This document shows positions 1-64,000 of a stretch of 64,000 nucleotides of DNA, piece by piece. The first letter of the stretch is position 1; every line of letters begins with the position of its first letter. This stretch comes from Pseudomonas sp. NCCP-436 (GTDB lineage Bacteria > Pseudomonadota > Gammaproteobacteria > Pseudomonadales > Pseudomonadaceae), in assembly GCF_019656335.1 (NCBI RefSeq), contig NZ_BPLZ01000001.1, positions 186,001 through 250,000 on the forward strand, written 5' to 3'. The notes under the pieces are model-generated. The model was given only the letters and a program-made list of their open reading frames with translations, did not search any database and had not been told where the DNA came from. A program made the position numbers and the translations under genes.

Positions 1-1285
1 AGCGCGGGTTGCTGGCCATGATGCCGCCCTTGCAATAGGCATAGCCGCAGGCGGCCAGGCCGTCGCTGACGAACTGTGCCAGCTCGGCGAAGTAGGCATC
101 ATGCTCGTCAGGGTTGAAGCGGTCGTCGAGCACCAGGGCATTGTCCTGATCGGTGAGCAGCAGCTGCTCGTCGCGGGCCATGGAGCCGGCGACCATAAAG
201 CAGTAGGGCACCGGCGGCGGGCCGAGCTTCTGTTCGGCCAGTTGCAGCAGACGCTGGCTGAAGGCGCGACCGATGCCGCTCATGGCACGGCCGATCATAT
301 GTGCACTGGCGTCGTCGGCAACCATCCGTACGAAGGTGGCACGCAGATCCGGCAGCAGGCTTTTGAGGCCGTCCACTGACTGTTGGTTGAAGATGCCGTT
401 GACCAGATACAGGCTGCTGCGTGATTCGTAGCGGACGATGTCGGCCAGGGCGATCACTCCTACCGGCCGGCGACGCTGCAGAATCGGCAGGTGGTGGATG
501 TTGTGGCGCAGCATGCACAGCATGGCCTCGAATACCGAGTCGTCGGCCTGCAGGGTGATGGGATTGGGGGTCATTACCTGGCTGACTGGCGTATCCAGCG
601 GCAGACCTTCGGCCAGTACCCGGGTGCGCAGGTCGCGATCGGTAAGAATGCCGGCCATCACCTCGCGCTGTGGTTCGGCTACCTGTACCTGGGCGGGGTT
701 GGGCCATTGCCGCTGCGGATCCACCACGATTACCGAAGACACGCCGTGCTCGGTCATCACCTGGGCCACCTGCTGGATCGGCGCATGCAGCGGTACGCTG
801 ACCGGCTCTCGGCCGATCAGCTTGCGTACACGGATCTTCATCAGTTCGCTGGCCTGGCCGTGGCTGTCTTCCAGTGCGGACTTCAGCCGCGACTGCCCCT
901 CGGCCTCGACGAAGTCGGCAAAGCTGTCGAACTGTTCGCACAACTGCTGAAACAGTGTGGCGGGAATGAAATAGATCAGGCTGTCTTCCAGCGCAGTGGC
1001 GCCGAGGCGTACCCGGTTGCCGCGCAGCAGGCCGGCCTGACCGAAGATGTCGCCCTCACTGAGACGGTTGTGCAGCTCGCCACCGCGCCGGTGGATCTCC
1101 ACGGCACCGCTGCGCACGTAGTGCAGGTCGTGGATTGGTGCACCGACTGCTAGGATTTCGCTACCAGCCTTGAAATAGCCGACCTGAATCTGACAGGCAA
1201 GCTCGTCGAGGGTCTGCTCCGGCAGATTGTCGAAGGGGGCGAAGCGGCTGAGGTGGTCGCGGATTTCGATCAGCTCGATCTGCAT
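1..1285 (-). CDS. Cyclic nucleotide-binding / CBS / DUF294 nucleotidyltransferase-like protein (3' end outside window)
   Basis: The minus strand reads openly from an ATG at 1285 to the window edge, about 428 codons, with no stop. The N-terminus (about residues 5-130) resembles a cNMP-binding effector domain. Two CBS repeats follow at about 150-290 (for example VMTEHGVSSVIVVD and MLRHNIHHLPIL). From about residue 366 comes the DUF294 nucleotidyltransferase signature GSMARDEQLLLTDQDN. Such proteins are probably cytosolic signalling proteins that sense a nucleotide and modify an unknown target; PolC-type exonuclease genes are common neighbours in Pseudomonas, but that side is not visible. The family call is firm and the function is unknown. 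Confidence 0.85.
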   Translation of the reverse strand, partial: MQIELIEIRDHLSRFAPFDNLPEQTLDELACQIQVGYFKAGSEILAVGAPIHDLHYVRSGAVEIHRRGGELHNRLSEGDIFGQAGLLRGNRVRLGATALEDSLIYFIPATLFQQLCEQFDSFADFVEAEGQSRLKSALEDSHGQASELMKIRVRKLIGREPVSVPLHAPIQQVAQVMTEHGVSSVIVVDPQRQWPNPAQVQVAEPQREVMAGILTDRDLRTRVLAEGLPLDTPVSQVMTPNPITLQADDSVFEAMLCMLRHNIHHLPILQRRRPVGVIALADIVRYESRSSLYLVNGIFNQQSVDGLKSLLPDLRATFVRMVADDASAHMIGRAMSGIGRAFSQRLLQLAEQKLGPPPVPYCFMVAGSMARDEQLLLTDQDNALVLDDRFNPDEHDAYFAELAQFVSDGLAACGYAYCKGGIMASNPR

Positions 1286-1376
1286 GCGGGCCTCGCAGAG
1301 TGGCAGGCACTACAGGATACGGGCTGCCGTCACGGCGGTGCAAAGCAGCAGACGATTGGCCGGAGGGAAAGAGTCG

Positions 1377-1943
1377 ATGCAGGCGAGCGGGCTTTGGTGG
1401 GGAGCAGGCATGTTGCTGGCGCTGGGCGCGCTAGTGGTCTTTTACTACAACCGGCTGGTGTTCAATCGCCATCGCGTCGCGGAAGCCTGGAGCGGTATCG
1501 ATGTCCAGCTCAAGCGACGCTCCAGCCTGATTCCGGCCCTGGTGGAGTGTGCCCGACAGTACATGACCTATGAGCACGACGCCTTGCAGGCGCTGGTGCA
1601 GGAGCGCATGCACGCCGTGCAGCTGGCGGACTCCCCTCTGGGCCAGCGCGCGCCGGTGGAGGCGCAGCTGAGCAGCCAGCTTCGGCAACTGTTCGCGCTG
1701 GTCGAGGACTATCCGGATCTCAAGGTCGACAGTCAGTTCCGCGAACTGCAAGGCAGCATCAGCGAGGTGGAAAACCAGATTCAGATGGCCCGGCGTTACT
1801 ACAACGGCGCCGTGCGTGAGCTGAACGTGCTGGTCGAATCGGTGCCGAGCAACCTGGTGGCGCGGCTGTGCTCTTTTGCCCCGGCCGAGTATTTCAGCCT
1901 GGATGATCCGCGCGACATACAGTCGCCACAGATGGAGTTCTGA
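1377..1943 (+). CDS. lemA: LemA family membrane protein
   Basis: The product has 188 residues. One N-terminal transmembrane helix (about residues 5-23) is followed by the helical LemA domain, with the family-like stretches FNRHRVAEAWSGIDVQLKRR and ENQIQMARRYYNGAVRELN. A longer reading frame exists upstream, but the ATG at 1377 has a good GGAGGG site 9 bases before it and starts directly before the membrane helix. The stop is two bases before the next gene's start, so LemA and the DUF2207 protein are almost certainly co-transcribed, a pairing common in Pseudomonas. The biochemical role of bacterial LemA proteins is not established. Confidence 0.85.
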   Translation: MQASGLWWGAGMLLALGALVVFYYNRLVFNRHRVAEAWSGIDVQLKRRSSLIPALVECARQYMTYEHDALQALVQERMHAVQLADSPLGQRAPVEAQLSSQLRQLFALVEDYPDLKVDSQFRELQGSISEVENQIQMARRYYNGAVRELNVLVESVPSNLVARLCSFAPAEYFSLDDPRDIQSPQMEF

Positions 1944-1945
1944 AC

Positions 1946-3862
1946 ATGACGCTCTGCTTGCGGGTGTTGCTGCTGTGCTGGCTGCTGCCGCTGGCAGCCC
2001 TGGCGCAGGAGCGGATCGAGGACTTCAGCGTGCGCCTGCAGATTGAGGAGGACGGCAGCCTGCTGGTGACCGAGCGTATTCGCGTGCGCGCTGCCGGGCA
2101 GGAGATCCGGCGCGGCATTTACCGTGATCTGCCGGTGCGCTACCAGTTGCCGAGCGGCCTGACGCAAAGCAGTCCGCTGAGCCTGCTGGAGATAACTCGC
2201 AACGGCAGCGAGGAGCCAGTGCGCAGCGAGCATAACGGTGCCTGGCAGCGCTTCTACATCGGTACGCCCGAGGTGTTGCTGGAGCCGGGCCGGCATACCT
2301 ACGTGCTGCGCTATCGGGTGGAGCGTGCATTGTTGCATCACCCGGACTCCGACGAGCTGTACTGGAACGTTACCGGTAATGGCTGGGTGTTTCCCATTCG
2401 CCGCGCGATGGTAGAAGTACGCCTGCCGCAAGGAGGCCGAATCACCGACTGGGCCGCCTATACCGGTGCAGAGGGCGAGCAGGGCGAGGATTTCGAGTTG
2501 CTGGAGCAGGGCAACGATTACCTGCGCCTGGCAACGACCGGAACGTTGCCCGCCCATCATGGACTGACCGTCGCAGTGGGTTGGCCGGCGGGGTTGGTGC
2601 CGCGCCCGGATGTGAGGCAGGAGGCTGTCTGGTTGCTACACGACAACCTAGGGCTGGTGCTGGGGGCGCTGGCTTTGCTGGGGGTGTTGGCGTTCTATCT
2701 GCTGGCCTGGCGGCTGGTCGGCCGCGATCCGCAGAAGGGGCTGATCATCCCGTTGTTCCAAGGGCCGGAAGGAATGACACCGTTGCAGGCCGGCTACCTC
2801 TGGCATCGGGGGCTGCGTGGTGGCTTTGCGCCGTCGCGAGCATTCAGTGTGTGGCTGACAGACATGGCCATCCGCAGGCAATTGGCGCTGGAGGACAAAT
2901 CTAAGGGCGGCTTTCTACTGTCGCGGCGCAGGTCGGCAGGCCAGCTGTCGGACGAGCTGGATCGTGAATTGTGCAGGCACCTGTTCGGCCAGAGCGGGGG
3001 CAGTGGCTCGCTGCATCTGGATCGGCGGTATGAGCCCCGCCTGGCGGCGGCACTGGGTGAACTGGCAAGCCGGCTGAAAGTGCAGGGGATGGTCTGGTTC
3101 AGCAACAATCGTGGGCTCTGGAGTCTTGGCCTGCTGCTGGCTGTGGCCGGCTGTACGGCGATGTTGCTGCTCGACAGCCATGGTGATGAGGAGATGGAAT
3201 GGGTAGCCGGGCTGGCGCTCATTTTCGGCTTTGGTCTGCCTGCACTTCTGCTGCTGGGCCAGCTCCGCCACGAAGTCGGGCTGTGGCGCCGCATACGGCG
3301 TGGTGGGTTGGCGCTGCTGCTGACCGCTCCGGCACTGCTGGGAGTGCTGCTTCTGGGCCAGTCGCTGGCATTGCCGATGCTGATCTTGCTGATGCTGCAC
3401 GGGGCAGTGGTGGTGCTGTTCTACTATCTGATGCCGGCTCCGACAGTGCAGGGACGGCGCCTGCTCGACGCGCTTGAGGGGTATTACAACTACCTGCAAC
3501 TGGCCGAGCGCGATGTTCTGGCACTGGCGGATAAGGCGCCGGCCATGAGTATCGCCCTGTATGAGCGGCACCTGCCCTACGCCATGGCGCTGGGAGTGGA
3601 GGACAAGTGGAGCGCCCGTTTCGCTGCGGCGCTGGCCAGCGGGTTGATCGACCCGCAGCAGCGCGACTACCAGCCGGCCTGGTACCGTGGCCACGAGCGC
3701 TACAGTTCTCCGCAGGCACTGAGCAGCGCCTTGACTGCCGGCCTTGGCAGTGCCACAGCGCTGGCCTCGACGCCGCCATCAAGCAGCTCGTCCGGTGGTG
3801 GACTGTCTGGCGGTGGCTCCTCCGGTGGAGGTGGCGGCGGTGGCGGCGGTGGCGGCTGGTAG
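1946..3862 (+). CDS. DUF2207 domain membrane protein with glycine-rich tail
   Basis: The product has 638 residues. A signal peptide (about residues 1-20, ending LAALA) leads into an extracytoplasmic DUF2207 domain (about 22-225). A membrane helix follows near 235-257, then a soluble stretch, then four or so helices between about 390 and 500. The C-terminus is an almost pure Gly/Ser tail ending in a run of glycines and a final Trp, a hallmark of this family. It starts two bases after lemA, with its ribosome site (GGAG) inside the lemA end. It is convergent with folE2, with a 4-base gap. Function unknown; an envelope role is an inference. Confidence 0.85.
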   Translation: MTLCLRVLLLCWLLPLAALAQERIEDFSVRLQIEEDGSLLVTERIRVRAAGQEIRRGIYRDLPVRYQLPSGLTQSSPLSLLEITRNGSEEPVRSEHNGAWQRFYIGTPEVLLEPGRHTYVLRYRVERALLHHPDSDELYWNVTGNGWVFPIRRAMVEVRLPQGGRITDWAAYTGAEGEQGEDFELLEQGNDYLRLATTGTLPAHHGLTVAVGWPAGLVPRPDVRQEAVWLLHDNLGLVLGALALLGVLAFYLLAWRLVGRDPQKGLIIPLFQGPEGMTPLQAGYLWHRGLRGGFAPSRAFSVWLTDMAIRRQLALEDKSKGGFLLSRRRSAGQLSDELDRELCRHLFGQSGGSGSLHLDRRYEPRLAAALGELASRLKVQGMVWFSNNRGLWSLGLLLAVAGCTAMLLLDSHGDEEMEWVAGLALIFGFGLPALLLLGQLRHEVGLWRRIRRGGLALLLTAPALLGVLLLGQSLALPMLILLMLHGAVVVLFYYLMPAPTVQGRRLLDALEGYYNYLQLAERDVLALADKAPAMSIALYERHLPYAMALGVEDKWSARFAAALASGLIDPQQRDYQPAWYRGHERYSSPQALSSALTAGLGSATALASTPPSSSSSGGGLSGGGSSGGGGGGGGGGGW

Positions 3863-3866
3863 CGAC

Positions 3867-4757
3867 TCAGTACCAGTTCCAATGGCTCTGCGCGGTGGCA
3901 TCGTGAGCGTGCAGGCTTTCAGCATGCACAACCTGCAGGTGAAAAGCGCTAACCCGGGGAAAGTGAGCCAGGGCCTTATGCAGGCGCCGCGCGGCATCTT
4001 CGCAGAACATCAGGTTCTGGCCATTGGCCAGGGCGAAAGCCTGCTCATCGGCGCGCTTGACGGCTGTCTGCACCGGTGTCCCCAGCGCTTGCTCGGCCTG
4101 ATCGATCAAGTCCAGCAGCGGTATTGCATGAACGTCAGCAGCAAGACGCAACTGCAGGGTGGCGGTGCTGCGCTGGCTGTGCGGTGTGGCGACTATGCCT
4201 TGCGATGAGCCCAGCCAGTCGAGCACTTCGAGGGACTCTGCCTGATGGCAGGGGAAGTCTTCGAGGAAGCGCTGCTGGATCAGTTGACGTGCCAGCGCGG
4301 CCGAGCAGGGGCAGGTGGAGGAATAGCTGATCTCCAACTGCAGCTCCACTTGCAGGCCGGCTTCGTCGAGCCGGGCACGAATTTCAAACGGGTAGGACTT
4401 CCAGCCGCTTAAAGGGCTGATCAGTGCCGCTCGCTGCAGGGGAACCTCGCCGCGCAGGCTCAGCGTTGTACGAGATGAAAGCCCGCGGTGGCTGGCCAGA
4501 CAGTCCTCCAGCACCTGACGCAGAGCGTTCACTTCCACCTCCTGGTGCACCAGGCGCTGTACTGCCAGATAAAGCCGTGACATGTGAATGCCGCGAGCGT
4601 GGCTGTCATCAAGGTTTACGCCGATGTCGGCGTAGGCAGTCACGGCCTCTCCAGCCAACCTCACAGGCAGCGTAATACCGGTCATGCCAACCCATTCCAG
4701 TGGGTGAACATGCTGCGAAGTCTGGGACGCGATATCCGGCAGCGACAGGTCGTTCAT
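3867..4757 (-). CDS. folE2: GTP cyclohydrolase FolE2 (type IB)
   Basis: The product has 296 residues. FolE2 converts GTP to 7,8-dihydroneopterin triphosphate, the first step of folate synthesis, replacing the zinc-dependent FolE when zinc is scarce. The family features are visible: WVGMTGITLPV near the start, DDSHARGIHMSRLY, and the CPCS motif around residue 150 that carries the metal/catalytic Cys. The frame continues upstream to a TTG at 4781, but the ATG at 4757 gives the usual N-terminus (MNDLSLPDIASQ). It is divergent from a COG0523 GTPase gene across a Zur-like palindrome, consistent with induction under zinc starvation. Confidence 0.93.
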   Translation of the reverse strand: MNDLSLPDIASQTSQHVHPLEWVGMTGITLPVRLAGEAVTAYADIGVNLDDSHARGIHMSRLYLAVQRLVHQEVEVNALRQVLEDCLASHRGLSSRTTLSLRGEVPLQRAALISPLSGWKSYPFEIRARLDEAGLQVELQLEISYSSTCPCSAALARQLIQQRFLEDFPCHQAESLEVLDWLGSSQGIVATPHSQRSTATLQLRLAADVHAIPLLDLIDQAEQALGTPVQTAVKRADEQAFALANGQNLMFCEDAARRLHKALAHFPRVSAFHLQVVHAESLHAHDATAQSHWNWY

Positions 4758-4787
4758 TTCCCGATCCACGGTAACTTGCAATTGATA

Positions 4788-4802
4788 TGTTATGTTATAA
4801 CA
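4788..4802. promoter_or_regulatory. Zur-box-like operator between folE2 and the COG0523 gene
   Basis: TGTTAT-GTT-ATAACA is a perfect 6-bp inverted repeat with a 3-base centre, matching the core of the gammaproteobacterial Zur site (GTTATA..ATAAC). It lies 30 bases upstream of the folE2 ATG and 48 bases upstream of the divergent GTPase ATG, in an AT-rich stretch. Both flanking gene families are known Zur targets. Binding is inferred. Confidence 0.8.
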
Positions 4803-4850
4803 AATAAAAATTGCCGTCTAATACCGACTTGCCTTCTTGAGGAATCTCCC

Positions 4851-6056
4851 ATGACCCAGCGTCTACCCGTAACCGTGCTATCCGGCTTTCTCGGTGCCGG
4901 CAAGAGCACCCTGCTCAACCACGTACTGAAGAACCGCGAGGGCCGTCGTGTAGCGGTCATCGTTAACGACATGAGCGAGATCAATATTGACGCCAGCGAA
5001 GTGCAACGCGGTGTCAGCCTCAATCGCGCCGAGGAACGCCTGGTGGAAATGAGCAATGGCTGCATCTGCTGCACCCTGCGCGAGGATTTGCTGGAGGAGG
5101 TCAGTCGCCTGGCCCGGGAAGGTCGCTTCGACTACCTGCTGATCGAGTCCACCGGTATCAGCGAGCCATTGCCGGTGGCCGAGACGTTCACCTTCCGTGA
5201 CGAGCAGGGACGAAGCCTGTCGGATTTGGCGCGGCTCGACACCATGGTCACGGTGGTCGACGGGGTGAACTTCCTGCGCGACTTTCATGCTGCCGACAGT
5301 CTGGCCAGCCGGGGGGAGACGCTGGGCGAGGAAGACGAGCGCTCGATCACGGACCTGTTGATCGAGCAGGTGGAGTTCGCCGATGTAATTCTGGTGAGCA
5401 AGATCGATCTGATCAGCCAGGCCGAGCGTGAGGAGCTGATTGCCGTGCTGCGTCGGCTCAATCCTCAGGCCGATGTGCAGGGAATGAGCATGGGCCGGGT
5501 TGATTTGGCGAGCATCCTTGATACCGGCCGCTTCGACTTCGAGCGTGCCGCACAGGCACCCGGCTGGCTCAAGGAGCTGCGTGGCGAGCATGTGCCGGAA
5601 ACCGAGGAATATGGCATCGCTTCAAGTGCCTATCGCGCACGCCGGCCCTTTCATCCGCAACGTTTCCACGACTTCCTTGCTCGGCCTTGGCAGAACGGCC
5701 GCTTGCTGCGTTCCAAAGGTTTCTTCTGGCTGGCCAGCAAATACCGTGAGGCCGGTAGCTGGTCGCAGGCTGGCGGCCTGATGCGCTATGGGGTGGCCGG
5801 GCGCTGGTGGCGCTTTGTACCGCGCGAACAATGGCCGCAGGACGAAGAGGGATTGCAGGCAATCATGAAACATTGGGATATCGACGTAGGCGATTGTCGC
5901 CAGGAGCTGGTATTCATCGGCCAGAACATCGATTTCGACCGCCTGCGGCAAGAGTTGGATGCCTGCTTGCTGAGTGCGGCCGAGATGATGGAAGGCCCGG
6001 AAGGCTGGAAGAAACTTCACGACCCCTTCGGTAACTGGCAGCAGGAGGTCGCCTGA
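4851..6056 (+). CDS. COG0523-family metal-chaperone GTPase (ZigA-like)
   Basis: The product has 401 residues. The G3E-type GTPase domain has Walker A GFLGAGKS at residues 12-19, the metal-binding CxCC motif (CICC, 71-74), and a guanine-specificity motif SKID at 183-186. A CobW C-terminal domain follows. Proteins of this subgroup that are Zur-controlled (ZigA/YeiR type) are thought to deliver zinc to client enzymes under deficiency. The ATG at 4851 is chosen over upstream extensions because it starts the canonical MTQRLPVTVLSGFLGAGKS. It overlaps the DUF1826 gene by one base (TGATG), so they are translationally coupled. Assignment to ZigA rather than another COG0523 branch rests on the Zur box and neighbours. 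Confidence 0.88.
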   Translation: MTQRLPVTVLSGFLGAGKSTLLNHVLKNREGRRVAVIVNDMSEINIDASEVQRGVSLNRAEERLVEMSNGCICCTLREDLLEEVSRLAREGRFDYLLIESTGISEPLPVAETFTFRDEQGRSLSDLARLDTMVTVVDGVNFLRDFHAADSLASRGETLGEEDERSITDLLIEQVEFADVILVSKIDLISQAEREELIAVLRRLNPQADVQGMSMGRVDLASILDTGRFDFERAAQAPGWLKELRGEHVPETEEYGIASSAYRARRPFHPQRFHDFLARPWQNGRLLRSKGFFWLASKYREAGSWSQAGGLMRYGVAGRWWRFVPREQWPQDEEGLQAIMKHWDIDVGDCRQELVFIGQNIDFDRLRQELDACLLSAAEMMEGPEGWKKLHDPFGNWQQEVA

Positions 6057-6700
6057 TGTTCGCGCTGCAACTGCCGCAGCTGACCCGGCAGGTGTTGGGT
6101 ACGGATCTCCCGGTGCTTGGCGAGGTGCTGCGCGATGGTGTCAATCTGGCCGTCTGGCAGCGTAGCCTGCCGCTGCACATTGCTGATTTCGCCTCGGCGC
6201 TTCTGGCCCAGGGTGAACCCCTGGCGCAATCCATGACCCTGGAGCTGCCGCGAGAGGATAGTGAGCCTAATCTGACCGGACTGCTGGAGCAGTATGCTGA
6301 TCTGCCGGGACAGAACGCCTTCCTTGCCGACGTGGCCTGGCTGGTGCGCATCTTTGCCTGTCTGCTTGACGCCCGCACTGTAGGCTTGCGTCTGCGGGCC
6401 CTGGACAAGGCTATGTGCCCACGCTTCCACGTGGATCAGGTGCCACTGCGGCTGATCACTAGTTACGCCGGAGCCGGCAGCGAATGGCTGGAGGCCGCCG
6501 CTATGCCGCGCCAGTGGCCTGGTCAGGCCGCTCTCGACGAGCCGGACGAGCGGCTGATTCGGCGTCTGCAGGCCGGCGATGTGGCGCTGGCCAAGGGCGA
6601 AAAGTGGCAGGGCAATGAGGGGCGCGGGTTGATTCACCGCTCGCCACAACCCCCGGCCGGACAGCGGCGTCTGTTGCTGACGTTGGACTGGCTGGCCTGA
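6056..6700 (+). CDS. DUF1826 domain protein
   Basis: The product has 214 residues and matches the DUF1826 family, which often follows a Zur-regulated COG0523 gene in pseudomonads. It has no signal peptide or membrane helix. Conserved Cys and His residues (DKAMCPRFHVDQVPLR, around 120-135) could bind metal, but this is inference. Its start overlaps the stop of the upstream GTPase gene by one base, so it belongs to the zinc-starvation operon. Function unknown. Confidence 0.8.
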   Translation: MFALQLPQLTRQVLGTDLPVLGEVLRDGVNLAVWQRSLPLHIADFASALLAQGEPLAQSMTLELPREDSEPNLTGLLEQYADLPGQNAFLADVAWLVRIFACLLDARTVGLRLRALDKAMCPRFHVDQVPLRLITSYAGAGSEWLEAAAMPRQWPGQAALDEPDERLIRRLQAGDVALAKGEKWQGNEGRGLIHRSPQPPAGQRRLLLTLDWLA

Positions 6701-6712
6701 AAGGCTGTCGGT

Positions 6713-7063
6713 TCAGGGCGTGACCCACTGGCCCCGGTACTGACTGGCGCAGGCCGGTGCCAGAAACAGGGCATCGCTGGCCACACCGTAGTAGTGGATA
6801 TCCTGTCGGTACAGCTCGCCGCCGCCCTGAGCGTTGCGGCAGATGCCGTAGGCTCCGGGCGGGCACTGTTCAAGAAACTCCACTTCCACCGTCTGGCCCT
6901 GCAGCTGCGGCTGGCAGAAACCGTCGAGAAACAGCGAAGCAGGGATGCTGCGGTTCTCCTGACAGAGCTTCACATCCAGGCGCTCGGCCTGGCTGTGCAC
7001 CACGCAGGCTTCGCCCAGGGCCAGGCCTGGTAACAGGCTGAACAGCAGAAGATAGACGCGCAT
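6713..7063 (-). CDS. Small secreted Cys-containing protein, function unknown
   Basis: The product has 116 residues with a clear signal peptide (MRVYLLLFSLLPGLALG). The mature part carries six Cys (CVVHS, KLCQEN, GFCQPQ, EQCPPG, ICRNA, PACAS), suggesting disulfides or metal binding in the periplasm. It looks like a conserved Pseudomonas protein that databases sometimes label NADH:ubiquinone oxidoreductase without structural support; I do not endorse that name. It sits on the opposite strand between two COG0523 GTPase genes, so a link to zinc stress is possible but unproven. Confidence 0.7.
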   Translation of the reverse strand: MRVYLLLFSLLPGLALGEACVVHSQAERLDVKLCQENRSIPASLFLDGFCQPQLQGQTVEVEFLEQCPPGAYGICRNAQGGGELYRQDIHYYGVASDALFLAPACASQYRGQWVTP

Positions 7064-7158
7064 CGGTATGACTCCGGAAAACCGCCGGTGACTCTAGCAT
7101 GCAGTCAGAATCACGTCTGTGCTGGCAGTTGCAGCGCAAAACATCGACCATAGGTTTC

Positions 7159-8136
7159 ATGCTCAGCCAAATTCCCACGCATCTCATCGCTGGCCCGCTG
7201 GGAGCCGGCAAGACCAGCCTGATCCGTCATCTGCTGGCACAGAAGCCCGCGCAGCAGCGCTGGGCGGTTCTGATCAACGAATTCGGCTCGGTTGGTCTGG
7301 ACGCCGCTTTGCTGGAGCAGGGCGACGACGATATCGCCCTGGCCGAAGTGGCTGGCGGCTGTCTGTGCTGCGTCAACGGTCTGCCGTTCCAGGTTGCGCT
7401 CGCCCGCCTGTTGCGCCGCGCCCGGCCACAGCGGTTGTTGATCGAGCCTTCTGGCCTGGGCCATCCGCAGCAGTTGCTGGAACAGTTGCGTCAATCGCCA
7501 TGGCTGGGCGTGTTGGCTGTGCAGCCGCCAGTGATGGTGCTGGATGCCGCTGCGCTGGCCGCGGGCCAGCCATTGCCGGCCGTGCAGCGACAGGCGCTGG
7601 AGCAGGCCGGGCTCGTATTGCTGAACAAAAGTGAGGGGTTGGACGAAGTCGCGCGCCGGCGGATTGCTGCCGGCTTGCCGGATTTGCCGCTGCTCTGGAG
7701 CGAGCAGGGGCGGCTCGATCTGGCAACGTTGCCGCAGCCTGTGCTGCCAGGTGGTGGGCCTGTGGCAGCACGCAGCGTTTTACCGGATGCCGCGCCACCG
7801 CTCGCGCGGCTCTGGCGCACGCCGAGCGAGCCGATCTGTCAGGTGCAGGCGCAGGCCGAGGGTTGGAGTATTGGCTGGCGCTGGCACCCGAGTCAGAGCT
7901 TCGATCTTGGCAAGGTCAGTCAGTGGCTGCAGGGTTTGAGCTGGAGTCGGGCCAAGGCAGTGTTGCATGGTACCGCAGGCTGGCGCTCGGCCAATGCACT
8001 GGCCGGCTGTTCTCTGCAGTGGCAAGACAGCGCCTGGCGCCGGGACTCGCGGCTGGAGCTGATCTTTGCCAGCGCGCAGGAGGTTTCCTTGCTGACTGCC
8101 GGGTTCTGCGCCTGCCGGATCGAGCCGGAGCCCTGA
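7159..8136 (+). CDS. COG0523-family GTPase, second copy
   Basis: The product has 325 residues. Walker A GPLGAGKT is at 12-19, the CxCC motif (CLCC) at 68-71, and an NKSE guanine motif follows (LLNKSEGL). It is shorter and clearly divergent from the GTPase encoded at 4851-6056, so it is a paralogue and not a recent duplicate. The ATG at 7159 is preferred because it begins MLSQIPTHLIAGPLGAGKT, although the frame extends 20 codons upstream. It probably handles a metal (zinc or cobalt). No Zur box was seen directly upstream. It reads in the same direction as the alpha/beta hydrolase 39 bases later. Confidence 0.85.
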   Translation: MLSQIPTHLIAGPLGAGKTSLIRHLLAQKPAQQRWAVLINEFGSVGLDAALLEQGDDDIALAEVAGGCLCCVNGLPFQVALARLLRRARPQRLLIEPSGLGHPQQLLEQLRQSPWLGVLAVQPPVMVLDAAALAAGQPLPAVQRQALEQAGLVLLNKSEGLDEVARRRIAAGLPDLPLLWSEQGRLDLATLPQPVLPGGGPVAARSVLPDAAPPLARLWRTPSEPICQVQAQAEGWSIGWRWHPSQSFDLGKVSQWLQGLSWSRAKAVLHGTAGWRSANALAGCSLQWQDSAWRRDSRLELIFASAQEVSLLTAGFCACRIEPEP

Positions 8137-8175
8137 TACACTCGCCGCGCTCCTGACGCTGCGGATCTTCCTTCC

Positions 8176-9054
8176 ATGCAACTGCTGCCCTGGTCCTTCG
8201 CCACCTCAGCCGGATTTACCCTGCGCGGCTGGCATACCCCGCCCTCTGGCCGACCGCTGCTGCACTTCCTGCACGGCAACGGCTACTGTGGACGGGTCTA
8301 CACGCCCATGCTGGCGCTGCTGGCCGAGGATTTCGACCTCTGGCTGAGTGATGTGCAGGGGCATGGGGACAGCGACCATGGTGGCCGCTTCCACGGCTGG
8401 AACCGCAGTGCCGAGCTGGCTGTGGAGGCGTTCGATGCGTTGCGCCAACCCTTCGGTGAAGTGCCTCGCTTTGCCCTTGGCCACAGCTTTGGCGGGGTGC
8501 TCACCAGCCTGATTCTGGCGCGCAGGCACGAACTGTTCGAACGAGCCGTGCTGCTCGACCCGGTGCTGTTCAGCCCGGCGATGATCGGTGTCATGGCCTT
8601 GTCCGACGTGGTCGGTCTGGCGCAGCGCAGCGGACTGGCAAAGCGGGCGCGCAAACGTCGCCGGCATTGGCCGGATCGGGCCGCTGCCCATGCCGCGCTA
8701 CATGGCCGGGGTATGTTCCGGGGTTGGGACGAGACCGCTTTCGACGCCTATATCGAGCACGCCCTGCGCGATGTGCCGGACGGTGTCGAACTCAAGTGCC
8801 GGCCCAGCCGCGAGGCCGAGATATTTGGTTCCTTCCCGCGTCGCCTGTGGCCGTCGCTGGCGCGGGTCACGACTCGAACCGAAGTGATCCATGGCACGCA
8901 TACCTACCCCTTCGTCGCTCGTTCGGTAGCCCGCTGGTGCGCCGGCAATCCGCATATCCGCACCCAGATAGTACCGGGCGGACATTGCTTTATGCAGGAA
9001 TGGCCAGCGGATACGGCAGAGCGAGTCAGCAACTTCCTACTGCAGCGCAGCTAG
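8176..9054 (+). CDS. Alpha/beta hydrolase
   Basis: The product has 292 residues. It has the hydrolase-fold oxyanion stretch FLHGNGYCG (31-39), the nucleophile elbow GHSFGG with Ser104, a catalytic Asp candidate, and a late His in GGHCFMQ. Substrate unknown; it resembles serum-aprotein/esterase-like cytosolic hydrolases. Its stop is only 11 bases from the trailer end of the CRISPR array, and no terminator is visible between them, so its transcript should run antisense through the array. Confidence 0.82.
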   Translation: MQLLPWSFATSAGFTLRGWHTPPSGRPLLHFLHGNGYCGRVYTPMLALLAEDFDLWLSDVQGHGDSDHGGRFHGWNRSAELAVEAFDALRQPFGEVPRFALGHSFGGVLTSLILARRHELFERAVLLDPVLFSPAMIGVMALSDVVGLAQRSGLAKRARKRRRHWPDRAAAHAALHGRGMFRGWDETAFDAYIEHALRDVPDGVELKCRPSREAEIFGSFPRRLWPSLARVTTRTEVIHGTHTYPFVARSVARWCAGNPHIRTQIVPGGHCFMQEWPADTAERVSNFLLQRS

Positions 9055-9065
9055 CGCTGCTGGTT

Positions 9066-9933
9066 TTTCTGAGCTGCCTGTGCGGCAGTGAAGTTTCGCC
9101 GGGCCGCTTCGCGGGCGACCACGATTTTCTGAGCTGCCTGTGCGGCAGTGAAGCAATTGGTCAGCGGCTCGTCCGCGAGCGGCGTTTTCTGAGCTGCCTG
9201 TGCGGCAGTGAAGTAAAGCCTTAAGCTCAGCAAGACGGGCGTCCATTTCTGAGCTGCCTGTGCGGCAGTGAAGAATCTGCCACGATTAACCGCCCAGCTC
9301 GATTATTTCTGAGCTGCCTGTGCGGCAGTGAAGCGAGGCGGCTGTATACGTTCAGGCGTGTCGCGTTTCTGAGCTGCCTGTGCGGCAGTGAAGGAGCCGG
9401 TTCGCGCTGGCAGCCTGATCGACTTTTTCTGAGCTGCCTGTGCGGCAGTGAAGACCGCCGTCTCGAAGGCGTTCAACACCGGCAATTTCTGAGCTGCCTG
9501 TGCGGCAGTGAAGTCCGCGGCATCAACCTGGAGTAAAAGGGTAATTTTCTGAGCTGCCTGTGCGGCAGTGAAGGCGCCGTGGCCGGTCTATCTGGCTCTG
9601 GCGATTTTCTGAGCTGCCTGTGCGGCAGTGAAGGATGATCGAGGAAGAGGCCGGCATAGACGCACTTTCTGAGCTGCCTGTGCGGCAGTGAAGTTCCATC
9701 AATCGATGGCTCAACGGTATTGGTTTTTCTGAGCTGCCTGTGCGGCAGTGAAGCCCGCCTTTCACCTGGCGCTGCGCTTCCTCCATTTCTGAGCTGCCTG
9801 TGCGGCAGTGAAGTTCAAACTGGATATTGAGGCGGTCGATCTCAGTTTCTGAGCTGCCTGTGCGGCAGTGAAGATAGTCGGTATGGGATTCCATACCAAT
9901 TTGGGTTTCTGAGCTGCCTGTGCGGCAGTGAAG
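9066..9933 (-). CRISPR. Type I-F CRISPR array, 15 repeats and 14 spacers
   Basis: The 28-bp repeat (plus strand begins TTTCTGAGCTGCC and ends GGCAGTGAAG) recurs every 60 bp exactly, with 32-bp spacers. On the transcribed minus strand it begins CTTCACTGCC, contains the stem CTGCC-GCACA-GGCAG and ends CTCAGAAA, the form cleaved by Cas6f to leave an 8-nt 5' handle. All 15 repeats look identical, including the one at the hydrolase end. The leader side is at 9934-10063, next to cas6f, so the newest spacer should be 9874-9905. Type I-F is confirmed by the adjoining cas genes. Confidence 0.98.
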
Positions 9934-9941
9934 AAGAGCTT

Positions 9942-9983
9942 AACACCCTCCAGGCCTGCGCAGTAAAAGGCCTGGAGGGTGTT
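9942..9983. repeat. Perfect 16-bp inverted repeat in the CRISPR leader
   Basis: AACACCCTCCAGGCCT (9942-9957) and AGGCCTGGAGGGTGTT (9968-9983) are exact complements around a 10-base loop. It begins 8 bases from the leader-proximal repeat. Read on the array strand it is followed by AAGCTCTT, not a U-run, so it is not an ordinary terminator. Role unknown. Confidence 0.9.
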
Positions 9984-10017
9984 GGTGCGTCCAATACCCT
10001 ATTTTTTAGCCGCTTTG

Positions 10018-10030
10018 TAACTCATTGATT
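10018..10030 (-). promoter_or_regulatory. IHF consensus site in the CRISPR leader
   Basis: On the minus strand AATCAATGAGTTA matches the IHF consensus WATCAANNNNTTR at every defined position. It lies about 85-97 bp upstream of the first repeat, in the AT-rich part of the leader. IHF bending of the leader is required for spacer integration in studied type I-E and I-F systems. Function here is inferred. Confidence 0.7.
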
Positions 10031-10063
10031 TTTAAAGAGCTAAATTTACGGCTGAAAAAAGGG

Positions 10064-10627
10064 TCAGAACCAGGGCACGCTGGCGGTACTGCTTAGGCCG
10101 TAGCGGTTGAAGGTTCCGGGTTGTGGGCTGTCGAGCAGTGGCCCGTGGCGGATAAAGAGGTTAAAGCGCTCCCCCGAGCTGTTGCTGCGTATGGCCACAT
10201 AGGGCAGGTTGCAGCGTTTGCCGGCGCTGTCCGGGATGCGCTGGCGGGCTTCCTCAAGGCTAATGCCGTGGCGCTTGATCAGGCGCCGGCGGGCGCGCTC
10301 GGGGTTGCTGTCGACCTGTACGCGGCTGACCAGGCGATGCTTTGCCCCAGCCGGTACCTGTGCCAGCTCTCCGGTATGCAGGTGGTCGCGCATGCCGCTC
10401 AGCCAGTTAAGTGCCAGCAGTTTATCCAGTGCCTCGGCGCTGCCGTGCAGGCGCAGACAATCGCCCAGGCCATGCCCGCCTGATTCGACGGCAGGGAAGC
10501 TGACGCCAATATCGTTGCGGCCCAGATCGCATAGACCCCGATGGAGTTTGCTGAACAGCGCACTCATCAACTGAGTGGCGGCAAACTCCGGGTCGGGCAG
10601 CAGTTTTAGGTCAAGGTAGTAATCCAT
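10064..10627 (-). CDS. cas6f: Cas6f (Csy4) crRNA endoribonuclease
   Basis: The product has 187 residues, the usual Csy4 length. The catalytic and RNA-contact residues known from P. aeruginosa Csy4 are all at the same positions: His29 (KLHRGL), Ser148 (AIRSNS) and Phe155 (GERF), plus the arginine-rich helix with Arg115 and Arg119. It cuts the repeat hairpin to make crRNAs and remains bound in the Csy complex. It starts 3 bases after csy3 and is the last cas gene before the leader. Confidence 0.97.
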   Translation of the reverse strand: MDYYLDLKLLPDPEFAATQLMSALFSKLHRGLCDLGRNDIGVSFPAVESGGHGLGDCLRLHGSAEALDKLLALNWLSGMRDHLHTGELAQVPAGAKHRLVSRVQVDSNPERARRRLIKRHGISLEEARQRIPDSAGKRCNLPYVAIRSNSSGERFNLFIRHGPLLDSPQPGTFNRYGLSSTASVPWF

Positions 10628-10630
10628 GGC

Positions 10631-11671
10631 TTAGCCCTTGTCGGAGTCGCCAAACACACCGCCACGAATCAGCGTGGCCATAACAAAGTGCTGCTGCTCG
10701 GTGGCTGGCGCCTTGTCTTTCAGTACCCAGTTATCCAGCAGGTTGTAGAAGTCCATTTTCTGCTTGGGCTGGCGATAGGCTTTGCCTTGTGTGGTGACGG
10801 AGCCGTAGGGCTCGATGGCAATAGGGCCGTTGATTTCGGCGCCTTCGTACCAGGTGTCGATGCTGCGCAAAGCGTTGCCGATTTTTTGCGAGTGAATGCC
10901 GGCGACTTCGTTAACTTTATAAAGAGTTTTGCTCTTTTCGCCCCGGCCACGGTCAAGGATCAGCTCTTGGGACGGGAAGACCTCCTGCCCATTTCCCATA
11001 CGGACAAAAGCCGTCACTTGCAGCAGCACATGATGTTCGCCGGCCAGCCCGGAGGCGATCAGGGCGCTAAGTTGTGCGAGATTGTCAGCCTGCTGGTGAT
11101 CGGCGGGTTTGTCGAAGTTGCGCAGGGAAAAGGCGAAGGCATCGAAGGTCCACTGCTTCTGTGCCTTCCCGTCTACCAGGTGGCTAACCTGCACTTCAAC
11201 CTGCTCCGCACCGATGCGGTTACGCCACAGGAAGCGGCCGTTGGCCAGGTTATGGGCGTAGCGGCGAGCCAGTTCAGTAAAACCGTGGCTGTCTACGTAG
11301 CCTTTTACCGTGGCCAGCAGTTTGTCGCGGTAGGCCGCCTCGTTGCAGGCGGAGGGTTCCCCGGTGCCGGCCAGCACACGCAGGGTGAACTGAACCTTGA
11401 GGGTGTCTGCATCAGCAGGCAGGGCGGCAACGTCTACGGTTTGCAGGTTGGGGTTTTCGATGGCGGCATCGAGCTTGGCTGGATCCTGATCCTTGGTTTT
11501 CAGGCGGTTGGAAATGGTGCCGCGGACAGACTTCTCGCGCACGGCAATCGGGCTCCAGTCCGCACTGTTGTCGCGCGTGGTCCAGTTGCCGGCGTAGAGC
11601 AGGGCGTCGGAGGGGTCCAGCTTGCGCTCAAAAGCCAGTACGGATGCGGTTTTCAGGGCTGCGTTGCTCAT
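10631..11671 (-). CDS. csy3: Cas7f (Csy3) backbone subunit
   Basis: The product has 346 residues. The N-terminus ([20 protein letters not shown]) and the segment [11 protein letters not shown] are typical Csy3. Six copies form the helical backbone of the type I-F surveillance complex along the crRNA. It lies 21 bases after csy2 and 3 bases before cas6f in the same operon. No defects seen. Confidence 0.96.
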
Positions 11672-11692
11672 CGTTAATATCCTTATCAGTGA

Positions 11693-12667
11693 TTAGTCGA
11701 GTTCAATAACCGGCGCTGACCGGTAGTCATTGCGGCAGCGATAGAGGCCGCTTTCGGGTTGGCTGTCGGTGTACCACAGCAGTTGTTGCGGAGCGTTCAG
11801 ACGGTGCGGGCTGATCCATTCGCCGATGCCGTAGAGGCTTTCGACGAAACAGAACGGCACGCTGCGGTCACGTACATTGGTCACGCTACCTGCGGCGTGC
11901 AGCTCGCCAAGAGCGCCGTAGCCGACCGGGATGGGGACGATCCAGCCAAGGCCTTTGCGGTCATGTTGCCAGGCCTCTTTACCCTCATCGTCGGCTTGCC
12001 ATTGCCAGTTGATACGCGCCAGTGACAGCCAGGCATCCAAGCGGGTGGCCTGCGGTTGGCTGGCTTGCAGCGCTTGATGGCGTTGTTCCAGCAAATCCTC
12101 GCGCTCAACCAGGGCAAAACCCGGCAGCAGGCGTAGTTTGAGTTTGCGAAAGAGTTCATCACGGCCTTCTTCATCTCCCGTCATAGACATGACATAGGGA
12201 CGTTGACGTGCGGATGGCAATGCCGCTTCAAGCACGCTGCCGCCGGCAATGCGCATTTGGCTGAGCAGCTCGCGTACCTGTCTGGCGATATCCACCGCTG
12301 TTTGCGGGTTTTCCAGCGCCTGGCTTTGCACGGCAAAAATCAGGCTGATATCCAGGTGGATGCGGCCCTCCTCAACAATGGCCAGGGTGCTGCCGTCTTT
12401 GTCGACCGGGTTGCGGGTCAGGCGAAACGCGCTGACGAAGTCGCTATCGGTAATTTGCTCTTCAAAGTCGTGAGCCACCACGCCAACGGCGTTAAAGCGC
12501 AGATCCAGCCCGGCGGCCCGGGCCTTGCGCTCCAGCGCCCACATCAGCCCGGTAAAGGCGGTGATGGAGGGAAACCCGTGGGTCAGCGGGCTGGAAATGG
12601 CATTGGCGTTTTGTACCCGCAGGCGGGGGATCACCAGCAGGTGTTCAAAGTAGGGGCACTCAGCCAT
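11693..12667 (-). CDS. csy2: Cas5f (Csy2) surveillance-complex subunit
   Basis: The product has 324 residues from the ATG at 12667 (MAECPYFEHLLVIPRLRVQN). The frame extends upstream, but this start gives the canonical N-terminus and an 8-base overlap with the end of csy1, typical of coupled cas genes. The stretch NANAISSPLTHGFPSITAF is characteristic. Csy2 pairs with Csy1 at the 5' handle of the crRNA and takes part in PAM recognition. Confidence 0.95.
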   Translation of the reverse strand: MAECPYFEHLLVIPRLRVQNANAISSPLTHGFPSITAFTGLMWALERKARAAGLDLRFNAVGVVAHDFEEQITDSDFVSAFRLTRNPVDKDGSTLAIVEEGRIHLDISLIFAVQSQALENPQTAVDIARQVRELLSQMRIAGGSVLEAALPSARQRPYVMSMTGDEEGRDELFRKLKLRLLPGFALVEREDLLEQRHQALQASQPQATRLDAWLSLARINWQWQADDEGKEAWQHDRKGLGWIVPIPVGYGALGELHAAGSVTNVRDRSVPFCFVESLYGIGEWISPHRLNAPQQLLWYTDSQPESGLYRCRNDYRSAPVIELD

Positions 12668-14018
12668 GCTGCACCTCCGCCTCAGGGTTTGCACTGGGCA
12701 CACGCCGGCGCTGCATGGTCGCTGGCCACTGCGCGTCAATCAGTGCCTGGCGCGCCCAATGTGCGTGTTCGGCATCACCTACCGGCAGGTCATGGCTGCG
12801 CAAAATGGCGTTAAGCCAATTGCCGAAGGCATGGGCGACCTGATCGGGCCAATCCTTCTGTTCATAGGCGACTGAGAAGGCCCGGTCTTCTTCCAGGTGG
12901 CTCACCCGTGGCGGCAGCGTGGCACGCTCGGGATCCAGCCAGAGTTTTTCGTACTCGGGCAGGCGGCAGTCCGGGTCGCGGCTCCAGCCAGGTTGAAGCT
13001 GGGCATGCAGGGTGGCGCCGAATGCGGCCAGTGATTCGCCCAAGGCCCGCTCAATACGCTTGCGCTTATGGCGGGTTTCTAGGGTCGCGGAGGGATTGCT
13101 TTTCAGCAGCGCGATCAAGGCCTGAAGCAACTCCGGCACCTCTTCAAAGCGGGCGAAGCGCGGCAATGTTGAGTCAATAAACAGCAAGTGACGCGGGCGG
13201 TTGTGCTGCCAGGATGGCGGCAGTGAGGCCAGCAGGTAGTTGACCCCGCCACGCTCACTGTTGAGTTGGCTGATGTTTTGCGGCTTGGTGCCACCGAGCT
13301 TACGCACGACTAAGTCGCGGTAATCGCGGTAGGTGTCGTCGTGGCTTTTTTTGTCGCGTTTGGCCTGGCGCGCCAGCTTGTTGCGCTCACCAAAACGCGC
13401 CTCGTTAATTTCCTGATGCACCGTATGGGCCAGGCTGCTGGCGAACATCGGTTGCAGCAGGTGATAGCCGCTATCGTCTGCGGGTTCACCGCTGACGCAC
13501 CAGTAGAGTTGTTTGGCCAGGGTATGAGAGGCCGGTTTATCGCTGCTGCGTAGCAGCCCTTTGAATGCGCTGGCCCATTGCTTGGCAATTTCGCTGTCGG
13601 GATGCAAGGCGGCCAGCAGGTCGCTATCGTCGGCCTGGAGCCAATCCAGCAAACGGCGGCCTTCCACCTCGATTTTCAGAAATTTGTACACGTCCAGCGC
13701 AGCGGCGTTGCCAACGATGTCGTCATCGTAGTGCTCGCCCAGCAAGTGACTGCCAATTTCGCTGTGTGTGGGCAAGCCCTGTGGCCGGATGTACAGGCTG
13801 CTACCCCGTGCATCCGGGTGGGTGGCTTTGAGCACATGGGTCACAGCCTGGATTTGCGACACCCGCCGCGCGGCGTCGGCCAGCCAGGTTGAGTAGTCGT
13901 ATTTGGCAGCGGCCTCTACCGCCGCATCTTCCTTCAAGCCCTTTAGCTTGGTCTCGCGCCTTTCATCAATGAAGGCGGAGATGGCGTTTAGGAATGCTGT
14001 TTTGCGTTCATGTCCCAT
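12660..14018 (-). CDS. csy1: Cas8f (Csy1) large subunit
   Basis: The product has 452 residues and resembles Csy1: an N-terminal helical part with QIQAVTHVLKATHPDARGSS, and the internal GGTKPQNISQLNSERGG motif typical of the family. Csy1 reads the GG PAM and opens target DNA in type I-F. The ATG at 14018 has GGAGG 5 bases upstream. It is 61 bases downstream of cas2/3 and overlaps csy2 by 8 bases. Intact. Confidence 0.95.
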   Translation of the reverse strand: MGHERKTAFLNAISAFIDERRETKLKGLKEDAAVEAAAKYDYSTWLADAARRVSQIQAVTHVLKATHPDARGSSLYIRPQGLPTHSEIGSHLLGEHYDDDIVGNAAALDVYKFLKIEVEGRRLLDWLQADDSDLLAALHPDSEIAKQWASAFKGLLRSSDKPASHTLAKQLYWCVSGEPADDSGYHLLQPMFASSLAHTVHQEINEARFGERNKLARQAKRDKKSHDDTYRDYRDLVVRKLGGTKPQNISQLNSERGGVNYLLASLPPSWQHNRPRHLLFIDSTLPRFARFEEVPELLQALIALLKSNPSATLETRHKRKRIERALGESLAAFGATLHAQLQPGWSRDPDCRLPEYEKLWLDPERATLPPRVSHLEEDRAFSVAYEQKDWPDQVAHAFGNWLNAILRSHDLPVGDAEHAHWARQALIDAQWPATMQRRRVPSANPEAEVQHG

Positions 14019-14079
14019 CGCATCCTCCCATGGCTTAACTCCTGTTTGCCGAGCAGATCATTGGTACAGATCCTTTGGC

Positions 14080-17000
14080 TTAGTGCTTTCTTCTTCCAAA
14101 CCCCAACATCGGGTGATAGCGCCAGCCTTGCGTATAGTTCGGCACGCTGACGGTGGTGAAACGTTCGGCGCAGTGTTGCAGTGACAGGCCTTGCGCTTCG
14201 GCCTGTTCATTGAGCAGTTTCAGCAGGTCGTGCTGCTCCCAAAAGCTGATGCCAGGACCAAGATTCGGCTGCAGGTAGACGACCTGGCTTTCCGCGCGGG
14301 TGTAGATCGCGCGCTGTTTGCCTTTGGCCGCTTGATGAATGCGGTGAACGATCAGTTGTTCGCCGTCATCGTCCGGCAGGAACAGCAGGTCTTCCTCAAA
14401 ACCCGGATCGTCCCGGAACGGCTGCTGCTGCGGCAGTGCCCAGGTCAGTGCGGCATCAGGAAATTGCCAGGCGCAGGCGGCGTCCAGCTCCAGGCCGGCG
14501 GGTTTTACCCCGCGTTGCGCACGGGGAGCAGCGTTGCGCGGCTTGGGCAGCATTTGTTCGGCCAGGCGGGCATGTTCCAGATCGACCAGGCTGGTTTTCG
14601 GTTGCCACTGCGGCATGGGCCTTGGCTGGATGCGCGGGGTCGCGGTAATGATCTGGTATTCGTCGGGTTGCAGCAGATTGCCCAGGCGGCGTTTGACCAG
14701 CCGGAAGGGGCTGTCAATGCGTCGGCTGTCGCTTTCAAAGCCCGGATGGATAAACGCGGCCAGGGGATAACCCTGATCCCCTTTGTCCGGCGAGAAATAC
14801 TTCAGGTTGGTCTCGAAAATCAGAATATTGGGCGTCTGGCAGGGCCGATTGCGGTGGCGCTGCACGCGTCCGGCCAATTGGATCAGCGAGCGCATGGACG
14901 AAGGCTCGACCACCGCCCAGTCGTAATCGTGGTCGCGGCCCACTTCGGTCACCGGCGAGCCGAGCACCACGAACAACTGATTGGCCTCTGGGTGCTGGTC
15001 GATGGCAGCGCGGACGCTGGCGTGCTCATAAGTAGCTTCGGCGTTGCGCCGGTTCAGGCAGGTGTCCAGTTGATGCTCAATGGCCGAGCGCAGCAGCAGT
15101 GGGAAGCGTGAGTGATAGACGCACAGGTGGATGCGGTAGCCATCCGGTGCACCGAGGCGCAGCAGCTCCAGCGCAACGTCGAACAGCGGGCCGATATTGG
15201 CCATGCGCACCAGGCCGAAACTGACTCGCTTGCCGCTGTGAGGGCAGGTTTCGTGGTGACGCTTGTGGGCCTGAATGATCGCTTTTTGCACCTCGCCGGC
15301 AAAGGCGCTGCGCACCGCGTCTTCCTGTTTGGCGCTGATCTCCAGCGGCAGCAGTTCGGCGCGGCGCCTGGCGCCCTCTTGTTCAGTGACCTGCGCCAGT
15401 GATTGCACGCGGCGTTGTACAAATTGTTGGTGGGCGCTGTTGAACTGCTGGGCATCGCTGCAGGTGGCCTGTTGCGGGGCGAACTCATCCAGCCACAGGC
15501 AGGCAATCTGTAGGGCGCTGTCCTGCCCGCCATGTTGCCCGCGATTGCGCTGGTACTGTTGCCGACCGGCGCGGTAGGCCTGAAACATGCCATCGACCAG
15601 TGCTGGCGGCAGCGTGGCCGAGGACAGCAGCACGCGGCTGCCGAGCAGGCCTGCCCAGTGCACCAGACGGGTAAGAGCGGGAAGATCGGCCAGGTCGAAG
15701 TCGTCCAGTTCATCCAACACCAGATCGCTGCTCATCAGGCGCAGCATGGGGGCGATTTGCCGTCCGGCGCGCTGGGCTTCGGTGGCGGGCATCAGGTGGT
15801 CGATGGTGCAGACCAGCATGGGCGCCGACAGCAGCGAGCGAATGCGCTCATCGTGCATGGCTTTGGCCAGTAGCGGGTGATCGGCGTGCTGGCCTTCGTA
15901 GAGCACGTGGCTGTCTTCTTCGAGCAGCGCCTGGATCGACTCCGAGCCAGTGTTGTGGGCTTGCTCCTGGTAGTACTCAAACAGGCGGCGGCTGGCCGAG
16001 CCGCCCACGCGGATGGCCAGCTCGTCGTCGCTCAAATGCAGGTCTTCGCGGTAGCTGCGTCCAGTTTGCAGGGTGAGGGTGCGCAGGCCCAGGGCGAAGG
16101 TGGCGCGCATGCCCTGCTGCGGATCGGCCAGAGCATAGAGCACACGTGCGTTGGCCAGCGTCTTGCCACAGCCGGTTGAGGCCATGTTGATGATAAATGC
16201 GCCGTGTTCGGCGGCCTGTTCACGCAGGGTTGTGGCGGCATCAAAGGCTCTGTCTTGCCAGCGGAAGCGTTCGCTGGCGCTGCGTTTCTTTAAACCGCGA
16301 TGGCGCGCCAGGCGCGGCAGGTAACGTTCAAAGCCGGGCAGGCTGTGGCAGATGCTGCCCGCCATACGGGCGACGCCCAGCAGGTGCTCGTCCAGCGGCT
16401 GCTTCAGTTTCCCGTCGCGGTCGGTATTGGCGTAAAGCCTGCAGGCACTGTCGCCCTTGATGCGCTGTGTCGAATCGGCAGGCAGGCTGGAATAGTGATG
16501 GTCAGCCAGCATCAGGCACAGGCGCGCCAGGTGCATCACGTATGGGTTGCCCAGCCAGCTTTGCCGGTCAGCTCTGCTGTTGAGTGCCAACAGGCGAGTG
16601 GCCAGTTTGGCGGCCTGGGTACGCCATTTGGGCAGCACCACGGGTAACTCGTCGGCAAACTGCCAATAAGGGCTGATGGCTTCTGGCTCGGCACTTTGGC
16701 GCTGTTCGTTCCAGTCGTGCTCCACCATTTGCAGCAGGTTCGCCAGTTGACTGGCATTGAAGGTTTTGGACTTTTGTCCAAACCAGCTCTTGCCATCCTC
16801 CGCTGTGGTGCAGGGCAGTACTGGCAGCCGGTGATGGGTGACGACCAGCCAGGCGATGGCTGCAGCCAGTGGCGGCAAGTCTTTAAAGGGCGCTGGAGCC
16901 TGTGGGTCTAATCCGTCGCGCCAGTAACGTTCGGGGGCCAGCCAGTGGGTGTCGTCCAGGTTGTCGGGATTGGCCATGCGTTGCAGCCAGGTGACGTCAT

Positions 17001-17490
17001 CATCCGGGCCGACAAAAGCAAGAAACAGGCGCAGCGATACCCATTCGTGGCGATACAGGTTTCTTTCCCGGTGGTTATCACGCAGGCGTTGCTGGAAGGC
17101 GACGCTGGCTTTGCCCAGGTCGTGCAATAGCGCCGCCATCTGCGCCAGCAGCTTGATGTCCTCGCCGCTGTGCCAGTCATTCTCGTCATCCTTGCGCAGC
17201 ACGTCACGGCGGCTGGTATTGGTCGGCACGGCGCCCTGCTCGTTGAAGCGGCTGGCATCGCCGACGATCCACAGCAGCTCGCTATGGTCTTTGCCGCGAA
17301 TCCAGTGGCAGGCCACGGCGGTGTTCTTACGGGCGGTTTTACGCAACAGTTTGCGCAGAGTATCCAGGCCCGCTTGGGTGATGGGGGTTTGCCAGGTGCG
17401 CTCGCCACGGCGCTCGGCGAATTGATCGAGGATGCGGCGGGTTTCGGTCAGTGCGCGTTTTTCGCACTGGGAGATCAGCAGGATGTTCAT
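14080..17490 (-). CDS. cas3: Cas2-Cas3 fusion, nuclease-helicase (Cas3f)
   Basis: The product has 1136 residues, as expected for the I-F fusion. Residues 1 to about 95 form a Cas2-like domain (MNILLISQCEKRALTETRRI). The HD nuclease domain has LLHDLGK with His123-Asp124. The SF2 helicase has Walker A STGCGKT at 438-444 and motif II DELD at 593-596. It degrades DNA marked by the Csy complex, and through the Cas2 part it joins Cas1 in spacer acquisition. Its ATG overlaps the cas1 stop (ATGA). All main motifs are present, so interference should be functional. Confidence 0.96.
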   Translation of the reverse strand: MNILLISQCEKRALTETRRILDQFAERRGERTWQTPITQAGLDTLRKLLRKTARKNTAVACHWIRGKDHSELLWIVGDASRFNEQGAVPTNTSRRDVLRKDDENDWHSGEDIKLLAQMAALLHDLGKASVAFQQRLRDNHRERNLYRHEWVSLRLFLAFVGPDDDVTWLQRMANPDNLDDTHWLAPERYWRDGLDPQAPAPFKDLPPLAAAIAWLVVTHHRLPVLPCTTAEDGKSWFGQKSKTFNASQLANLLQMVEHDWNEQRQSAEPEAISPYWQFADELPVVLPKWRTQAAKLATRLLALNSRADRQSWLGNPYVMHLARLCLMLADHHYSSLPADSTQRIKGDSACRLYANTDRDGKLKQPLDEHLLGVARMAGSICHSLPGFERYLPRLARHRGLKKRSASERFRWQDRAFDAATTLREQAAEHGAFIINMASTGCGKTLANARVLYALADPQQGMRATFALGLRTLTLQTGRSYREDLHLSDDELAIRVGGSASRRLFEYYQEQAHNTGSESIQALLEEDSHVLYEGQHADHPLLAKAMHDERIRSLLSAPMLVCTIDHLMPATEAQRAGRQIAPMLRLMSSDLVLDELDDFDLADLPALTRLVHWAGLLGSRVLLSSATLPPALVDGMFQAYRAGRQQYQRNRGQHGGQDSALQIACLWLDEFAPQQATCSDAQQFNSAHQQFVQRRVQSLAQVTEQEGARRRAELLPLEISAKQEDAVRSAFAGEVQKAIIQAHKRHHETCPHSGKRVSFGLVRMANIGPLFDVALELLRLGAPDGYRIHLCVYHSRFPLLLRSAIEHQLDTCLNRRNAEATYEHASVRAAIDQHPEANQLFVVLGSPVTEVGRDHDYDWAVVEPSSMRSLIQLAGRVQRHRNRPCQTPNILIFETNLKYFSPDKGDQGYPLAAFIHPGFESDSRRIDSPFRLVKRRLGNLLQPDEYQIITATPRIQPRPMPQWQPKTSLVDLEHARLAEQMLPKPRNAAPRAQRGVKPAGLELDAACAWQFPDAALTWALPQQQPFRDDPGFEEDLLFLPDDDGEQLIVHRIHQAAKGKQRAIYTRAESQVVYLQPNLGPGISFWEQHDLLKLLNEQAEAQGLSLQHCAERFTTVSVPNYTQGWRYHPMLGFGRRKH

Positions 17491-18451
17491 GCGTCCGTGT
17501 GCTCGGCCACGTCCTTGAGGGTGTCGATCATAAAATCCAGTGACCCGCTGCGGGTCAGGTTATCGATACAGGCCTGACGAAATTCTTGCTCCTCATCGCC
17601 ACGCACCGCCGATATAAACGCCTGCGGCAGAATGGTGGCGTCCTTGACCAAATCGGCCACGTCAAACACCAGCCCACCGCGCCGGGTTTTGCCGTGCAGC
17701 ACGGCCAGACCGTGGGGATGCCCAGCACCCAGGTAGCGCTGGCCGCCAGGCCGTAGGCCAGATAATTGCCGTGGTCGAGAAAACGGTTGGCCGGGTCGCC
17801 GCCAGTACCGTTTTTGGCGCGTACAAAGTCACCGTAACCGGTTGCCCGTGCCGCCAAGGCAAAGAGTTGTTTACTTAGGCGTGCCTCTTCGGTGAGCAGA
17901 TGGGCGTTGTCGGGCACGCTGTCGATGGTCGTCAGGGAGGCGTCCAGGGCTTTTTCCAGCTCAGGCGCATTGATTTCGAAGCCCGCGTCGCGCAGGGCCC
18001 TGTTTTGCCAGCTTTGACGGATGCGCTGTAGACGAGCGCGTTGGAAATGCTTGGCTGCCGTCAGCCTGTGGGCGTCATCGAACCAGAACTTTACCCAACG
18101 CTGCAGGTACTCAGTTGGGCGGTACTCACTCTGCGGGGAAAACCAGGCGACTTCCACGCTCACTTCATTGGCTGAAAACAGAGGCGTGCCCCCGCCACCG
18201 CAGAACCCGACCAGCACGCCGGCCTTGGCCAGCTCGCGCATGGCCGCTTGGGTAATCGAGGTGCCAGTACCGAGCAGGATTGTGGTGGTATTGGCGATGG
18301 GGATATTCCAGTACAGCGACTGTTTTCCTGCATCGGTGACGTACTCGACTCGCCCGCCATTGACCAGCACCCGGCAGTGCTGCAGATAGTACAGATTGGC
18401 GCGCTTGGAGTGGAGAATGGTCTTGAGATCAGAAGGGCTGATGTCGTCCAT
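17487..18451 (-). pseudogene. cas1: cas1 (type I-F) with a single-base frameshift
   Basis: The gene starts at the ATG at 18451 (MDDISPSDLKTILHSKRANL; AGGAG 8 bases upstream) and should end at 17487, overlapping cas2/3 by ATGA. Reading is normal to residue 246 (WVLGIP). The frame then continues as TVWPCCTAKPGA to an out-of-frame stop at 17555. The neighbouring frame carries the expected HGLAVLHGKTRRGGLVFDVA and the true C-terminus. Adding one C in the run at plus-strand 17714-17717 (GGGG) restores a 321-residue Cas1. The break lies before His253, Asp264 and Asp267, equivalents of the P. aeruginosa Cas1 active-site residues; Glu189 precedes it. Either a real null mutation or a homopolymer sequencing error. 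Confidence 0.9.
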
Positions 18452-18622
18452 GAGTGACTCCTGATACCGCCGCGAAAGGCTAGGCAACCCATTGGCACAT
18501 TGCCATCTTTTGCTTGCGGCAGTCCAGTGCCCAAGCGCGTCGCAGGGGTCGGAGTTGGCTGCGAAGCCCAGTAGCAGACCAGCGTGAGATGCCACCTAGG
18601 CCCCAGCTTCGGACTTTCAGAT

Positions 18623-18644
18623 TGATGTCTCTATCGAGACATCA
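18623..18644. promoter_or_regulatory. Palindrome upstream of the cas operon
   Basis: TGATGTCTC-TATC-GAGACATCA is a perfect 9-bp inverted repeat with a 4-base centre. It lies 172 bp upstream of the cas1 start and 36 bp downstream of the XRE-regulator stop. It could be an operator for the cas promoter or a weak transcript-end hairpin for the regulator gene; no T-run follows on the minus strand, which favours an operator. Confidence 0.45.
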
Positions 18645-18679
18645 GGAGCGTTTATTGTCGGAAACTATGCTGCCGTCTT

Positions 18680-19495
18680 TCACTCCATCTCGAACAGCCC
18701 ATCACGCAGCTTTGCCCCGGCAAGGCGTTGGCGGATGTCGTCGTCGATGCGCGGATCGTCCGGGGCGTAGAGCATCAGCTGGCGGTAGGCGTTGACCCGG
18801 TTGATCTCGCTGCCCAGGTAGTGCCAGACCACACGGGTGCAGGCCGGGGTTCTCCGGTCGCCGCTGGATACGCCGGTTTTGATACCGTTGAGTCGGTTGA
18901 TGCGGCTTTTGAAGCTGGGAATCAGAATGGTGTGGCTGATCTCGTTGCCGGTCAGGCTTTCGTAGTCCGTGAGGAAAATCCGATCCTGCAGGAGGAAAGC
19001 GGCGCCCAGATAGCGGCAGCGTACCCAGTCTTCGCTGTCACCGCGGGTACGCTCCTGGCGTTCCTGACGTTCCTGGCGCTCGAACAGGTAGGCACCGCGC
19101 TCCAGGCGCAGGTGCACCAGTGACAGCAGGACGTGCCCGGGAACCGACATGCAGTTGGCGTATTCAAAATAGTAGCCACAGTAACGATCCAGCGAACTGG
19201 CCTGGCGGCGTAGCGGTGAGAACAGTTCCAGCAGCGGGTCGCCATCGGCTGGCAGAGTGCCGCCGTCGCGAACGCCGATCAGGCGGGCGAACTGCTCGCT
19301 CGGCATCTCCAGTTCGTATGGCTCGACGCCAAAGAAGTCGCAGATACGCTTGAGGTTATGGGCGGTGGGGCGACTTTGCCCGGCGAGGTAGCGATTGAAC
19401 TGGGCGCGGTTGAGCGCCAGCTTGCGGCATACCTCGGCAATCGAGCGATAGTGGCTGCACAGCAGTTTCAGGTTGCTGCCGAACTGATTCGACAT
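18680..19495 (-). CDS. XRE-family helix-turn-helix regulator
   Basis: The product has 271 residues. Residues about 15-62 form a Cro/CI-type helix-turn-helix (SIAEVCRKLALNRAQFNRYL, then FGVEPYELEM). The rest looks like a globular ligand or protein-interaction domain of unknown type, with a short repeat RQERQERQER near residues 140-150. It is the gene directly upstream of cas1 on the same strand, 228 bp away, and is divergent from the AGCS symporter. The ATG at 19495 lacks a good ribosome site (CCTCC precedes it). It may regulate the cas operon, the symporter, or itself; the sequence cannot decide. Confidence 0.8.
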   Translation of the reverse strand: MSNQFGSNLKLLCSHYRSIAEVCRKLALNRAQFNRYLAGQSRPTAHNLKRICDFFGVEPYELEMPSEQFARLIGVRDGGTLPADGDPLLELFSPLRRQASSLDRYCGYYFEYANCMSVPGHVLLSLVHLRLERGAYLFERQERQERQERTRGDSEDWVRCRYLGAAFLLQDRIFLTDYESLTGNEISHTILIPSFKSRINRLNGIKTGVSSGDRRTPACTRVVWHYLGSEINRVNAYRQLMLYAPDDPRIDDDIRQRLAGAKLRDGLFEME

Positions 19496-19510
19496 GGAGG
19501 ATCCGAAGAT

Positions 19511-19548
19511 GATGCGAGTGTCGCGATTGTAGCATCAAGTCGCATCAA
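19511..19548. promoter_or_regulatory. Repeated GCATCAA / GATGCGA half-sites between regulator and symporter genes
   Basis: GATGCGA (19511-19517) is the inverse of TCGCATC (19540-19546). GCATCAA also occurs twice in direct orientation at 19532-19538 and 19542-19548, one helical turn apart. It lies just upstream of the XRE-regulator start in the divergent region, where an autoregulatory operator would be expected. Inference only. Confidence 0.4.
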
Positions 19549-19653
19549 CTCTACACGATCAGCGAAATTGCCCGGCGAGGCCTGATCGCCAAACATGCGC
19601 CGGCTGCCCAGTGGGCCGCGTTCCGATTTCAAGAACAAGAGAGATAGCCACTC

Positions 19654-21093
19654 ATGCTCGACCTTCTTAACGACCTCATCTGGAGCAAGCTGCTGATCGT
19701 GATGCTGATCGGCCTTGGCCTGTATTTCACTCTCGCGTCGCGTTTCGTCCAGTTTCGTTACTTCGGCAGCATGTTCCGCATCTTCGGCGAGGCATTGCAG
19801 CGTAAGGCCGGCCAGCTCAGTTCGTTCCAGGCCCTGATGCTGTCGGTGGCCGGCCGTGTCGGCGCTGGCAACATCGCCGGGGTCTCTGTGGCAATCATGC
19901 TCGGTGGCCCGGGTGCGGTATTCTGGATGTGGGTGGTTGCGCTGGTCGGCATGGCTACCAGCTACTTCGAGTGTTCGCTGGCGCAGCTGTACAAGCGCCG
20001 TGAGAGCGACGGCACCTATCGCGGCGGCCCTGCGTTCTACATTCAGCACGGCTTGGGCCAGCGCTGGCTGGGTATTCTGGTATCGATCCTGCTGCTGGTG
20101 ACCTTCGGCTTCGGCTTCAATGCGGTGCAGTCCTTCACCGTGGCCAGCTCGCTGCACGACACCTTCGGCCTGCCGACTCTGGCCAGTGGCGTGGCGCTGG
20201 CAGTAATCATGGGCTTGATCATCTTCGGTGGCGTACGCCGCATCGCCAGCATTGCTGATGTGCTGGTACCGGTCATGGCCTTCTCCTACATCGGCATGGC
20301 ACTGGTGGTGATCGGCCTGAACCTGCCGGAAGTGCCGGCTACTCTGGTGCTGATCGTCAAGAGCGCGTTCGGCCTGGAGCCGGCTTTCGCCGGTGGTATT
20401 GGCGCGGCCATTCTGATGGGCGTCAAGCGCGGGCTGTTCTCCAACGAGGCTGGCCTGGGCAGCGCGCCCAACGTAGCAGCAGTGGCAGAGGTGAAGCACC
20501 CGGCCGCTCAGGGCATCGTGCAGTCGCTGAGCGTGTTTATCGACACCCTGCTGGTATGTACCAGCACCGCGCTGATCATCCTGCTCTCGGGCATCTATCA
20601 GCCGGGCAGTGAAATGGCCGGTGTGGTTCTGACCCAGACCGCTCTGGCTGCCGTTGTTGGCGAGTGGGGCCGGGTGTTCGTCAGCCTCGCCCTGCTGCTG
20701 TTCGTTTTCACTACGCTGATCTACAACTACTACCTCGGTGAGAACGCCCTGGGCTTCTTCACCAGCAAGCGTTTGCCGGTCATGCTCTATCGCGCTCTCG
20801 TGGTATGCCTGGTGCTGTGGGGCTCGGTGCAGGATCTGGGCACGGTGTTCGCTTTCGCCGACGTGACCATGGGCTTGCTGGCCATTTGCAACTTGATCGC
20901 CGTGGCTCTGTTGTTCAAAGTTGGCCTGCGCCTGATGCGCGACTACGACAACCAGATCCGTGCCGGCGTGCAGTCTCCGGTATTCGATCCCCGACAGTTC
21001 TCCGATCTGGATCTCGATCCGGCTGCCTGGCAGGCCCCTGCAGCAGGTGTGCGTGCCGATCACGAAATAATCGCCGAGCGCCATCAGCGCTGA
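19654..21093 (+). CDS. AGCS-family alanine/glycine:cation symporter
   Basis: The product has 479 residues and about eleven hydrophobic helices. It contains the family signatures LMLSVAGRVGAGNIAGVSVA near 63-82 and GVKRGLFSNEAGLGSAPNVA near 257-277. These proteins import small neutral amino acids with sodium or protons across the inner membrane. The ATG at 19654 begins directly before the first helix. A strong terminator follows at 21112, separating it from the asparaginase gene. The same gene pair occurs in P. aeruginosa. Confidence 0.9.
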   Translation: MLDLLNDLIWSKLLIVMLIGLGLYFTLASRFVQFRYFGSMFRIFGEALQRKAGQLSSFQALMLSVAGRVGAGNIAGVSVAIMLGGPGAVFWMWVVALVGMATSYFECSLAQLYKRRESDGTYRGGPAFYIQHGLGQRWLGILVSILLLVTFGFGFNAVQSFTVASSLHDTFGLPTLASGVALAVIMGLIIFGGVRRIASIADVLVPVMAFSYIGMALVVIGLNLPEVPATLVLIVKSAFGLEPAFAGGIGAAILMGVKRGLFSNEAGLGSAPNVAAVAEVKHPAAQGIVQSLSVFIDTLLVCTSTALIILLSGIYQPGSEMAGVVLTQTALAAVVGEWGRVFVSLALLLFVFTTLIYNYYLGENALGFFTSKRLPVMLYRALVVCLVLWGSVQDLGTVFAFADVTMGLLAICNLIAVALLFKVGLRLMRDYDNQIRAGVQSPVFDPRQFSDLDLDPAAWQAPAAGVRADHEIIAERHQR

Positions 21094-21111
21094 TTGCATC
21101 CTGGCAGGACG

Positions 21112-21134
21112 AAGGGGGCTCAGGCCCCCTTTTT
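21112..21134 (+). terminator. Rho-independent terminator after the AGCS gene
   Basis: AAGGGGGC-TCAG-GCCCCCTT forms an 8-bp stem with a 4-base loop, followed by T residues to 21134. It lies 18 bases after the symporter stop and before the asparaginase ribosome site. Confidence 0.92.
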
Positions 21135-21161
21135 CCTGCCGGCCTTTGCCGAGGAGAGCCC

Positions 21162-22151
21162 ATGGCAACCCCTGAAAACCTGCTGGTGTTGTACACCGGC
21201 GGCACTATTGGCATGCAGATGACTTCTTCCGGGCTGGCACCAGCCTCCGGTTTTGAGGCGCGCATGCGTGATCAGGCGCTGGCAGAGAAGCGGCAGGATC
21301 TGCCTTCCTGGCAGTTCCGCGAGCTACTGCCGTTGATCGACAGTGCCAACATGACCCCCGCTCACTGGCTGGCTCTGCGTGATGCGGTGGTGCAGGCAGT
21401 GGAGAGCGGCGGTCATGATGCCGTGCTGATACTGCATGGCACCGATACCCTGGCCTACAGTGCTGCAGCGCTGAGCTTCCTGCTGCTCGGACTGCAGGTG
21501 CCGGTAGTCTTGACCGGTGCCATGCAGCCGGCCGGCGTGCCGGGCGGCGATGCCTGGCCCAATCTGTTCGGAGCGTTGCACGCTCTGGGTGCCGGCGTAG
21601 CGCCCGGCGTTTACCTGTATTTCAACGGTCAGCTGTTGCACGGCGCGCGCTGTTCCAAGCTGCGTAGCGATGCCTTTGACGCCTTCCAGGTGCTGGCACG
21701 CCAGCGTCGCGCCGAGCATGTCGCCTTCGATGCGCGGATCGACTACCGCTGTATGCGCAATATGGTGAACCTGGCTGTGGTGCCGCTGCATCCGGCGCTG
21801 CAAGCGGATCATCTGCGTGCTCTGTTGGTCAGCAGTGTGCAGGGTATTCTGCTGGAGTGTTATGGCAGCGGCACCGGACCGGCCGGTGATGCCGGGTTGA
21901 TGGCGGCACTGCGTGAGGCCCATTCCCGGGGCGTGGTGCTGGCAGCGATCAGCCAGTGCCAGCAGGGGCATGTAGAGTTCGGCGTCTATGCAGCCGGCAG
22001 CCGTCTGGCCGAGGCTGGTCTGATTTCCTGTGGCGGCATGACCCGCGAGGCGGCTCTGGGTAAACTGTTCGCGCTGATCGGCGCAGGGTTGGCGCAGGAT
22101 GAGGTGGAGTATTGGCTGGCGCGCGATCTGTGTGGTGAGATGAGCGACTGA
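21162..22151 (+). CDS. ansA: Type I L-asparaginase
   Basis: The product has 329 residues. It hydrolyses asparagine to aspartate and ammonia. Both catalytic threonine motifs are present: YTGGTIGM (11-18) and HGTDT (92-96). No signal peptide is present, so it is the cytosolic type I enzyme. The start at 21162 follows GAGGAG by 5 bases. It is 26 bases upstream of a GNAT gene, probably co-transcribed, and near a glutaminase gene, so this stretch deals with amide amino acids. Confidence 0.92.
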   Translation: MATPENLLVLYTGGTIGMQMTSSGLAPASGFEARMRDQALAEKRQDLPSWQFRELLPLIDSANMTPAHWLALRDAVVQAVESGGHDAVLILHGTDTLAYSAAALSFLLLGLQVPVVLTGAMQPAGVPGGDAWPNLFGALHALGAGVAPGVYLYFNGQLLHGARCSKLRSDAFDAFQVLARQRRAEHVAFDARIDYRCMRNMVNLAVVPLHPALQADHLRALLVSSVQGILLECYGSGTGPAGDAGLMAALREAHSRGVVLAAISQCQQGHVEFGVYAAGSRLAEAGLISCGGMTREAALGKLFALIGAGLAQDEVEYWLARDLCGEMSD

Positions 22152-22177
22152 GCAATCCGCCGAGAGGGAACCACCGT

Positions 22178-22621
22178 ATGAGTGTTTCAATCCGTCCCGT
22201 GGAGGCAGCCGATCATGCTGTCTGGCTGCCTCTGTGGCAGGGCTATCAGCGTTTCTACATGACCGAAATCCCGGCCGAGGCCAGCACTGTCACCTGGCAG
22301 CGCTTTCTGGATCCGAACGAGCCCATGGGGGCCGCGCTGGCCTGGCGTGACGGGCAGGCCATCGGTCTGGTGCATTGGGTCATCCACCGCTCCACCTGGA
22401 CAGTCGGCGACTACTGCTACCTGCAGGATCTGTTCGTTGCCAAGGGGCAGCGCAGTGGCGGCGTCGGCCGCCAGCTTATCCAGTTTGTTATCGAGCAGGC
22501 GCGTGCCGCCGGCTGTGCTCGGGTGAACTGGCTGACCCATGAGAGCAACAGTCAGGCGATGCTGTTGTACGACCGCATCGGCGAGCGCTCCGGCTTCGTC
22601 CAGTACCGCAAGCTGTTGTAG
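22178..22621 (+). CDS. GNAT-family N-acetyltransferase
   Basis: The product has 147 residues. The acetyl-CoA binding motif is recognisable as GQRSGGVGRQLIQFVIEQAR (a Q/RxxGxG/A type loop) around residues 87-106, preceded by YLQDLFV. Substrate unknown. It has GAGAGG 8 bases before its ATG, 26 bases downstream of ansA in the same direction. It is convergent with glsA, with a gap of 6 bases. Confidence 0.85.
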   Translation: MSVSIRPVEAADHAVWLPLWQGYQRFYMTEIPAEASTVTWQRFLDPNEPMGAALAWRDGQAIGLVHWVIHRSTWTVGDYCYLQDLFVAKGQRSGGVGRQLIQFVIEQARAAGCARVNWLTHESNSQAMLLYDRIGERSGFVQYRKLL

Positions 22622-22627
22622 CCGGCC

Positions 22628-23536
22628 TCAGAACACGGACCAGCCGATGCGCTGGCTGAGCAGCTCCAGCGCCGCCATGCCGGCCAGCGAGTTGCCGGCG
22701 GCGTTGAGTTCGGGCGACCAGACGCAGACGCTGAAGCGTCCCGGAACCACTGCGACGATACCACCGCCCACGCCGCTCTTGCCCGGCAGACCGACCCGGT
22801 AGGCGAAGTTGCCGGCTTCGTCATACAGGCCGCTGGTGGCCATGATGGCGTTGATCTGCTTGCACTGGCGCGGCGAGAGAATCTGTTCGCCGCTGTGCTT
22901 GCAGAACCCCTCGTTGGCCAGGAAGCCGAAGGCGCGGGCCAGATCCACGCAGCTCATGCGCAGCGCGCAGCAACTGAAGTAGCTGCGCAGCACAGCTTCC
23001 ACCTCGTTGTGGAAGTTGCCGAACGACTGCATCAGGTAGGCCGCTGCCGCATTGCGGGCCCGATGCTGGTATTCCGATTCGGCGACATGGTTGTCTACCA
23101 CCACTTCCGGATTGCCCGAAAGACGCCGGACGAAGTCGCGCATCGACAGTACCGGTGCGACGAAGCGTGACTGGTTGATGTCGCAGATCACCAGTGCTCC
23201 GGCATTGATGAACGGGTTGCGCGGGATGCCTCGTTCGAACTCCAGCTGCACCAGCGAGTTGAACGGCTGGCCGGACGGTTCATGGCCGAGGCGCTGCCAG
23301 ATTGATTCGCCGCTGTGGCTGATGGCCTGCACCAGGCTGAACACTTTGGAGATGCTTTGGATGGAAAAAGGCGTGCGGGCGTCGCCGGCCGTGTGCAACT
23401 GGCCATCGTTGCCATATACGGCGATACCCAATTGATTTGGTTCCACACCGGCCAGCGCCGGGATGTAGTCGGCCACTTTGCCCCGGCCGATCAGTGGGCG
23501 GACTTCATCGAGGATTTCGCTCAGCAGTTCTTGCAT
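22628..23536 (-). CDS. glsA: Glutaminase A
   Basis: The product has 302 residues from the ATG at 23536 ([20 protein letters not shown]). An in-frame ATG nine codons upstream (23563) is possible but less usual. The serine-dependent beta-lactamase-like fold is shown by SIQSISK, with Ser61 and Lys64 in the S-x-x-K motif, and by [10 protein letters not shown] and [12 protein letters not shown]. It deamidates glutamine to glutamate in the cytosol. Confidence 0.93.
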
Positions 23537-23677
23537 GGTCAGCTCACGGATACGTCGGGCCATGGCCCGTCAGGTCGAAGGTAGACGCCGGTGGGCATGC
23601 TGGAATCACAGCCACTTCTTGCCCTGTGGGGGTCCAAGCCCCTAGGCTCCGTCTCTTCCCATCGCCAGCGTGAACCG

Positions 23678-24607
23678 ATGTCCTCCGTTCTCAACGTCCT
23701 GCTGCCCATCTTTGGCCTGATCCTGGTTGGCTACCTGTGCCGGCGTACCAATCGCCTGGGGTCTGCCGCTGCCTCGGAGATGAACCGTTTCGTGGTCTGG
23801 CTAGGGCTGCCGGCGCTGCTGTTCAGCCTCACTGCCAAGGCGCAGTGGGCGCAGATCTGGCAGCCGGGTTTTCTGCTGGCCTTCACCGGCGGGATGCTGG
23901 CGGTGTTTCTGGCCACCCTGCTGTATCGCTGGAAAAGCACCGGCAGTCTGGTCGATGCCAGCATCGACGGGCTCAGTGCCGGCTACGCCAATACCGGTTA
24001 CATTGGCATTCCGCTGTGCGTGCTGGTGCTCGGGCAGGATGGCATGGCGCCGGCGCTGATCGCCTCGCTGATGGTGGTCTGCGTGCTGTTCGGCCTGGCG
24101 GTGGTATGCATCGAGGTGGGCCTGCAGAGCAACAAGGGTCTGGGCGCCGCGATCGTTCAGGTGGTCACAGCGCTCCTGAAGAATCCGCTGGTGGTAGCAC
24201 CCTTGCTTGGTGCAGCGTGGGGGGCGGGCGGTATACCGCTGCCTGCGGCGCTGGATGAATTCCTGCGTCTGCTTGGCGGCGCCACCGTGCCCTGTGCGCT
24301 GGTCTCGCTGGGCCTGTTCCTGGCCCAGCGCCAGAGCGGGCCGAGCCAGGGCGCCGGGCCGCTGGTGCTGCTCAAGCTGGTGCTGCAGCCGTTGGTGACC
24401 TGGTTCATCGCCTTCGTGCTGCTCGACCTGCCGCCGTTCTGGGCGCACGCCGCGCTGCTGCTCAGCGCGCTGCCGACCGGCACCGGACCGTTCATGCTCG
24501 CCGAGTATTACCAGCGCCAGGCGGCACTGGTCTCGCGGACCATCCTGTTCTCCACGCTCGGTTCACTGTTGACGCTTTCGCTTATCCTGCTGCTGATCAC
24601 GCCCTGA
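23678..24607 (+). CDS. AEC-family transporter (auxin efflux carrier type)
   Basis: The product has 309 residues and about ten hydrophobic helices (SVLNVLLPIFGLILVGYLCR at the N-terminus; NTGYIGIPLCVLVLG near residue 106, a family hallmark). Bacterial members export or import organic anions such as malate, but the substrate cannot be read here. The ATG at 23678 starts directly at the first helix. Its last 11 bases overlap the end of the convergent gene at 24597-25238. Confidence 0.87.
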   Translation: MSSVLNVLLPIFGLILVGYLCRRTNRLGSAAASEMNRFVVWLGLPALLFSLTAKAQWAQIWQPGFLLAFTGGMLAVFLATLLYRWKSTGSLVDASIDGLSAGYANTGYIGIPLCVLVLGQDGMAPALIASLMVVCVLFGLAVVCIEVGLQSNKGLGAAIVQVVTALLKNPLVVAPLLGAAWGAGGIPLPAALDEFLRLLGGATVPCALVSLGLFLAQRQSGPSQGAGPLVLLKLVLQPLVTWFIAFVLLDLPPFWAHAALLLSALPTGTGPFMLAEYYQRQAALVSRTILFSTLGSLLTLSLILLLITP

Positions 24608-25238
24608 GCTGCAGCTCCAGTCCCAACTGTCGCGACAGGCAGGGCCAGCGCTGCCAGGCCGAGCAGGTTGCCGGCGCTGCCAGGCGCTCACGGTAGGCCT
24701 GCACCGAGGGTTGCTCGAAGCTGGCCTCATCGAGCATCCCGGCCAGGGCGTGTTGCACGGCTTCGTCGAGCTGGTTGGCGAATGGCTCTCCGATCAACTG
24801 ATGAGCAATGAGGTTGGCGCGGGTGGTGTCCAGCGGGATCAGCGGCTGGCCGAAGTGGGTGATGTAGCGGTCGTTGACCTCCTCGACCAGGCGATGGGCC
24901 AGATAGGCTTCGTCGAGCAGGCCTTCGAGCCCCTCATGCCCATCCAGCAATAGTGGCGGCTGCAGGAAGAATTGTTCGGCAATCTTCAGCACCGGTTTGA
25001 CTGCGTCTTCGATGCCGGCCTCGCGGGCCACGCTGGCAGCCGCGTCGAGCACGTCCGGCACTTCCTCGATATAGGTGATGACAAAGCTGCTCAGCGCGCC
25101 GGGGGCATCGTCCGCCGGAAGGTGGATGGCTGGGTGCAGGCGCTCGAGCTGTGCTTTCAGGAAGTGCTCAAGAGCCTGGTCGGTGCTCTCGTGCTGACGG
25201 GCCTTATCGATTATCTGGCGAAGGGCGGTGGTGTTCAT
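24597..25238 (-). CDS. Conserved cytosolic protein, function unknown
   Basis: The product has 213 residues, mainly alpha-helical by composition, acidic, with no signal peptide, membrane helix or recognised motif. The sequence (IDKARQHESTDQALEHFLKA; LLDEAYLAHRLVEEVNDRYI) looks like a conserved Pseudomonas protein I cannot place in a family. It overlaps the convergent AEC transporter gene by 11 bases at the 3' end. The divergent cytochrome oxidase operon begins about 400 bp upstream. Confidence 0.7.
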   Translation of the reverse strand: MNTTALRQIIDKARQHESTDQALEHFLKAQLERLHPAIHLPADDAPGALSSFVITYIEEVPDVLDAAASVAREAGIEDAVKPVLKIAEQFFLQPPLLLDGHEGLEGLLDEAYLAHRLVEEVNDRYITHFGQPLIPLDTTRANLIAHQLIGEPFANQLDEAVQHALAGMLDEASFEQPSVQAYRERLAAPATCSAWQRWPCLSRQLGLELQLRA

Positions 25239-25647
25239 GACAACTCCTACAATTCAGGACATGGACGAGAACCTTAGCCGGCGTTCTGGTCAGGCTAAGA
25301 CGCGATTTTCATAACCTTTTCGTACTTATGCGAGCTCGCTATATCAGAAGCCGGAGCCCTAGGTTCCAGGCCGCATTGGCTGTGGCTTGGAGGCATGGCC
25401 GATGTTCATGTGAGGCTGCTTTCTCACACATTGCGGGCTGAAAGTCGCCGTCTATACTCGATTTCGAAAGGCAGTACCTGATGGAACCGGACGAGCTTTG
25501 GCACGGTAAGGTTTTGACAGCATTTGCCAGCAGTCAGACAAGCGGGCCCCGGCAGTGAGCCACGGCCAGCTTGTCAGTACGGCAGTCGATCCCTTTAGCC
25601 GCAGGCTCAGCCGGCGGGATAACAAGAACAACCAAGGGGAACCCGCG
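25239..25647. other. Long intergenic region upstream of the cytochrome oxidase operon
   Basis: These 409 bp contain no convincing gene. They hold the divergent control region for the gene at 24597-25238 and coxB. A candidate promoter is at 25431-25458. No terminator or tRNA was seen. Confidence 0.6.
25431..25458 (+). promoter_or_regulatory. Candidate RpoS-type promoter of the cox operon
   Basis: TTGCGG at 25431-25436 and TATACT at 25453-25458 are separated by 16 bases. The -10 is preceded by C, giving CTATACT, the extended form favoured by RpoS. It lies about 190 bp upstream of coxB. In P. aeruginosa the aa3 oxidase operon is RpoS-dependent and induced under starvation, which agrees; the start site here is inferred. 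Confidence 0.5.
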
Positions 25648-26772
25648 ATGATGCGACATCCACGAGTCTGGATGGGTCTCATGCTGTGGCTGGTATTCGA
25701 CTCGGCGCATGCCCAGTGGGGCATCAACATGAGCCCTGGCGCGACCGAGGTCAGCCGTTCCGTTTTCGATCTGCACATGACCATCTTTTGGATCTGTGTC
25801 GTGATCGGCGTGGTGGTGTTCGGCGCCATGTTCTGGTCGATGCTCGTGCACCGTCGCTCCACTGGCCAGCAGCCCGCGCACTTTCACGAAAACACCAGCG
25901 TCGAAATTCTCTGGACCGTGGTGCCGTTGCTGATTCTGATTCTGATGGCTGTCCCAGCAACCCGGACGCTGATCGAGATCTACGACACCTCTGAATCGGA
26001 GCTGGATATCCAGATCACCGGCTACCAGTGGAAATGGCACTACAAGTACCTGGGCCAGGACGTCGAGTTCTTCAGCAACCTCTCTACTCCGCGCGAACAG
26101 ATCAATAACCGTGCCGTAAAGGGTGAGCACTATCTGCTGGAGGTGGACGAACCGCTGGTGGTGCCGGTTGGCACCAAGGTGCGCTTCCTGATCACTGCGG
26201 CCGACGTCATCCACTCCTGGTGGGTGCCGGCGCTGGCGGTGAAGAAGGATGCCATTCCCGGTTTCATTAACGAATCCTGGACGCGCATCGAGCAGCCCGG
26301 CATCTATCGGGGGCAGTGCACCGAACTGTGTGGCAAGGATCATGGCTTCATGCCTGTGGTAGTCGAAGCCAAGAGCAAGGAAGACTTTGCCGTCTGGTTG
26401 GCCGAACGCAAGGAGACTGCTGCCGCCGAGCGCGAGCTGACCAGCAAGCAGTGGACCATGGAGGAGCTGATGGCGCGTGGCGAGAAGGCTTACAACACCG
26501 CCTGTGCCGCCTGTCACCAGCCTACCGGCGAGGGGCTGCCGCCGATGTTCCCGGCGCTCAAGGGCTCGGCCATCGCCAAGGGGCCGGCTCAGGGCCATAT
26601 CGAGATCGTTTACAACGGCAAGTCGGGTAGCTCCATGGCCGCCTTTGGCAAGCAGCTGTCGCCGGTCGACCTGGCCGCCATCATTACCTACGAGCGCAAT
26701 GCCTGGGGCAACAACGTCGGCGACATGGTCACGCCCAAGGACATTCTCGATTTCGCCAAGGCTCAGGAGTAA
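25648..26772 (+). CDS. coxB: Cytochrome c oxidase subunit II with fused cytochrome c domain
   Basis: The product has 374 residues. A signal peptide (to about residue 22) is followed by two membrane helices and the periplasmic CuA domain, with the ligand motif GQCTELCGKDHGFM around 225-238. The C-terminus carries an added cytochrome c domain with the heme site CAACH near residue 288, making this a caa3-style subunit II as in P. aeruginosa. AAGGGGA lies 7 bases before the ATG at 25648. First gene of the oxidase operon, 4 bases before coxA. Confidence 0.95.
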   Translation: MMRHPRVWMGLMLWLVFDSAHAQWGINMSPGATEVSRSVFDLHMTIFWICVVIGVVVFGAMFWSMLVHRRSTGQQPAHFHENTSVEILWTVVPLLILILMAVPATRTLIEIYDTSESELDIQITGYQWKWHYKYLGQDVEFFSNLSTPREQINNRAVKGEHYLLEVDEPLVVPVGTKVRFLITAADVIHSWWVPALAVKKDAIPGFINESWTRIEQPGIYRGQCTELCGKDHGFMPVVVEAKSKEDFAVWLAERKETAAAERELTSKQWTMEELMARGEKAYNTACAACHQPTGEGLPPMFPALKGSAIAKGPAQGHIEIVYNGKSGSSMAAFGKQLSPVDLAAIITYERNAWGNNVGDMVTPKDILDFAKAQE

Positions 26773-26776
26773 GGAC

Positions 26777-28360
26777 ATGAGTGCAGTGATCGACCACGGT
26801 CATACTGACCACCACCATGGCCCGGCCAAGGGCCTGATGCGCTGGGTGCTGACCACCAACCACAAGGACATCGGCACCATGTACCTGTGGTTCAGCTTCT
26901 GCATGTTCCTGCTTGGCGGCTCGATGGCGATGGTGATTCGCGCCGAGCTGTTCCAGCCGGGCCTGCAGATCGTGCAGCCGGAATTCTTCAACCAGATGAC
27001 CACCATGCACGGCCTGATCATGGTCTTCGGTGCGGTGATGCCGGCCTTCGTCGGCCTCGCCAACTGGATGATCCCGCTGATGATCGGCGCACCGGACATG
27101 GCTCTGCCACGGATGAACAACTTCAGCTTCTGGCTGTTGCCGGCGGCCTTCGGCCTGTTGGTCAGTACGCTGTTCATGGAGGGAGGCGGGCCGAACTTTG
27201 GCTGGACTTTCTATGCGCCGCTGTCGACCACCTACGGGCCGGAAAGCACCACCTTCTTCATCTTCGCCATTCACCTGATGGGTATCAGTTCGATCATGGG
27301 CGCGATCAACGTGATCGCCACCATCCTCAACCTGCGTGCCCCGGGCATGACCCTGATGAAGATGCCGCTGTTCGTCTGGACCTGGCTGATTACCGCCTTC
27401 CTGCTGATCGCGGTGATGCCGGTTCTGGCTGGCGTGGTGACCATGATGCTGATGGACATTCACTTCGGCACCAGTTTCTTCAATGCCGGCGGCGGCGGTG
27501 ATCCGGTGCTGTTCCAGCACGTGTTCTGGTTCTTCGGCCACCCCGAGGTGTACATCATGATCCTGCCGGCCTTTGGTGCGGTCAGCTCGATCATTCCGGC
27601 CTTCGCGCGCAAGCCGTTGTTCGGCTATACCTCGATGGTCTACGCCACGGGGGCGATCGCCTTCCTCTCGTTCATCGTCTGGGCGCACCACATGTTCACC
27701 GTCGGCATTCCGCTGACCGGCGAATTGTTCTTCATGTACGCCACCATGCTGATCGCCGTGCCTACCGGGGTGAAGGTGTTCAACTGGGCTACCACCATGT
27801 GGCGTGGCTCGATGACCTTCGAGGCACCGATGTTGTTCTCGGTGGCCTTCGTCATCCTGTTCACCATCGGTGGTTTTTCCGGGTTGATGCTGGCCATTGC
27901 CCCGGCAGACTTCCAGTACCACGACACCTACTTCGTGGTGGCGCACTTCCACTACGTGCTGGTACCAGGTGCGATCTTCGGCATCTTTGCATCCGCCTAC
28001 TACTGGCTGCCGAAGTGGACCGGTCACATGTACGACGAGGTGCTTGCCAAGTTGCACTTCTGGATGAGTTTCGTCGGCATGAACCTGGCGTTCTTCCCGA
28101 TGCACTTCGTCGGTTTGGCCGGCATGCCGCGGCGCATCCCCGACTACAACATGATGTTCGCCAACTTCAACATGGTTTCCAGTATCGGCGCCTTTCTGTT
28201 CGGGGCGACACAACTGCTGTTCCTGTTCATCGTCATCAAGTGCATTCGTGGCGGTAAGCCGGCACCGGCCAAGCCCTGGGACGGTGCCGATGGTCTGGAG
28301 TGGACGGTGCCTTCGCCGGCGCCCTACCACACCTTCAGCACGCCGCCGGAAGTGAAGTAG
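26777..28360 (+). CDS. coxA: Cytochrome c oxidase subunit I (aa3 type)
   Basis: The product has 527 residues and twelve expected helices. The binuclear-centre and proton-channel motifs are visible: FFGHPEVYIMILPAFG (CuB His and the cross-linked Tyr) and AHFHYVLVPGA (heme a3 ligands). It reduces oxygen to water at the inner membrane and pumps protons. The ATG at 26777 has AAGGA close upstream. It lies between coxB and the assembly gene ctaG. Confidence 0.96.
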   Translation: MSAVIDHGHTDHHHGPAKGLMRWVLTTNHKDIGTMYLWFSFCMFLLGGSMAMVIRAELFQPGLQIVQPEFFNQMTTMHGLIMVFGAVMPAFVGLANWMIPLMIGAPDMALPRMNNFSFWLLPAAFGLLVSTLFMEGGGPNFGWTFYAPLSTTYGPESTTFFIFAIHLMGISSIMGAINVIATILNLRAPGMTLMKMPLFVWTWLITAFLLIAVMPVLAGVVTMMLMDIHFGTSFFNAGGGGDPVLFQHVFWFFGHPEVYIMILPAFGAVSSIIPAFARKPLFGYTSMVYATGAIAFLSFIVWAHHMFTVGIPLTGELFFMYATMLIAVPTGVKVFNWATTMWRGSMTFEAPMLFSVAFVILFTIGGFSGLMLAIAPADFQYHDTYFVVAHFHYVLVPGAIFGIFASAYYWLPKWTGHMYDEVLAKLHFWMSFVGMNLAFFPMHFVGLAGMPRRIPDYNMMFANFNMVSSIGAFLFGATQLLFLFIVIKCIRGGKPAPAKPWDGADGLEWTVPSPAPYHTFSTPPEVK

Positions 28361-28370
28361 GAGCCTGGCC

Positions 28371-28937
28371 GTGAACGCAGCCATCGGTACCCGGCGCCTG
28401 GTCATCCGCCTGTTGGGCGTGGTAGTGGCCATGTTCTGCTTCGGCGTGTTCGTCCTGCCGCCGTTCTATGACGCCATGTGCCAGGCGTTCGGCATCAACG
28501 GCAAGACAGCCGGCGCCTACCAGGGTACGCAGGCGGTCGACGAGCAGCGTCAGGTGCGGGTGCAGTTTCTGGCAACCAACGCGGACGGGATGGTCTGGGA
28601 GTTCGGCCCGCTGGCCGACGAACTGGTGGTTCATCCGGGAGAGGCGCGCGACATGCTGTTCGTCGCCTACAACCCAAGCGACAGGCCGATGACCGCTCAG
28701 GCCATCCCCAGTGTTTCGCCTTCCCGGGCGGCGGCATTTTTCCACAAGACCGAGTGCTTCTGCTTCACCCAGCAGGTACTGCAGCCGGGCGAGCGGATCG
28801 AGATGCCGGTGCGTTTCATTGTCGACCGCGACCTGCCGCAGGATGTGAAGCACCTGACGCTGGGCTACACCCTGTTCGATATCACCGAGCGCAAGCCGCC
28901 AGTGGTACAGGCGACGCTCGCACGGGCGACTCCATAA
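28371..28937 (+). CDS. ctaG: Cytochrome c oxidase assembly protein CtaG (Cox11)
   Basis: The product has 188 residues. A single N-terminal membrane helix (about 8-30) anchors a periplasmic Cox11 domain with the copper-binding CFCF motif (HKTECFCFTQQ). It delivers copper to CuB of subunit I. The start codon is GTG at 28371, with GGAGCC just before it, 10 bases after coxA. Confidence 0.93.
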   Translation: MNAAIGTRRLVIRLLGVVVAMFCFGVFVLPPFYDAMCQAFGINGKTAGAYQGTQAVDEQRQVRVQFLATNADGMVWEFGPLADELVVHPGEARDMLFVAYNPSDRPMTAQAIPSVSPSRAAAFFHKTECFCFTQQVLQPGERIEMPVRFIVDRDLPQDVKHLTLGYTLFDITERKPPVVQATLARATP

Positions 28938-28948
28938 GGAGAACAACA

Positions 28949-29836
28949 ATGTCGAGTCACGAAAACTACTATGTCCCGGCCCAGAGCAAATGGCCGATCA
29001 TCGCTACCCTCGGGCTGCTGGTCAGCGTCTACGGGGTTGGTACCTGGTTCAATGACCTGTCGGCCAGTCGTGACGAGTCCAGTGGCCCGCTGATCTTCTT
29101 CGTTGGCGGTCTGATCCTGGCCTACATGCTGTTTGGCTGGTTCGGCAATGTCGTTCGGGAGAGCCGCGGCGGGCTGTACAGTGCGCAGATGGATCGCTCG
29201 TTCCGCTGGGGCATGAGCTGGTTCATCTTCTCCGAGGTGATGTTCTTCGCCGCGTTCTTCGGCGCCCTGTTCTACATCCGCTCATGGGCCGGCCCGTGGC
29301 TAGGGGGTGAGGGCGACAAGGGCATCAGCAACATGCTCTGGGAGGGCTTCGAGTACAGCTGGCCGTTGCTGCAGAATCCGGACTCCAAGCTGTTCCCGCC
29401 GCCGAGTGCAGTGATTGATCCATGGCATCTGCCGCTGCTCAACACCATCCTGCTGGTGGCGTCGAGTGTGACGGTGACCATTGCGCATCATGCGCTGAAG
29501 AAGAACAGGCGCGGCCCGCTCAAGGCCTGGCTGGCGCTTACCATTCTGCTGGGCGCGACGTTCCTGTTCTTCCAGGTCGAGGAATACATAGAGGCGTACA
29601 ACGAACTGGGCCTGACCCTGGGTTCGGGCATCTACGGCGCGACCTTCTTCATGCTTACCGGTTTCCACGGTGCACACGTGACCATCGGCGCGATCATCCT
29701 GACGGTGATGCTGGTGCGCATCCTGCGTGGGCACTTCGATGCGCAGAGTCACTTCGGTTTTGAGGCCGCTTCCTGGTACTGGCACTTTGTTGATGTGGTC
29801 TGGTTGGGCCTGTTCATCTTCGTCTACGTATTGTGA
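28949..29836 (+). CDS. coxC: Cytochrome c oxidase subunit III
   Basis: The product has 295 residues and seven predicted helices. Typical subunit III sequence is seen in WGMSWFIFSEVMFFAAFFGA, FLFFQVEEYIEAY and FHGAHVTIGAI. It stabilises the aa3 oxidase. AAGGAGAA lies 5 bases before the ATG, 11 bases after ctaG. A small convergent gene (29843-30046) follows 6 bases later. Confidence 0.95.
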   Translation: MSSHENYYVPAQSKWPIIATLGLLVSVYGVGTWFNDLSASRDESSGPLIFFVGGLILAYMLFGWFGNVVRESRGGLYSAQMDRSFRWGMSWFIFSEVMFFAAFFGALFYIRSWAGPWLGGEGDKGISNMLWEGFEYSWPLLQNPDSKLFPPPSAVIDPWHLPLLNTILLVASSVTVTIAHHALKKNRRGPLKAWLALTILLGATFLFFQVEEYIEAYNELGLTLGSGIYGATFFMLTGFHGAHVTIGAIILTVMLVRILRGHFDAQSHFGFEAASWYWHFVDVVWLGLFIFVYVL

Positions 29837-29842
29837 GGACAT

Positions 29843-30046
29843 TTACCAGGTGGCGTGGGATATCAGTTGTCCCGAATAGAAGCCCCATGCCACCAGGGCG
29901 ACGGTCAGAGCAGTAAGCACCACGCGAACGGTCAGGGCGTTGATCACGCGGGTGGCGCGGCTGTCGTCCTTGACCAGGAAGAACAGACCGCTGAACAGGC
30001 TGGTGAGGGTTGCCAGCAGCAAAAAGATGATCGCGGCCTTGAGCAT
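29843..30046 (-). CDS. Twin-transmembrane protein, DUF2909 family
   Basis: The product has 67 residues with two hydrophobic helices (LKAAIIFLLLATLTSLFSGL and VVLTALTVALVAWGFYSGQL). It matches the short DUF2909 proteins found inside Pseudomonas cox clusters on the opposite strand. The ATG at 30046 is chosen because the longer upstream frame has a low-complexity, non-protein-like composition. Function unknown; its position suggests an oxidase-related role. Confidence 0.82.
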   Translation of the reverse strand: MLKAAIIFLLLATLTSLFSGLFFLVKDDSRATRVINALTVRVVLTALTVALVAWGFYSGQLISHATW

Positions 30047-30117
30047 GTGTAGCTCCGGGGGGAGTGGGTGATGAGTGGCAGTATAGCCAGCCGGCAGAGT
30101 GACAACGGAGGCATCCT

Positions 30118-30849
30118 GTGAGCGGCTTTCGGCCCGGCTGGCTGCCCAGTGTACTGGTGCTTTTGCTGATGCCGGTTCTGCTTGGCCTGGGCTTGTGGCA
30201 GTTGCAGCGCGGTGAGCAGAAGCAGCAGCTGCTCGACAGCTTCGAGGCCCGTCGGCAGGCCGCTCCGGTTTTTGCTGACGCACTACTACACAGTGCTGAT
30301 CCGGGCTATCAGCGCGTTCGTCTGCAAGGCTACTTCGACCGTGGGCACAGCCTGCTGCTGGATAACCGCGTGCGTGACGGCCACGCCGGGGTTGAATTGC
30401 TGCAACCCTTTCATGATCAGCTCAGCGGCCTTTGGGTGCTGGTCAACCGCGGCTGGCTGCCTTGGCCGGATCGTCGGGTTGCGCCGGCCTTCAGCACTCC
30501 GGATGGCACACTGCAACTACAGGCCTGGGCCTATGTGGCACCGGGTGGCGCCCTGCAACTGGGTGGCGGCGCAGACGGAGAAGGCTGGCCGCGTCTGGTC
30601 ACGACCGTTGAGGCCGATTCGCTCTGGCGGCAGCTTGGCCGCAGCGGACTGCCGTTCGAACTGCGTCTGGAGCCGGGGCCGGCCAGCTATCGGCTGGGCT
30701 GGCCGGTTGTGGCCATGAGCCCTGGAAAACACCAGGGCTACGCAGTGCAGTGGTTTGCCCTCGCCACAGCCCTGCTCGGCCTATACATCTATCTTGGAAT
30801 TCACAATGCACGGGAGCATCGTCATGAACCCAGCCATCGCCATGCCTGA
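30118..30849 (+). CDS. SURF1 family oxidase assembly protein
   Basis: The product has 243 residues and the SURF1 layout: one helix at each end (LPSVLVLLLMPVLLGLGLWQ and YAVQWFALATALLGLYIYLG) around a periplasmic domain containing DRGHSLLLDNRV and GLWVLVNRGWLPW. SURF1 assists heme A insertion into subunit I. It uses a GTG start at 30118, 7 bases after ACGGAGG. It overlaps the next gene by 26 bases. Confidence 0.9.
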   Translation: MSGFRPGWLPSVLVLLLMPVLLGLGLWQLQRGEQKQQLLDSFEARRQAAPVFADALLHSADPGYQRVRLQGYFDRGHSLLLDNRVRDGHAGVELLQPFHDQLSGLWVLVNRGWLPWPDRRVAPAFSTPDGTLQLQAWAYVAPGGALQLGGGADGEGWPRLVTTVEADSLWRQLGRSGLPFELRLEPGPASYRLGWPVVAMSPGKHQGYAVQWFALATALLGLYIYLGIHNAREHRHEPSHRHA

Positions 30850-31402
30850 AGTACCGCGAAAGGGCCGTGGGCGCCTGCAACTGCTGCTGCTGCTGGCCAT
30901 TGCCATCGGCCCGATGCTGCTGGCCAGCGCCATGTATCAGTGGCGTTTCTGGGTGCCGGAAACACGCAGCTATCACGGTGTACTGATCGGTGACGGGCGC
31001 ACGCTGGCCGATCTCGGTGTTCAGGGGGAGCTGGCTCAACGCTGGCTGATTTTGGTGACAGCTCCCGAGGCGTGTGCGGCTGACTGCCAGGAACTGGTCT
31101 ACCTGGCGCGGCAGATCCATATCGGTCTGAACCGCGAGGCTTCCCGCGCCGAGCATGCACTGGCCTTGGCCAATCCCCTGGACGACGGTTATCGAGCCAA
31201 TCTCAGACGCGAATATCCCCGCCTTGGCCTGCACTCACTGGATCCGGCCGTTTATTCACGGGTAGCCGGGGACGAGTCGGGCGCGCAGCTGTGGCTGGTG
31301 GATCCGCACGGCAACCTGGTGTTGCGTTACCCAGCCGGCAGCAACGGCAAGGCGATACTCGATGATCTGCGTTACCTGCTGAAGGTTTCCCTGATTGGCT
31401 GA
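30824..31402 (+). CDS. Membrane-anchored cox-cluster protein, function unknown
   Basis: The product has 192 residues. A single N-terminal helix (LQLLLLLAIAIGPMLLASAM, about 18-38) is followed by an extracytoplasmic domain with a thioredoxin-like or SCO-like feel (WLILVTAPEACAADCQELVY). The pair of Cys resembles a degenerate redox or copper site, but the family is not certain. The ATG at 30824 has GGGAG upstream and lies within the end of surf1. The same gene sits between surf1 and ctaA in P. aeruginosa, so it is probably an oxidase assembly factor. Confidence 0.75.
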   Translation: MNPAIAMPEVPRKGRGRLQLLLLLAIAIGPMLLASAMYQWRFWVPETRSYHGVLIGDGRTLADLGVQGELAQRWLILVTAPEACAADCQELVYLARQIHIGLNREASRAEHALALANPLDDGYRANLRREYPRLGLHSLDPAVYSRVAGDESGAQLWLVDPHGNLVLRYPAGSNGKAILDDLRYLLKVSLIG

Positions 31403-31451
31403 TGTCAGGCCTTGTTCATTCCACTGATGGCCCAGAGCCTGAGGAGTAGAG

Positions 31452-32495
31452 ATGCACAAGCCCGGATACCGAATCGCGTTGTTCGCCACCCTGCTCGCGG
31501 CTGTGGTTGTGGTGCTGGGGGCTTATACCCGTCTGACCCATGCTGGCCTAGGCTGCCCGGACTGGCCCGGCTGCTACGGCTTTCTTGGCGTGCCAATGAG
31601 CGAGCATAAGCAGGCGATCGCCGAGGCGCGCTTTCCCGAGGCTCCGCTGGAGGTAGCCAAGGGCTGGTATGAAATGATCCACCGCTATTTCGCCGGAACC
31701 CTGGGGTTGGTGATTCTCGGTCTTGCCATGCAGGCATTGAGGCTGCGTGGTGAACCCGGACAGCCATTCAAACTGCCGCTGTTCCTGCTCGCGCTGGTTG
31801 CCTTGCAGGTCCTGTTCGGCATGTGGACGGTCACTCTGAAACTCTGGCCCCAGGTGGTCACGGCTCATCTGCTTGGTGGCTTCGCCACCCTGAGCCTGCT
31901 GTCGCTTTTGACGATGCGACTGTCCGGGCGCATGGCCGCAGAGGCGGTTTGTCCAAGCCTGCGAAGGCTGAGCCTGGCGTGCCTGTTGCTGGTGATCGGG
32001 CAGATTGCCATTGGCGGCTGGGTCAGCTCCAACTACGCCGCGGTGGCTTGCGCCGATCTTCCTACCTGCCATGGGCAGTGGTGGCCGGCGATGGATTTCG
32101 GCAAGGGCTTTCATCTGACTCAGCATATTGGCCCCAACTACCTCGGTGGCCAACTGGACAGTGATGCCCGTACGGCCATTCACATGAGCCATCGAATTGG
32201 CGCGCTGCTGGTCACTCTGGCGCTGCTGCTGCTGGCCTGGCAACTGCAGCGAACCGGGCTTTCCCGGCTGGCCGGTTTGCTGTTGATGGCGCTGGCTATG
32301 CAGGTCGGCCTCGGCATCAGCAATGTGATGTTCCATCTGCCGCTGTTGGTGGCGGTGGCGCACAACGCCGGTGGTGCGGCGCTGCTGCTGGTTCTGGTGC
32401 TGATCAGCTATCGCTTGCGTGCGGTCACACCACAGCCGGCTGCCGGGTCGGCAAAAGAACCAATGGCACGGCTGCTGGTGCAGACCGGCAAATAA
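31452..32495 (+). CDS. ctaA: Heme A synthase (Cox15/CtaA)
   Basis: The product has 347 residues and eight predicted helices. Family hallmarks include GAYTRLTHAGLGCPDWPGCYG near the start, YEMIHRYFAG, VTAHLLGG and IHMSHRIGA, which carry the heme-binding histidines. It oxidises heme O to heme A for the aa3 oxidase. It precedes cyoE by 20 bases. Confidence 0.94.
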   Translation: MHKPGYRIALFATLLAAVVVVLGAYTRLTHAGLGCPDWPGCYGFLGVPMSEHKQAIAEARFPEAPLEVAKGWYEMIHRYFAGTLGLVILGLAMQALRLRGEPGQPFKLPLFLLALVALQVLFGMWTVTLKLWPQVVTAHLLGGFATLSLLSLLTMRLSGRMAAEAVCPSLRRLSLACLLLVIGQIAIGGWVSSNYAAVACADLPTCHGQWWPAMDFGKGFHLTQHIGPNYLGGQLDSDARTAIHMSHRIGALLVTLALLLLAWQLQRTGLSRLAGLLLMALAMQVGLGISNVMFHLPLLVAVAHNAGGAALLLVLVLISYRLRAVTPQPAAGSAKEPMARLLVQTGK

Positions 32496-32515
32496 AAAGA
32501 GCAAGGAGAAAGGCC

Positions 32516-33415
32516 ATGGCGACAACTCTGAGCGTTCATTCCGGTCATGCCACCTGGCGCGACTACCTTGAGCTGACCAAGCCGCGGGTGGTGTTGCTGA
32601 TGCTGATCACCTCGCTGGTTGGGATGTTCCTTGCCACCCGTGCCGGCGTGCCCTGGACCGTATTGCTGTTCGGCAACCTGGGGATCGGTTTGTGTGCCGG
32701 TTCGGCGGCGGCAGTCAACCATGTGGTTGACCGTCGTATCGATGCGATCATGGCGCGTACCCGCAAGCGCCCGGTGACTACCGGAAGGGTGTCGCCGCTG
32801 GCGGCACTGACCTTCGCACTGGTGCTGGCGCTGGCTGGCATGACGCTGCTGCTGGTGTTTACCAACGCCCTGGCGGCGTGGCTGACCCTGGCTTCGCTGC
32901 TCGGTTACGCGGTGATCTACACCGGCTTTCTCAAGCGCGCCACACCGCAGAACATTGTCATCGGCGGCCTGGCCGGTGCGGCACCGCCGCTGCTTGGCTG
33001 GGTGGCGGTCACCGGCCATCTGAGCGCCGAGCCGCTGCTGCTGGTACTGATCATCTTTGCCTGGACGCCACCGCACTTCTGGGCCCTGGCCATCCATCGC
33101 AAGGAGGAATACGCCAAGGCCGACATCCCCATGCTGCCGGTCACTCATGGCGAGCACTACACCAAGGTTCACATCCTGCTCTATACCCTGGCGATGTTTG
33201 CCGTGACCCTGCTGCCTTACGCCATCCATATGAGCGGACCGCTCTACCTGGCCAGTGCGATGGTTCTGGGTGGGCGGTTCCTCTACTGGGCCTGGGTGCT
33301 GTACCGTGACAGCAGACCGCATGCCGCGATCAACACCTTCAAGTACAGTATCTGGTATCTGTTTCTGCTGTTCATCGCGCTGCTGGCGGATCACTACCTG
33401 CTGCTGAATATCTAG
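32516..33415 (+). CDS. cyoE: Protoheme IX farnesyltransferase (heme O synthase)
   Basis: The product has 299 residues, a UbiA-family membrane prenyltransferase. The two Asp-rich signatures are visible: NHVVDRRIDAIMARTRKRP and the second loop HKEEYAKADIPMLPV. It farnesylates protoheme to heme O, the substrate for ctaA just upstream. AAGGAG sits 8 bases before the ATG. Confidence 0.95.
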   Translation: MATTLSVHSGHATWRDYLELTKPRVVLLMLITSLVGMFLATRAGVPWTVLLFGNLGIGLCAGSAAAVNHVVDRRIDAIMARTRKRPVTTGRVSPLAALTFALVLALAGMTLLLVFTNALAAWLTLASLLGYAVIYTGFLKRATPQNIVIGGLAGAAPPLLGWVAVTGHLSAEPLLLVLIIFAWTPPHFWALAIHRKEEYAKADIPMLPVTHGEHYTKVHILLYTLAMFAVTLLPYAIHMSGPLYLASAMVLGGRFLYWAWVLYRDSRPHAAINTFKYSIWYLFLLFIALLADHYLLLNI

Positions 33416-33433
33416 CGTTTCGCCGAGGGATTA

Positions 33434-34066
33434 ATGACTCGTACCCACGCCACCGTCTTCGTCCTCGTCGCCATCGTTGCTCTGGTGCTTGGGCTTACCG
33501 TCAACAAGGTGCTCACCAGAAACGGCCAGGGCGACCCGGCGGCGCTACTCGATGCGGGGATCGTGCTGTTGCCGCAAAGTCGCAGCCTGCCGGCACTGAG
33601 CCTGTTGAACCAGGACGGTGAGACGGTGATGGTGGATCAGCTCAAGGGCAAGTGGAGTCTGCTGTTCTTCGGTTACACCTTCTGCCCGGATATCTGTCCG
33701 GCGACCCTGGCTCAGTTGCGTCAGCTGCAGGGGCAGTTGCCCGAGGAAACCCTGGAGCGGCTTAAGGTGATGATGGTCAGCGTGGACCCGCATCGTGACA
33801 CGCCTGAACAGTTGAGCAAGTACCTTGGTTACTTCGACGCCGGCTTCCAGGGCCTGACCGGGCAGGAGGAAACCCTGCAGAAGTTCGCCAATGCCGTCAG
33901 CATCCCCTACATTCCGGCCGATACCAGCAAGGAAAACTACACCGTCGACCACAGCGGCAATCTGGTGATCATCGGCCCGGATGGTACCCAGCGCGGTTTT
34001 ATCCGTGCCCCCATAAATCCAGCCAAGCTGGCTGCGCAGCTGCCGGGGCTGGTGGCCGGCAGCTGA
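33434..34066 (+). CDS. SCO1/SenC family copper chaperone
   Basis: The product has 210 residues. An N-terminal helix (about 7-25) anchors a thioredoxin-fold domain with the copper motif FCPDIC and a later His in VDPHRDTPEQL. It supplies copper to the CuA centre of subunit II. It is the last gene of the oxidase cluster and converges with thrB, with a 16-base gap. Confidence 0.92.
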   Translation: MTRTHATVFVLVAIVALVLGLTVNKVLTRNGQGDPAALLDAGIVLLPQSRSLPALSLLNQDGETVMVDQLKGKWSLLFFGYTFCPDICPATLAQLRQLQGQLPEETLERLKVMMVSVDPHRDTPEQLSKYLGYFDAGFQGLTGQEETLQKFANAVSIPYIPADTSKENYTVDHSGNLVIIGPDGTQRGFIRAPINPAKLAAQLPGLVAGS

Positions 34067-34082
34067 TGCATCGAGGGCGCTT

Positions 34083-35033
34083 CTAGAGAGCGAAGGGCAG
34101 CGCCAGGTCGATCTGCTGGCGTTGCGCCAGGCGCTGGCGGAATTCGTCCGGATCGTGAATCAGTACTTCCTGCCCGGCGAAGGATTCGGCGGCGATCAGG
34201 CGTGACAGCCAGAAGCGTACACAGGCGATGCGCAGCATGACCGGCCATAGCTCGGCCTCGGCTGCACTGAACGGCCGCAGTGCTGCATAGGCGCCGAGCA
34301 GCGTACGGGCGCGTACCGGGTCGAGACTGCCGTCCTCGTGCGAGCACCAGTCATTGAGGGTGATGGCCAGGTCGTAGAGCATCGGCCCGGAGCAGGCATT
34401 GTAGAAGTCGATCACCCCGGTCAGATGGTTGCCGTCGAACAGGACGTTGTCGCGGAACAGGTCTGCATGCAGATTGGCCCGGGGCAGGGCGCGCAGACGG
34501 GGAGCCAGCTCGGAGATTTCCGCCAGCACGGCATTGAGTAATGGCACATCGGCCTCTGCCAGTTTTGCCGCCTGGCTCTTTCCTTCGCGCAGCATCCAGT
34601 CCAGGCCGCGGTCACTCGGTCGTTCGAGGCACTGGTCGCGGGTCGCCAGGTGCAGACGTGCCAGCAACTGGCCGACCTCCTGACAATGGTGGGCATGAGG
34701 TGTGCGCACATGTCGGCCCGACAGTCGCGGCTGCAGCAGCGCCGGCTTGCCGGCCAGGCTGCGCAGGGCTTCGTCGTCCTGCGTGCGCAGGGCATAGGGC
34801 ACGGGCAGGCCGGCATCATGCAGCACATCGAGCAGTTCTATGAAAAACGGCAGATCATCCACCGGGCCGCGTTCAACCAGGGTGAGCACGAACTCGCCCT
34901 GTTCCAGACTGACGAAGAAGTTGCTGTTCTCGCTGCCTGCCTCGATACCCTGGAAGTCGATCAGGCGACCGAGGCCGTAAGGCCTCAGAAAAGTTTCGAG
35001 TTCATGACGTTCCAGGGGAGTGAATACCGACAT
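34083..35033 (-). CDS. thrB: Homoserine kinase (ThrB, aminoglycoside-phosphotransferase fold)
   Basis: The product has 316 residues from ATG 35033 (MSVFTPLERHELETFLRPYG). It phosphorylates homoserine for threonine synthesis. Kinase-fold motifs are present: the catalytic loop NLHADLFRDNVLFDG and GVIDFYNACSGP for metal binding. This is the ThrB form used by Pseudomonas, unrelated to the GHMP type of E. coli. It lies 17 bases downstream of the DUF2782 gene, probably as an operon, near polA as in P. aeruginosa. Confidence 0.92.
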   Translation of the reverse strand: MSVFTPLERHELETFLRPYGLGRLIDFQGIEAGSENSNFFVSLEQGEFVLTLVERGPVDDLPFFIELLDVLHDAGLPVPYALRTQDDEALRSLAGKPALLQPRLSGRHVRTPHAHHCQEVGQLLARLHLATRDQCLERPSDRGLDWMLREGKSQAAKLAEADVPLLNAVLAEISELAPRLRALPRANLHADLFRDNVLFDGNHLTGVIDFYNACSGPMLYDLAITLNDWCSHEDGSLDPVRARTLLGAYAALRPFSAAEAELWPVMLRIACVRFWLSRLIAAESFAGQEVLIHDPDEFRQRLAQRQQIDLALPFAL

Positions 35034-35050
35034 ATCAGACCTTAATTGCC

Positions 35051-35335
35051 TTACCAGCTGAAGAGTTGCCACGCAGGGATCAGCATGTCCGGGTCGTCCG
35101 CCCGGATAAAGTTGCCGTCGCTGCCGTCGGCGCGAACGAGGAAGTAGGGTTTGCCGTTTTTCGGGGTGACCTTGATGGCATAGAGGAAGCCGTTGACCCG
35201 GTATTCCTCGATGGTGCGGTCGCCGTCCTGGCGGATGGTTACGTCGGGATCCGCGGAAACCGGCTCATCGGCCGCAGCTCCCAGCGGAAGGCAGGCCAGC
35301 AGGCCAACCAGTAACAGGCGATTGAGTGTACCCAT
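35051..35335 (-). CDS. Periplasmic DUF2782 protein
   Basis: The product has 94 residues with a signal peptide ending LPLGAAA. The mature part has the compact family sequence TIEEYRVNGFLYAIKVTPKN, and SDGNFIRADDPDMLIPAWQL near the end. Function unknown. The gene sits between polA (divergent) and thrB (downstream on the same strand), as in other pseudomonads. AAGGAG is a few bases before the ATG. Confidence 0.87.
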   Translation of the reverse strand: MGTLNRLLLVGLLACLPLGAAADEPVSADPDVTIRQDGDRTIEEYRVNGFLYAIKVTPKNGKPYFLVRADGSDGNFIRADDPDMLIPAWQLFSW

Positions 35336-35488
35336 GGTAACCTTGCTCCTTAATGTTCACCGATGCAGCCATTCTAACAGCACGCCGAGAAACTACCCGT
35401 GTCGCCGCCGTGTTCGGTACGGGCGCCTCCTTCCGGGGGCTGCGGCAGGTCGATGGCGCTGCATCCGCCGAAAAGGTTGATTCCGCGC

Positions 35489-38284
35489 ATGAGCCAAGCT
35501 CCCCTCGTTCTGGTCGACGGTTCCTCGTATCTGTACCGCGCCTTCCACGCCCTGCCGCCGCTGACCACCTCCCGGGGCATGCCCACCGGAGCAGTCAAGG
35601 GTGTGCTGAACATGCTCAAGAGTCTGCGCCGGCAGTACCCGGACAGCCCCTTTGCGGTGGTATTCGACGCCAAGGGCGGCACCTTCCGCGATGAGCTGTT
35701 TGCCGAGTACAAGGCCAACCGGCCGTCCATGCCGGACGAACTGCGTGTTCAGGTCGAACCGCTGCATGCGGCGGTGCGCGCCCTGGGTCTGCCCTTGCTG
35801 TGCGTCGAGGGGGTGGAAGCCGACGACGTGATTGGCACTCTGGCCCGCCAGGCTGCCGGCGAGCAGCGCGACGTGGTGATATCCACCGGCGACAAGGACA
35901 TGGCGCAGCTCGTTTGCCCGCACGTTACGCTGGTCAACACCATGACCGGAAGCGTTTACGACGAAGGTGGCGTAAAAGAGAAATTCGGTGTCGGGCCTGA
36001 GCTGATCATCGACTACCTGGCCCTGATGGGCGACAAGGTGGACAACATCCCGGGTGTGCCCGGAGTCGGCGAGAAAACCGCACTGGGCCTGCTGGTCGGT
36101 CTCGGTGGTGGCCTCGATGTGATCTACGCCAATCTCGACAAGGTGCCTGCCTTGCCCATTCGCGGCGCCAAGAGCCTGCCGGCCAAGCTCGAGGAACACC
36201 GCGACATGGCCTACCTGTCCTACCAGTTGGCCACCATCAAGATCGACGTGGCGCTGAATATTCGGACGGACGAGCTGTATCCGGGGGAGCCGGACAGCGT
36301 TGCGCTTGCGGAGCTGTATGGCGAGCTGGAGTTCAAGAGCTGGCTGGACGAACTGTTGCGACAGGACAAGGCGCTTGCCGCTCGGACTTTGGCGCCGGCA
36401 GGTGATCTGTTCGCCGAGGCTGCTGGCGAGTCTGCCGGAGAAGCTGCCGAGCCGACGCAGGTAAGCGTTGAGGACTACCAACTGATACTGGAGCAGGCGC
36501 AGCTCGACGACTGGCTGGTAAAGCTGGAACAGGCCGAATTGATCGCCTTTGACTGTGAAACCACCAGCCTCGACGCGCAGCAGGCGCAACTGGTCGGCCT
36601 GTCGTTCGCGGTCAGGCCCGGTGAGGCGGCCTATGTGCCGCTGGCGCACAGCTACATGGGCGTACCGCCGCAGCTGGATCGGGATGCGGTGCTGCGCGCA
36701 CTCAAGCCGATCCTCGAGGATCCGGCCAAGATCAAGGTTGGCCAGCACGCCAAGTACGACATCAATGTACTGGCCAATGCCAGCACTCCCATCACCGTGC
36801 GCGGCGTGGCTTTCGACACCATGCTCGAGTCCTATGTGCTGGACTCCACCGCCACCCGCCATGACATGGACAGCCTGGCGTTGAAATACCTCAACCACAG
36901 CACCGTGCGTTTCGAGGACATCGCCGGCAAGGGTGCCAAGCAGCTGACCTTCGACCGGATTCCGCTGGAGCAGGCCGGCCCCTATGCCGCCGAGGATGCC
37001 GACGTGACCCTGCGCCTGCATCAGGAATTGTGGGGCCGTCTCCAGGCCGTGCCATCGCTGGCCAAGGTGCTGCGTGAAATCGAGATGCCGCTGGTGCCGG
37101 TGCTGGCGCGTATCGAACGCAACGGCGCGCTGGTCGACGCCCGGCTGCTTGGCCAGCAGAGTCTGGAGCTGGGTGAGAAACTGGTGGAGCTGGAACGCCA
37201 GGCCTTCGCCATTGCCGGCGAGGAGTTCAACCTGGCATCGCCCAAGCAGTTGGGCGTGATCCTTTACGAAAAGCTCGGCTATCCGGTACTCAGCAAAACC
37301 GCCAAGGGCCAGCCGTCCACCGCCGAGGCGGTGCTTGCCGAACTGGCCGAGCAGGACTACGAGCTGCCCAAGCTGCTGATGCAGTACCGTTCCCTGAGCA
37401 AGCTCAAGAGCACCTACACGGATCGTTTGCCGGAGCAGATCAATCCGCGTACCGGCCGTATCCACACCAGCTACCACCAGGCGGTGGCTGCCACCGGCCG
37501 GCTGTCGTCCAGCGATCCGAACCTGCAGAACATCCCGATCCGCACCGCCGAGGGGCGGCGCATCCGCCAGGCTTTCGTGGCTCCGTCGGGTTACCGCCTG
37601 ATGGCGGCCGACTATTCGCAGATCGAGTTGCGCATCATGGCTCACCTGGCCCGGGACGAGGGTTTGCTGGAGGCTTTCCGCAACGATCGCGACGTGCACC
37701 GGGCGACCGCTGCCGAGGTCTTCGGAGTGGCGCTGGACGAGGTGACTGCGGATCAGCGGCGCAAGGCCAAGGCTATCAACTTCGGCCTGATCTACGGCAT
37801 GAGCGCTTTTGGTCTGGCCAGACAGATCGATGTCGAGCGCAAGGAGGCCCAGGCCTATATCGACCGTTATTTCGCCCGCTATCCCGGAGTACTGGCCTAT
37901 ATGGAGCGAACCCGCACGCAGGCTGCCGAACAGGGCTATGTGGAAACGGTATTCGGCCGTCGCCTGTACCTGCCGGAGATTCGCGCGCAGAACCAGGCGT
38001 TGCGCAAAGGTGCCGAGCGAGCGGCGATCAACGCGCCGATGCAGGGCTCGGCGGCGGACATCATCAAGCGGGCGATGATCGCGGTGGATGTCTGGTTGCA
38101 GGACAGCGGCATCGACGCACGCATCCTGCTCCAGGTACACGACGAACTGGTGCTGGAAGTGCGTGAGGATTTGGTCGAGCAGGTTGCTGAGCAGCTCAAG
38201 ACACTGATGGGCGCTGCTGCCGAGCTGGCGGTGCCGCTGCTGGTGGAAGTGGGCGTCGGCGCCAACTGGGATGAAGCACACTGA
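35489..38284 (+). CDS. polA: DNA polymerase I
   Basis: The product has 931 residues, full length. Residues 1 to about 290 form the 5'-3' exonuclease ([28 protein letters not shown]). The 3'-5' exonuclease domain begins near 350 with the intact FDCETTSLD motif. The polymerase domain has DYSQIELR near 707 and VHDELVLEV near 884. The ATG at 35489 ([17 protein letters not shown]) is chosen over an upstream in-frame start. A stable hairpin and the ErsA-type sRNA gene follow downstream. Confidence 0.97.
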
Positions 38285-38290
38285 GCGGGG

Positions 38291-38319
38291 AGCCATTACG
38301 ACCACTGGTCGTAATGGCT
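38291..38319. repeat. Perfect 13-bp hairpin after polA
   Basis: AGCCATTACGACC-ACT-GGTCGTAATGGCT is an exact inverted repeat with a 3-base loop, starting 6 bases after the polA stop. No T-run follows immediately, so it may be a 3'-end protecting stem or a terminator that needs Rho. Confidence 0.8.
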
Positions 38320-38352
38320 AAGGCCTGATTGAGAAGTTTTTCAATTTCCGCT

Positions 38353-38379
38353 GAACTTTTTGGAAAGGCTCTCGTCAGA
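38353..38379 (+). promoter_or_regulatory. AlgU (sigma-22/RpoE-type) promoter of the ErsA sRNA
   Basis: GAACTT at 38353-38358 and TCAGA at 38375-38379 are separated by 16 bases, closely matching the AlgU consensus GAACTT-N16-TCTGA. Transcription should start about 38385. In P. aeruginosa ErsA is driven by AlgU, so envelope stress would induce it here. Confidence 0.8.
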
Positions 38380-38384
38380 GTAAC

Positions 38385-38515
38385 TGAATGGCCGCGAAGC
38401 CCTTCATTGCTCCTTTGTTGTGTTAAGTGTTGGCAGACATCTGAACCCCGCCCTAGCGGTTCAGACCTTGAACCCCGAACTTCCCCCTCCCCATACGAAG
38501 CTCGGGGTTTTTTTT
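38385..38515 (+). ncRNA. ersA: ErsA-like small regulatory RNA
   Basis: About 131 nt between polA and engB, the exact position of ErsA (Spot 42 locus counterpart) in P. aeruginosa. Evidence is threefold: synteny, an AlgU-type promoter ending at 38379, and a strong terminator ending in T8 at 38515. C-rich single-stranded stretches such as CCCCGCCC and CCCCCTCCCC are typical seed regions. ErsA in P. aeruginosa controls algC and oprD mRNA with Hfq; targets here are unknown. The start is estimated from the promoter. Confidence 0.85.
38471..38515 (+). terminator. Rho-independent terminator of ErsA
   Basis: AACCCCGA (38471-38478) pairs with TCGGGGTT (38502-38509), with CTTC/GAAG able to extend the stem inside. 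A run of eight T follows (38508-38515). Confidence 0.92.
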
Positions 38516-38580
38516 GTCTGCGTAACTCCTGGCGGCGACCTGCGGACCTAAAAATACGTCCGGCAATTTTTGCCGGCGGC

Positions 38581-39228
38581 TCAGGCTTCTTCGCCGCCAG
38601 CATCCTCGTTTTCAATCAGGCCCAGCCATTGCGCCAGGACGAGCTGCGCCTCTTCCACTCCCATGCGCTTGGGAGCCGAGAACAACTGGATGGTGATTCC
38701 GCCGTTCCATTGCTTGCGGATTTCCTGATGCACCTTGAGCAGCGTGTTCTTGGCCGCGCCGAAGGCCAGCTTGTCGGCCTTGGTCAGTAGTACGTGCAGA
38801 GGCATGCCGCTGGCCACGGACCAGTCGAGCATCATCCGGTCGAATTCGGTCAGTGGGTGGCGGATATCCATCAGCAGCACCAGACCGCAGAGACTCTCGC
38901 GGCTGCCCAGGTAGGCTTCAAGGTGCTTCTGCCAGTGTTGCTTGAGCGGAATCGGTACCTTGGCGTAACCGTAGCCGGGCAAATCGACCAGGCGCCGCTG
39001 GTCGTCCAGGCGAAAGAAATTGAGCAACTGGGTGCGCCCCGGGGTTTTCGAGGTGCGTGCCAGGCTGGCATGGGTCAAGGTATTGAGAGCGCTCGACTTG
39101 CCGGCGTTGGAGCGTCCGGCGAAGGCGACCTCTAGGCCGCTGTCCTCGGGGCACTGGTCGACCTTGGCGGCACTGGTGAGAAAGCTGGCCTGCTGACACA
39201 GACCGATGATGGGATTCTTCGGGAGCAT
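38581..39228 (-). CDS. engB: Ribosome biogenesis GTPase EngB (YihA/YsxC)
   Basis: The product has 215 residues from ATG 39228 ([20 protein letters not shown]). The GTPase motifs are intact: GRSNAGKSS (G1), [11 protein letters not shown] (G2), [10 protein letters not shown] (G3) and TKADK (G4). It acts in assembly of the 50S subunit. A longer upstream frame exists but its composition does not resemble protein. It faces the ErsA gene with about 65 bp between. Confidence 0.95.
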
Positions 39229-39460
39229 GGGGTATCCGGTGATGGCCCGGATCGGCAGATCGGGGCTTGCGACATTTCCGCGCACCTGCTGCACGCCGCG
39301 TGGCGCGGCAAGAGGCGTCGTTTCCGTTTCGGCATTGCCAGTATATAATGCCGCAGATTTTGTGTGCGCTTTGTCCCACCCGCAGGAATTATGTAGCCGG
39401 GAACGATTAGATTTGCTGCCCATAGAAGGCAAACGTTCCTACCCTGATGAGGTTGACCTG

Positions 39461-39751
39461 ATGAAGAAGATGCTGCTCGCAGCGGCCTTGATGACCATGT
39501 CTTACAATGGTTTTGCCGCTCAGGAACCGCAGGCCGTGTATGACCGTAGCTGCGGCATTTGCCACGGTGGCCAGATTCCGACTGCGCCGCAGAAGGGCGA
39601 CAAAGCCGCCTGGGAGCCGCGCCTGGCCAAAGGAATGGATGCGCTGGTACAGAGCGTTACCAATGGTTTGAATGCCATGCCGCCCCGCGGCCTGTGCATG
39701 GACTGCACGGACGAGGACTACCAAGCGGTCATCAAGCTGATGACCGAATGA
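39461..39751 (+). CDS. Periplasmic cytochrome c5-type monoheme protein
   Basis: The product has 96 residues. A signal peptide ends at about NGFAA, followed by YDRSCGICH with the CxxCH heme site, and a distal Met candidate in NAMPPRGLCMDC. It also has the extra Cys pair near the C-terminus seen in cytochrome c5. It probably carries electrons to oxidases in the periplasm. It is 51 bases upstream of the diheme cytochrome c4 gene, the same pair as in P. aeruginosa. The ATG at 39461 starts the signal peptide. Confidence 0.88.
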   Translation: MKKMLLAAALMTMSYNGFAAQEPQAVYDRSCGICHGGQIPTAPQKGDKAAWEPRLAKGMDALVQSVTNGLNAMPPRGLCMDCTDEDYQAVIKLMTE

Positions 39752-39802
39752 GTGGTTCCGGACGATAACCCTTTTCTCTCTTAGCCGTAGTTGGATTAGC
39801 TG

Positions 39803-40408
39803 ATGAACAAAGTACTCGTGAGTCTGCTGTTGACCCTGGGCCTCACCGGCGTGGCGCAGGCTGCTGGCGACGCCGAAGCCGGTCAGGGCAAAGTCGCTGT
39901 CTGTGGCGCCTGCCATGGTGTCGATGGCAATAGCCCCGCGCCGAACTTCCCCAAGCTGGCTGGTCAGGGCGAGCGCTATCTGCTCAAGCAAATGCACGAT
40001 ATCAAGTCCGGCGCCCGTCCGGTCATCGAGATGACCGGCATGCTGGATAGTTTCAGCGACCAGGATCTGGAAGACATCGCGGCTTACTTCGCCAGTCAGA
40101 AAATGAGCGTTGGTGCTGCCAACGGTGATCTGGTCGAGCGTGGCGAGGCGCTGTTCCGCGGCGGCAAACTGGCCGAGGGCATGCCGGCCTGCACCGGCTG
40201 CCATTCGCCGGATGGCGCCGGCCTGGCAGCGGCCGGCTATCCGAAGCTGGGTGGTCAGCATGCGCAGTACGTGGCCAAGCAACTGACCGACTTCCGTGAA
40301 GGCAACCGTACCAACGACGGCGACACGATGATCATGCGCAACATCGCGGCCAAGCTGAGCAACAAGGATATCGAGGCGGTTTCCAGCTTCCTCCAGGGGC
40401 TGCACTGA
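39803..40408 (+). CDS. cc4: Cytochrome c4 (diheme)
   Basis: The product has 201 residues with a signal peptide (to about VAQAA) and two tandem cytochrome c domains, heme sites CGACH and CTGCH. Cytochrome c4 donates electrons to cbb3-type oxidases at the inner membrane. A terminator at 40451 ends the two-gene unit with the upstream cytochrome gene. Confidence 0.94.
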   Translation: MNKVLVSLLLTLGLTGVAQAAGDAEAGQGKVAVCGACHGVDGNSPAPNFPKLAGQGERYLLKQMHDIKSGARPVIEMTGMLDSFSDQDLEDIAAYFASQKMSVGAANGDLVERGEALFRGGKLAEGMPACTGCHSPDGAGLAAAGYPKLGGQHAQYVAKQLTDFREGNRTNDGDTMIMRNIAAKLSNKDIEAVSSFLQGLH

Positions 40409-40450
40409 TCTCCTGCGGCGATATGCCGCAGCTTGCTTCAGGCAATGACG

Positions 40451-40475
40451 AAGGGTGGCTCAGGCCACCCTTTTT
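40451..40475 (+). terminator. Rho-independent terminator after cytochrome c4
   Basis: AAGGGTGGC-TCAG-GCCACCCTT is a 9-bp stem with a 4-base loop, followed by T residues to 40475. Same TCAG loop as the terminator at 21112. Confidence 0.92.
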
Positions 40476-40501
40476 CGTATTGGGCGCGGTTACAATGAGC
40501 G

Positions 40502-40528
40502 GAACCGGCCCGGCTGCTATCTGTCATA
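40502..40528 (+). promoter_or_regulatory. Possible AlgU-type promoter of dsbA
   Basis: GAACCG at 40502-40507 and TCATA at 40524-40528 are 16 bases apart, a partial match to the AlgU consensus. It lies about 50 bp upstream of dsbA, which is reported to be AlgU-influenced in P. aeruginosa. The match is weaker than the ErsA promoter. Confidence 0.35.
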
Positions 40529-40576
40529 GTTTCGGATCGCCCTCGGGCGAGGCCTATCCAGTCAAGGAGTACATCG

Positions 40577-41203
40577 ATGCGTAATCTGATCTTCGGCGCC
40601 GCTCTGGCGATCAGCAGCCTGTTCGGCATCAGCGCTCATGCCGAGCCGGTCGCCGGCCAGCAGTATGTCGAGCTGAGTAGCCCGGTGCCGGTATCCAAGC
40701 CGGGTCAGATCGAGGTGGTCGAGCTGTTCTGGTACGGCTGCCCGCACTGCTATCAGTTTGAGGCAACGCTCAACCCCTGGATCGAGCAACTGCCCGAGGA
40801 CGTCAACTTCGTACGCATTCCGGCCCTGTTTGGCGGAATCTGGAACGTCCACGGCCAGGCCTTCCTCACCTTGGAAAGCATGAAGGTTGAAGCCAAGGTG
40901 CATGAAGCGGTTTTCAACGCCATCCACCAGGAAAAGAAGAAGCTGGCCTCTGCCAATGAGTTCGCCGACTTTGTCGCTACTCAGGGCGTTGATCGTGATG
41001 CCTTCCTCAAGACCTTCAACTCCTTCGGCATCAAGAGCCAGATGGAAAAGGCCCGTAAGCTGGCCATCTCCTATCAGATCACCGGTGTGCCGGTGATGGT
41101 TGTCGGCGGCAAGTACCGCTTCGACATCACGTCCTCTGGCGGCCCGCAGCAGACGCTGCAGGTAGCCGACTATCTGATCGAGAAGGAGCGCGCCGCCAAC
41201 TGA
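40577..41203 (+). CDS. dsbA: Thiol:disulfide interchange protein DsbA
   Basis: The product has 208 residues. A signal peptide (to SAHA) is followed by the thioredoxin-fold catalytic site LFWYGCPHCYQF and the cis-Pro loop ITGVPVMVV. It introduces disulfide bonds in periplasmic proteins. AAGGAG lies 8 bases upstream of the ATG. It follows the cytochrome c4 terminator and precedes the EEP-family gene by 14 bases. Confidence 0.95.
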   Translation: MRNLIFGAALAISSLFGISAHAEPVAGQQYVELSSPVPVSKPGQIEVVELFWYGCPHCYQFEATLNPWIEQLPEDVNFVRIPALFGGIWNVHGQAFLTLESMKVEAKVHEAVFNAIHQEKKKLASANEFADFVATQGVDRDAFLKTFNSFGIKSQMEKARKLAISYQITGVPVMVVGGKYRFDITSSGGPQQTLQVADYLIEKERAAN

Positions 41204-41217
41204 GCGGCGACTCGGGT

Positions 41218-42096
41218 ATGACCGTGCTGCGCCGCTGGCGACAGCCTCGCGAGGTCGGCCTGTGCGATCCGCAGGTCAATCCGCACTGCCCGTCGCCGAC
41301 CGGCTGGCCGGAGGACGGTTTGCTGCGCCTGCTGAGCTTTAACGTGCAGGTGGGCATCAACACCCAGCGCTATCACCATTACCTGACCCGCAGCTGGCAG
41401 CATGTGCTGCCGCATGCCGGGCGAACCCTGAATCTGCAGCGTATCGGTGATCTGCTTGCCGACTTCGATCTGGTGGCCTTGCAGGAGGTTGACGGCGGCA
41501 GCCTACGCTCGGGCTACATCAATCAGGTCGAATACCTGGCACAGTTGGGAGCCTTCCCCTACTGGTATCAGCAACTCAATCGCAACCTCGGTCGCCTTGC
41601 GCAGCACAGCAATGGTGTACTCAGTCGCCTGCGGCCGACGCTGCTGGAGGACCATCCGCTGCCGGGCCCGCCCGGGCGTGGCGCGATTTTCCTGCAGCTC
41701 GGCGAGGGCGAGCATGCGCTGGGAGTAGTGGTGATGCACCTGGCGCTTGGCGCACGAACCCGTACCCGACAGTTGGCCTATATCCGTGAGCGTGTTGGCC
41801 AGTTCCGTCATCTGGTACTGATGGGGGACATGAACACCCACGCTGTCGACTTGCTGGAAAACTCTCCACTGCGGGATCTCGATCTCCTGGCGCCGCAGGT
41901 ATGCGCTACCTTTCCCAGCTGGCGGCCGCAGCGCTGTCTCGATCATATTCTGCTGACGCCCGGACTGGAGCTGGGGCGGGTCGAGGTATTGAGTGAACCG
42001 ATTTCCGATCACCTGCCGGTTTCCGTGGAAATCCGCTTGCCGAGAGCACCGAGTAGTGGCAAAACGCCGATACTGAATTCGTCGGACATCGGATAG
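41218..42096 (+). CDS. Endonuclease/exonuclease/phosphatase family protein
   Basis: The product has 292 residues. EEP-fold motifs are clear: [21 protein letters not shown] (metal Glu), [12 protein letters not shown] and the terminal [11 protein letters not shown] (catalytic Asp-His). No signal peptide is obvious. Substrate unknown: nucleic acid, phospholipid or phosphoester. It sits between dsbA and the GGDEF gene, as in P. aeruginosa, 8 bases before the latter. Confidence 0.88.
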
Positions 42097-42104
42097 AACG
42101 CGTC

Positions 42105-43874
42105 ATGAGCGACGAAGCGCAACGCTGGAAGGACAAGTACCTGATCAGCCTGGAGCAGCAGGAGCAGCTCGAGCAGCGCTGGGCCGGACGTGTGGATTTG
42201 TTGCGTCGTGGGTTGGTGCGCAGCAGTTTGGCGGCCGAAGGGGTTGATAAGGCGGTGGATGCGTGCATGAAGGAGATGCGCGAGATTCTCCGTCGTGACG
42301 ACATAGATAGTGCACTTGGCGAGTTGATCCCGCGGCTGGAGAAGGCCGTGCTGGATTCCGATCAGCGTCGTCAGCAGCGTACCGGCGAGGCGCTGGAGGC
42401 TCTTCAGTCCATGGTGGTGCAGTTGTTGAAACTGGAGCCGCCACGCGAGGTGCGTAAATCTCTCAAGGATCTCGGCCGGCAGCTGGAAGATGCTGCCGGG
42501 CAGGTCTATCTGTTGCCGGCCGTGCTCAGTCGTCTGAGCAGGTTACAGGGGCAGAGTCTGGAGCAACTGCGTGACGCACTACCGGAGCCGCCAGGCCTGC
42601 TGCAGCGGCTGTTTGGTTCTCGTGGCGAGGGTCAGCCTGCTGGTTCACCGGCAGACGATGCGGAGCGGCTGGCAACGCCACTGTCGCAAGCGGTGCTAGC
42701 GGACTCGCTGCCGGTACCACTGACCGCTCCCCCCGCCGCAACGGTTTTGCTCGACAGCCTGCCGCTGTCGGCTGCCCTGTTTCTGGCCGAAACCGATCAG
42801 GCATACGACCTGCCGGAACGTGAGCCCGGTTACAGTGCTATTGCCCCTCGCGTTGCCGACAGCCTGCGGCACCTGCTGAGTGAGCTGGAGCTGCCTGTCC
42901 GCCATCAGCCGCAGGGCGAGGCATTGTTGCAGCGCCTGCAGGGGCCGCTGAACTGGTACGAACTCATACCGGTACTGGATGACCTGGCGGTGTTGGTACT
43001 GGCGGCGGCCGACAGCGGCCAGCGCGAATTCGCCGTGTATCTCAAGCAACTCAACGAACGCCTGGAAGCCTTTATCGGTACTCTCAGCCAGGCTGGCGAG
43101 GGTTATGGTGAGGCCTCCGAATGCGCCCGCCACTTTGACCGTGAGCTGCGGGCTCAGGTGGCGGACTTGCAGAATAGCGTGCAGGGTGCTGCTGACCTTG
43201 AGTCGCTAAAGCAGGCTTTGGAGCAGCGTTTGGAAGGTCTGCTACAGAGCGTTAGTGTCCATCAGCGCCAGCGTGACGAGCTGGAAGGGGTGGTTGCCGA
43301 GCGGCTGCGCGGGTTGATGCAGAAAGTGGCCGAGATGGAGGAGGAAGCGCAGCAGTTTCGTCAGCACATCGAAGAGCAGCGACGGAAGTCGCTGCTCGAT
43401 CCTCTGACCGGTTTGCCCAACCGGGCTGCCTGGAACGAGCGGCTGGAGCTGGAAGTGGCGCGCTACCAGCGTTATGGCGGCCAGTTGCTGCTGGCAGTGC
43501 TGGACATTGACCATTTCAAGCGAATCAATGACGGCTACGGTCACCTTGCAGGAGACCGGGTTCTGAAGATCATCGCCGCGGAGCTGCAGAAGCGCTTGCG
43601 CAAGACAGATTTCATCGCCCGTTTTGGCGGCGAGGAGTTTGTGCTGCTGATCCCTTCGACGCCGCTGGAGGGCGGGCTGCAACTGCTGGAGACTCTGCGT
43701 GCAGCTATTGAGGCCTGTCCCTTCCACTTCAGGGGAGAGCCGGTAACCGTCACGCTTTCTGCCGGTGTTGCACCCTTCAGCGAGGGGGCGAGTGGTGATG
43801 CGGTATTCGAGCAGGCCGATCAGGCGCTGTACCGTGCCAAGGGCGCCGGGCGTAACCGGGTTGAAGCCGCCTGA
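42105..43874 (+). CDS. dgcH: Diguanylate cyclase, DgcH-like
   Basis: The product has 589 residues. A long, largely helical N-terminal part (about 1-420) without clear membrane helices leads through a coiled coil ([20 protein letters not shown]) to a GGDEF domain ([12 protein letters not shown]; active site RFGGEEF near 505). The inhibitory RxxD site (RKTD) lies five residues before GGEEF, so product inhibition by c-di-GMP is likely. It makes c-di-GMP. The position after the EEP gene matches DgcH of P. aeruginosa. Confidence 0.92.
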
Positions 43875-43928
43875 GCAGATGCTTTGTCCAAGCTTGACTC
43901 CCAGCTTTCGAACAGGGTGCGAGTAAAT

Positions 43929-43959
43929 CGCCGCCGGCCTTTGCCGCAGGCCGGCGGCG
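43929..43959. terminator. GC-rich hairpin between convergent genes
   Basis: CGCCGCCGGCC and GGCCGGCGGCG form an 11-bp perfect stem around a 9-base loop, between the convergent dgcH and permease genes. No T-run is adjacent, so termination is only likely. Confidence 0.5.
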
Positions 43960-43992
43960 CTGATTCAATCAATTGCCCGTACAGCAGGTCGC

Positions 43993-45540
43993 CTAGGACA
44001 CAACCCCTTGCTGCTGCCTTTCGCCGACAGTGGCATTGCGTGGTTGTGTCGGTGGAGCATGTTCGTCCTGTTCCCCGTCTATAAGGGGTACTTCGTTGCC
44101 CTGAGCGTCGTACAGCTTGCCATCGACGAAGCGGTCTCCGTCGTGTAGGGCGGCGATGTCCTGATAGCGCAGACTGCGTTCGGTGCCGGCGACGAACACC
44201 GATTGCTGATCCGAGTTGCCCGCAGTGAGGTGGTTGAACAGCAGGTTGAGCAGAATCGCCATGATTGCTGCCGAGCTGATGCCCGAGTGGAAGATGGTCT
44301 CAAACCAGGACGGGAAGTTCTGGTAGAAGCTCGGCATGGCAATCGGAATCATGCCGAAGCCGATGGAGGTCGCCACGATGATCAGGTTCATGTTGTTGCG
44401 GTAGTCCACCTTGGCCAGGGTGCGGATGCCACTGGCGGCCACGGTGCCGAACAAAACGATACCGGCCCCGCCTAGCACTGAGGTGGGCACGGCAGCAATC
44501 ACGCGGCCGATGATCGGCAGAAGGCCCAAGGTCACCAGGATCAACCCTCCAGTGGCCACCACGTAGCGGCTCTTGACCCCGGTGACGGCCACCAGACCGA
44601 CGTTCTGGGCGAAGGCGCTCTGGGTGAAGGAGCCGAACAGCGGTGCCACCATGCTGGAAATCATGTCTGCGCGCAGGCCGTTGCCCAGTCGTCGCGAATC
44701 AATCCGGGTGTCGATGATGTCGCCAACGGCAAGGATGTCCGCCGAGGTTTCCACCAGGGTCACCATTATCACGATAAGCATGGAAATGATTGCCGCGACC
44801 TGGAATACCGGCATGCCGAAGTGCAGGGGGGTGGGGAAGGCCACCACCGGCCCGTCAGCGACCTTGGAAAAGTCGGCCATGCCGAACGCCAGAGCTACCA
44901 GGGTGCCGATCACCATGGCGATGAGAATGGAAAGTCGCGAGATGGTAGCGCTGCCGATCTTGCTCAGTAGCAGCACGGTGGCCAGGGTGAAGGCTGCAAG
45001 GCCGATGTTGGCCATGCTGCCGAAGTCTGCCGCCTGACTGTTGCCGCCCATGGCCCAGCGTGCCGCAACCGGCATCAGCGTCAGGCCGATGGTGGTGATG
45101 ACGATGCCGGTCACCAGCGGCGGGAAGAATCGGGTGATCTTGGAGAACACCGGGGTGATTAGCAGGCCGATAAAGGCCGCGCTGATCACGGCGCCAAACA
45201 CTACGGGCAGGCCGCCCTCTCCTCCTTTGGTGCCGACGATTGCCACAATGGTGGCGACACTGGCGAAGGACACCCCCTGCACCAATGGCAACTGGCAGCC
45301 AAAGAAGGGCAGGCCGATGGTTTGCAACAGGGTGGCAGCACCGCCGACGAACAGCGAAGCAGCAATCAACAGGCCAATCTCGGCGGGTGAAAGGCCGGCT
45401 GCCTGGCCGACAATCAGGGGCACGGCGACAATGCCGCCGTACATGGTCAGGACATGCTGCAGGCCATACAGCAGGTTGGCTCCCAGACCAAGGTTTTCAT
45501 CCTCTGGGCGCGGCTTTGGGGAGGGGGCGATAGAGGTCAT
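43993..45540 (-). CDS. Nucleobase:cation symporter-2 family permease (uracil/xanthine/urate)
   Basis: The product has 515 residues and about twelve to fourteen helices. NCS2 features include LQHVLTMYGGIVAVPLIVG at the N-terminus, the substrate-site ETSADILAVGDI, and SFTQSAFAQNVGLVAVTGVK. It imports a purine or pyrimidine with protons; the resemblance is to the urate/xanthine branch, but the substrate is not certain. A hydrophilic tail of about 70 residues follows the last helix. It stands alone, divergent from marC across 354 bp. Confidence 0.9.
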   Translation of the reverse strand: MTSIAPSPKPRPEDENLGLGANLLYGLQHVLTMYGGIVAVPLIVGQAAGLSPAEIGLLIAASLFVGGAATLLQTIGLPFFGCQLPLVQGVSFASVATIVAIVGTKGGEGGLPVVFGAVISAAFIGLLITPVFSKITRFFPPLVTGIVITTIGLTLMPVAARWAMGGNSQAADFGSMANIGLAAFTLATVLLLSKIGSATISRLSILIAMVIGTLVALAFGMADFSKVADGPVVAFPTPLHFGMPVFQVAAIISMLIVIMVTLVETSADILAVGDIIDTRIDSRRLGNGLRADMISSMVAPLFGSFTQSAFAQNVGLVAVTGVKSRYVVATGGLILVTLGLLPIIGRVIAAVPTSVLGGAGIVLFGTVAASGIRTLAKVDYRNNMNLIIVATSIGFGMIPIAMPSFYQNFPSWFETIFHSGISSAAIMAILLNLLFNHLTAGNSDQQSVFVAGTERSLRYQDIAALHDGDRFVDGKLYDAQGNEVPLIDGEQDEHAPPTQPRNATVGERQQQGVVS

Positions 45541-45894
45541 GGTGATGTGCTACTCGCTGTTGTTCTTGTTCGATCAATGTAGACACTTTTTTGTGTATTT
45601 GGCTACTATTTTGTATACATTCTTACGAGCGGCGCACGAATGACCAATCAGGCGGGGTTGGATCAGCAATGGTTTGATCGCACATGCCAGCGCACGGCTT
45701 TCTGCGTGACGCATCAGCCTTGAGCCTCTTTAAAAAAGTGCCCATGCACAGTCAAAGTGGCGTAAGGACAAGGTCTAAATGCTTGTTTACAGTGCGTAAG
45801 CCGTACTTGCGCAGAAGTTCTTGCCCGCCAGCGCTTTGCTCGACGACCTTTCGTACAGAACCTAGACTATGGGCCTCATTCTGCGGAGGCACCC
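45541..45894. other. Intergenic region between the permease and marC
   Basis: These 354 bp contain no convincing gene. The AT-rich part next to the permease start holds TGTATACA (45612-45619) and an ACAC-T6-GTGT stretch, a possible operator. GGAGG before marC marks its ribosome site. Confidence 0.5.
45612..45619. promoter_or_regulatory. TGTATACA palindrome upstream of the nucleobase permease
   Basis: TGTATACA is preceded by TTTT; 20 bases nearer the gene TTTTTTGTGTA gives a related half-site. Sites of this kind are bound by GntR-family regulators in other bacteria. It lies about 72-79 bp upstream of the permease start. Speculative. Confidence 0.3.
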
Positions 45895-46485
45895 ATGGAC
45901 ATTTTCAGCATTGCTGTGCTGATCTTTCTGGTCACCGACCCTTTCGGCAACATAGCCATCTACATTGCCGCGCTGAAAAACCTCGAACCGCGTCGGCGGC
46001 TTTGGGTGGCTGCGCGCGAGCTGCTGTTTGCCCTCGGCCTGCTGCTGCTGTTCCTTACTTTTGGCGATATGTTCCTCAGCAGCCTGGGGCTGTCACGCGA
46101 GGCGATTGCCATTGCCGGTGCGATCATTCTGTTCGTCATTGCCATGCGCTTGATCTTTCCCAGTCCGCAGGGACTGCTCGGTGATGTGCCGGACGGCGAG
46201 CCGATGCTGGTTCCGCTGGCCACGCCGGCGGTGGCCGGTCCGTCAGCCCTGGCGGTGCTGATGACTCTGCGCAATACCCATACCGGGCCGCTCTGGGAGC
46301 TTTACCTGGCGCTGGTGCTGGCCTGGGCGGCCACTGCCTTCATCCTGCTGCAGGCTTCCTGGTTGCAGCGGCTGTTGGGCAGCCGCGGACTGACCGCAGT
46401 AGAGCGTCTGATGGGCATGTTGCTGATCATGCTCAGCGTCGATATGTTGCTGGACAACCTGCAGAGTGTGTTTGCCCACACATGA
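45895..46485 (+). CDS. MarC family integral membrane protein
   Basis: The product has 196 residues and six predicted helices. Family sequence is seen in FLVTDPFGNIAIYIAAL near the N-terminus, and LVPLATPAVAGPSALAVLM near residue 102. Despite the name, MarC proteins have no proven antibiotic-resistance role; function unknown. The ATG at 45895 has GGAGG 6 bases upstream. Its end overlaps the start of the amidase gene by 4 bases. Confidence 0.9.
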   Translation: MDIFSIAVLIFLVTDPFGNIAIYIAALKNLEPRRRLWVAARELLFALGLLLLFLTFGDMFLSSLGLSREAIAIAGAIILFVIAMRLIFPSPQGLLGDVPDGEPMLVPLATPAVAGPSALAVLMTLRNTHTGPLWELYLALVLAWAATAFILLQASWLQRLLGSRGLTAVERLMGMLLIMLSVDMLLDNLQSVFAHT

Positions 46486-47264
46486 AGTCTTTCATTCTGA
46501 TTCTCGCTCTGGCATTGCTTGCCGGTTGCCAGGGTAGCCTGCACATCGACGACAGTTATGTCGCTCAGGGGCAAAACAGCCGCGTGCAGTACGTGGTATT
46601 GCACTACACCTCGGCTGATCTGCAGCGTTCGCTGCAGTTGCTGACGCAGACCGATGTCAGCAGTCACTACCTGATCGGCGACAGGCCGGCCACGGTCTAT
46701 CGTTTGGTGGATGAAAACCGCCGGGCCTGGCACGTGGGGGACAGCGAGTGGCAGGGGCGAACCTGGCTCAACGCGACCACCATCGGTATCGAGCTGGTCA
46801 ATCAGGGGTATTACGATACCCCTGCCGGGCGCTACTGGCAGCCGTTCTCACCGCAGCAGATCGACAAGCTGATCGTGCTGCTCAAGGATATCGTCCGGCG
46901 TCATCAGTTGCCGCCAGGAGCGATCATCGCCCACAGTGATGTGGCACCGCAGCGCAAGGTGGATCCGGGGCCGCTATTTCCCTGGAAGAGGCTGGCCGAT
47001 GAAGGGCTGGTGCCCTGGCCCGATGAAACCGCAGTGGCCCGGCAGCAGGCGCTATTTGATGCCAGCTTGCCCAGTGTCGGCTGGTTTCAGGCGCAACTGG
47101 CGCAGCAGGGTTACAGCGTGCCGCAGCACGGTGAGCTGGACGAGGCGACGCGTAATGTTATTGCCGCGTTCCAGATGAAGTACCGCCCGGCCCGTTACGA
47201 CGGCCAGCCAGATGGCGAAACTGCGGCGCGCCTGCTGGTTCTGAATCAGCAGCGAGCCGGTTAG
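46482..47264 (+). CDS. ampDh2: AmpDh2-like N-acetylmuramyl-L-alanine amidase lipoprotein
   Basis: The product has 260 residues. A lipoprotein signal with lipobox LLAGC gives membrane attachment in the envelope. The amidase-2 domain has the zinc ligands in VVLHYTSA and IIAHSDVAPQRKVDPGPLFP, and the motif TIGIELVNQGY. A peptidoglycan-binding type 1 domain follows (about 190-255). It cleaves anhydro-muropeptides or peptidoglycan in the periplasm, influencing AmpC beta-lactamase induction in Pseudomonas. It overlaps marC by 4 bases. Confidence 0.92.
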   Translation: MKSFILILALALLAGCQGSLHIDDSYVAQGQNSRVQYVVLHYTSADLQRSLQLLTQTDVSSHYLIGDRPATVYRLVDENRRAWHVGDSEWQGRTWLNATTIGIELVNQGYYDTPAGRYWQPFSPQQIDKLIVLLKDIVRRHQLPPGAIIAHSDVAPQRKVDPGPLFPWKRLADEGLVPWPDETAVARQQALFDASLPSVGWFQAQLAQQGYSVPQHGELDEATRNVIAAFQMKYRPARYDGQPDGETAARLLVLNQQRAG

Positions 47265-47274
47265 GCAGGGGCCT

Positions 47275-47670
47275 TTAGTTGGTCCGGCGACGCCAGTCCT
47301 CAAGGTGGATTACATTGCCAGGGTGCTGCACTGCCACCGGTTCGGGCTGGGGTTCCAGTACGGGATGTGGTTCCAGTTCGATGTGCCCCAGATGCTGGCC
47401 GAACATGGACAGTTGACCGCGCAGACGCTGCTCGCCAGTAACCGTGAACTCGAAGTCGTAGAGCCGGGCCAAACGCCGATAGCCCTTGCCGTCGCGGCGG
47501 ATGGCCAGGCGCCGCAGTGCCACGGCGCCGTCAAGCAGCTCCACATCCAGTCTGGCACAATGCTGCTGGGCCAGTAGCAGAGCTCGCTCGCGAATGCCGT
47601 GCCCGCGCCACAGCCAGGCACAGACCGCAGCGAACAGGATCAGTAGAAAAACATCGAATAGATTGATCAT
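47275..47670 (-). CDS. DUF3301 membrane-anchored protein
   Basis: The product has 131 residues. One N-terminal helix (FDVFLLILFAAVCAWLWRGH) is followed by a basic cytosolic domain with QQHCARLDVELLDGAVALRR and YDFEFTVTGEQRLRGQLSMF, the DUF3301 core. Function unknown. It converges with the amidase gene with a 10-base gap. Confidence 0.83.
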   Translation of the reverse strand: MINLFDVFLLILFAAVCAWLWRGHGIRERALLLAQQHCARLDVELLDGAVALRRLAIRRDGKGYRRLARLYDFEFTVTGEQRLRGQLSMFGQHLGHIELEPHPVLEPQPEPVAVQHPGNVIHLEDWRRRTN

Positions 47671-47992
47671 GCGGGCTCCAGCATGGCAGGACGTACTCGG
47701 CTGTTGGCGTCAGCGCCCGCAGAGTACAGCTGGCATGTGGGCGGGCGCGTCTGCAAGTTTACAGGCTGTACTGGCAACTGGCGCGCCTGTCGGCCATGAC
47801 AGGCGCCGATTTTAGCCAGGCATTCAATGTGGCCGTAGGGCGCCGGTGAAGCGCAGAGCGAATCTGCCAGTCAGTTCTCAGTATGGCGCTTGTGGCAATC
47901 AGTTGGTGGCGCTAACATCCGCTTCTTGCTCGCAAAGGGATTTCGCCATGCCCTGTCTGCCCTGCCCGGCTGCAACCTGCCTGACTGCAGAG
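47671..47992. other. Intergenic region with a hairpin
   Basis: These 322 bp contain no convincing gene. A 9-bp perfect stem GCGCCTGTC-GGCCAT-GACAGGCGC lies at 47783-47806 with a short T-tract after it on the plus strand. It could end antisense transcripts or be structural. Confidence 0.5.
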
Positions 47993-48505
47993 TCATTCCG
48001 AACTACTTGACGATTGAGTCTGGTGCTTTTCATCGGCCAGCGCCCGGTAGCGCTGTTGCAGTTCTTCGCGGATCTGTCGGCGCTGACGAGCCTGACGCTG
48101 CCGGCGCAGGCCATCGGCGGTAGTTGGCTGCAGCGGCGGCACAGCCACCGGTCGTCCCTGGCTGTCGACCGCGACCATGGTGAAGAAGCAGCTGTTGGTG
48201 TGGCGTACGGAGCGTCCGCGGATGTTTTCGGTGATTACCTTGATGCCGATTTCCATGGAGGTGCGTCCGGTGTGGTTGACCGAGGCGAGGAAGGTGACCA
48301 GTTCGCCTACATGCACCGGCTCGCGGAAAATCACCTGATCCACCGACAGGGTCACCACGTAGCAGCCGGCGTAGCGGCTGGCGCAGGCGTAGGCAACTTC
48401 GTCGAGGTATTTCAGTAGTGTGCCGCCATGAACGTTGCCGGAAAAATTGGCCATGTCCGGGGTCATTAGTACGGTCATCGTCAGTTGTGCGGTTCCGGCT
48501 TCCAT
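47993..48505 (-). CDS. Hotdog-fold acyl-CoA thioesterase
   Basis: The product has 170 residues from ATG 48505 (MEAGTAQLTMTVLMTPDMAN), with GGAG upstream. The family signature NFSGNVHGGTLLKYLDEVAY (near 22-41), with the conserved Asn/His/Asp set, places it in the BFIT/YciA group of acyl-CoA thioesterases. It hydrolyses acyl-CoAs in the cytosol. The C-terminal 35 residues are charged and low complexity. It is divergent from the TPR-containing secreted protein gene across 82 bp. Confidence 0.88.
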   Translation of the reverse strand: MEAGTAQLTMTVLMTPDMANFSGNVHGGTLLKYLDEVAYACASRYAGCYVVTLSVDQVIFREPVHVGELVTFLASVNHTGRTSMEIGIKVITENIRGRSVRHTNSCFFTMVAVDSQGRPVAVPPLQPTTADGLRRQRQARQRRQIREELQQRYRALADEKHQTQSSSSSE

Positions 48506-48587
48506 GATGACTCCGAGAGGGATCGTGTCGGCAATGCCGGCTGCAACCCCGATAGAGAAGGATTTGTCTTTTCTTGGATGAAAACAG

Positions 48588-49289
48588 ATGAACAAACGCC
48601 ACATTTCGTTCGTGTTCGCCATGTCAACTCCGGCGCTGGCGGTTGGCGGGGTGTGCGACAGTGCCGCGCAGTGCAATCAGGCCGGAACCGCCGCCTATCA
48701 GGCGAATCGTCTGGACGAGGCTATCGAGTCCTTCGAGCGGCAGTTGCGCCGGGTCGAGGGTGTGGATATATCCGGCCTGGAACTGGCCCTGAACAACCTG
48801 ATCGTTGTCAATCTGCGTGCCGGCAGGTCCGGCATGGCGCGGGCCTGGTTGGAGGTGGCGCTGGACAACAATCTGGCAGGATCGGCCACCCGTCACAATC
48901 TGGCCAGCGTCACCCGGGTTCTGGACTATCCAGCCCTGGAGGCTTCGCCGGAGGGGCGCTACCTACGTTATGCCGGGCAGGCCGCCTGGAGCGAGGTGGT
49001 AATTAGCGCGGACGGTCAGGGCGGATACCATGCCAGCTTCGCAGCAGTACGTGCCGGCCAGCAGTACGAAAGCTACGGGCCGGCTGCCATCGGTGAGCTG
49101 CAGGGGCGGCTGCGGGGCGATGCACGGCAGATGCGTCTGGAAAGCGCGGATCTGAGTGACGACTGCGCAGTGCAGTTGCTGCGTGAAGGGCTACGCCTGC
49201 AGGTACTGGAAGTGTTCGCCCCGGGTTGTCAGGACTATGCCGGTATGGGCATCAGCCTTGCCGGCAGCTATCTCAAGGTACAGCCATGA
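48588..49289 (+). CDS. Secreted TPR-like protein, function unknown
   Basis: The product has 233 residues with an N-terminal signal (about 1-19: MNKRHISFVFAMSTPALAVG). Two Cys follow directly (GVCDSAAQCNQAG), then a TPR-like stretch GTAAYQANRLDEAIESFERQ. The C-terminal half has no recognised domain but contains two more Cys. It is followed 30 bases later by a membrane-anchored protein gene on the same strand, probably one operon. Family not recognised. Confidence 0.65.
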   Translation: MNKRHISFVFAMSTPALAVGGVCDSAAQCNQAGTAAYQANRLDEAIESFERQLRRVEGVDISGLELALNNLIVVNLRAGRSGMARAWLEVALDNNLAGSATRHNLASVTRVLDYPALEASPEGRYLRYAGQAAWSEVVISADGQGGYHASFAAVRAGQQYESYGPAAIGELQGRLRGDARQMRLESADLSDDCAVQLLREGLRLQVLEVFAPGCQDYAGMGISLAGSYLKVQP

Positions 49290-49319
49290 AGGGCAGCAGC
49301 ACTGCTGACGGGGGCGGCA

Positions 49320-50474
49320 ATGAAACGCTGGGTCAAGGTAGCGCTGGGGGGACTGGCCGGCGTGGTGGTGCTGACCGGTTTGTGGCTGTGGGACGAGCCT
49401 CTGCAGCCGCAGGCGCAGCAGTGGCTGAGTCACGACGGCAGTGGTGAAAGCCAGGCCTTTCTGCAACTGCTGGGCATGGCGGCGCCGGCGGGAGTCGATG
49501 TGCGGGATTACGCTCGTCAGTTGCTACAGCGCCATCGCCAGTTCGGGCTGAACGACGCCATGCCGGAGGGTTCGCAGAGCCTTGCGCTACCGGAGTTGTG
49601 CCGGCTCGGCGAGGGGCGATGTCTGGCACGTCTGCAGACGCGGCCGGAACAGATCGGGCGCTGGCTGGAGGAGCACGCCGAGCTGCGCCGGCGCTATCTG
49701 GAGTTGCTGCCGCTGAGCGACTATCGCAGTCTCACCTCGCCAGGGCCGGACGAGCCGTTGCCGGCATTTATGGTGCTGGAGCGGGCTAACCGGCTGCTGG
49801 CTCTGGAGGCCCTGCAACTGGCCAGCCAGGGGCAGGCACAGCAGGCCATGAATTTGCTCACGGACAAGCTGGCTCATCTGCGGCGCTGGTTGGCACAGTC
49901 GGATCGGCTGGTGATGAAGATGGTGCTGGTGAGCCTGATCAGCCATGATCTGGAAAGCCTGGCGGCGCTTTATCAAGCCGGGCTGATCGGGCGACCGCCG
50001 ACGCTCGCGCCACTCAGTGCCGAGGAACTCTCAATGCTGGTGCCGTTGCGCCACGAATTTGCCGCGGTAGCTGAAGGCCTGAGAGCCCTGCCTGTCGGCC
50101 TTGCCGACGAGGTGGGCTGGCAGATGTTCTGGCTGTTCAAGCCCAACATGAGTGTCAACGATCTGCTGCCGCGTTACCAGGCTGCCCTGCAGTGGCCGGC
50201 GGTGACGGACGAGTTGCCGACCGGGCCTGACTTCTGGCGCCGGCTGCGCAATCCGATCGGCTCAATCCTTGTAAGCGTGGCGAGTCCGGATCTGTCTCGC
50301 TACGTGGCACGGGTGCACGATCTTGACCGCAAGATTGAGCTGTTCAACCAGCTTGGACGTTCGCGCCCGCAGTCGGCCCGCTGGGACGAGGTGCGTCGGG
50401 CCTACTGTGCCGATGGGCCGCTGGAGGACCCGCGCGGGCTGCGTTGCCTGCCCTGGCCGGTTCCTGCGCAGTAG
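49320..50474 (+). CDS. Membrane-anchored helical protein, function unknown
   Basis: The product has 384 residues. A single N-terminal helix (VKVALGGLAGVVVLTGLWLW, about 5-24) anchors a large, mostly helical extracytoplasmic domain rich in Leu, Arg and Gln. Two Cys pairs occur (LCRLGEGRC and YCADGPLEDPRGLRC) that could form disulfides. I recognise no family. It follows the TPR-like secreted protein gene by 30 bases and may act with it. Confidence 0.65.
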   Translation: MKRWVKVALGGLAGVVVLTGLWLWDEPLQPQAQQWLSHDGSGESQAFLQLLGMAAPAGVDVRDYARQLLQRHRQFGLNDAMPEGSQSLALPELCRLGEGRCLARLQTRPEQIGRWLEEHAELRRRYLELLPLSDYRSLTSPGPDEPLPAFMVLERANRLLALEALQLASQGQAQQAMNLLTDKLAHLRRWLAQSDRLVMKMVLVSLISHDLESLAALYQAGLIGRPPTLAPLSAEELSMLVPLRHEFAAVAEGLRALPVGLADEVGWQMFWLFKPNMSVNDLLPRYQAALQWPAVTDELPTGPDFWRRLRNPIGSILVSVASPDLSRYVARVHDLDRKIELFNQLGRSRPQSARWDEVRRAYCADGPLEDPRGLRCLPWPVPAQ

Positions 50475-50481
50475 GCCCGAC

Positions 50482-51237
50482 CTATTTGCCGGCGGACAGG
50501 CCCAAGTCGATGGCCAGGTCGGCACCGGTGATGGCGGCGGCCTGAGGCTGGCAGAGGAAGTAGACCAACTCGGCCACTTCCTCCGGCTGGATGAAGCGAG
50601 CTGCCTCACCCTGCGGATACTTGGCCAGCAACTCGGCAAAGTAAGCCTGTGGATCGCCGTTGCCGTAGCGTTCGGCCTGGAACTGCAGCATCGGCGTGGC
50701 AATGTCGCCAGGCGACACGGTGTTTACCCGTACGCCGTAGGGCGCCAGATCCAGTGCCAGGGTCTTGCCGAAGAGGGTCAGACCGCCCTTGCTGGCACAG
50801 TAGGCGGCGGCATTGCGGTTGCCCTGATGGCCGGCGTCACTGGAGACGTTGACGATACAGCCACGGCTTGCCTTCAGATGGGGAATGGCGGCCGAGCACA
50901 TGAAAAACGGTGCCTTCAGGTTGGCAGCCATGACCAGATCGAAGTCCTCTTCGGAGAATTCCTCCACCGGCCCTTCGCGCCAGACGCCAGCGGCGTTGAC
51001 CAACGCATCCAGACGGCCAATACGGCCGACGCAGCGTTCGACCACCTCGCGGCAGCTTGCCGCGCTGCGCAGATCCGCAGCCGTGGAGCCGGCCAGCGGC
51101 AGCTCGTGACCCAGTTGCGCCAGGCCGACAGCATCCAGATCCGTAACGGCCAGGCGCCAGTTGCCCTGGTGAAAGCGCCGGGCCAGGGCGCGGCCGAGGC
51201 CGCCGGCAGCTCCGGTGATCAGTACGACGGGTTGCAT
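50482..51237 (-). CDS. Short-chain dehydrogenase/reductase (first of two)
   Basis: The product has 251 residues. It has the Rossmann start VVLITGAAGGLGRALA with the TGxxxGxG motif, the NAAG motif, and the catalytic YxxxK as YCASK, with Ser in VNVSSDAG. It reduces or oxidises a small alcohol or ketone with NAD(P). It is 43 bases downstream of the glutamine-synthetase-like gene on the same strand, as the last gene of the divergent cluster. Substrate unknown. Confidence 0.9.
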   Translation of the reverse strand: MQPVVLITGAAGGLGRALARRFHQGNWRLAVTDLDAVGLAQLGHELPLAGSTAADLRSAASCREVVERCVGRIGRLDALVNAAGVWREGPVEEFSEEDFDLVMAANLKAPFFMCSAAIPHLKASRGCIVNVSSDAGHQGNRNAAAYCASKGGLTLFGKTLALDLAPYGVRVNTVSPGDIATPMLQFQAERYGNGDPQAYFAELLAKYPQGEAARFIQPEEVAELVYFLCQPQAAAITGADLAIDLGLSAGK

Positions 51238-51280
51238 GGAGGTTTCTCCGTAAGGGGGAGCGGATGATATGGGGCGTTTT

Positions 51281-52651
51281 TCAGGCGTGGCTGAGGTACC
51301 AGCGCCAGTCCTGCTCGCCCACCTCGCTCATGAATTGACGCAGTTCCTCCCACTTGATTGCCAGGAACACCTTGAGGAAGTCCTCGCCCAGTGCCTCGCG
51401 GGCCCAGGCCGATCCTTCCAGGTTGCGCAGTGCGGTCAGCCAGTCGGTGGGCAGGGTTTCGCGAACCTGATCGTAGCCGTTGCCGACGACGGGCGCGCCC
51501 GGATCGATGCGCTCGCGGATGCCTTTGTGGATGCCGGCCAGAACTGCCGCAGCGGCAAGATAGGGATTGGCGTCTGCTCCGCAGATGCGGTGTTCGATAT
51601 GGCGGCTTTTGGCCGGGCCACCAGGTACGCGGAATGAAACGGTGCGATTGTTCACCCCCCAGCTCTTGGCCAGTGGTGCGTAGCTGTTGGCCTGAAAGCG
51701 GCGGTAGGAGTTGGCGTTGGGGCAGAAGATCGCCAGGGCGTCGTCGAGCGTGGCCATCATGCCGCCGATCGCATGCTTCAGCAGCGGCGTGCCGTGCGGG
51801 TCTTCGCTGGCCATCAGGTTGTTGCCGTCGGCATCGGCCAGGCTCACATGCAGGTGCAAACCGCTGCCGGCCAGATCGCCGAACGGTTTGGCCATAAAGC
51901 AGGCCTGCAGGCCATGGCGGTTGGCTACGCCCTTGACCAGACGCTTGTAACGCACGCCTTCATCCACCGCCTGCAGGGCATCGAAGCGGTGCTCCAGGGT
52001 CAGCTCCAGCTGGCCGGGGGCGTATTCGGAGATCGCCGTGCGCACCGGCAGGCCCTGCACCTCGCAGGCGGCGTAGAGGTCGTCGAGGAACGGCTGCAGC
52101 TGCTCCAGCTCGTACACGCCGTAGACCTGCGGCGCCTGTGGTCGTACGCCGTTGGCCTGCAGCGCGGGTTGCGGCCGGCCACTGGCGTCGCGCTGTCTGT
52201 CGAGCAGGTAGAACTCCAGCTCCACGGCCATTACCGGGTGATAGCCGTCGGCTTTCAGTGCATCAATGGTGCGTGCCAGTACATGGCGCGGGTCGCCCGG
52301 AGTGGCGGGCATGCCCTGATCCGGATGCATGCTCACCTGAACCTGGCCGGTGGGCACCTCGCGCCAGGGTTGCAGGGTCAGGCTGCCGGGCAGCGGATAG
52401 GTCAGGCAATCGGCGTCGGCAACCTCCCAGACTAGTCCGCTCTCCACAACGTCCTCGCCCTGGATAGTCAGCGAAAGGATCGAGCTGGGCAGTGGCCGGC
52501 CGTTCTCGTACATGGCCAGCAGCTCGTCGCGGTGCAGCAGCTTGCCGCGCGGAATGCCGTTGGCGTCGATCAGCATCAGCTCGATGCTGCGCACTTCGGG
52601 ATGCTGTTGCAGAAAGTCTCGGGCTTCTTGCGGATCGGCAAATAGCATCAT
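51281..52651 (-). CDS. Glutamine-synthetase-family ligase, gamma-glutamylpolyamine synthetase-like
   Basis: The product has 456 residues. The N-terminal beta-grasp (SIELMLIDANGIPRGKLLHR) and the catalytic domain are GS type: MAVELEFYLL, GSGLHLHVSL and RVPGGPAKSRHIEHRICGAD. The N-terminus resembles the PauA/SpuB group, which glutamylates polyamines, better than GlnA. It may attach glutamate to an amine in catabolism. The start is the ATG at 52651; a second ATG follows directly. It is separated from the upstream aminotransferase gene by 137 bp holding REP-like hairpins. Confidence 0.85.
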   Translation of the reverse strand: MMLFADPQEARDFLQQHPEVRSIELMLIDANGIPRGKLLHRDELLAMYENGRPLPSSILSLTIQGEDVVESGLVWEVADADCLTYPLPGSLTLQPWREVPTGQVQVSMHPDQGMPATPGDPRHVLARTIDALKADGYHPVMAVELEFYLLDRQRDASGRPQPALQANGVRPQAPQVYGVYELEQLQPFLDDLYAACEVQGLPVRTAISEYAPGQLELTLEHRFDALQAVDEGVRYKRLVKGVANRHGLQACFMAKPFGDLAGSGLHLHVSLADADGNNLMASEDPHGTPLLKHAIGGMMATLDDALAIFCPNANSYRRFQANSYAPLAKSWGVNNRTVSFRVPGGPAKSRHIEHRICGADANPYLAAAAVLAGIHKGIRERIDPGAPVVGNGYDQVRETLPTDWLTALRNLEGSAWAREALGEDFLKVFLAIKWEELRQFMSEVGEQDWRWYLSHA

Positions 52652-52665
52652 GCAATCTCTCGTAG

Positions 52666-52781
52666 GGTGGAAATCCGCGCAACGATTTCCACCGGATGGG
52701 GAACAGGGGAAAAGGCCTGGCGGCCGTTTTCCACCCTGCCTCGGGTATGGGATGGTGGACATCCGCGCAGCAATGTCCACC
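52666..52781. repeat. REP-like hairpins between the aminotransferase and ligase genes
   Basis: Two related hairpins: GGTGGAAATC-CGCGCAAC-GATTTCCACC (52666-52693) and GGTGGACAT-CCGCGCAGCA-ATGTCCACC (52754-52781, loop about 10 bases). Stem bases differ in compensating pairs while GGTGGA, CCGCGCA and TCCACC stay constant. A third, poorer stem (GGAAAA..TTTTCC) lies between them. The first copy is preceded by GTAG, as in many Pseudomonas REP elements. Confidence 0.8.
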
Positions 52782-52788
52782 GTGCGGG

Positions 52789-54180
52789 TCATTCGCGGGC
52801 GCCGGGAATCGCCAGCAGCTCGCTCAGCGCTTCATCCAGCGTGGCGATCAGCCTGTCCACATCCTCTGCCGTGGTGCTCGGGCAGCACAGGGTCATGTTG
52901 TGGAACGGGGTGATCAGGATGCCGCGGTTGATCAGGTACAGGTGCAGGGCCATCTGCAGCTCGTCGTGGAAGGCGGCTTCGGCCTCGGCCCCGGTCTTCG
53001 GCGATACCGGGCAGAACTGGAACTCGCTGCGCGCGCCCAGCTCGGTCACCGACCACTTCAGCTCGTACTTGGCGATCAGCGAACGGAAGCCGTCGGCCAG
53101 GCGTTTGGCCAGCGGCAGCATGTGCGCGTAGGCGGCCGGGGTCATCACCTGTTCCAGGTTGGCGCGCATGCAGTGCATGGCCAGGGCGTTGGCCGATAGT
53201 GTGGTACCCATGCCGCTGTGACCGTGGCCATGGCTGTTCTCGCTGGCGCGCTGACGCGCTTCGGTCATGGCTTCGGCCATTTGCGCGCTGCAGCCGAAGA
53301 TGCCGCAGGGTACACCCCCGGCAATCGGCTTGCCGACCACGAAGAAGTCCGGATCAAGGTTCCACAGCCTGGTGCAGCCACCGATATCGGTGGAGATGGT
53401 GTGGGTTTCGTCGATGATCAGCAGGCTGCCGTATTTGCGGGTCAGCTCGCGGCATTTCTGCAAAAAGCCCGGCTCCGGCAGGACCATGCCGATGTTGGTC
53501 ATCGCCGGCTCGCACAGCAGGGCACAGACGTCGCCCTGAGCCAGCGCGGCTTCCAGCGCCTGAACGTCGTTGAAGGGAATCGAGCGGCTGTGCTGGGTCA
53601 GATCGTAAGCCTGACCGATCAGCCCGGAGCGATGCACGGTCTGGCCGTCGCGATAGCGCACCATCACATCATCGACGGTGCCGTGGTAGCAGCCGTCGAA
53701 TACCAGCAGGGTCTTGCGGCCGGTGATGGCGCGGGCCCAGCGCAGCACGTAGCGGTTCGAATCCGTGGCGGTGGCGGTGACCTGCCAGAACGGCAGGCCG
53801 AAGCGCTCCGCCAGCAGCTCGCCGCAGACCACGGCGTCCTCGCCCGGCAGCATGGTGGTCAGGCCGTTGTTGCCCTGTTCGGCGATGGCCTGGGCAATGG
53901 GATCCGGCGAGTGGCCGAACATGGTGCCGGTGTCGCCCAGGCAGAAGTCGATGTACTCGTGGCCGTCCACGTCATAGAAGCGCGCGCCCTTGGCGCGTTC
54001 GACGAACAATGGCACCGGCGTCGACCAGTCGGCCATCCAGTGCATCGGCACGCCGCCGTACAGCGAATGGCGGGCACGCTCGGCAAGGGCGACGGACTTC
54101 GGGTTGCGGGATAGGAAACGCTCGCGTTCACGGGCGGCGAAGGTTTCCACTGCTGCTGGACTGATACCGCTGGCGGTCAT
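52789..54180 (-). CDS. Class III PLP aminotransferase (glutamate-1-semialdehyde aminomutase-like)
   Basis: The product has 463 residues from ATG 54180, with GAGGTG upstream; a GTG three codons earlier is also in frame. PLP-enzyme features are clear: FDGCYHGTVDD, LLIIDETHTISTDIGG with the cofactor Asp, and the Schiff-base Lys in VVGKPIAGGVP near residue 283. It resembles GSAM-like and beta-amino-acid transaminases, but the true HemL gene is expected elsewhere and the neighbours indicate catabolism. Substrate unknown. First gene of the minus-strand arm, under the TGTGATCACA sites. Confidence 0.87.
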   Translation of the reverse strand: MTASGISPAAVETFAARERERFLSRNPKSVALAERARHSLYGGVPMHWMADWSTPVPLFVERAKGARFYDVDGHEYIDFCLGDTGTMFGHSPDPIAQAIAEQGNNGLTTMLPGEDAVVCGELLAERFGLPFWQVTATATDSNRYVLRWARAITGRKTLLVFDGCYHGTVDDVMVRYRDGQTVHRSGLIGQAYDLTQHSRSIPFNDVQALEAALAQGDVCALLCEPAMTNIGMVLPEPGFLQKCRELTRKYGSLLIIDETHTISTDIGGCTRLWNLDPDFFVVGKPIAGGVPCGIFGCSAQMAEAMTEARQRASENSHGHGHSGMGTTLSANALAMHCMRANLEQVMTPAAYAHMLPLAKRLADGFRSLIAKYELKWSVTELGARSEFQFCPVSPKTGAEAEAAFHDELQMALHLYLINRGILITPFHNMTLCCPSTTAEDVDRLIATLDEALSELLAIPGARE

Positions 54181-54217
54181 TCTGAACACCTCGTTTTATT
54201 TTCGAAACATCGTGCAT

Positions 54218-54229
54218 TTGTGATCACAA
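54218..54229. promoter_or_regulatory. Operator candidate, copy 1 (TTGTGATCACAA)
   Basis: A perfect 12-bp palindrome 38 bp upstream of the aminotransferase start. Together with copy 2, 63 bp away, it brackets the divergent promoter region. A FadR-type GntR protein, encoded in the same cluster, is the likely binder. Confidence 0.6.
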
Positions 54230-54281
54230 TTCTGTCAATATCTTTGGAAGAAACGCCAGTAAAGGCGATTGGTTGATATTT

Positions 54282-54291
54282 TGTGATCACA
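54282..54291. promoter_or_regulatory. Operator candidate, copy 2 (TGTGATCACA)
   Basis: The same 10-bp palindrome core 11 bp before the SDR start at 54303. Centre-to-centre distance from copy 1 is 63 bp, six helical turns, suitable for a looped repressor complex. Confidence 0.6.
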
Positions 54292-54302
54292 GGGAATCTG
54301 TC

Positions 54303-55082
54303 ATGACTGAGATATTGAGCGGGCAGGTTGCGTTGGTCAGTGGTGCCGGCGCCCATGACGGGATCGGTATGGCCATCGCCCGGCAACTGGCTCGACAGGG
54401 GGCGCGGGTACTGCTGACAGCCAGCAGCGAGCGTGTCCACCAGCGCGTTGCCGAGTTGCATGCCGAGGGTTTCAGCGCCGCCGCTGCGGTGGCGGATCTG
54501 ACCGACGAGAATCAGGTCCGGCGTTTGGCGGACTGGGCTCAGGCTCAGTTCGGCCCGGTGCAGATCCTGGTGAACAATGCCGGGATGGCCATGCAGGGTA
54601 GCCCGGAACCCTTTGCCGAAGTGGTGGCAATGGATCTTCCCACCTGGGAGCTATCGATCTCGCGCAACCTGAGCACGGCCTTCCTGCTGACCCGGGCGCT
54701 GCTACCGGGCATGCTTGAGCGCGGCTACGGACGCATCGTCAATATCAGCTCCACCACAGGCACCCGTGGCGCCAATGTCGGCGAGGCCGCCTATGCCGCC
54801 GCCAAGGCCGGCATGCTGGGGCTGAGCATGGGGCTGGCGCTGGAGGTGGCAAGGCTGGGCGTGACGGTCAACAGTGTGGCACCCGGCTGGATCGCCACCG
54901 GTTCCAGTACCGAGGAGGAGCGTCACGCCGCCAGCTATACGCCCATGGGCCGCGCCGGACGCCCTGAGGAGGTGGCCGCAGCTGTGGCTTTCCTCGCCTC
55001 ACCGCTGGCCAGCTACATCACCGGCGAAGTGCTGGTGGTGGACGGTGGCAACTGCCTGATCGAAAACAAGGCGCCCTGCTAG
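54303..55082 (+). CDS. Short-chain dehydrogenase/reductase (second of two)
   Basis: The product has 259 residues. It has the cofactor loop [14 protein letters not shown], the NNAG motif ([10 protein letters not shown]), the Ser in [10 protein letters not shown] and YAAAK for catalysis. The C-terminal segment ([15 protein letters not shown]) is classical. It is divergent from the aminotransferase gene and lies upstream of the GntR regulator gene. Substrate unknown. Confidence 0.9.
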
Positions 55083-55230
55083 CTGCTGCGCTGATCTGCT
55101 GTCGCAGCACATGCTCACTGGCCAGGGGCGGTCAGCTTCGATTTAACTTTCAGAACCGTGGAGAATTCCATGCGCAACTGTCTGCTTACCTTGTCCCAGC
55201 TTCCTGCACCACCAGGAGGGCACTGAAATC

Positions 55231-55881
55231 ATGGCCGACAACCTGCAGGAGGTGATGTATCAGAATCTGCGTTCGGCTCTGCTGGCTGGGCGTTTTCAGC
55301 CGGGGCAGCGGCTGAAGATCCGTGATCTGGCCGCGCTCTGGGGAACCAGTTCGATGCCGGTGCGGGCGGCGCTGCAGCGGCTGGTGGCCGAGGGCGCGCT
55401 GGAGGGGGAGCCGCAGCGTTCGGTACGCGTGCCGCAGATGACCCGTGAGCGTTATGAGGCGATCTTTCAGGTGCGCATCGCTCTGGAAGGGCTGGCGGTG
55501 GAGCTGGCCGTGCCGCGCCTGGGCGCGGAGGATCTGGCGAAGCTGCGTGACTGCGTGGCGCAAATGGAGGCCGCTATCGGCCTGCGACAGGTGCAATCCT
55601 ATCTGGAGGCCAACAGCCGTTTCCATTTGCTGCTATACGGCGCGTGCGGCAATCCGGTGCTTTTGCGTTCGATCGAGTCTCTTTGGCTGCAGATAGGACC
55701 TTTTTTCAACCAGTTGTTTACCGAGTCCGACCTGTCGTTGCGCCTCAACGATTTTCACGAACAAGCCTTTGCCGCCATTGAGACCGGCGATGCACAGGGG
55801 GCCAGGCAGGCCATGGAGCAGGATATGACCTATTTCGCTCGCTATCTGCTCAACTTGCTGGCGCTGCAGGAGGGGACATAG
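55231..55881 (+). CDS. GntR-family transcriptional regulator with FCD domain
   Basis: The product has 216 residues. The winged helix (about 5-70: RLKIRDLAALWGTSSMPVRA ALQRLV split by the motif) is GntR type; the C-terminal helical FCD domain has NSRFHLLLYGACGNPVLLRS and FHEQAFAAIETGD, with the His residues that bind a metal and carboxylate ligand. It probably senses a catabolite and controls the divergent cluster through TGTGATCACA. AGGAGGG is 9 bases before the ATG. It is convergent with the SMI1/KNR4 gene, 10 bases away. Confidence 0.9.
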   Translation: MADNLQEVMYQNLRSALLAGRFQPGQRLKIRDLAALWGTSSMPVRAALQRLVAEGALEGEPQRSVRVPQMTRERYEAIFQVRIALEGLAVELAVPRLGAEDLAKLRDCVAQMEAAIGLRQVQSYLEANSRFHLLLYGACGNPVLLRSIESLWLQIGPFFNQLFTESDLSLRLNDFHEQAFAAIETGDAQGARQAMEQDMTYFARYLLNLLALQEGT

Positions 55882-55891
55882 TCTGTGAGGC

Positions 55892-56299
55892 CTAGCTTTC
55901 CAGCCAGACGTCGCGGCACCAGTGCCAGACCGAGTCCCAGCTCTCGTCGGTCAGTTCGCCTTCGTCGCCATCCCACAGCCAGACCGTGCCCTCCACGTCC
56001 ACCGCATAGTAGTTGCGGCCGTCCTGGCACAGTGGCACCAGGTCGCGTGGCAGGCCGAGATCCCAGGCCTGGGCGGCTACTTCGGGCAGGTAGGTGTGCG
56101 ACTGCGGGTCGCTGGCGGTGACCGGCTCCAGGCGGCCGTAGACCACATCGCTGGCCTTGAGCAGGAATTCACGCAGCTCAAAGGGCAGGTGGATCAGGAT
56201 CTGCTCTTGGATCTCGACCAGGGTTTCCTCGTCCGGCAGCTCCAAGGGGACCGGAACCGGCTCGTTGAGTTCGCGCAGTTGTTCGATAACTTCTTCCAT
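55892..56299 (-). CDS. SMI1/KNR4 (SUKH) family protein
   Basis: The product has 135 residues from ATG 56299, with CAGGAG upstream. The composition and WDLGLPRDLVPLCQDGRNYY, then WLWDGDEGELTDESWDSVW, match the SUKH superfamily, many of whose members are immunity proteins against polymorphic toxins. No toxin gene is adjacent here, so a housekeeping or orphan-immunity role is possible. It is divergent from a diguanylate cyclase gene. Confidence 0.8.
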   Translation of the reverse strand: MEEVIEQLRELNEPVPVPLELPDEETLVEIQEQILIHLPFELREFLLKASDVVYGRLEPVTASDPQSHTYLPEVAAQAWDLGLPRDLVPLCQDGRNYYAVDVEGTVWLWDGDEGELTDESWDSVWHWCRDVWLES

Positions 56300-56519
56300 T
56301 GGGCGACTCCTGCAGATTGAGGAAGCGTTTATACCGAAGCCTTGGGGCACTGTCTGCCCGCAGGCAAGGTTTTGATCGACTGCGACGCTGGCAAGAAGGT
56401 GACACCTTTGCGAGCATATCCGGGTTGGTCGATTGTGGATAAATTCCCAGAGTGCTCGTTGCCTCGCAGGAGGCGCGGTGTCCCGGATCGTCGTACTGTT
56501 GTTCAATTCAGGAAATCTT

Positions 56520-57890
56520 ATGTTGTCTCTCTCTATCGATCAGCAGGTACAGCAGTGGCGATTGCTGCTCGCACAATTCCCTGCCAGCCTCGCGGTACGG
56601 CTGCAGGAGCTGATCGAGCGTCATCAGGCTGAGCTGGCCGGCTATTTTTACGAGCGGATGCTGGCCGACGAGGCCGCTTCGCAGTTTCTTTCCCATGACG
56701 AGGTCAAGCTACGTCTGGATAGTGCGCTGCAGCGTTGGTTGCGAATGCTGTTTTCCGCCTCGCTGACCAACGACCTGCAGCCGCTGGTGGGGCTGCAGAA
56801 GCAGGTCGGCGAGATCCACGCGCGCATCGGCGTGCCGGTACATCTGGTGTTGCAAGGCGCCGGCTGCCTGAAGCGGCGCTTCTATGCCCTGCTTGAAGAT
56901 GAGGGCTGGAGCGATGCTGACAGACTGCTGGCGCAACGCATGTTCGTCGAGCTGATCGATCACGCCATGGAGATCATCAGCCGTGCCTATGCCAGCTCGC
57001 ACGATCGCAACGCGCGCAACGAGGAGGCATACCGGCTGTTTTCGGTAGCGCAGAACGTCGGTGCCGAGAAGGAGCGTCAGCGTGCCGCCCTGCTGGACTG
57101 GGAGAACCAGTTGATGTTCGATCTGGCCATGGGCCTGGAGTCCCAGCAGTTGCCACGCTTGGGCGCTTCCGAGTTTGGTCTGTGGTTCCGCCACAAGGGT
57201 TCGTACGCCTTTCAGGGCACCACAGAGGTGAATCAGATCCTGGAAAGCATGGAGCGTATCGATAACGTACTGCTGCCCATGTTTGGCGGCAGAGAGGTGG
57301 ATGCCGAGACGCGCATGCAGCGGTTACGTGACTTGCGTGAGCAGGCCAAGAGTGTGGTTTTCCACCTCGATACGCTGTTTGAACAGGTCAATGAACTGGA
57401 GAGCGGCCGCGATGTGCTCACGCGCATGCTCAATCGCAAGTTCCTGCCGGTGGTAATGGCCAAGGAGGTGGCCTACTCGCGCAAGAGCGGGCGGCCGTTC
57501 GCCGTGCTGGCCATCGACATCGACCACTTCAAGATGATTAACGATACCCACGGTCACGAGGCCGGCGATCTGGTGTTGCAGCAGGTTGCTCTGCTGTTGA
57601 GCAACCACAGTCGTGGCGGTGACTATGTGTTCCGACTTGGTGGCGAGGAGTTCCTTATGCTGCTGGTGGATATCAGTGCGTCCGGCGCGGTGGGGGTAGC
57701 CGACAAGCTGCGCCGGCAGGTCGAGAAGGAGGTGTTCCGCCTGCCGCGTGAGCAGAGCCTGCAGCTCACCATCAGTGTTGGCGTGGCCGGCCATGACGGC
57801 CATCCGGATTACCAGAATCTGCTGCGCGCAGCTGACGAGGCGCTGTATCGCGCCAAGCACGGTGGGCGCAACCGCGTCGAGCTGGCCTGA
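56520..57890 (+). CDS. Globin-coupled diguanylate cyclase (DosC-like)
   Basis: The product has 456 residues. Residues about 10-155 form a protoglobin-type sensor domain; His100 in QVGEIHARIGVP is the likely proximal heme ligand. A helical linker (160-290) leads to the GGDEF domain, with RLGGEEF near 373-378 and an inhibitory RGGD five residues before it. It probably makes c-di-GMP in response to oxygen or another gas, as E. coli DosC does. The ATG at 56520 has AGGAAA upstream. A strong terminator follows. Confidence 0.9.
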   Translation: MLSLSIDQQVQQWRLLLAQFPASLAVRLQELIERHQAELAGYFYERMLADEAASQFLSHDEVKLRLDSALQRWLRMLFSASLTNDLQPLVGLQKQVGEIHARIGVPVHLVLQGAGCLKRRFYALLEDEGWSDADRLLAQRMFVELIDHAMEIISRAYASSHDRNARNEEAYRLFSVAQNVGAEKERQRAALLDWENQLMFDLAMGLESQQLPRLGASEFGLWFRHKGSYAFQGTTEVNQILESMERIDNVLLPMFGGREVDAETRMQRLRDLREQAKSVVFHLDTLFEQVNELESGRDVLTRMLNRKFLPVVMAKEVAYSRKSGRPFAVLAIDIDHFKMINDTHGHEAGDLVLQQVALLLSNHSRGGDYVFRLGGEEFLMLLVDISASGAVGVADKLRRQVEKEVFRLPREQSLQLTISVGVAGHDGHPDYQNLLRAADEALYRAKHGGRNRVELA

Positions 57891-57898
57891 AACGAACG

Positions 57899-57928
57899 AA
57901 AAGGCCCGGGGAAGCTCCCGGGCCTTTT
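57899..57928. terminator. Terminator, possibly bidirectional
   Basis: AAAAGGCCCGGG-GAAGCT-CCCGGGCCTTTT is a 12-bp stem with A and T tracts on both sides, so it can end transcripts from both the diguanylate cyclase gene and the convergent Tim44-like gene. Confidence 0.92.
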
Positions 57929-57974
57929 GGTCTTGCGCAAGATGGAACCCGGCCTTGGCCGGGCTTCGCCAGTA

Positions 57975-58832
57975 TCAGTTCTGACGGATACCGGCGACCA
58001 GCCAGGGCTGGTTTTCGCCCTGCACGCGCTCCAGACGCCAGCTCTCGCTGAACGGCTCGCCCTGGTCGAAGCGCGAGGTCTTGGCCACGCCGCTGAAGGT
58101 CAGGGTGGCGATGGTCTTCTCGGCATTGTCGTCGACGCCGTCGAGTTGTACCTGCAGGTTGTCGATGTAGGTGGACTGGAAACCGTCGCCCAGCTCGGCG
58201 CGTTCGCGCTTGAGGAATTCCAGCAGTTGCGGGGTGACGAACTCGGCGATCTTGTCCATCTCGTTGGCATCCCAGTGCTGCTGCAGGCTCATGAAGTGCT
58301 CACGGCCGGCGGCAATGAAGCTCTGCTCGTTGAACCAGGCCGGAGCATTGATTACCGGGGCAGCCGGGGCCAGACGGGAGCCAAAAATATTGCTGCCAGC
58401 GGCTGGCGCAGCGGGGCTGTCCGGCATTTCGCGCTGGAAGGGGACGCCACCGGCGGCGGCCATTTGCGGTTGCTGGCGGGCACGGCGTGCGGCGAGGAAG
58501 CGGAACAGCAGGAAGGCGATCAGGCCGAAGATCAGGAAGTCCATGATCTGCAGGCCTTCGAAGCCGTCACCCATCAACATCGAAGCCAGCAGGCCGCCAG
58601 CAGCCAGACCGGCCAGTGGGCCGAGCCAGCGCGAGGCGCCACTGGCCGCGGCAGCCGGTTGCTGGCGACCGGGCGCCTGAGCGGTAGGTTGCGTCTGCGG
58701 AGCAGCCTGACGGGTCTGGTGGCTCGGCGCAGAGCCGAAGGATTTGCCGCCGCCGAAGCGCTTGGCGTGGGCCTCGAAACTGAAGGTCAGTGCCAGGCAG
58801 ATCACCATGGCGATACTGAGGAGACGCTGCAT
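57975..58832 (-). CDS. Tim44-like domain protein
   Basis: The product has 285 residues from ATG 58832; an in-frame GTG precedes it by one codon. A signal sequence (about 1-23, ending SFEAHA) is followed by a Gln/Ala/Pro-rich low-complexity linker, two hydrophobic helices (SRWLGPLAGLAAGGLLASML and IMDFLIFGLIAFLLFRFLAA), then the Tim44-like C-terminal domain (WDANEMDKIAEFVTPQLLEF). Function in bacteria unknown; membrane-associated. Confidence 0.88.
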   Translation of the reverse strand: MQRLLSIAMVICLALTFSFEAHAKRFGGGKSFGSAPSHQTRQAAPQTQPTAQAPGRQQPAAAASGASRWLGPLAGLAAGGLLASMLMGDGFEGLQIMDFLIFGLIAFLLFRFLAARRARQQPQMAAAGGVPFQREMPDSPAAPAAGSNIFGSRLAPAAPVINAPAWFNEQSFIAAGREHFMSLQQHWDANEMDKIAEFVTPQLLEFLKRERAELGDGFQSTYIDNLQVQLDGVDDNAEKTIATLTFSGVAKTSRFDQGEPFSESWRLERVQGENQPWLVAGIRQN

Positions 58833-58977
58833 CACGGTTTTCTCTCTTGTGGGAAACGCTGGCGGGCATCTTGCCCGTCATGCGCGGCGCTGACTAGTCA
58901 CAGAATGTTTCCGGCTTTTGCCCGGGATCGCCGCCACGGATGCAGCCACAGTGCCGGTGACATAACAGTCGGTATGC

Positions 58978-60066
58978 TCAGCGCCAGTTATACAGCTCCT
59001 GCTCCGACAGCCTGTGCATCGACTCGGCCTGGGCCTGGAAGGCCTTCATCGAAGCTCGGATGCGGCCGTTCAGTTCGTTCTGCGCCGCCAGCTCGGTCAG
59101 TACCTGTTCGGTCTCGCGCTGCATGGCCTGCAGTACTTCGTCGGGGAAGCGCTTGAGCAGGGTGCCGTGTTTTTTCAGCTCATCCAGAGCCAGAGCATTG
59201 TGGAATACGTAGTCGTCCATCATGTCGAGGGTTGAAGCCCGGGCCGCCTCGCGGACGATGGCCTGCAGATCAGATGGCAGGGCATCGAAGGCCTTCTGGT
59301 TGATCAGCAGTTCCAGCACCGATTGCGGTTCCTGCCAGCCCGGATAGTAGTAGTACCGTGCAGCCTTGTGCAGGCCGAAGGCCAGGTCGTTGTACGGGCT
59401 GACCCAGTCGGTAGCATCGATGGCGCCGCTCTGCAGCGCGGTGAAGATTTCGCCGCCCGGCAGTACCACGGTGGTGGCGCCGAGGCGGCTCCAGACCTCG
59501 CCGCCAAGCCCGGGCATGCGGATCTTCAGGCCGCGGATGTCGTCCAGGCCATTGATCTCCTTGTTGAACCAGCCGCCCATCTGCATGGTGCTGTTGCCGG
59601 CGGTCAGCGGTTTCACGCCAAACGGTGCGTAGGCCTCGTCCCATAGCGCCTGACCGCCGCCATGGCTGAGCCAGGCGTTCATCTCCAGGGTGGAAAGGCC
59701 GAATGGTACGGCCCCGAAGAATTGCGCGGCCGGAACCTTGCCCTTCCAGTAGTAAGGAGTGCCGTGGCCCAGTTGGGCAGTGCCGCGTGAGACGGCATCG
59801 AACACTTCCAGGGCCGGAACCAGTTCGCCGGCGGCGTAGACCTTCACTGTCAGGCGTCCGGCGCTCATGGCGTTGATGCGTTCGGCCAGGCGTTCGGCAG
59901 CGGTACCAGTGCCTGGCGCGTTCTTTGGCCAGGTGGTGACCATTTTCCAGTAAAAGCTCTGTGCCGGCGTGACGGCTTGGGTAGCAGGCGCCGGCTCGTC
60001 CTTGCAGCCGGTCAGGCCAAAGGCAAGCAGGGGCAGAAGTAGCAGGGAGGCAAGGCGCATGGGCAT
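58978..60066 (-). CDS. TRAP transporter substrate-binding lipoprotein, TakP-like (copy 1)
   Basis: The product has 362 residues. Lipobox LTGC gives a lipid-anchored periplasmic protein. The DctP-fold sequence (WKMVTTWPKNAPGTGTAAER; MPGLGGEVWSRLGATTVVLP; SGAIDATDWVSPYND) resembles TakP and other 2-oxoacid-binding TRAP proteins. It is highly similar along its length to the upstream gene at 60113-61216, so this is a tandem duplication. No TRAP membrane subunits (DctQ, DctM) are adjacent, so it must use a permease encoded elsewhere. Confidence 0.88.
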   Translation of the reverse strand: MPMRLASLLLLPLLAFGLTGCKDEPAPATQAVTPAQSFYWKMVTTWPKNAPGTGTAAERLAERINAMSAGRLTVKVYAAGELVPALEVFDAVSRGTAQLGHGTPYYWKGKVPAAQFFGAVPFGLSTLEMNAWLSHGGGQALWDEAYAPFGVKPLTAGNSTMQMGGWFNKEINGLDDIRGLKIRMPGLGGEVWSRLGATTVVLPGGEIFTALQSGAIDATDWVSPYNDLAFGLHKAARYYYYPGWQEPQSVLELLINQKAFDALPSDLQAIVREAARASTLDMMDDYVFHNALALDELKKHGTLLKRFPDEVLQAMQRETEQVLTELAAQNELNGRIRASMKAFQAQAESMHRLSEQELYNWR

Positions 60067-60082
60067 TGGTCCACATGAAAAG

Positions 60083-60101
60083 CGGGGCCGGTACGGCCCC
60101 G
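60083..60101 (-). terminator. Hairpin between the two TRAP-binding-protein genes
   Basis: Minus-strand CGGGGCCG-TAC-CGGCCCCG (8-bp stem) followed by CTTTTC, ending 17 bases before the copy 1 start. The short T-tract suggests partial termination, which would give the two copies different expression. Confidence 0.55.
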
Positions 60102-60112
60102 TAGATAAGCGA

Positions 60113-61216
60113 TCAACGCCAGTTGTACAGCTCTTTTTCGGACAGCTCGTGCATGGCGCTGGCCTCTTCTAGGAAGGCCTTCTGCGAAGCCAGGATGCGC
60201 GCATGCAGGTCGTTCTCGGCCGCCAGGGCTTCGAGTACGGCCTCGGACTGCTGGCGCATGGCCTGCAGCACGTCGTCGGGGAAGCGGCGGAACTGTACGC
60301 CTTGCTCGCGCAGGCTCTGCAGAGCCTTGGCGTTGTTGAACACGTAGTCATCCATCATGTCCAGGGTGGCGGCGCGGGCGGCTTCGACGACAATGGCCTG
60401 CAGGTCGGCCGGCAGGGCGTCGAAGGCCTTCTGGTTGACCATGGACTCGACTACCGCTTGCGGCTCCTGCCAGCCCGGGTAGTAGTAGTACTTGGCTACC
60501 TTGTGCAGACCGAAAGCCAGGTCGTTGTACGGGCTGACCCAGTCGGTGGCATCGATGGCGCCGGTTTGCAGCGAGGTGAAGATTTCACCGCCGGGCAGGT
60601 TGATGGTGGTGGCGCCGAGTTTGCTCCAGACTTCGCCGCCGAGACCGGGCATGCGCATTTTCAGCCCGTGGATGTCGGCCAGGCTGTTGATTTCCTTGTT
60701 GAACCAGCCGCCCATCTGCATGGTGGTGTTGCCGGCCGCCAGCGGTTTTACGCCGAAGGGGGCGTAGGTTTCTTCCCACAGGGACTGGCCACCACCGTGG
60801 CTGAGCCAGGCGTTCATTTCCAGGGTGGAGAGGCCGAACGGCACGCTGCTGAAGAACTGCGCGGCCGGCACCTTGCCCTTCCAGTAGTAGGGGGTGCCGT
60901 GACCCATTTCGGCGGTGCCGCGGGAAACTGCGTCAAATACTTCCAGTGCCGGCACCAGTTCGCCGGCAGCGTAGACCTTGACGGTCAGGCGCCCGGCGCT
61001 CATGGCATTGATGCGCTCGGCCAGACGCTCGGCAGAAGTCCCCAGGCCGGGAAAGTTTTTCGGCCAGGAAGTGACCATCTTCCAGTGGAAGGTCTGCGCC
61101 GGAGCAGTGCTTGTGGTGGCCGGGGCGGACTCGGCCTTGTTGTCCTCCTTGCAGCCGGCCAGGCCGAAGGCGGCCATCAGAGCCAGGGCAGCGCCGAACA
61201 GGTTACGGCGATTCAT
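60113..61216 (-). CDS. TRAP transporter substrate-binding lipoprotein, TakP-like (copy 2)
   Basis: The product has 367 residues and is nearly collinear with copy 1, differing mainly in the signal region and in scattered positions. The N-terminus MNRRNLFGAALALMAAFGLAGC has a twin-arginine-like start and lipobox LAGC. The same TakP-type signature segments are present (WKMVTSWPKNFPGLGTSAER; MPGLGGEVWSKLGATTINLP). GGAGAA precedes the ATG at 61216. Probably binds a 2-oxoacid or related carboxylate. No permease genes are adjacent. Confidence 0.88.
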   Translation of the reverse strand: MNRRNLFGAALALMAAFGLAGCKEDNKAESAPATTSTAPAQTFHWKMVTSWPKNFPGLGTSAERLAERINAMSAGRLTVKVYAAGELVPALEVFDAVSRGTAEMGHGTPYYWKGKVPAAQFFSSVPFGLSTLEMNAWLSHGGGQSLWEETYAPFGVKPLAAGNTTMQMGGWFNKEINSLADIHGLKMRMPGLGGEVWSKLGATTINLPGGEIFTSLQTGAIDATDWVSPYNDLAFGLHKVAKYYYYPGWQEPQAVVESMVNQKAFDALPADLQAIVVEAARAATLDMMDDYVFNNAKALQSLREQGVQFRRFPDDVLQAMRQQSEAVLEALAAENDLHARILASQKAFLEEASAMHELSEKELYNWR

Positions 61217-61306
61217 TGCGTGTTCTCCAGATACGGTAGTTTGTCGAGGCCGTTCAGGCTGCGCGAGCCGCTTTTCCAGCGGCTGCAGCGCTACCGGAGC
61301 GGCGCC

Positions 61307-63490
61307 TTACAGGGGCTGTAGCTTGGCATACGCCAGCATCAGCCATTTGCTGCCTTCGTTTTCGAAATTCACCTGTACCCGCGCCTGTGCTCCAGCTCCC
61401 TCGAAATTGAGGATGGTACCTTCGCCGAACAGGCTGTGTGATACGCGCTGACCGAGGCTGAAGGGGGTTTGCGGTACGGCACTGCCGGCAAACAGGTTGC
61501 CGCCACCCATCGCACTGGTGCTCACGGGGCGGCTGACGCTGCCTGACAGACGTACTTCCTGAATCAGCGGCGCGGGGATCTCGCGGACGAAGCGCGACAC
61601 CTTGTTATAGGTCTCGCTACCGTAGAGACGCCGGGTTTCGGCGTAACTGATCACCAGCTTCTGCATGGCACGGGTAATGCCGACATAGGCCAGGCGGCGT
61701 TCTTCTTCCAGTCGGCCCGGTTCTTCCAGGCTCATTTTGTGTGGGAACAGGCCCTCCTCCATGCCGACCAGGAACACCAGGGGGAATTCCAGGCCCTTGG
61801 CACTGTGCAGGGTCATCAGTTGAATACTGTCCTCGTTTTCGGCGGCCTGGGTATCACCGGCCTCCAGCGAAGCGTGGGTGAGGAAGGCCTGCAGTGGTGT
61901 CAGCTCGTCGTCCTCGTCGTTTTCAAAGGCGCGTGCGGCGCTGACCAGCTCCTCCAGGTTCTCTACCCGGGCCTGGCCCTTCTCGCCCTTTTCCGCCTCA
62001 TGGTAGGCGAGCAGACCGCTCTTTTCGATGACCACCTGGGTCATCTGGTGCAGGGGCATGGCCAGCACCTGTTTGGCAAGGTTGTCGATCAGCTCGGTGA
62101 AGCCGACCAGCGCGGCGGATGCCCGGCCCGGCAGGGCCTTGTTGGCGAGCATCAGGCGGATCGCCTCCCACATGTGTACACCGTGGCTGCGTGCATATTC
62201 GCGGAGGGCCTCGATGGTCTTCTCGCCGATGCCGCGCGGTGGCACGTTGATGATGCGCTCCAGTGCCGCATCGTTGCCGCGGCCGTCGAGCAGACGCAGA
62301 TAGGCCATGGCGTTCTTGATCTCTGCGCGTTCGAAGAAGCGCTGGCCGCCGTAGATGCGGTAGGGGATCTTTTCGCGCAGCAGCGCCTCCTCCAGCACCC
62401 GCGACTGGGCGTTGGAGCGATACAGGATGGCAATCTCGCTGCGCTTGAGACCGTCCTTGCGCAGGGCGTCCTCGATGCTCTCGACCACGTAGCGTGCTTC
62501 GTCGTGCTCGTTGAAGGCGGCATACAGGGAAAGCGGCTCGCCGTCACCTCCGTCGGTGCGCAATTCCTTGCCGAGGCGCCCCTGGTTGTTGGCGATCAAT
62601 GCGTTGGCGGCATTGAGGATGTTGCCGGTGGAGCGGTAGTTCTGCTCCAGGCGAATGATCTCCGCGTCCGGGAAGTCCTGATCGAACTGCTGGATGTTCT
62701 CGATCCGCGCGCCGCGCCAGCCGTAGATCGACTGGTCGTCGTCGCCAACTACCATCAGGCTCTCGCCGCCCTTGGCGAGAAGGCGCAGCCAGGCGTATTG
62801 CACAGCGTTGGTGTCCTGGAACTCGTCCACCAGAATATGGCGGAAGCGCCGCTGGTAGTGTTCCAGCAGCCCCGGGTTGTCACGCCACAGATCGAGGGCG
62901 CGCAGCAGCAGCTCGGCGAAGTCGATTACGCCGGTGCGCGCGCAGGCTGCCTCATAGGCCTCGTAAATGCCGCGCATGGTGGCCAGGAAAAGGTCGCCGC
63001 TGGCCTGGATGCCGGTCGGGCGGATGCCTTCGTCCTTTTGCCCGTTGATAAACCACTGTGCCTGCTTGGCCGGCCAGCGCTGCTCGTCCAGACCCAGTTC
63101 GCGGATCACTCGCTTGATCAGTCGCTGCTGGTCGTCAGAGTCGAGGATTTGAAAGTTCTCCGCCAGCCCCGCTTCGCGCCAGTGAGCACGCAGCAGTCGA
63201 TGGGCCAGGCCATGGAAAGTGCCGACCCACATACCGGTTGGGCTGATGCCTAGCATCTGTTCGATACGCGCACGCATCTCGGCGGCGGCCTTGTTGGTGA
63301 AGGTCACCGAGAGGATCGAGTGCGGCGAAGCATTCATCCGCTGGATCAGGAAGGCGATACGGTGTACCAGCACCCGAGTCTTGCCGGAGCCGGCACCTGC
63401 CAGCACCAGTTGGCGGCCGGGTGGCGTAGTAACCGCATGGAACTGGGCGGGGTTGAGGTTGTTTAGCTGCTGTTCGAGGTCGTTTTGCAT
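61307..63490 (-). CDS. uvrD: DNA helicase II UvrD
   Basis: The product has 727 residues, full length. SF1 helicase motifs: AGAGSGKT (31-38), VDEFQDTN near 218, VVGDDDQSIYGWRGA, and VGITRAMQKLVISYA near the end. It unwinds DNA in mismatch and nucleotide-excision repair. It is divergent from the partial gene at the window edge. The C-terminal SH3-like fold (RVSHSLFGEGTILNFEG) is intact. Confidence 0.97.
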   Translation of the reverse strand: MQNDLEQQLNNLNPAQFHAVTTPPGRQLVLAGAGSGKTRVLVHRIAFLIQRMNASPHSILSVTFTNKAAAEMRARIEQMLGISPTGMWVGTFHGLAHRLLRAHWREAGLAENFQILDSDDQQRLIKRVIRELGLDEQRWPAKQAQWFINGQKDEGIRPTGIQASGDLFLATMRGIYEAYEAACARTGVIDFAELLLRALDLWRDNPGLLEHYQRRFRHILVDEFQDTNAVQYAWLRLLAKGGESLMVVGDDDQSIYGWRGARIENIQQFDQDFPDAEIIRLEQNYRSTGNILNAANALIANNQGRLGKELRTDGGDGEPLSLYAAFNEHDEARYVVESIEDALRKDGLKRSEIAILYRSNAQSRVLEEALLREKIPYRIYGGQRFFERAEIKNAMAYLRLLDGRGNDAALERIINVPPRGIGEKTIEALREYARSHGVHMWEAIRLMLANKALPGRASAALVGFTELIDNLAKQVLAMPLHQMTQVVIEKSGLLAYHEAEKGEKGQARVENLEELVSAARAFENDEDDELTPLQAFLTHASLEAGDTQAAENEDSIQLMTLHSAKGLEFPLVFLVGMEEGLFPHKMSLEEPGRLEEERRLAYVGITRAMQKLVISYAETRRLYGSETYNKVSRFVREIPAPLIQEVRLSGSVSRPVSTSAMGGGNLFAGSAVPQTPFSLGQRVSHSLFGEGTILNFEGAGAQARVQVNFENEGSKWLMLAYAKLQPL

Positions 63491-63724
63491 CGCGGCATTC
63501 TAGGGGGCGTGGCGGGGCAGGGCAAACCGCGTCGACGAGGCGAAACAGGTCGAGTAGCCAAGGCATGCAAGGGGTGACTGGCAGCGGCTACAGCATTTTG
63601 CCGGTTATCCCTGTCTGGCTGGTTGGGCAGCTCGCCGCTCTCGGGTATTCTGCCGGGACAACAAGGCTGTACGCGTTGGATAAACGCGACACAGAGCCCC
63701 GCACAGCCATCGAAGAAACCGTCT

Positions 63725-64000
63725 ATGACCGCCACACCTAGCGCCGTAGTACATGAGGTGACGCTGGACCCGCAGCAGGTGGAGCGCCAGTTTTCCAGGG
63801 ATATCGCCGCTGAGCGAACGCGTTTGCTGTATCAGGGCTCGCGGTTGCCGACCCTGCTGATGTTGCTGGTCGGTATCGTTGGCGGGGTGTTGCTGTGGAG
63901 CCAGCAGGATCTGGTGCTGCTGACTGGCTGGAGCGCCTGGGTCGGGTTGCTGGTGTTGCTGCGCCTGACACAGGTGAAAGCCTTTGCCGAGGCTTCGCCG
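63725..64000 (+). CDS. Membrane protein, start of gene only (C-terminus outside window)
   Basis: The open frame runs from the ATG at 63725 to the window end, 92 residues, without a stop. Two hydrophobic helices lie near 44-60 (LPTLLMLLVGIVGGVLLW) and 67-82 (VLLTGWSAWVGLLVLLRL). A cytosolic N-terminal segment of about 40 residues precedes them. In P. aeruginosa a GGDEF-domain protein gene lies next to uvrD, so this may be the membrane sensor of a signalling enzyme, but no catalytic part is visible. Confidence 0.6.
   Translation, partial: MTATPSAVVHEVTLDPQQVERQFSRDIAAERTRLLYQGSRLPTLLMLLVGIVGGVLLWSQQDLVLLTGWSAWVGLLVLLRLTQVKAFAEASP

Follow-up and report, generated by a model that had tools for sequence, protein, structure and literature searches.

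In the type I-F CRISPR-Cas system of Pseudomonas aeruginosa, Cas1 and Cas2/3 form a heterohexamer, the Cas2/3 nuclease is repressed by Cas1, and R259 and R293 are among the conserved residues that guide DNA to the Cas1 active site, as described in a preprint (PMC12259127). For the native type I-F system of P. atrosepticum, a further study reports that adaptation requires Cas1 (PMC5059440). Here, we provide evidence from Pseudomonas sp. NCCP-436 for a type I-F locus whose cas1 belongs to the same family as P. aeruginosa Cas1 (PDB chain 9p11_F) but leaves its native reading frame at residue 246 of 321; it is probably a normal type I-F cas1 that has recently lost its function. The window, i.e., the whole stretch of DNA analysed, is 64,000 nucleotides long and contains the following features of the locus.

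17714..18451, minus strand: in-frame part of cas1, codons 1-246, which keeps E189 (translation, profile and structure-chain matches)
17714..17717, minus strand: run of four C (four G on the plus strand), the frame-break point (sequence, alignment of relatives)
17555..17713, minus strand: out-of-frame tail of 52 codons with an early TGA at 17557-17555 (translation)
17487..17717, minus strand: conserved C-terminal part of Cas1, displaced into the -1 frame, with H253, D264 and D267 (translation, profile match)
14080..17490, minus strand: cas2/3 (Cas3f), 1136 amino acids (NCBIfam match, motifs)
12660..14018, minus strand: csy1 (cas8f) (NCBIfam match)
11693..12673, minus strand: csy2 (cas5f) (NCBIfam match)
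10631..11671, minus strand: csy3 (cas7f) (NCBIfam match)
10064..10627, minus strand: csy4 (cas6f) (NCBIfam match)
9934..10063, minus strand: region from csy4 to the first repeat of array 1, its putative leader (inferred role and orientation)
9066..9933, minus strand: CRISPR array 1, 15 identical 28-nt repeats and 14 spacers of 32 nt (repeat search)

The cas1 gene starts at 18451 on the minus strand (N-terminus MDDISPSDLK), and its 0-frame encodes 246 Cas1 residues ending in WVLGIP followed by 52 foreign residues, 298 amino acids in total. The -1 frame from 17717 to 17487 encodes 76 amino acids (PHGLAVLHGK...HTDA, then the stop), the first of which is the shared proline. The original prediction had placed the frame break after WVLGIP at the four-G run 17714-17717, which is borne out by translation and by consecutive matches on both sides: the two pieces cover positions 1-236 and 236-306 of profile TIGR03637 (307 positions), and residues 1-247 and 247-320 of chain 9p11_F (324 residues). 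Against the curated TIGR03637 cut-off of 150 bits, the 5' part scores above (373.4) and the 3' part alone below (117.6). The displaced 76 codons stay open throughout and match type I-F Cas1 with E = 6.9e-34, so that the frame break is no chance effect. Read-through would yield the predicted Cas1 of 321 residues, with 75 conserved residues past the break, and its overlap with cas2/3 also holds, as the TGA of the -1 frame (17489-17487) overlaps the cas2/3 ATG at 17490. The break is a true feature of the sequence, either an ordinary null allele or an error.

We take PDB entries 3god, 8flj and 9p11 to be P. aeruginosa type I-F Cas1, and E190, H254, D265 and D268 of that protein to be the counterparts of E189, H253, D264 and D267, with which the alignment offset of one agrees. 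The metal-binding Glu, His, Asp and Asp are not found in one open frame: E189 is in frame, whereas H253, D264 and D267, and hence the counterparts of P. aeruginosa H254, D265 and D268, occur only in the -1 frame. The truncated product therefore lacks His253, Asp264 and Asp267, as had been proposed. The region matching P. aeruginosa R259 and R293 is likewise out of frame. No second Cas1 that could complement the broken one was found in the genome (3.68 Mb, 43 contigs), which has one Cas1 place by Pfam and contains the C-terminal Cas1 piece once.

In a genus sample, 10 of 199 genomes, our own included, had some match to the 5' part of cas1. The tested loci comprise eight from this sample (L007-L014) and 80 named ones (L018-L097, the best 80 of at least 570 confirmed), i.e., 88 loci, which are not all independent because L007 and L020, judged by length and position, are the same contig; our own copies and two weakly matching G004 fragments (L015, L016) were left out of this count. 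Badly broken copies could be under-represented, because the named loci were ranked by their match over the whole 5' part. Both Cas1 parts lie in one frame in 87 of the 88 loci (including the best 80 of at least 570), and the remaining one (L076) stops at a contig end; the break is therefore seen in this genome alone. A run of five C at the break site, in frame, occurs in four of the 87 spanning loci (L008, L010, L018, L024). Pseudomonas sp. 5P_3.1_Bac2 (L018), P. alcaliphila (L020) and P. composti (L021) have a cas1 that is 85-90% identical over residues 1-246 and share the 4-base cas1-cas2/3 overlap of the read-through gene, but their cas1 is unbroken. A single pattern across the break site found no copy in viral_contigs, and the search of plasmids returned two partial records, a cas1f (78.0% identity, 8% of the query) and a stretch of 57 bases.

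The site itself could suggest that the break is overcome during expression, in that re-pairing of prolyl-tRNA on the overlapping CCC of the C-run would permit a -1 slip that gives some full-length Cas1, or that run length switches adaptation on and off. The codon after the run is the conserved His and the downstream frame is conserved, but none of the 87 spanning relatives (from a set with the best 80 of at least 570) has a shift at this site, and 83 nt of RNA around and downstream of it show no unusual structure (z = +0.89; 161 of 200 shuffled sequences fold equally well or better; pseudoknots outside the model). Tandem slippage is not expected, since the Ile codon ahead of the run, on inspection, offers no re-pairing in the -1 frame; ordinary transcriptional slippage takes a longer run than this one. 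With neither a conserved slippery site or shift nor a stable downstream structure, we reject programmed -1 frameshifting as the main reading and regard a productive slip or switch as very improbable. An equally far-fetched proposal is that the C-tract, through changes in its length or through leaky slippage, tunes spacer acquisition and, via stop-start coupling, Cas2/3 output in the population.

The displaced C-terminus shows how little time a loss-of-function allele would have had to decay. Relative to 13 of the 88 relatives, dN/dS was 0.028-0.144 for the displaced 3' part and 0.048-0.165 for the 5' part, with many dS values near saturation, and the 3' value was the lower one in eight of the 13. 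Pairs of intact relatives had 3' dN/dS values of 0-0.078 (four pairs not calculable), lower than the 0.072-0.122 of this genome when compared with those close relatives, a possible hint of slight relaxation. Because of this hint, lineage-specific residues were counted, and they amount to 5/236 in the 5' part and 2/68 in the 3' part of this genome compared to 8/236 and 2/68 in the intact L018, the nearest named relative among the matches listed (Fisher p = 1). The 3'/5' ratio of differences from the near-relative consensus places this genome 27th from the bottom of 73, under the median. Among the columns without variation in 79 relatives (of 87; eight unparsed), it differs at 0/87 positions in the 5' part and 0/31 in the 3' part, and among those without variation in the 13 relatives at 2/152 and 1/48, respectively. 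Relaxed selection on the displaced C-terminus is thus rejected, as neither lineage-specific residues nor invariant columns give a sign of it. Selection has therefore acted until very recently or still acts, i.e., the lesion is very young or an error. This result speaks against a loss-of-function allele of any greater age and agrees just as well with a wrong base call.

If the missing base were a sequencing or assembly error, the chromosomal cas1 would be ordinary and in frame, and the type I-F system complete and able to adapt. The homopolymer, the difference of only one base, a gene otherwise free of lesions and a fully conserved displaced part are all in accordance with this explanation, as are the uniform repeats in both CRISPR arrays of the genome, which resemble those of a recently active system. 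Yet a run of four bases is short, and the assembly showed no general indel problem in the sampled 464 kb (12.6% of the genome), which comprise the window plus 20 further stretches, each of 20 kb, and on which a codon-usage frame-switch model was run. Two earlier versions of the model had made many gene-boundary calls (the first) or caught only 21 of 56 simulated deletions (the second). The third detected 113 of 126 simulated one-base deletions and classed 64 of them as internal and 49 as boundary-like; the simulated deletions were confined to coding runs of 600 nt or more and lay at least 150 nt from the run ends. On the real 464 kb it made 41 calls, four of them internal, namely cas1 and three others; by eye, these three seem to mark where an AraC-type regulator gene ends, where two small lipoprotein-like genes adjoin and where an RluD-like gene starts. 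Inspection of the internal class, the class in which the detector places 64 of 126 simulated deletions, thus gave no other clear internal frameshift in the 464 kb, and the assembly therefore does not look indel-prone, although some frameshifts could hide among the 37 boundary-like calls. The original prediction that the homopolymer context makes a sequencing error plausible stands: a single error at this run is a serious possibility, albeit one that we consider somewhat unlikely, but a general indel problem is not seen. How we weigh a real allele against an error is a matter of judgement and was not computed.

Broken cas1 genes in other genomes further speak against an error. Of 369 genomes sampled from the class, 42 (our own included) had a type I-F Cas1 match over the cut-off, and cas1 is broken in three of the 41 others (G552, G342, G539), which indicates that a broken type I-F cas1 is not rare but an ordinary lesion. 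In G552 the frame changes near residue 195 and the gene lies in two frames, as compared to the break at residue 246 here; this clean change may also be an error, which leaves the frequency of genuine broken alleles uncertain. The cas1 of G342 is decayed and has an in-frame stop. In G539 (L122, contig C51) cas1 adjoins other sequence at roughly the residue where the frame breaks here, and its C-terminus is lost. We rejected a frameshift shared with the G539 lineage, as the DNA shows a lost C-terminus and not a shift; the sequence past the junction is HD-domain-like by eye and in another frame. The match in G299 is partial owing to a contig end. The gene described here is one more broken cas1 among several, and not a new system. 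The titles and abstract openings of the papers listed for broken or frameshifted cas1 contain no description of this case, which does not show that alleles of this kind have gone unreported, and the accessible parts of PMC3542200 and PMC6567464 mention type I-F cas genes and no broken type I-F cas1.

A recent loss-of-function allele, our preferred reading, would affect adaptation first. In this scenario, a short C-tract that is in frame in the relatives leaves the frame here, and cas1 translation would end after 246 native and 52 foreign residues. Without three of the four metal ligands and the C-terminal 75 residues, the product should, from the known Cas1 mechanism, be unable to integrate spacers. 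The proposal that the system cannot learn new spacers follows if the base count is real, because Cas1 is reported to be essential for adaptation in the native P. atrosepticum system (PMC5059440); for acquisition in this strain the loss is predicted.

The rest of the system appears fully equipped for interference. Type I-F membership is evident from cas2/3, csy1-4 and the 5' part of cas1, which pass their NCBIfam cut-offs, and from the array at 9066-9933. The prediction that all interference genes are intact proved correct, as cas2/3, csy1, csy2, csy3 and csy4 have full-length matches above cut-off with near-complete profile cover, and cas2/3 retains the HDLGK, Walker A, DELD, GSES latch and QLAGRV motifs. 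A second type I-F array outside the window (first contig of this genome, 179679-180726; L098), whose near end lies about 5.3 kb before the window, has 18 repeats and 17 spacers. Its repeats are uniform over 27 matched bases and the next base, and differ from the array 1 repeat in the loop and at one end; a degenerate repeat stands at the far end of the array. Array 1 gave two weak matches to phages, one of 80.7% identity over 12% of the query and one of 85.1% over 8%, each in two pieces, array 2 gave none, and one leader-end spacer per array (2 of 31 spacers; patterns of 28-29 nt) had no match in viral_contigs. Because the rest of the system is intact, crRNA-guided interference should persist: crRNAs from the two existing arrays would still guide the Csy complex and Cas2/3, so that memory would be frozen and defence kept.

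This defence is nonetheless less secure than originally proposed. A 4-base overlap of the cas1 stop and the cas2/3 start (ATG or GTG) is present in 77 of 86 parsed relatives (from a set with the best 80 of at least 570), while two of the remaining ones have a distance of -1, one of -31 and one of +4, and five were not recognised by motif. Here, cas1 translation stops 64 nt ahead of the cas2/3 start, which has a weak Shine-Dalgarno-like match (-3.2 kcal/mol vs. -4.1 to -9.1 in the 13 relatives with a value). Interference may be altered, because the early stop undoes the stop-start overlap and because Cas1 is reported to repress Cas2/3 in the P. aeruginosa preprint (PMC12259127). Lost coupling and lost Cas1 control could thus change the level or regulation of interference, and the uncoupled start may lower Cas2/3 output. 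If the allele is real, this strain is a natural isolate whose CRISPR memory is frozen, an example of adaptation being lost ahead of interference. It would then also be a natural test case for type I-F defence in cells that lack both Cas1 and the translational coupling of cas1 to cas2/3.

Two further features adjoin the locus or lie within it. Next to cas1, 18680-19495 on the minus strand encodes a 271-amino-acid protein with an N-terminal Cro/C1-type helix-turn-helix (PF13443), which had no NCBIfam match at E 0.001 and no relative in the related loci L007-L097. A perfect 16-bp hairpin with a 10-nt loop (9942-9983, minus strand) lies in the putative array 1 leader and ends 8 nt short of the first repeat. 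By eye it is absent from the leader ends of three relatives (L018, L021, L066), and its 15-base arm is present, among 117 loci, only in the four covering this same place.
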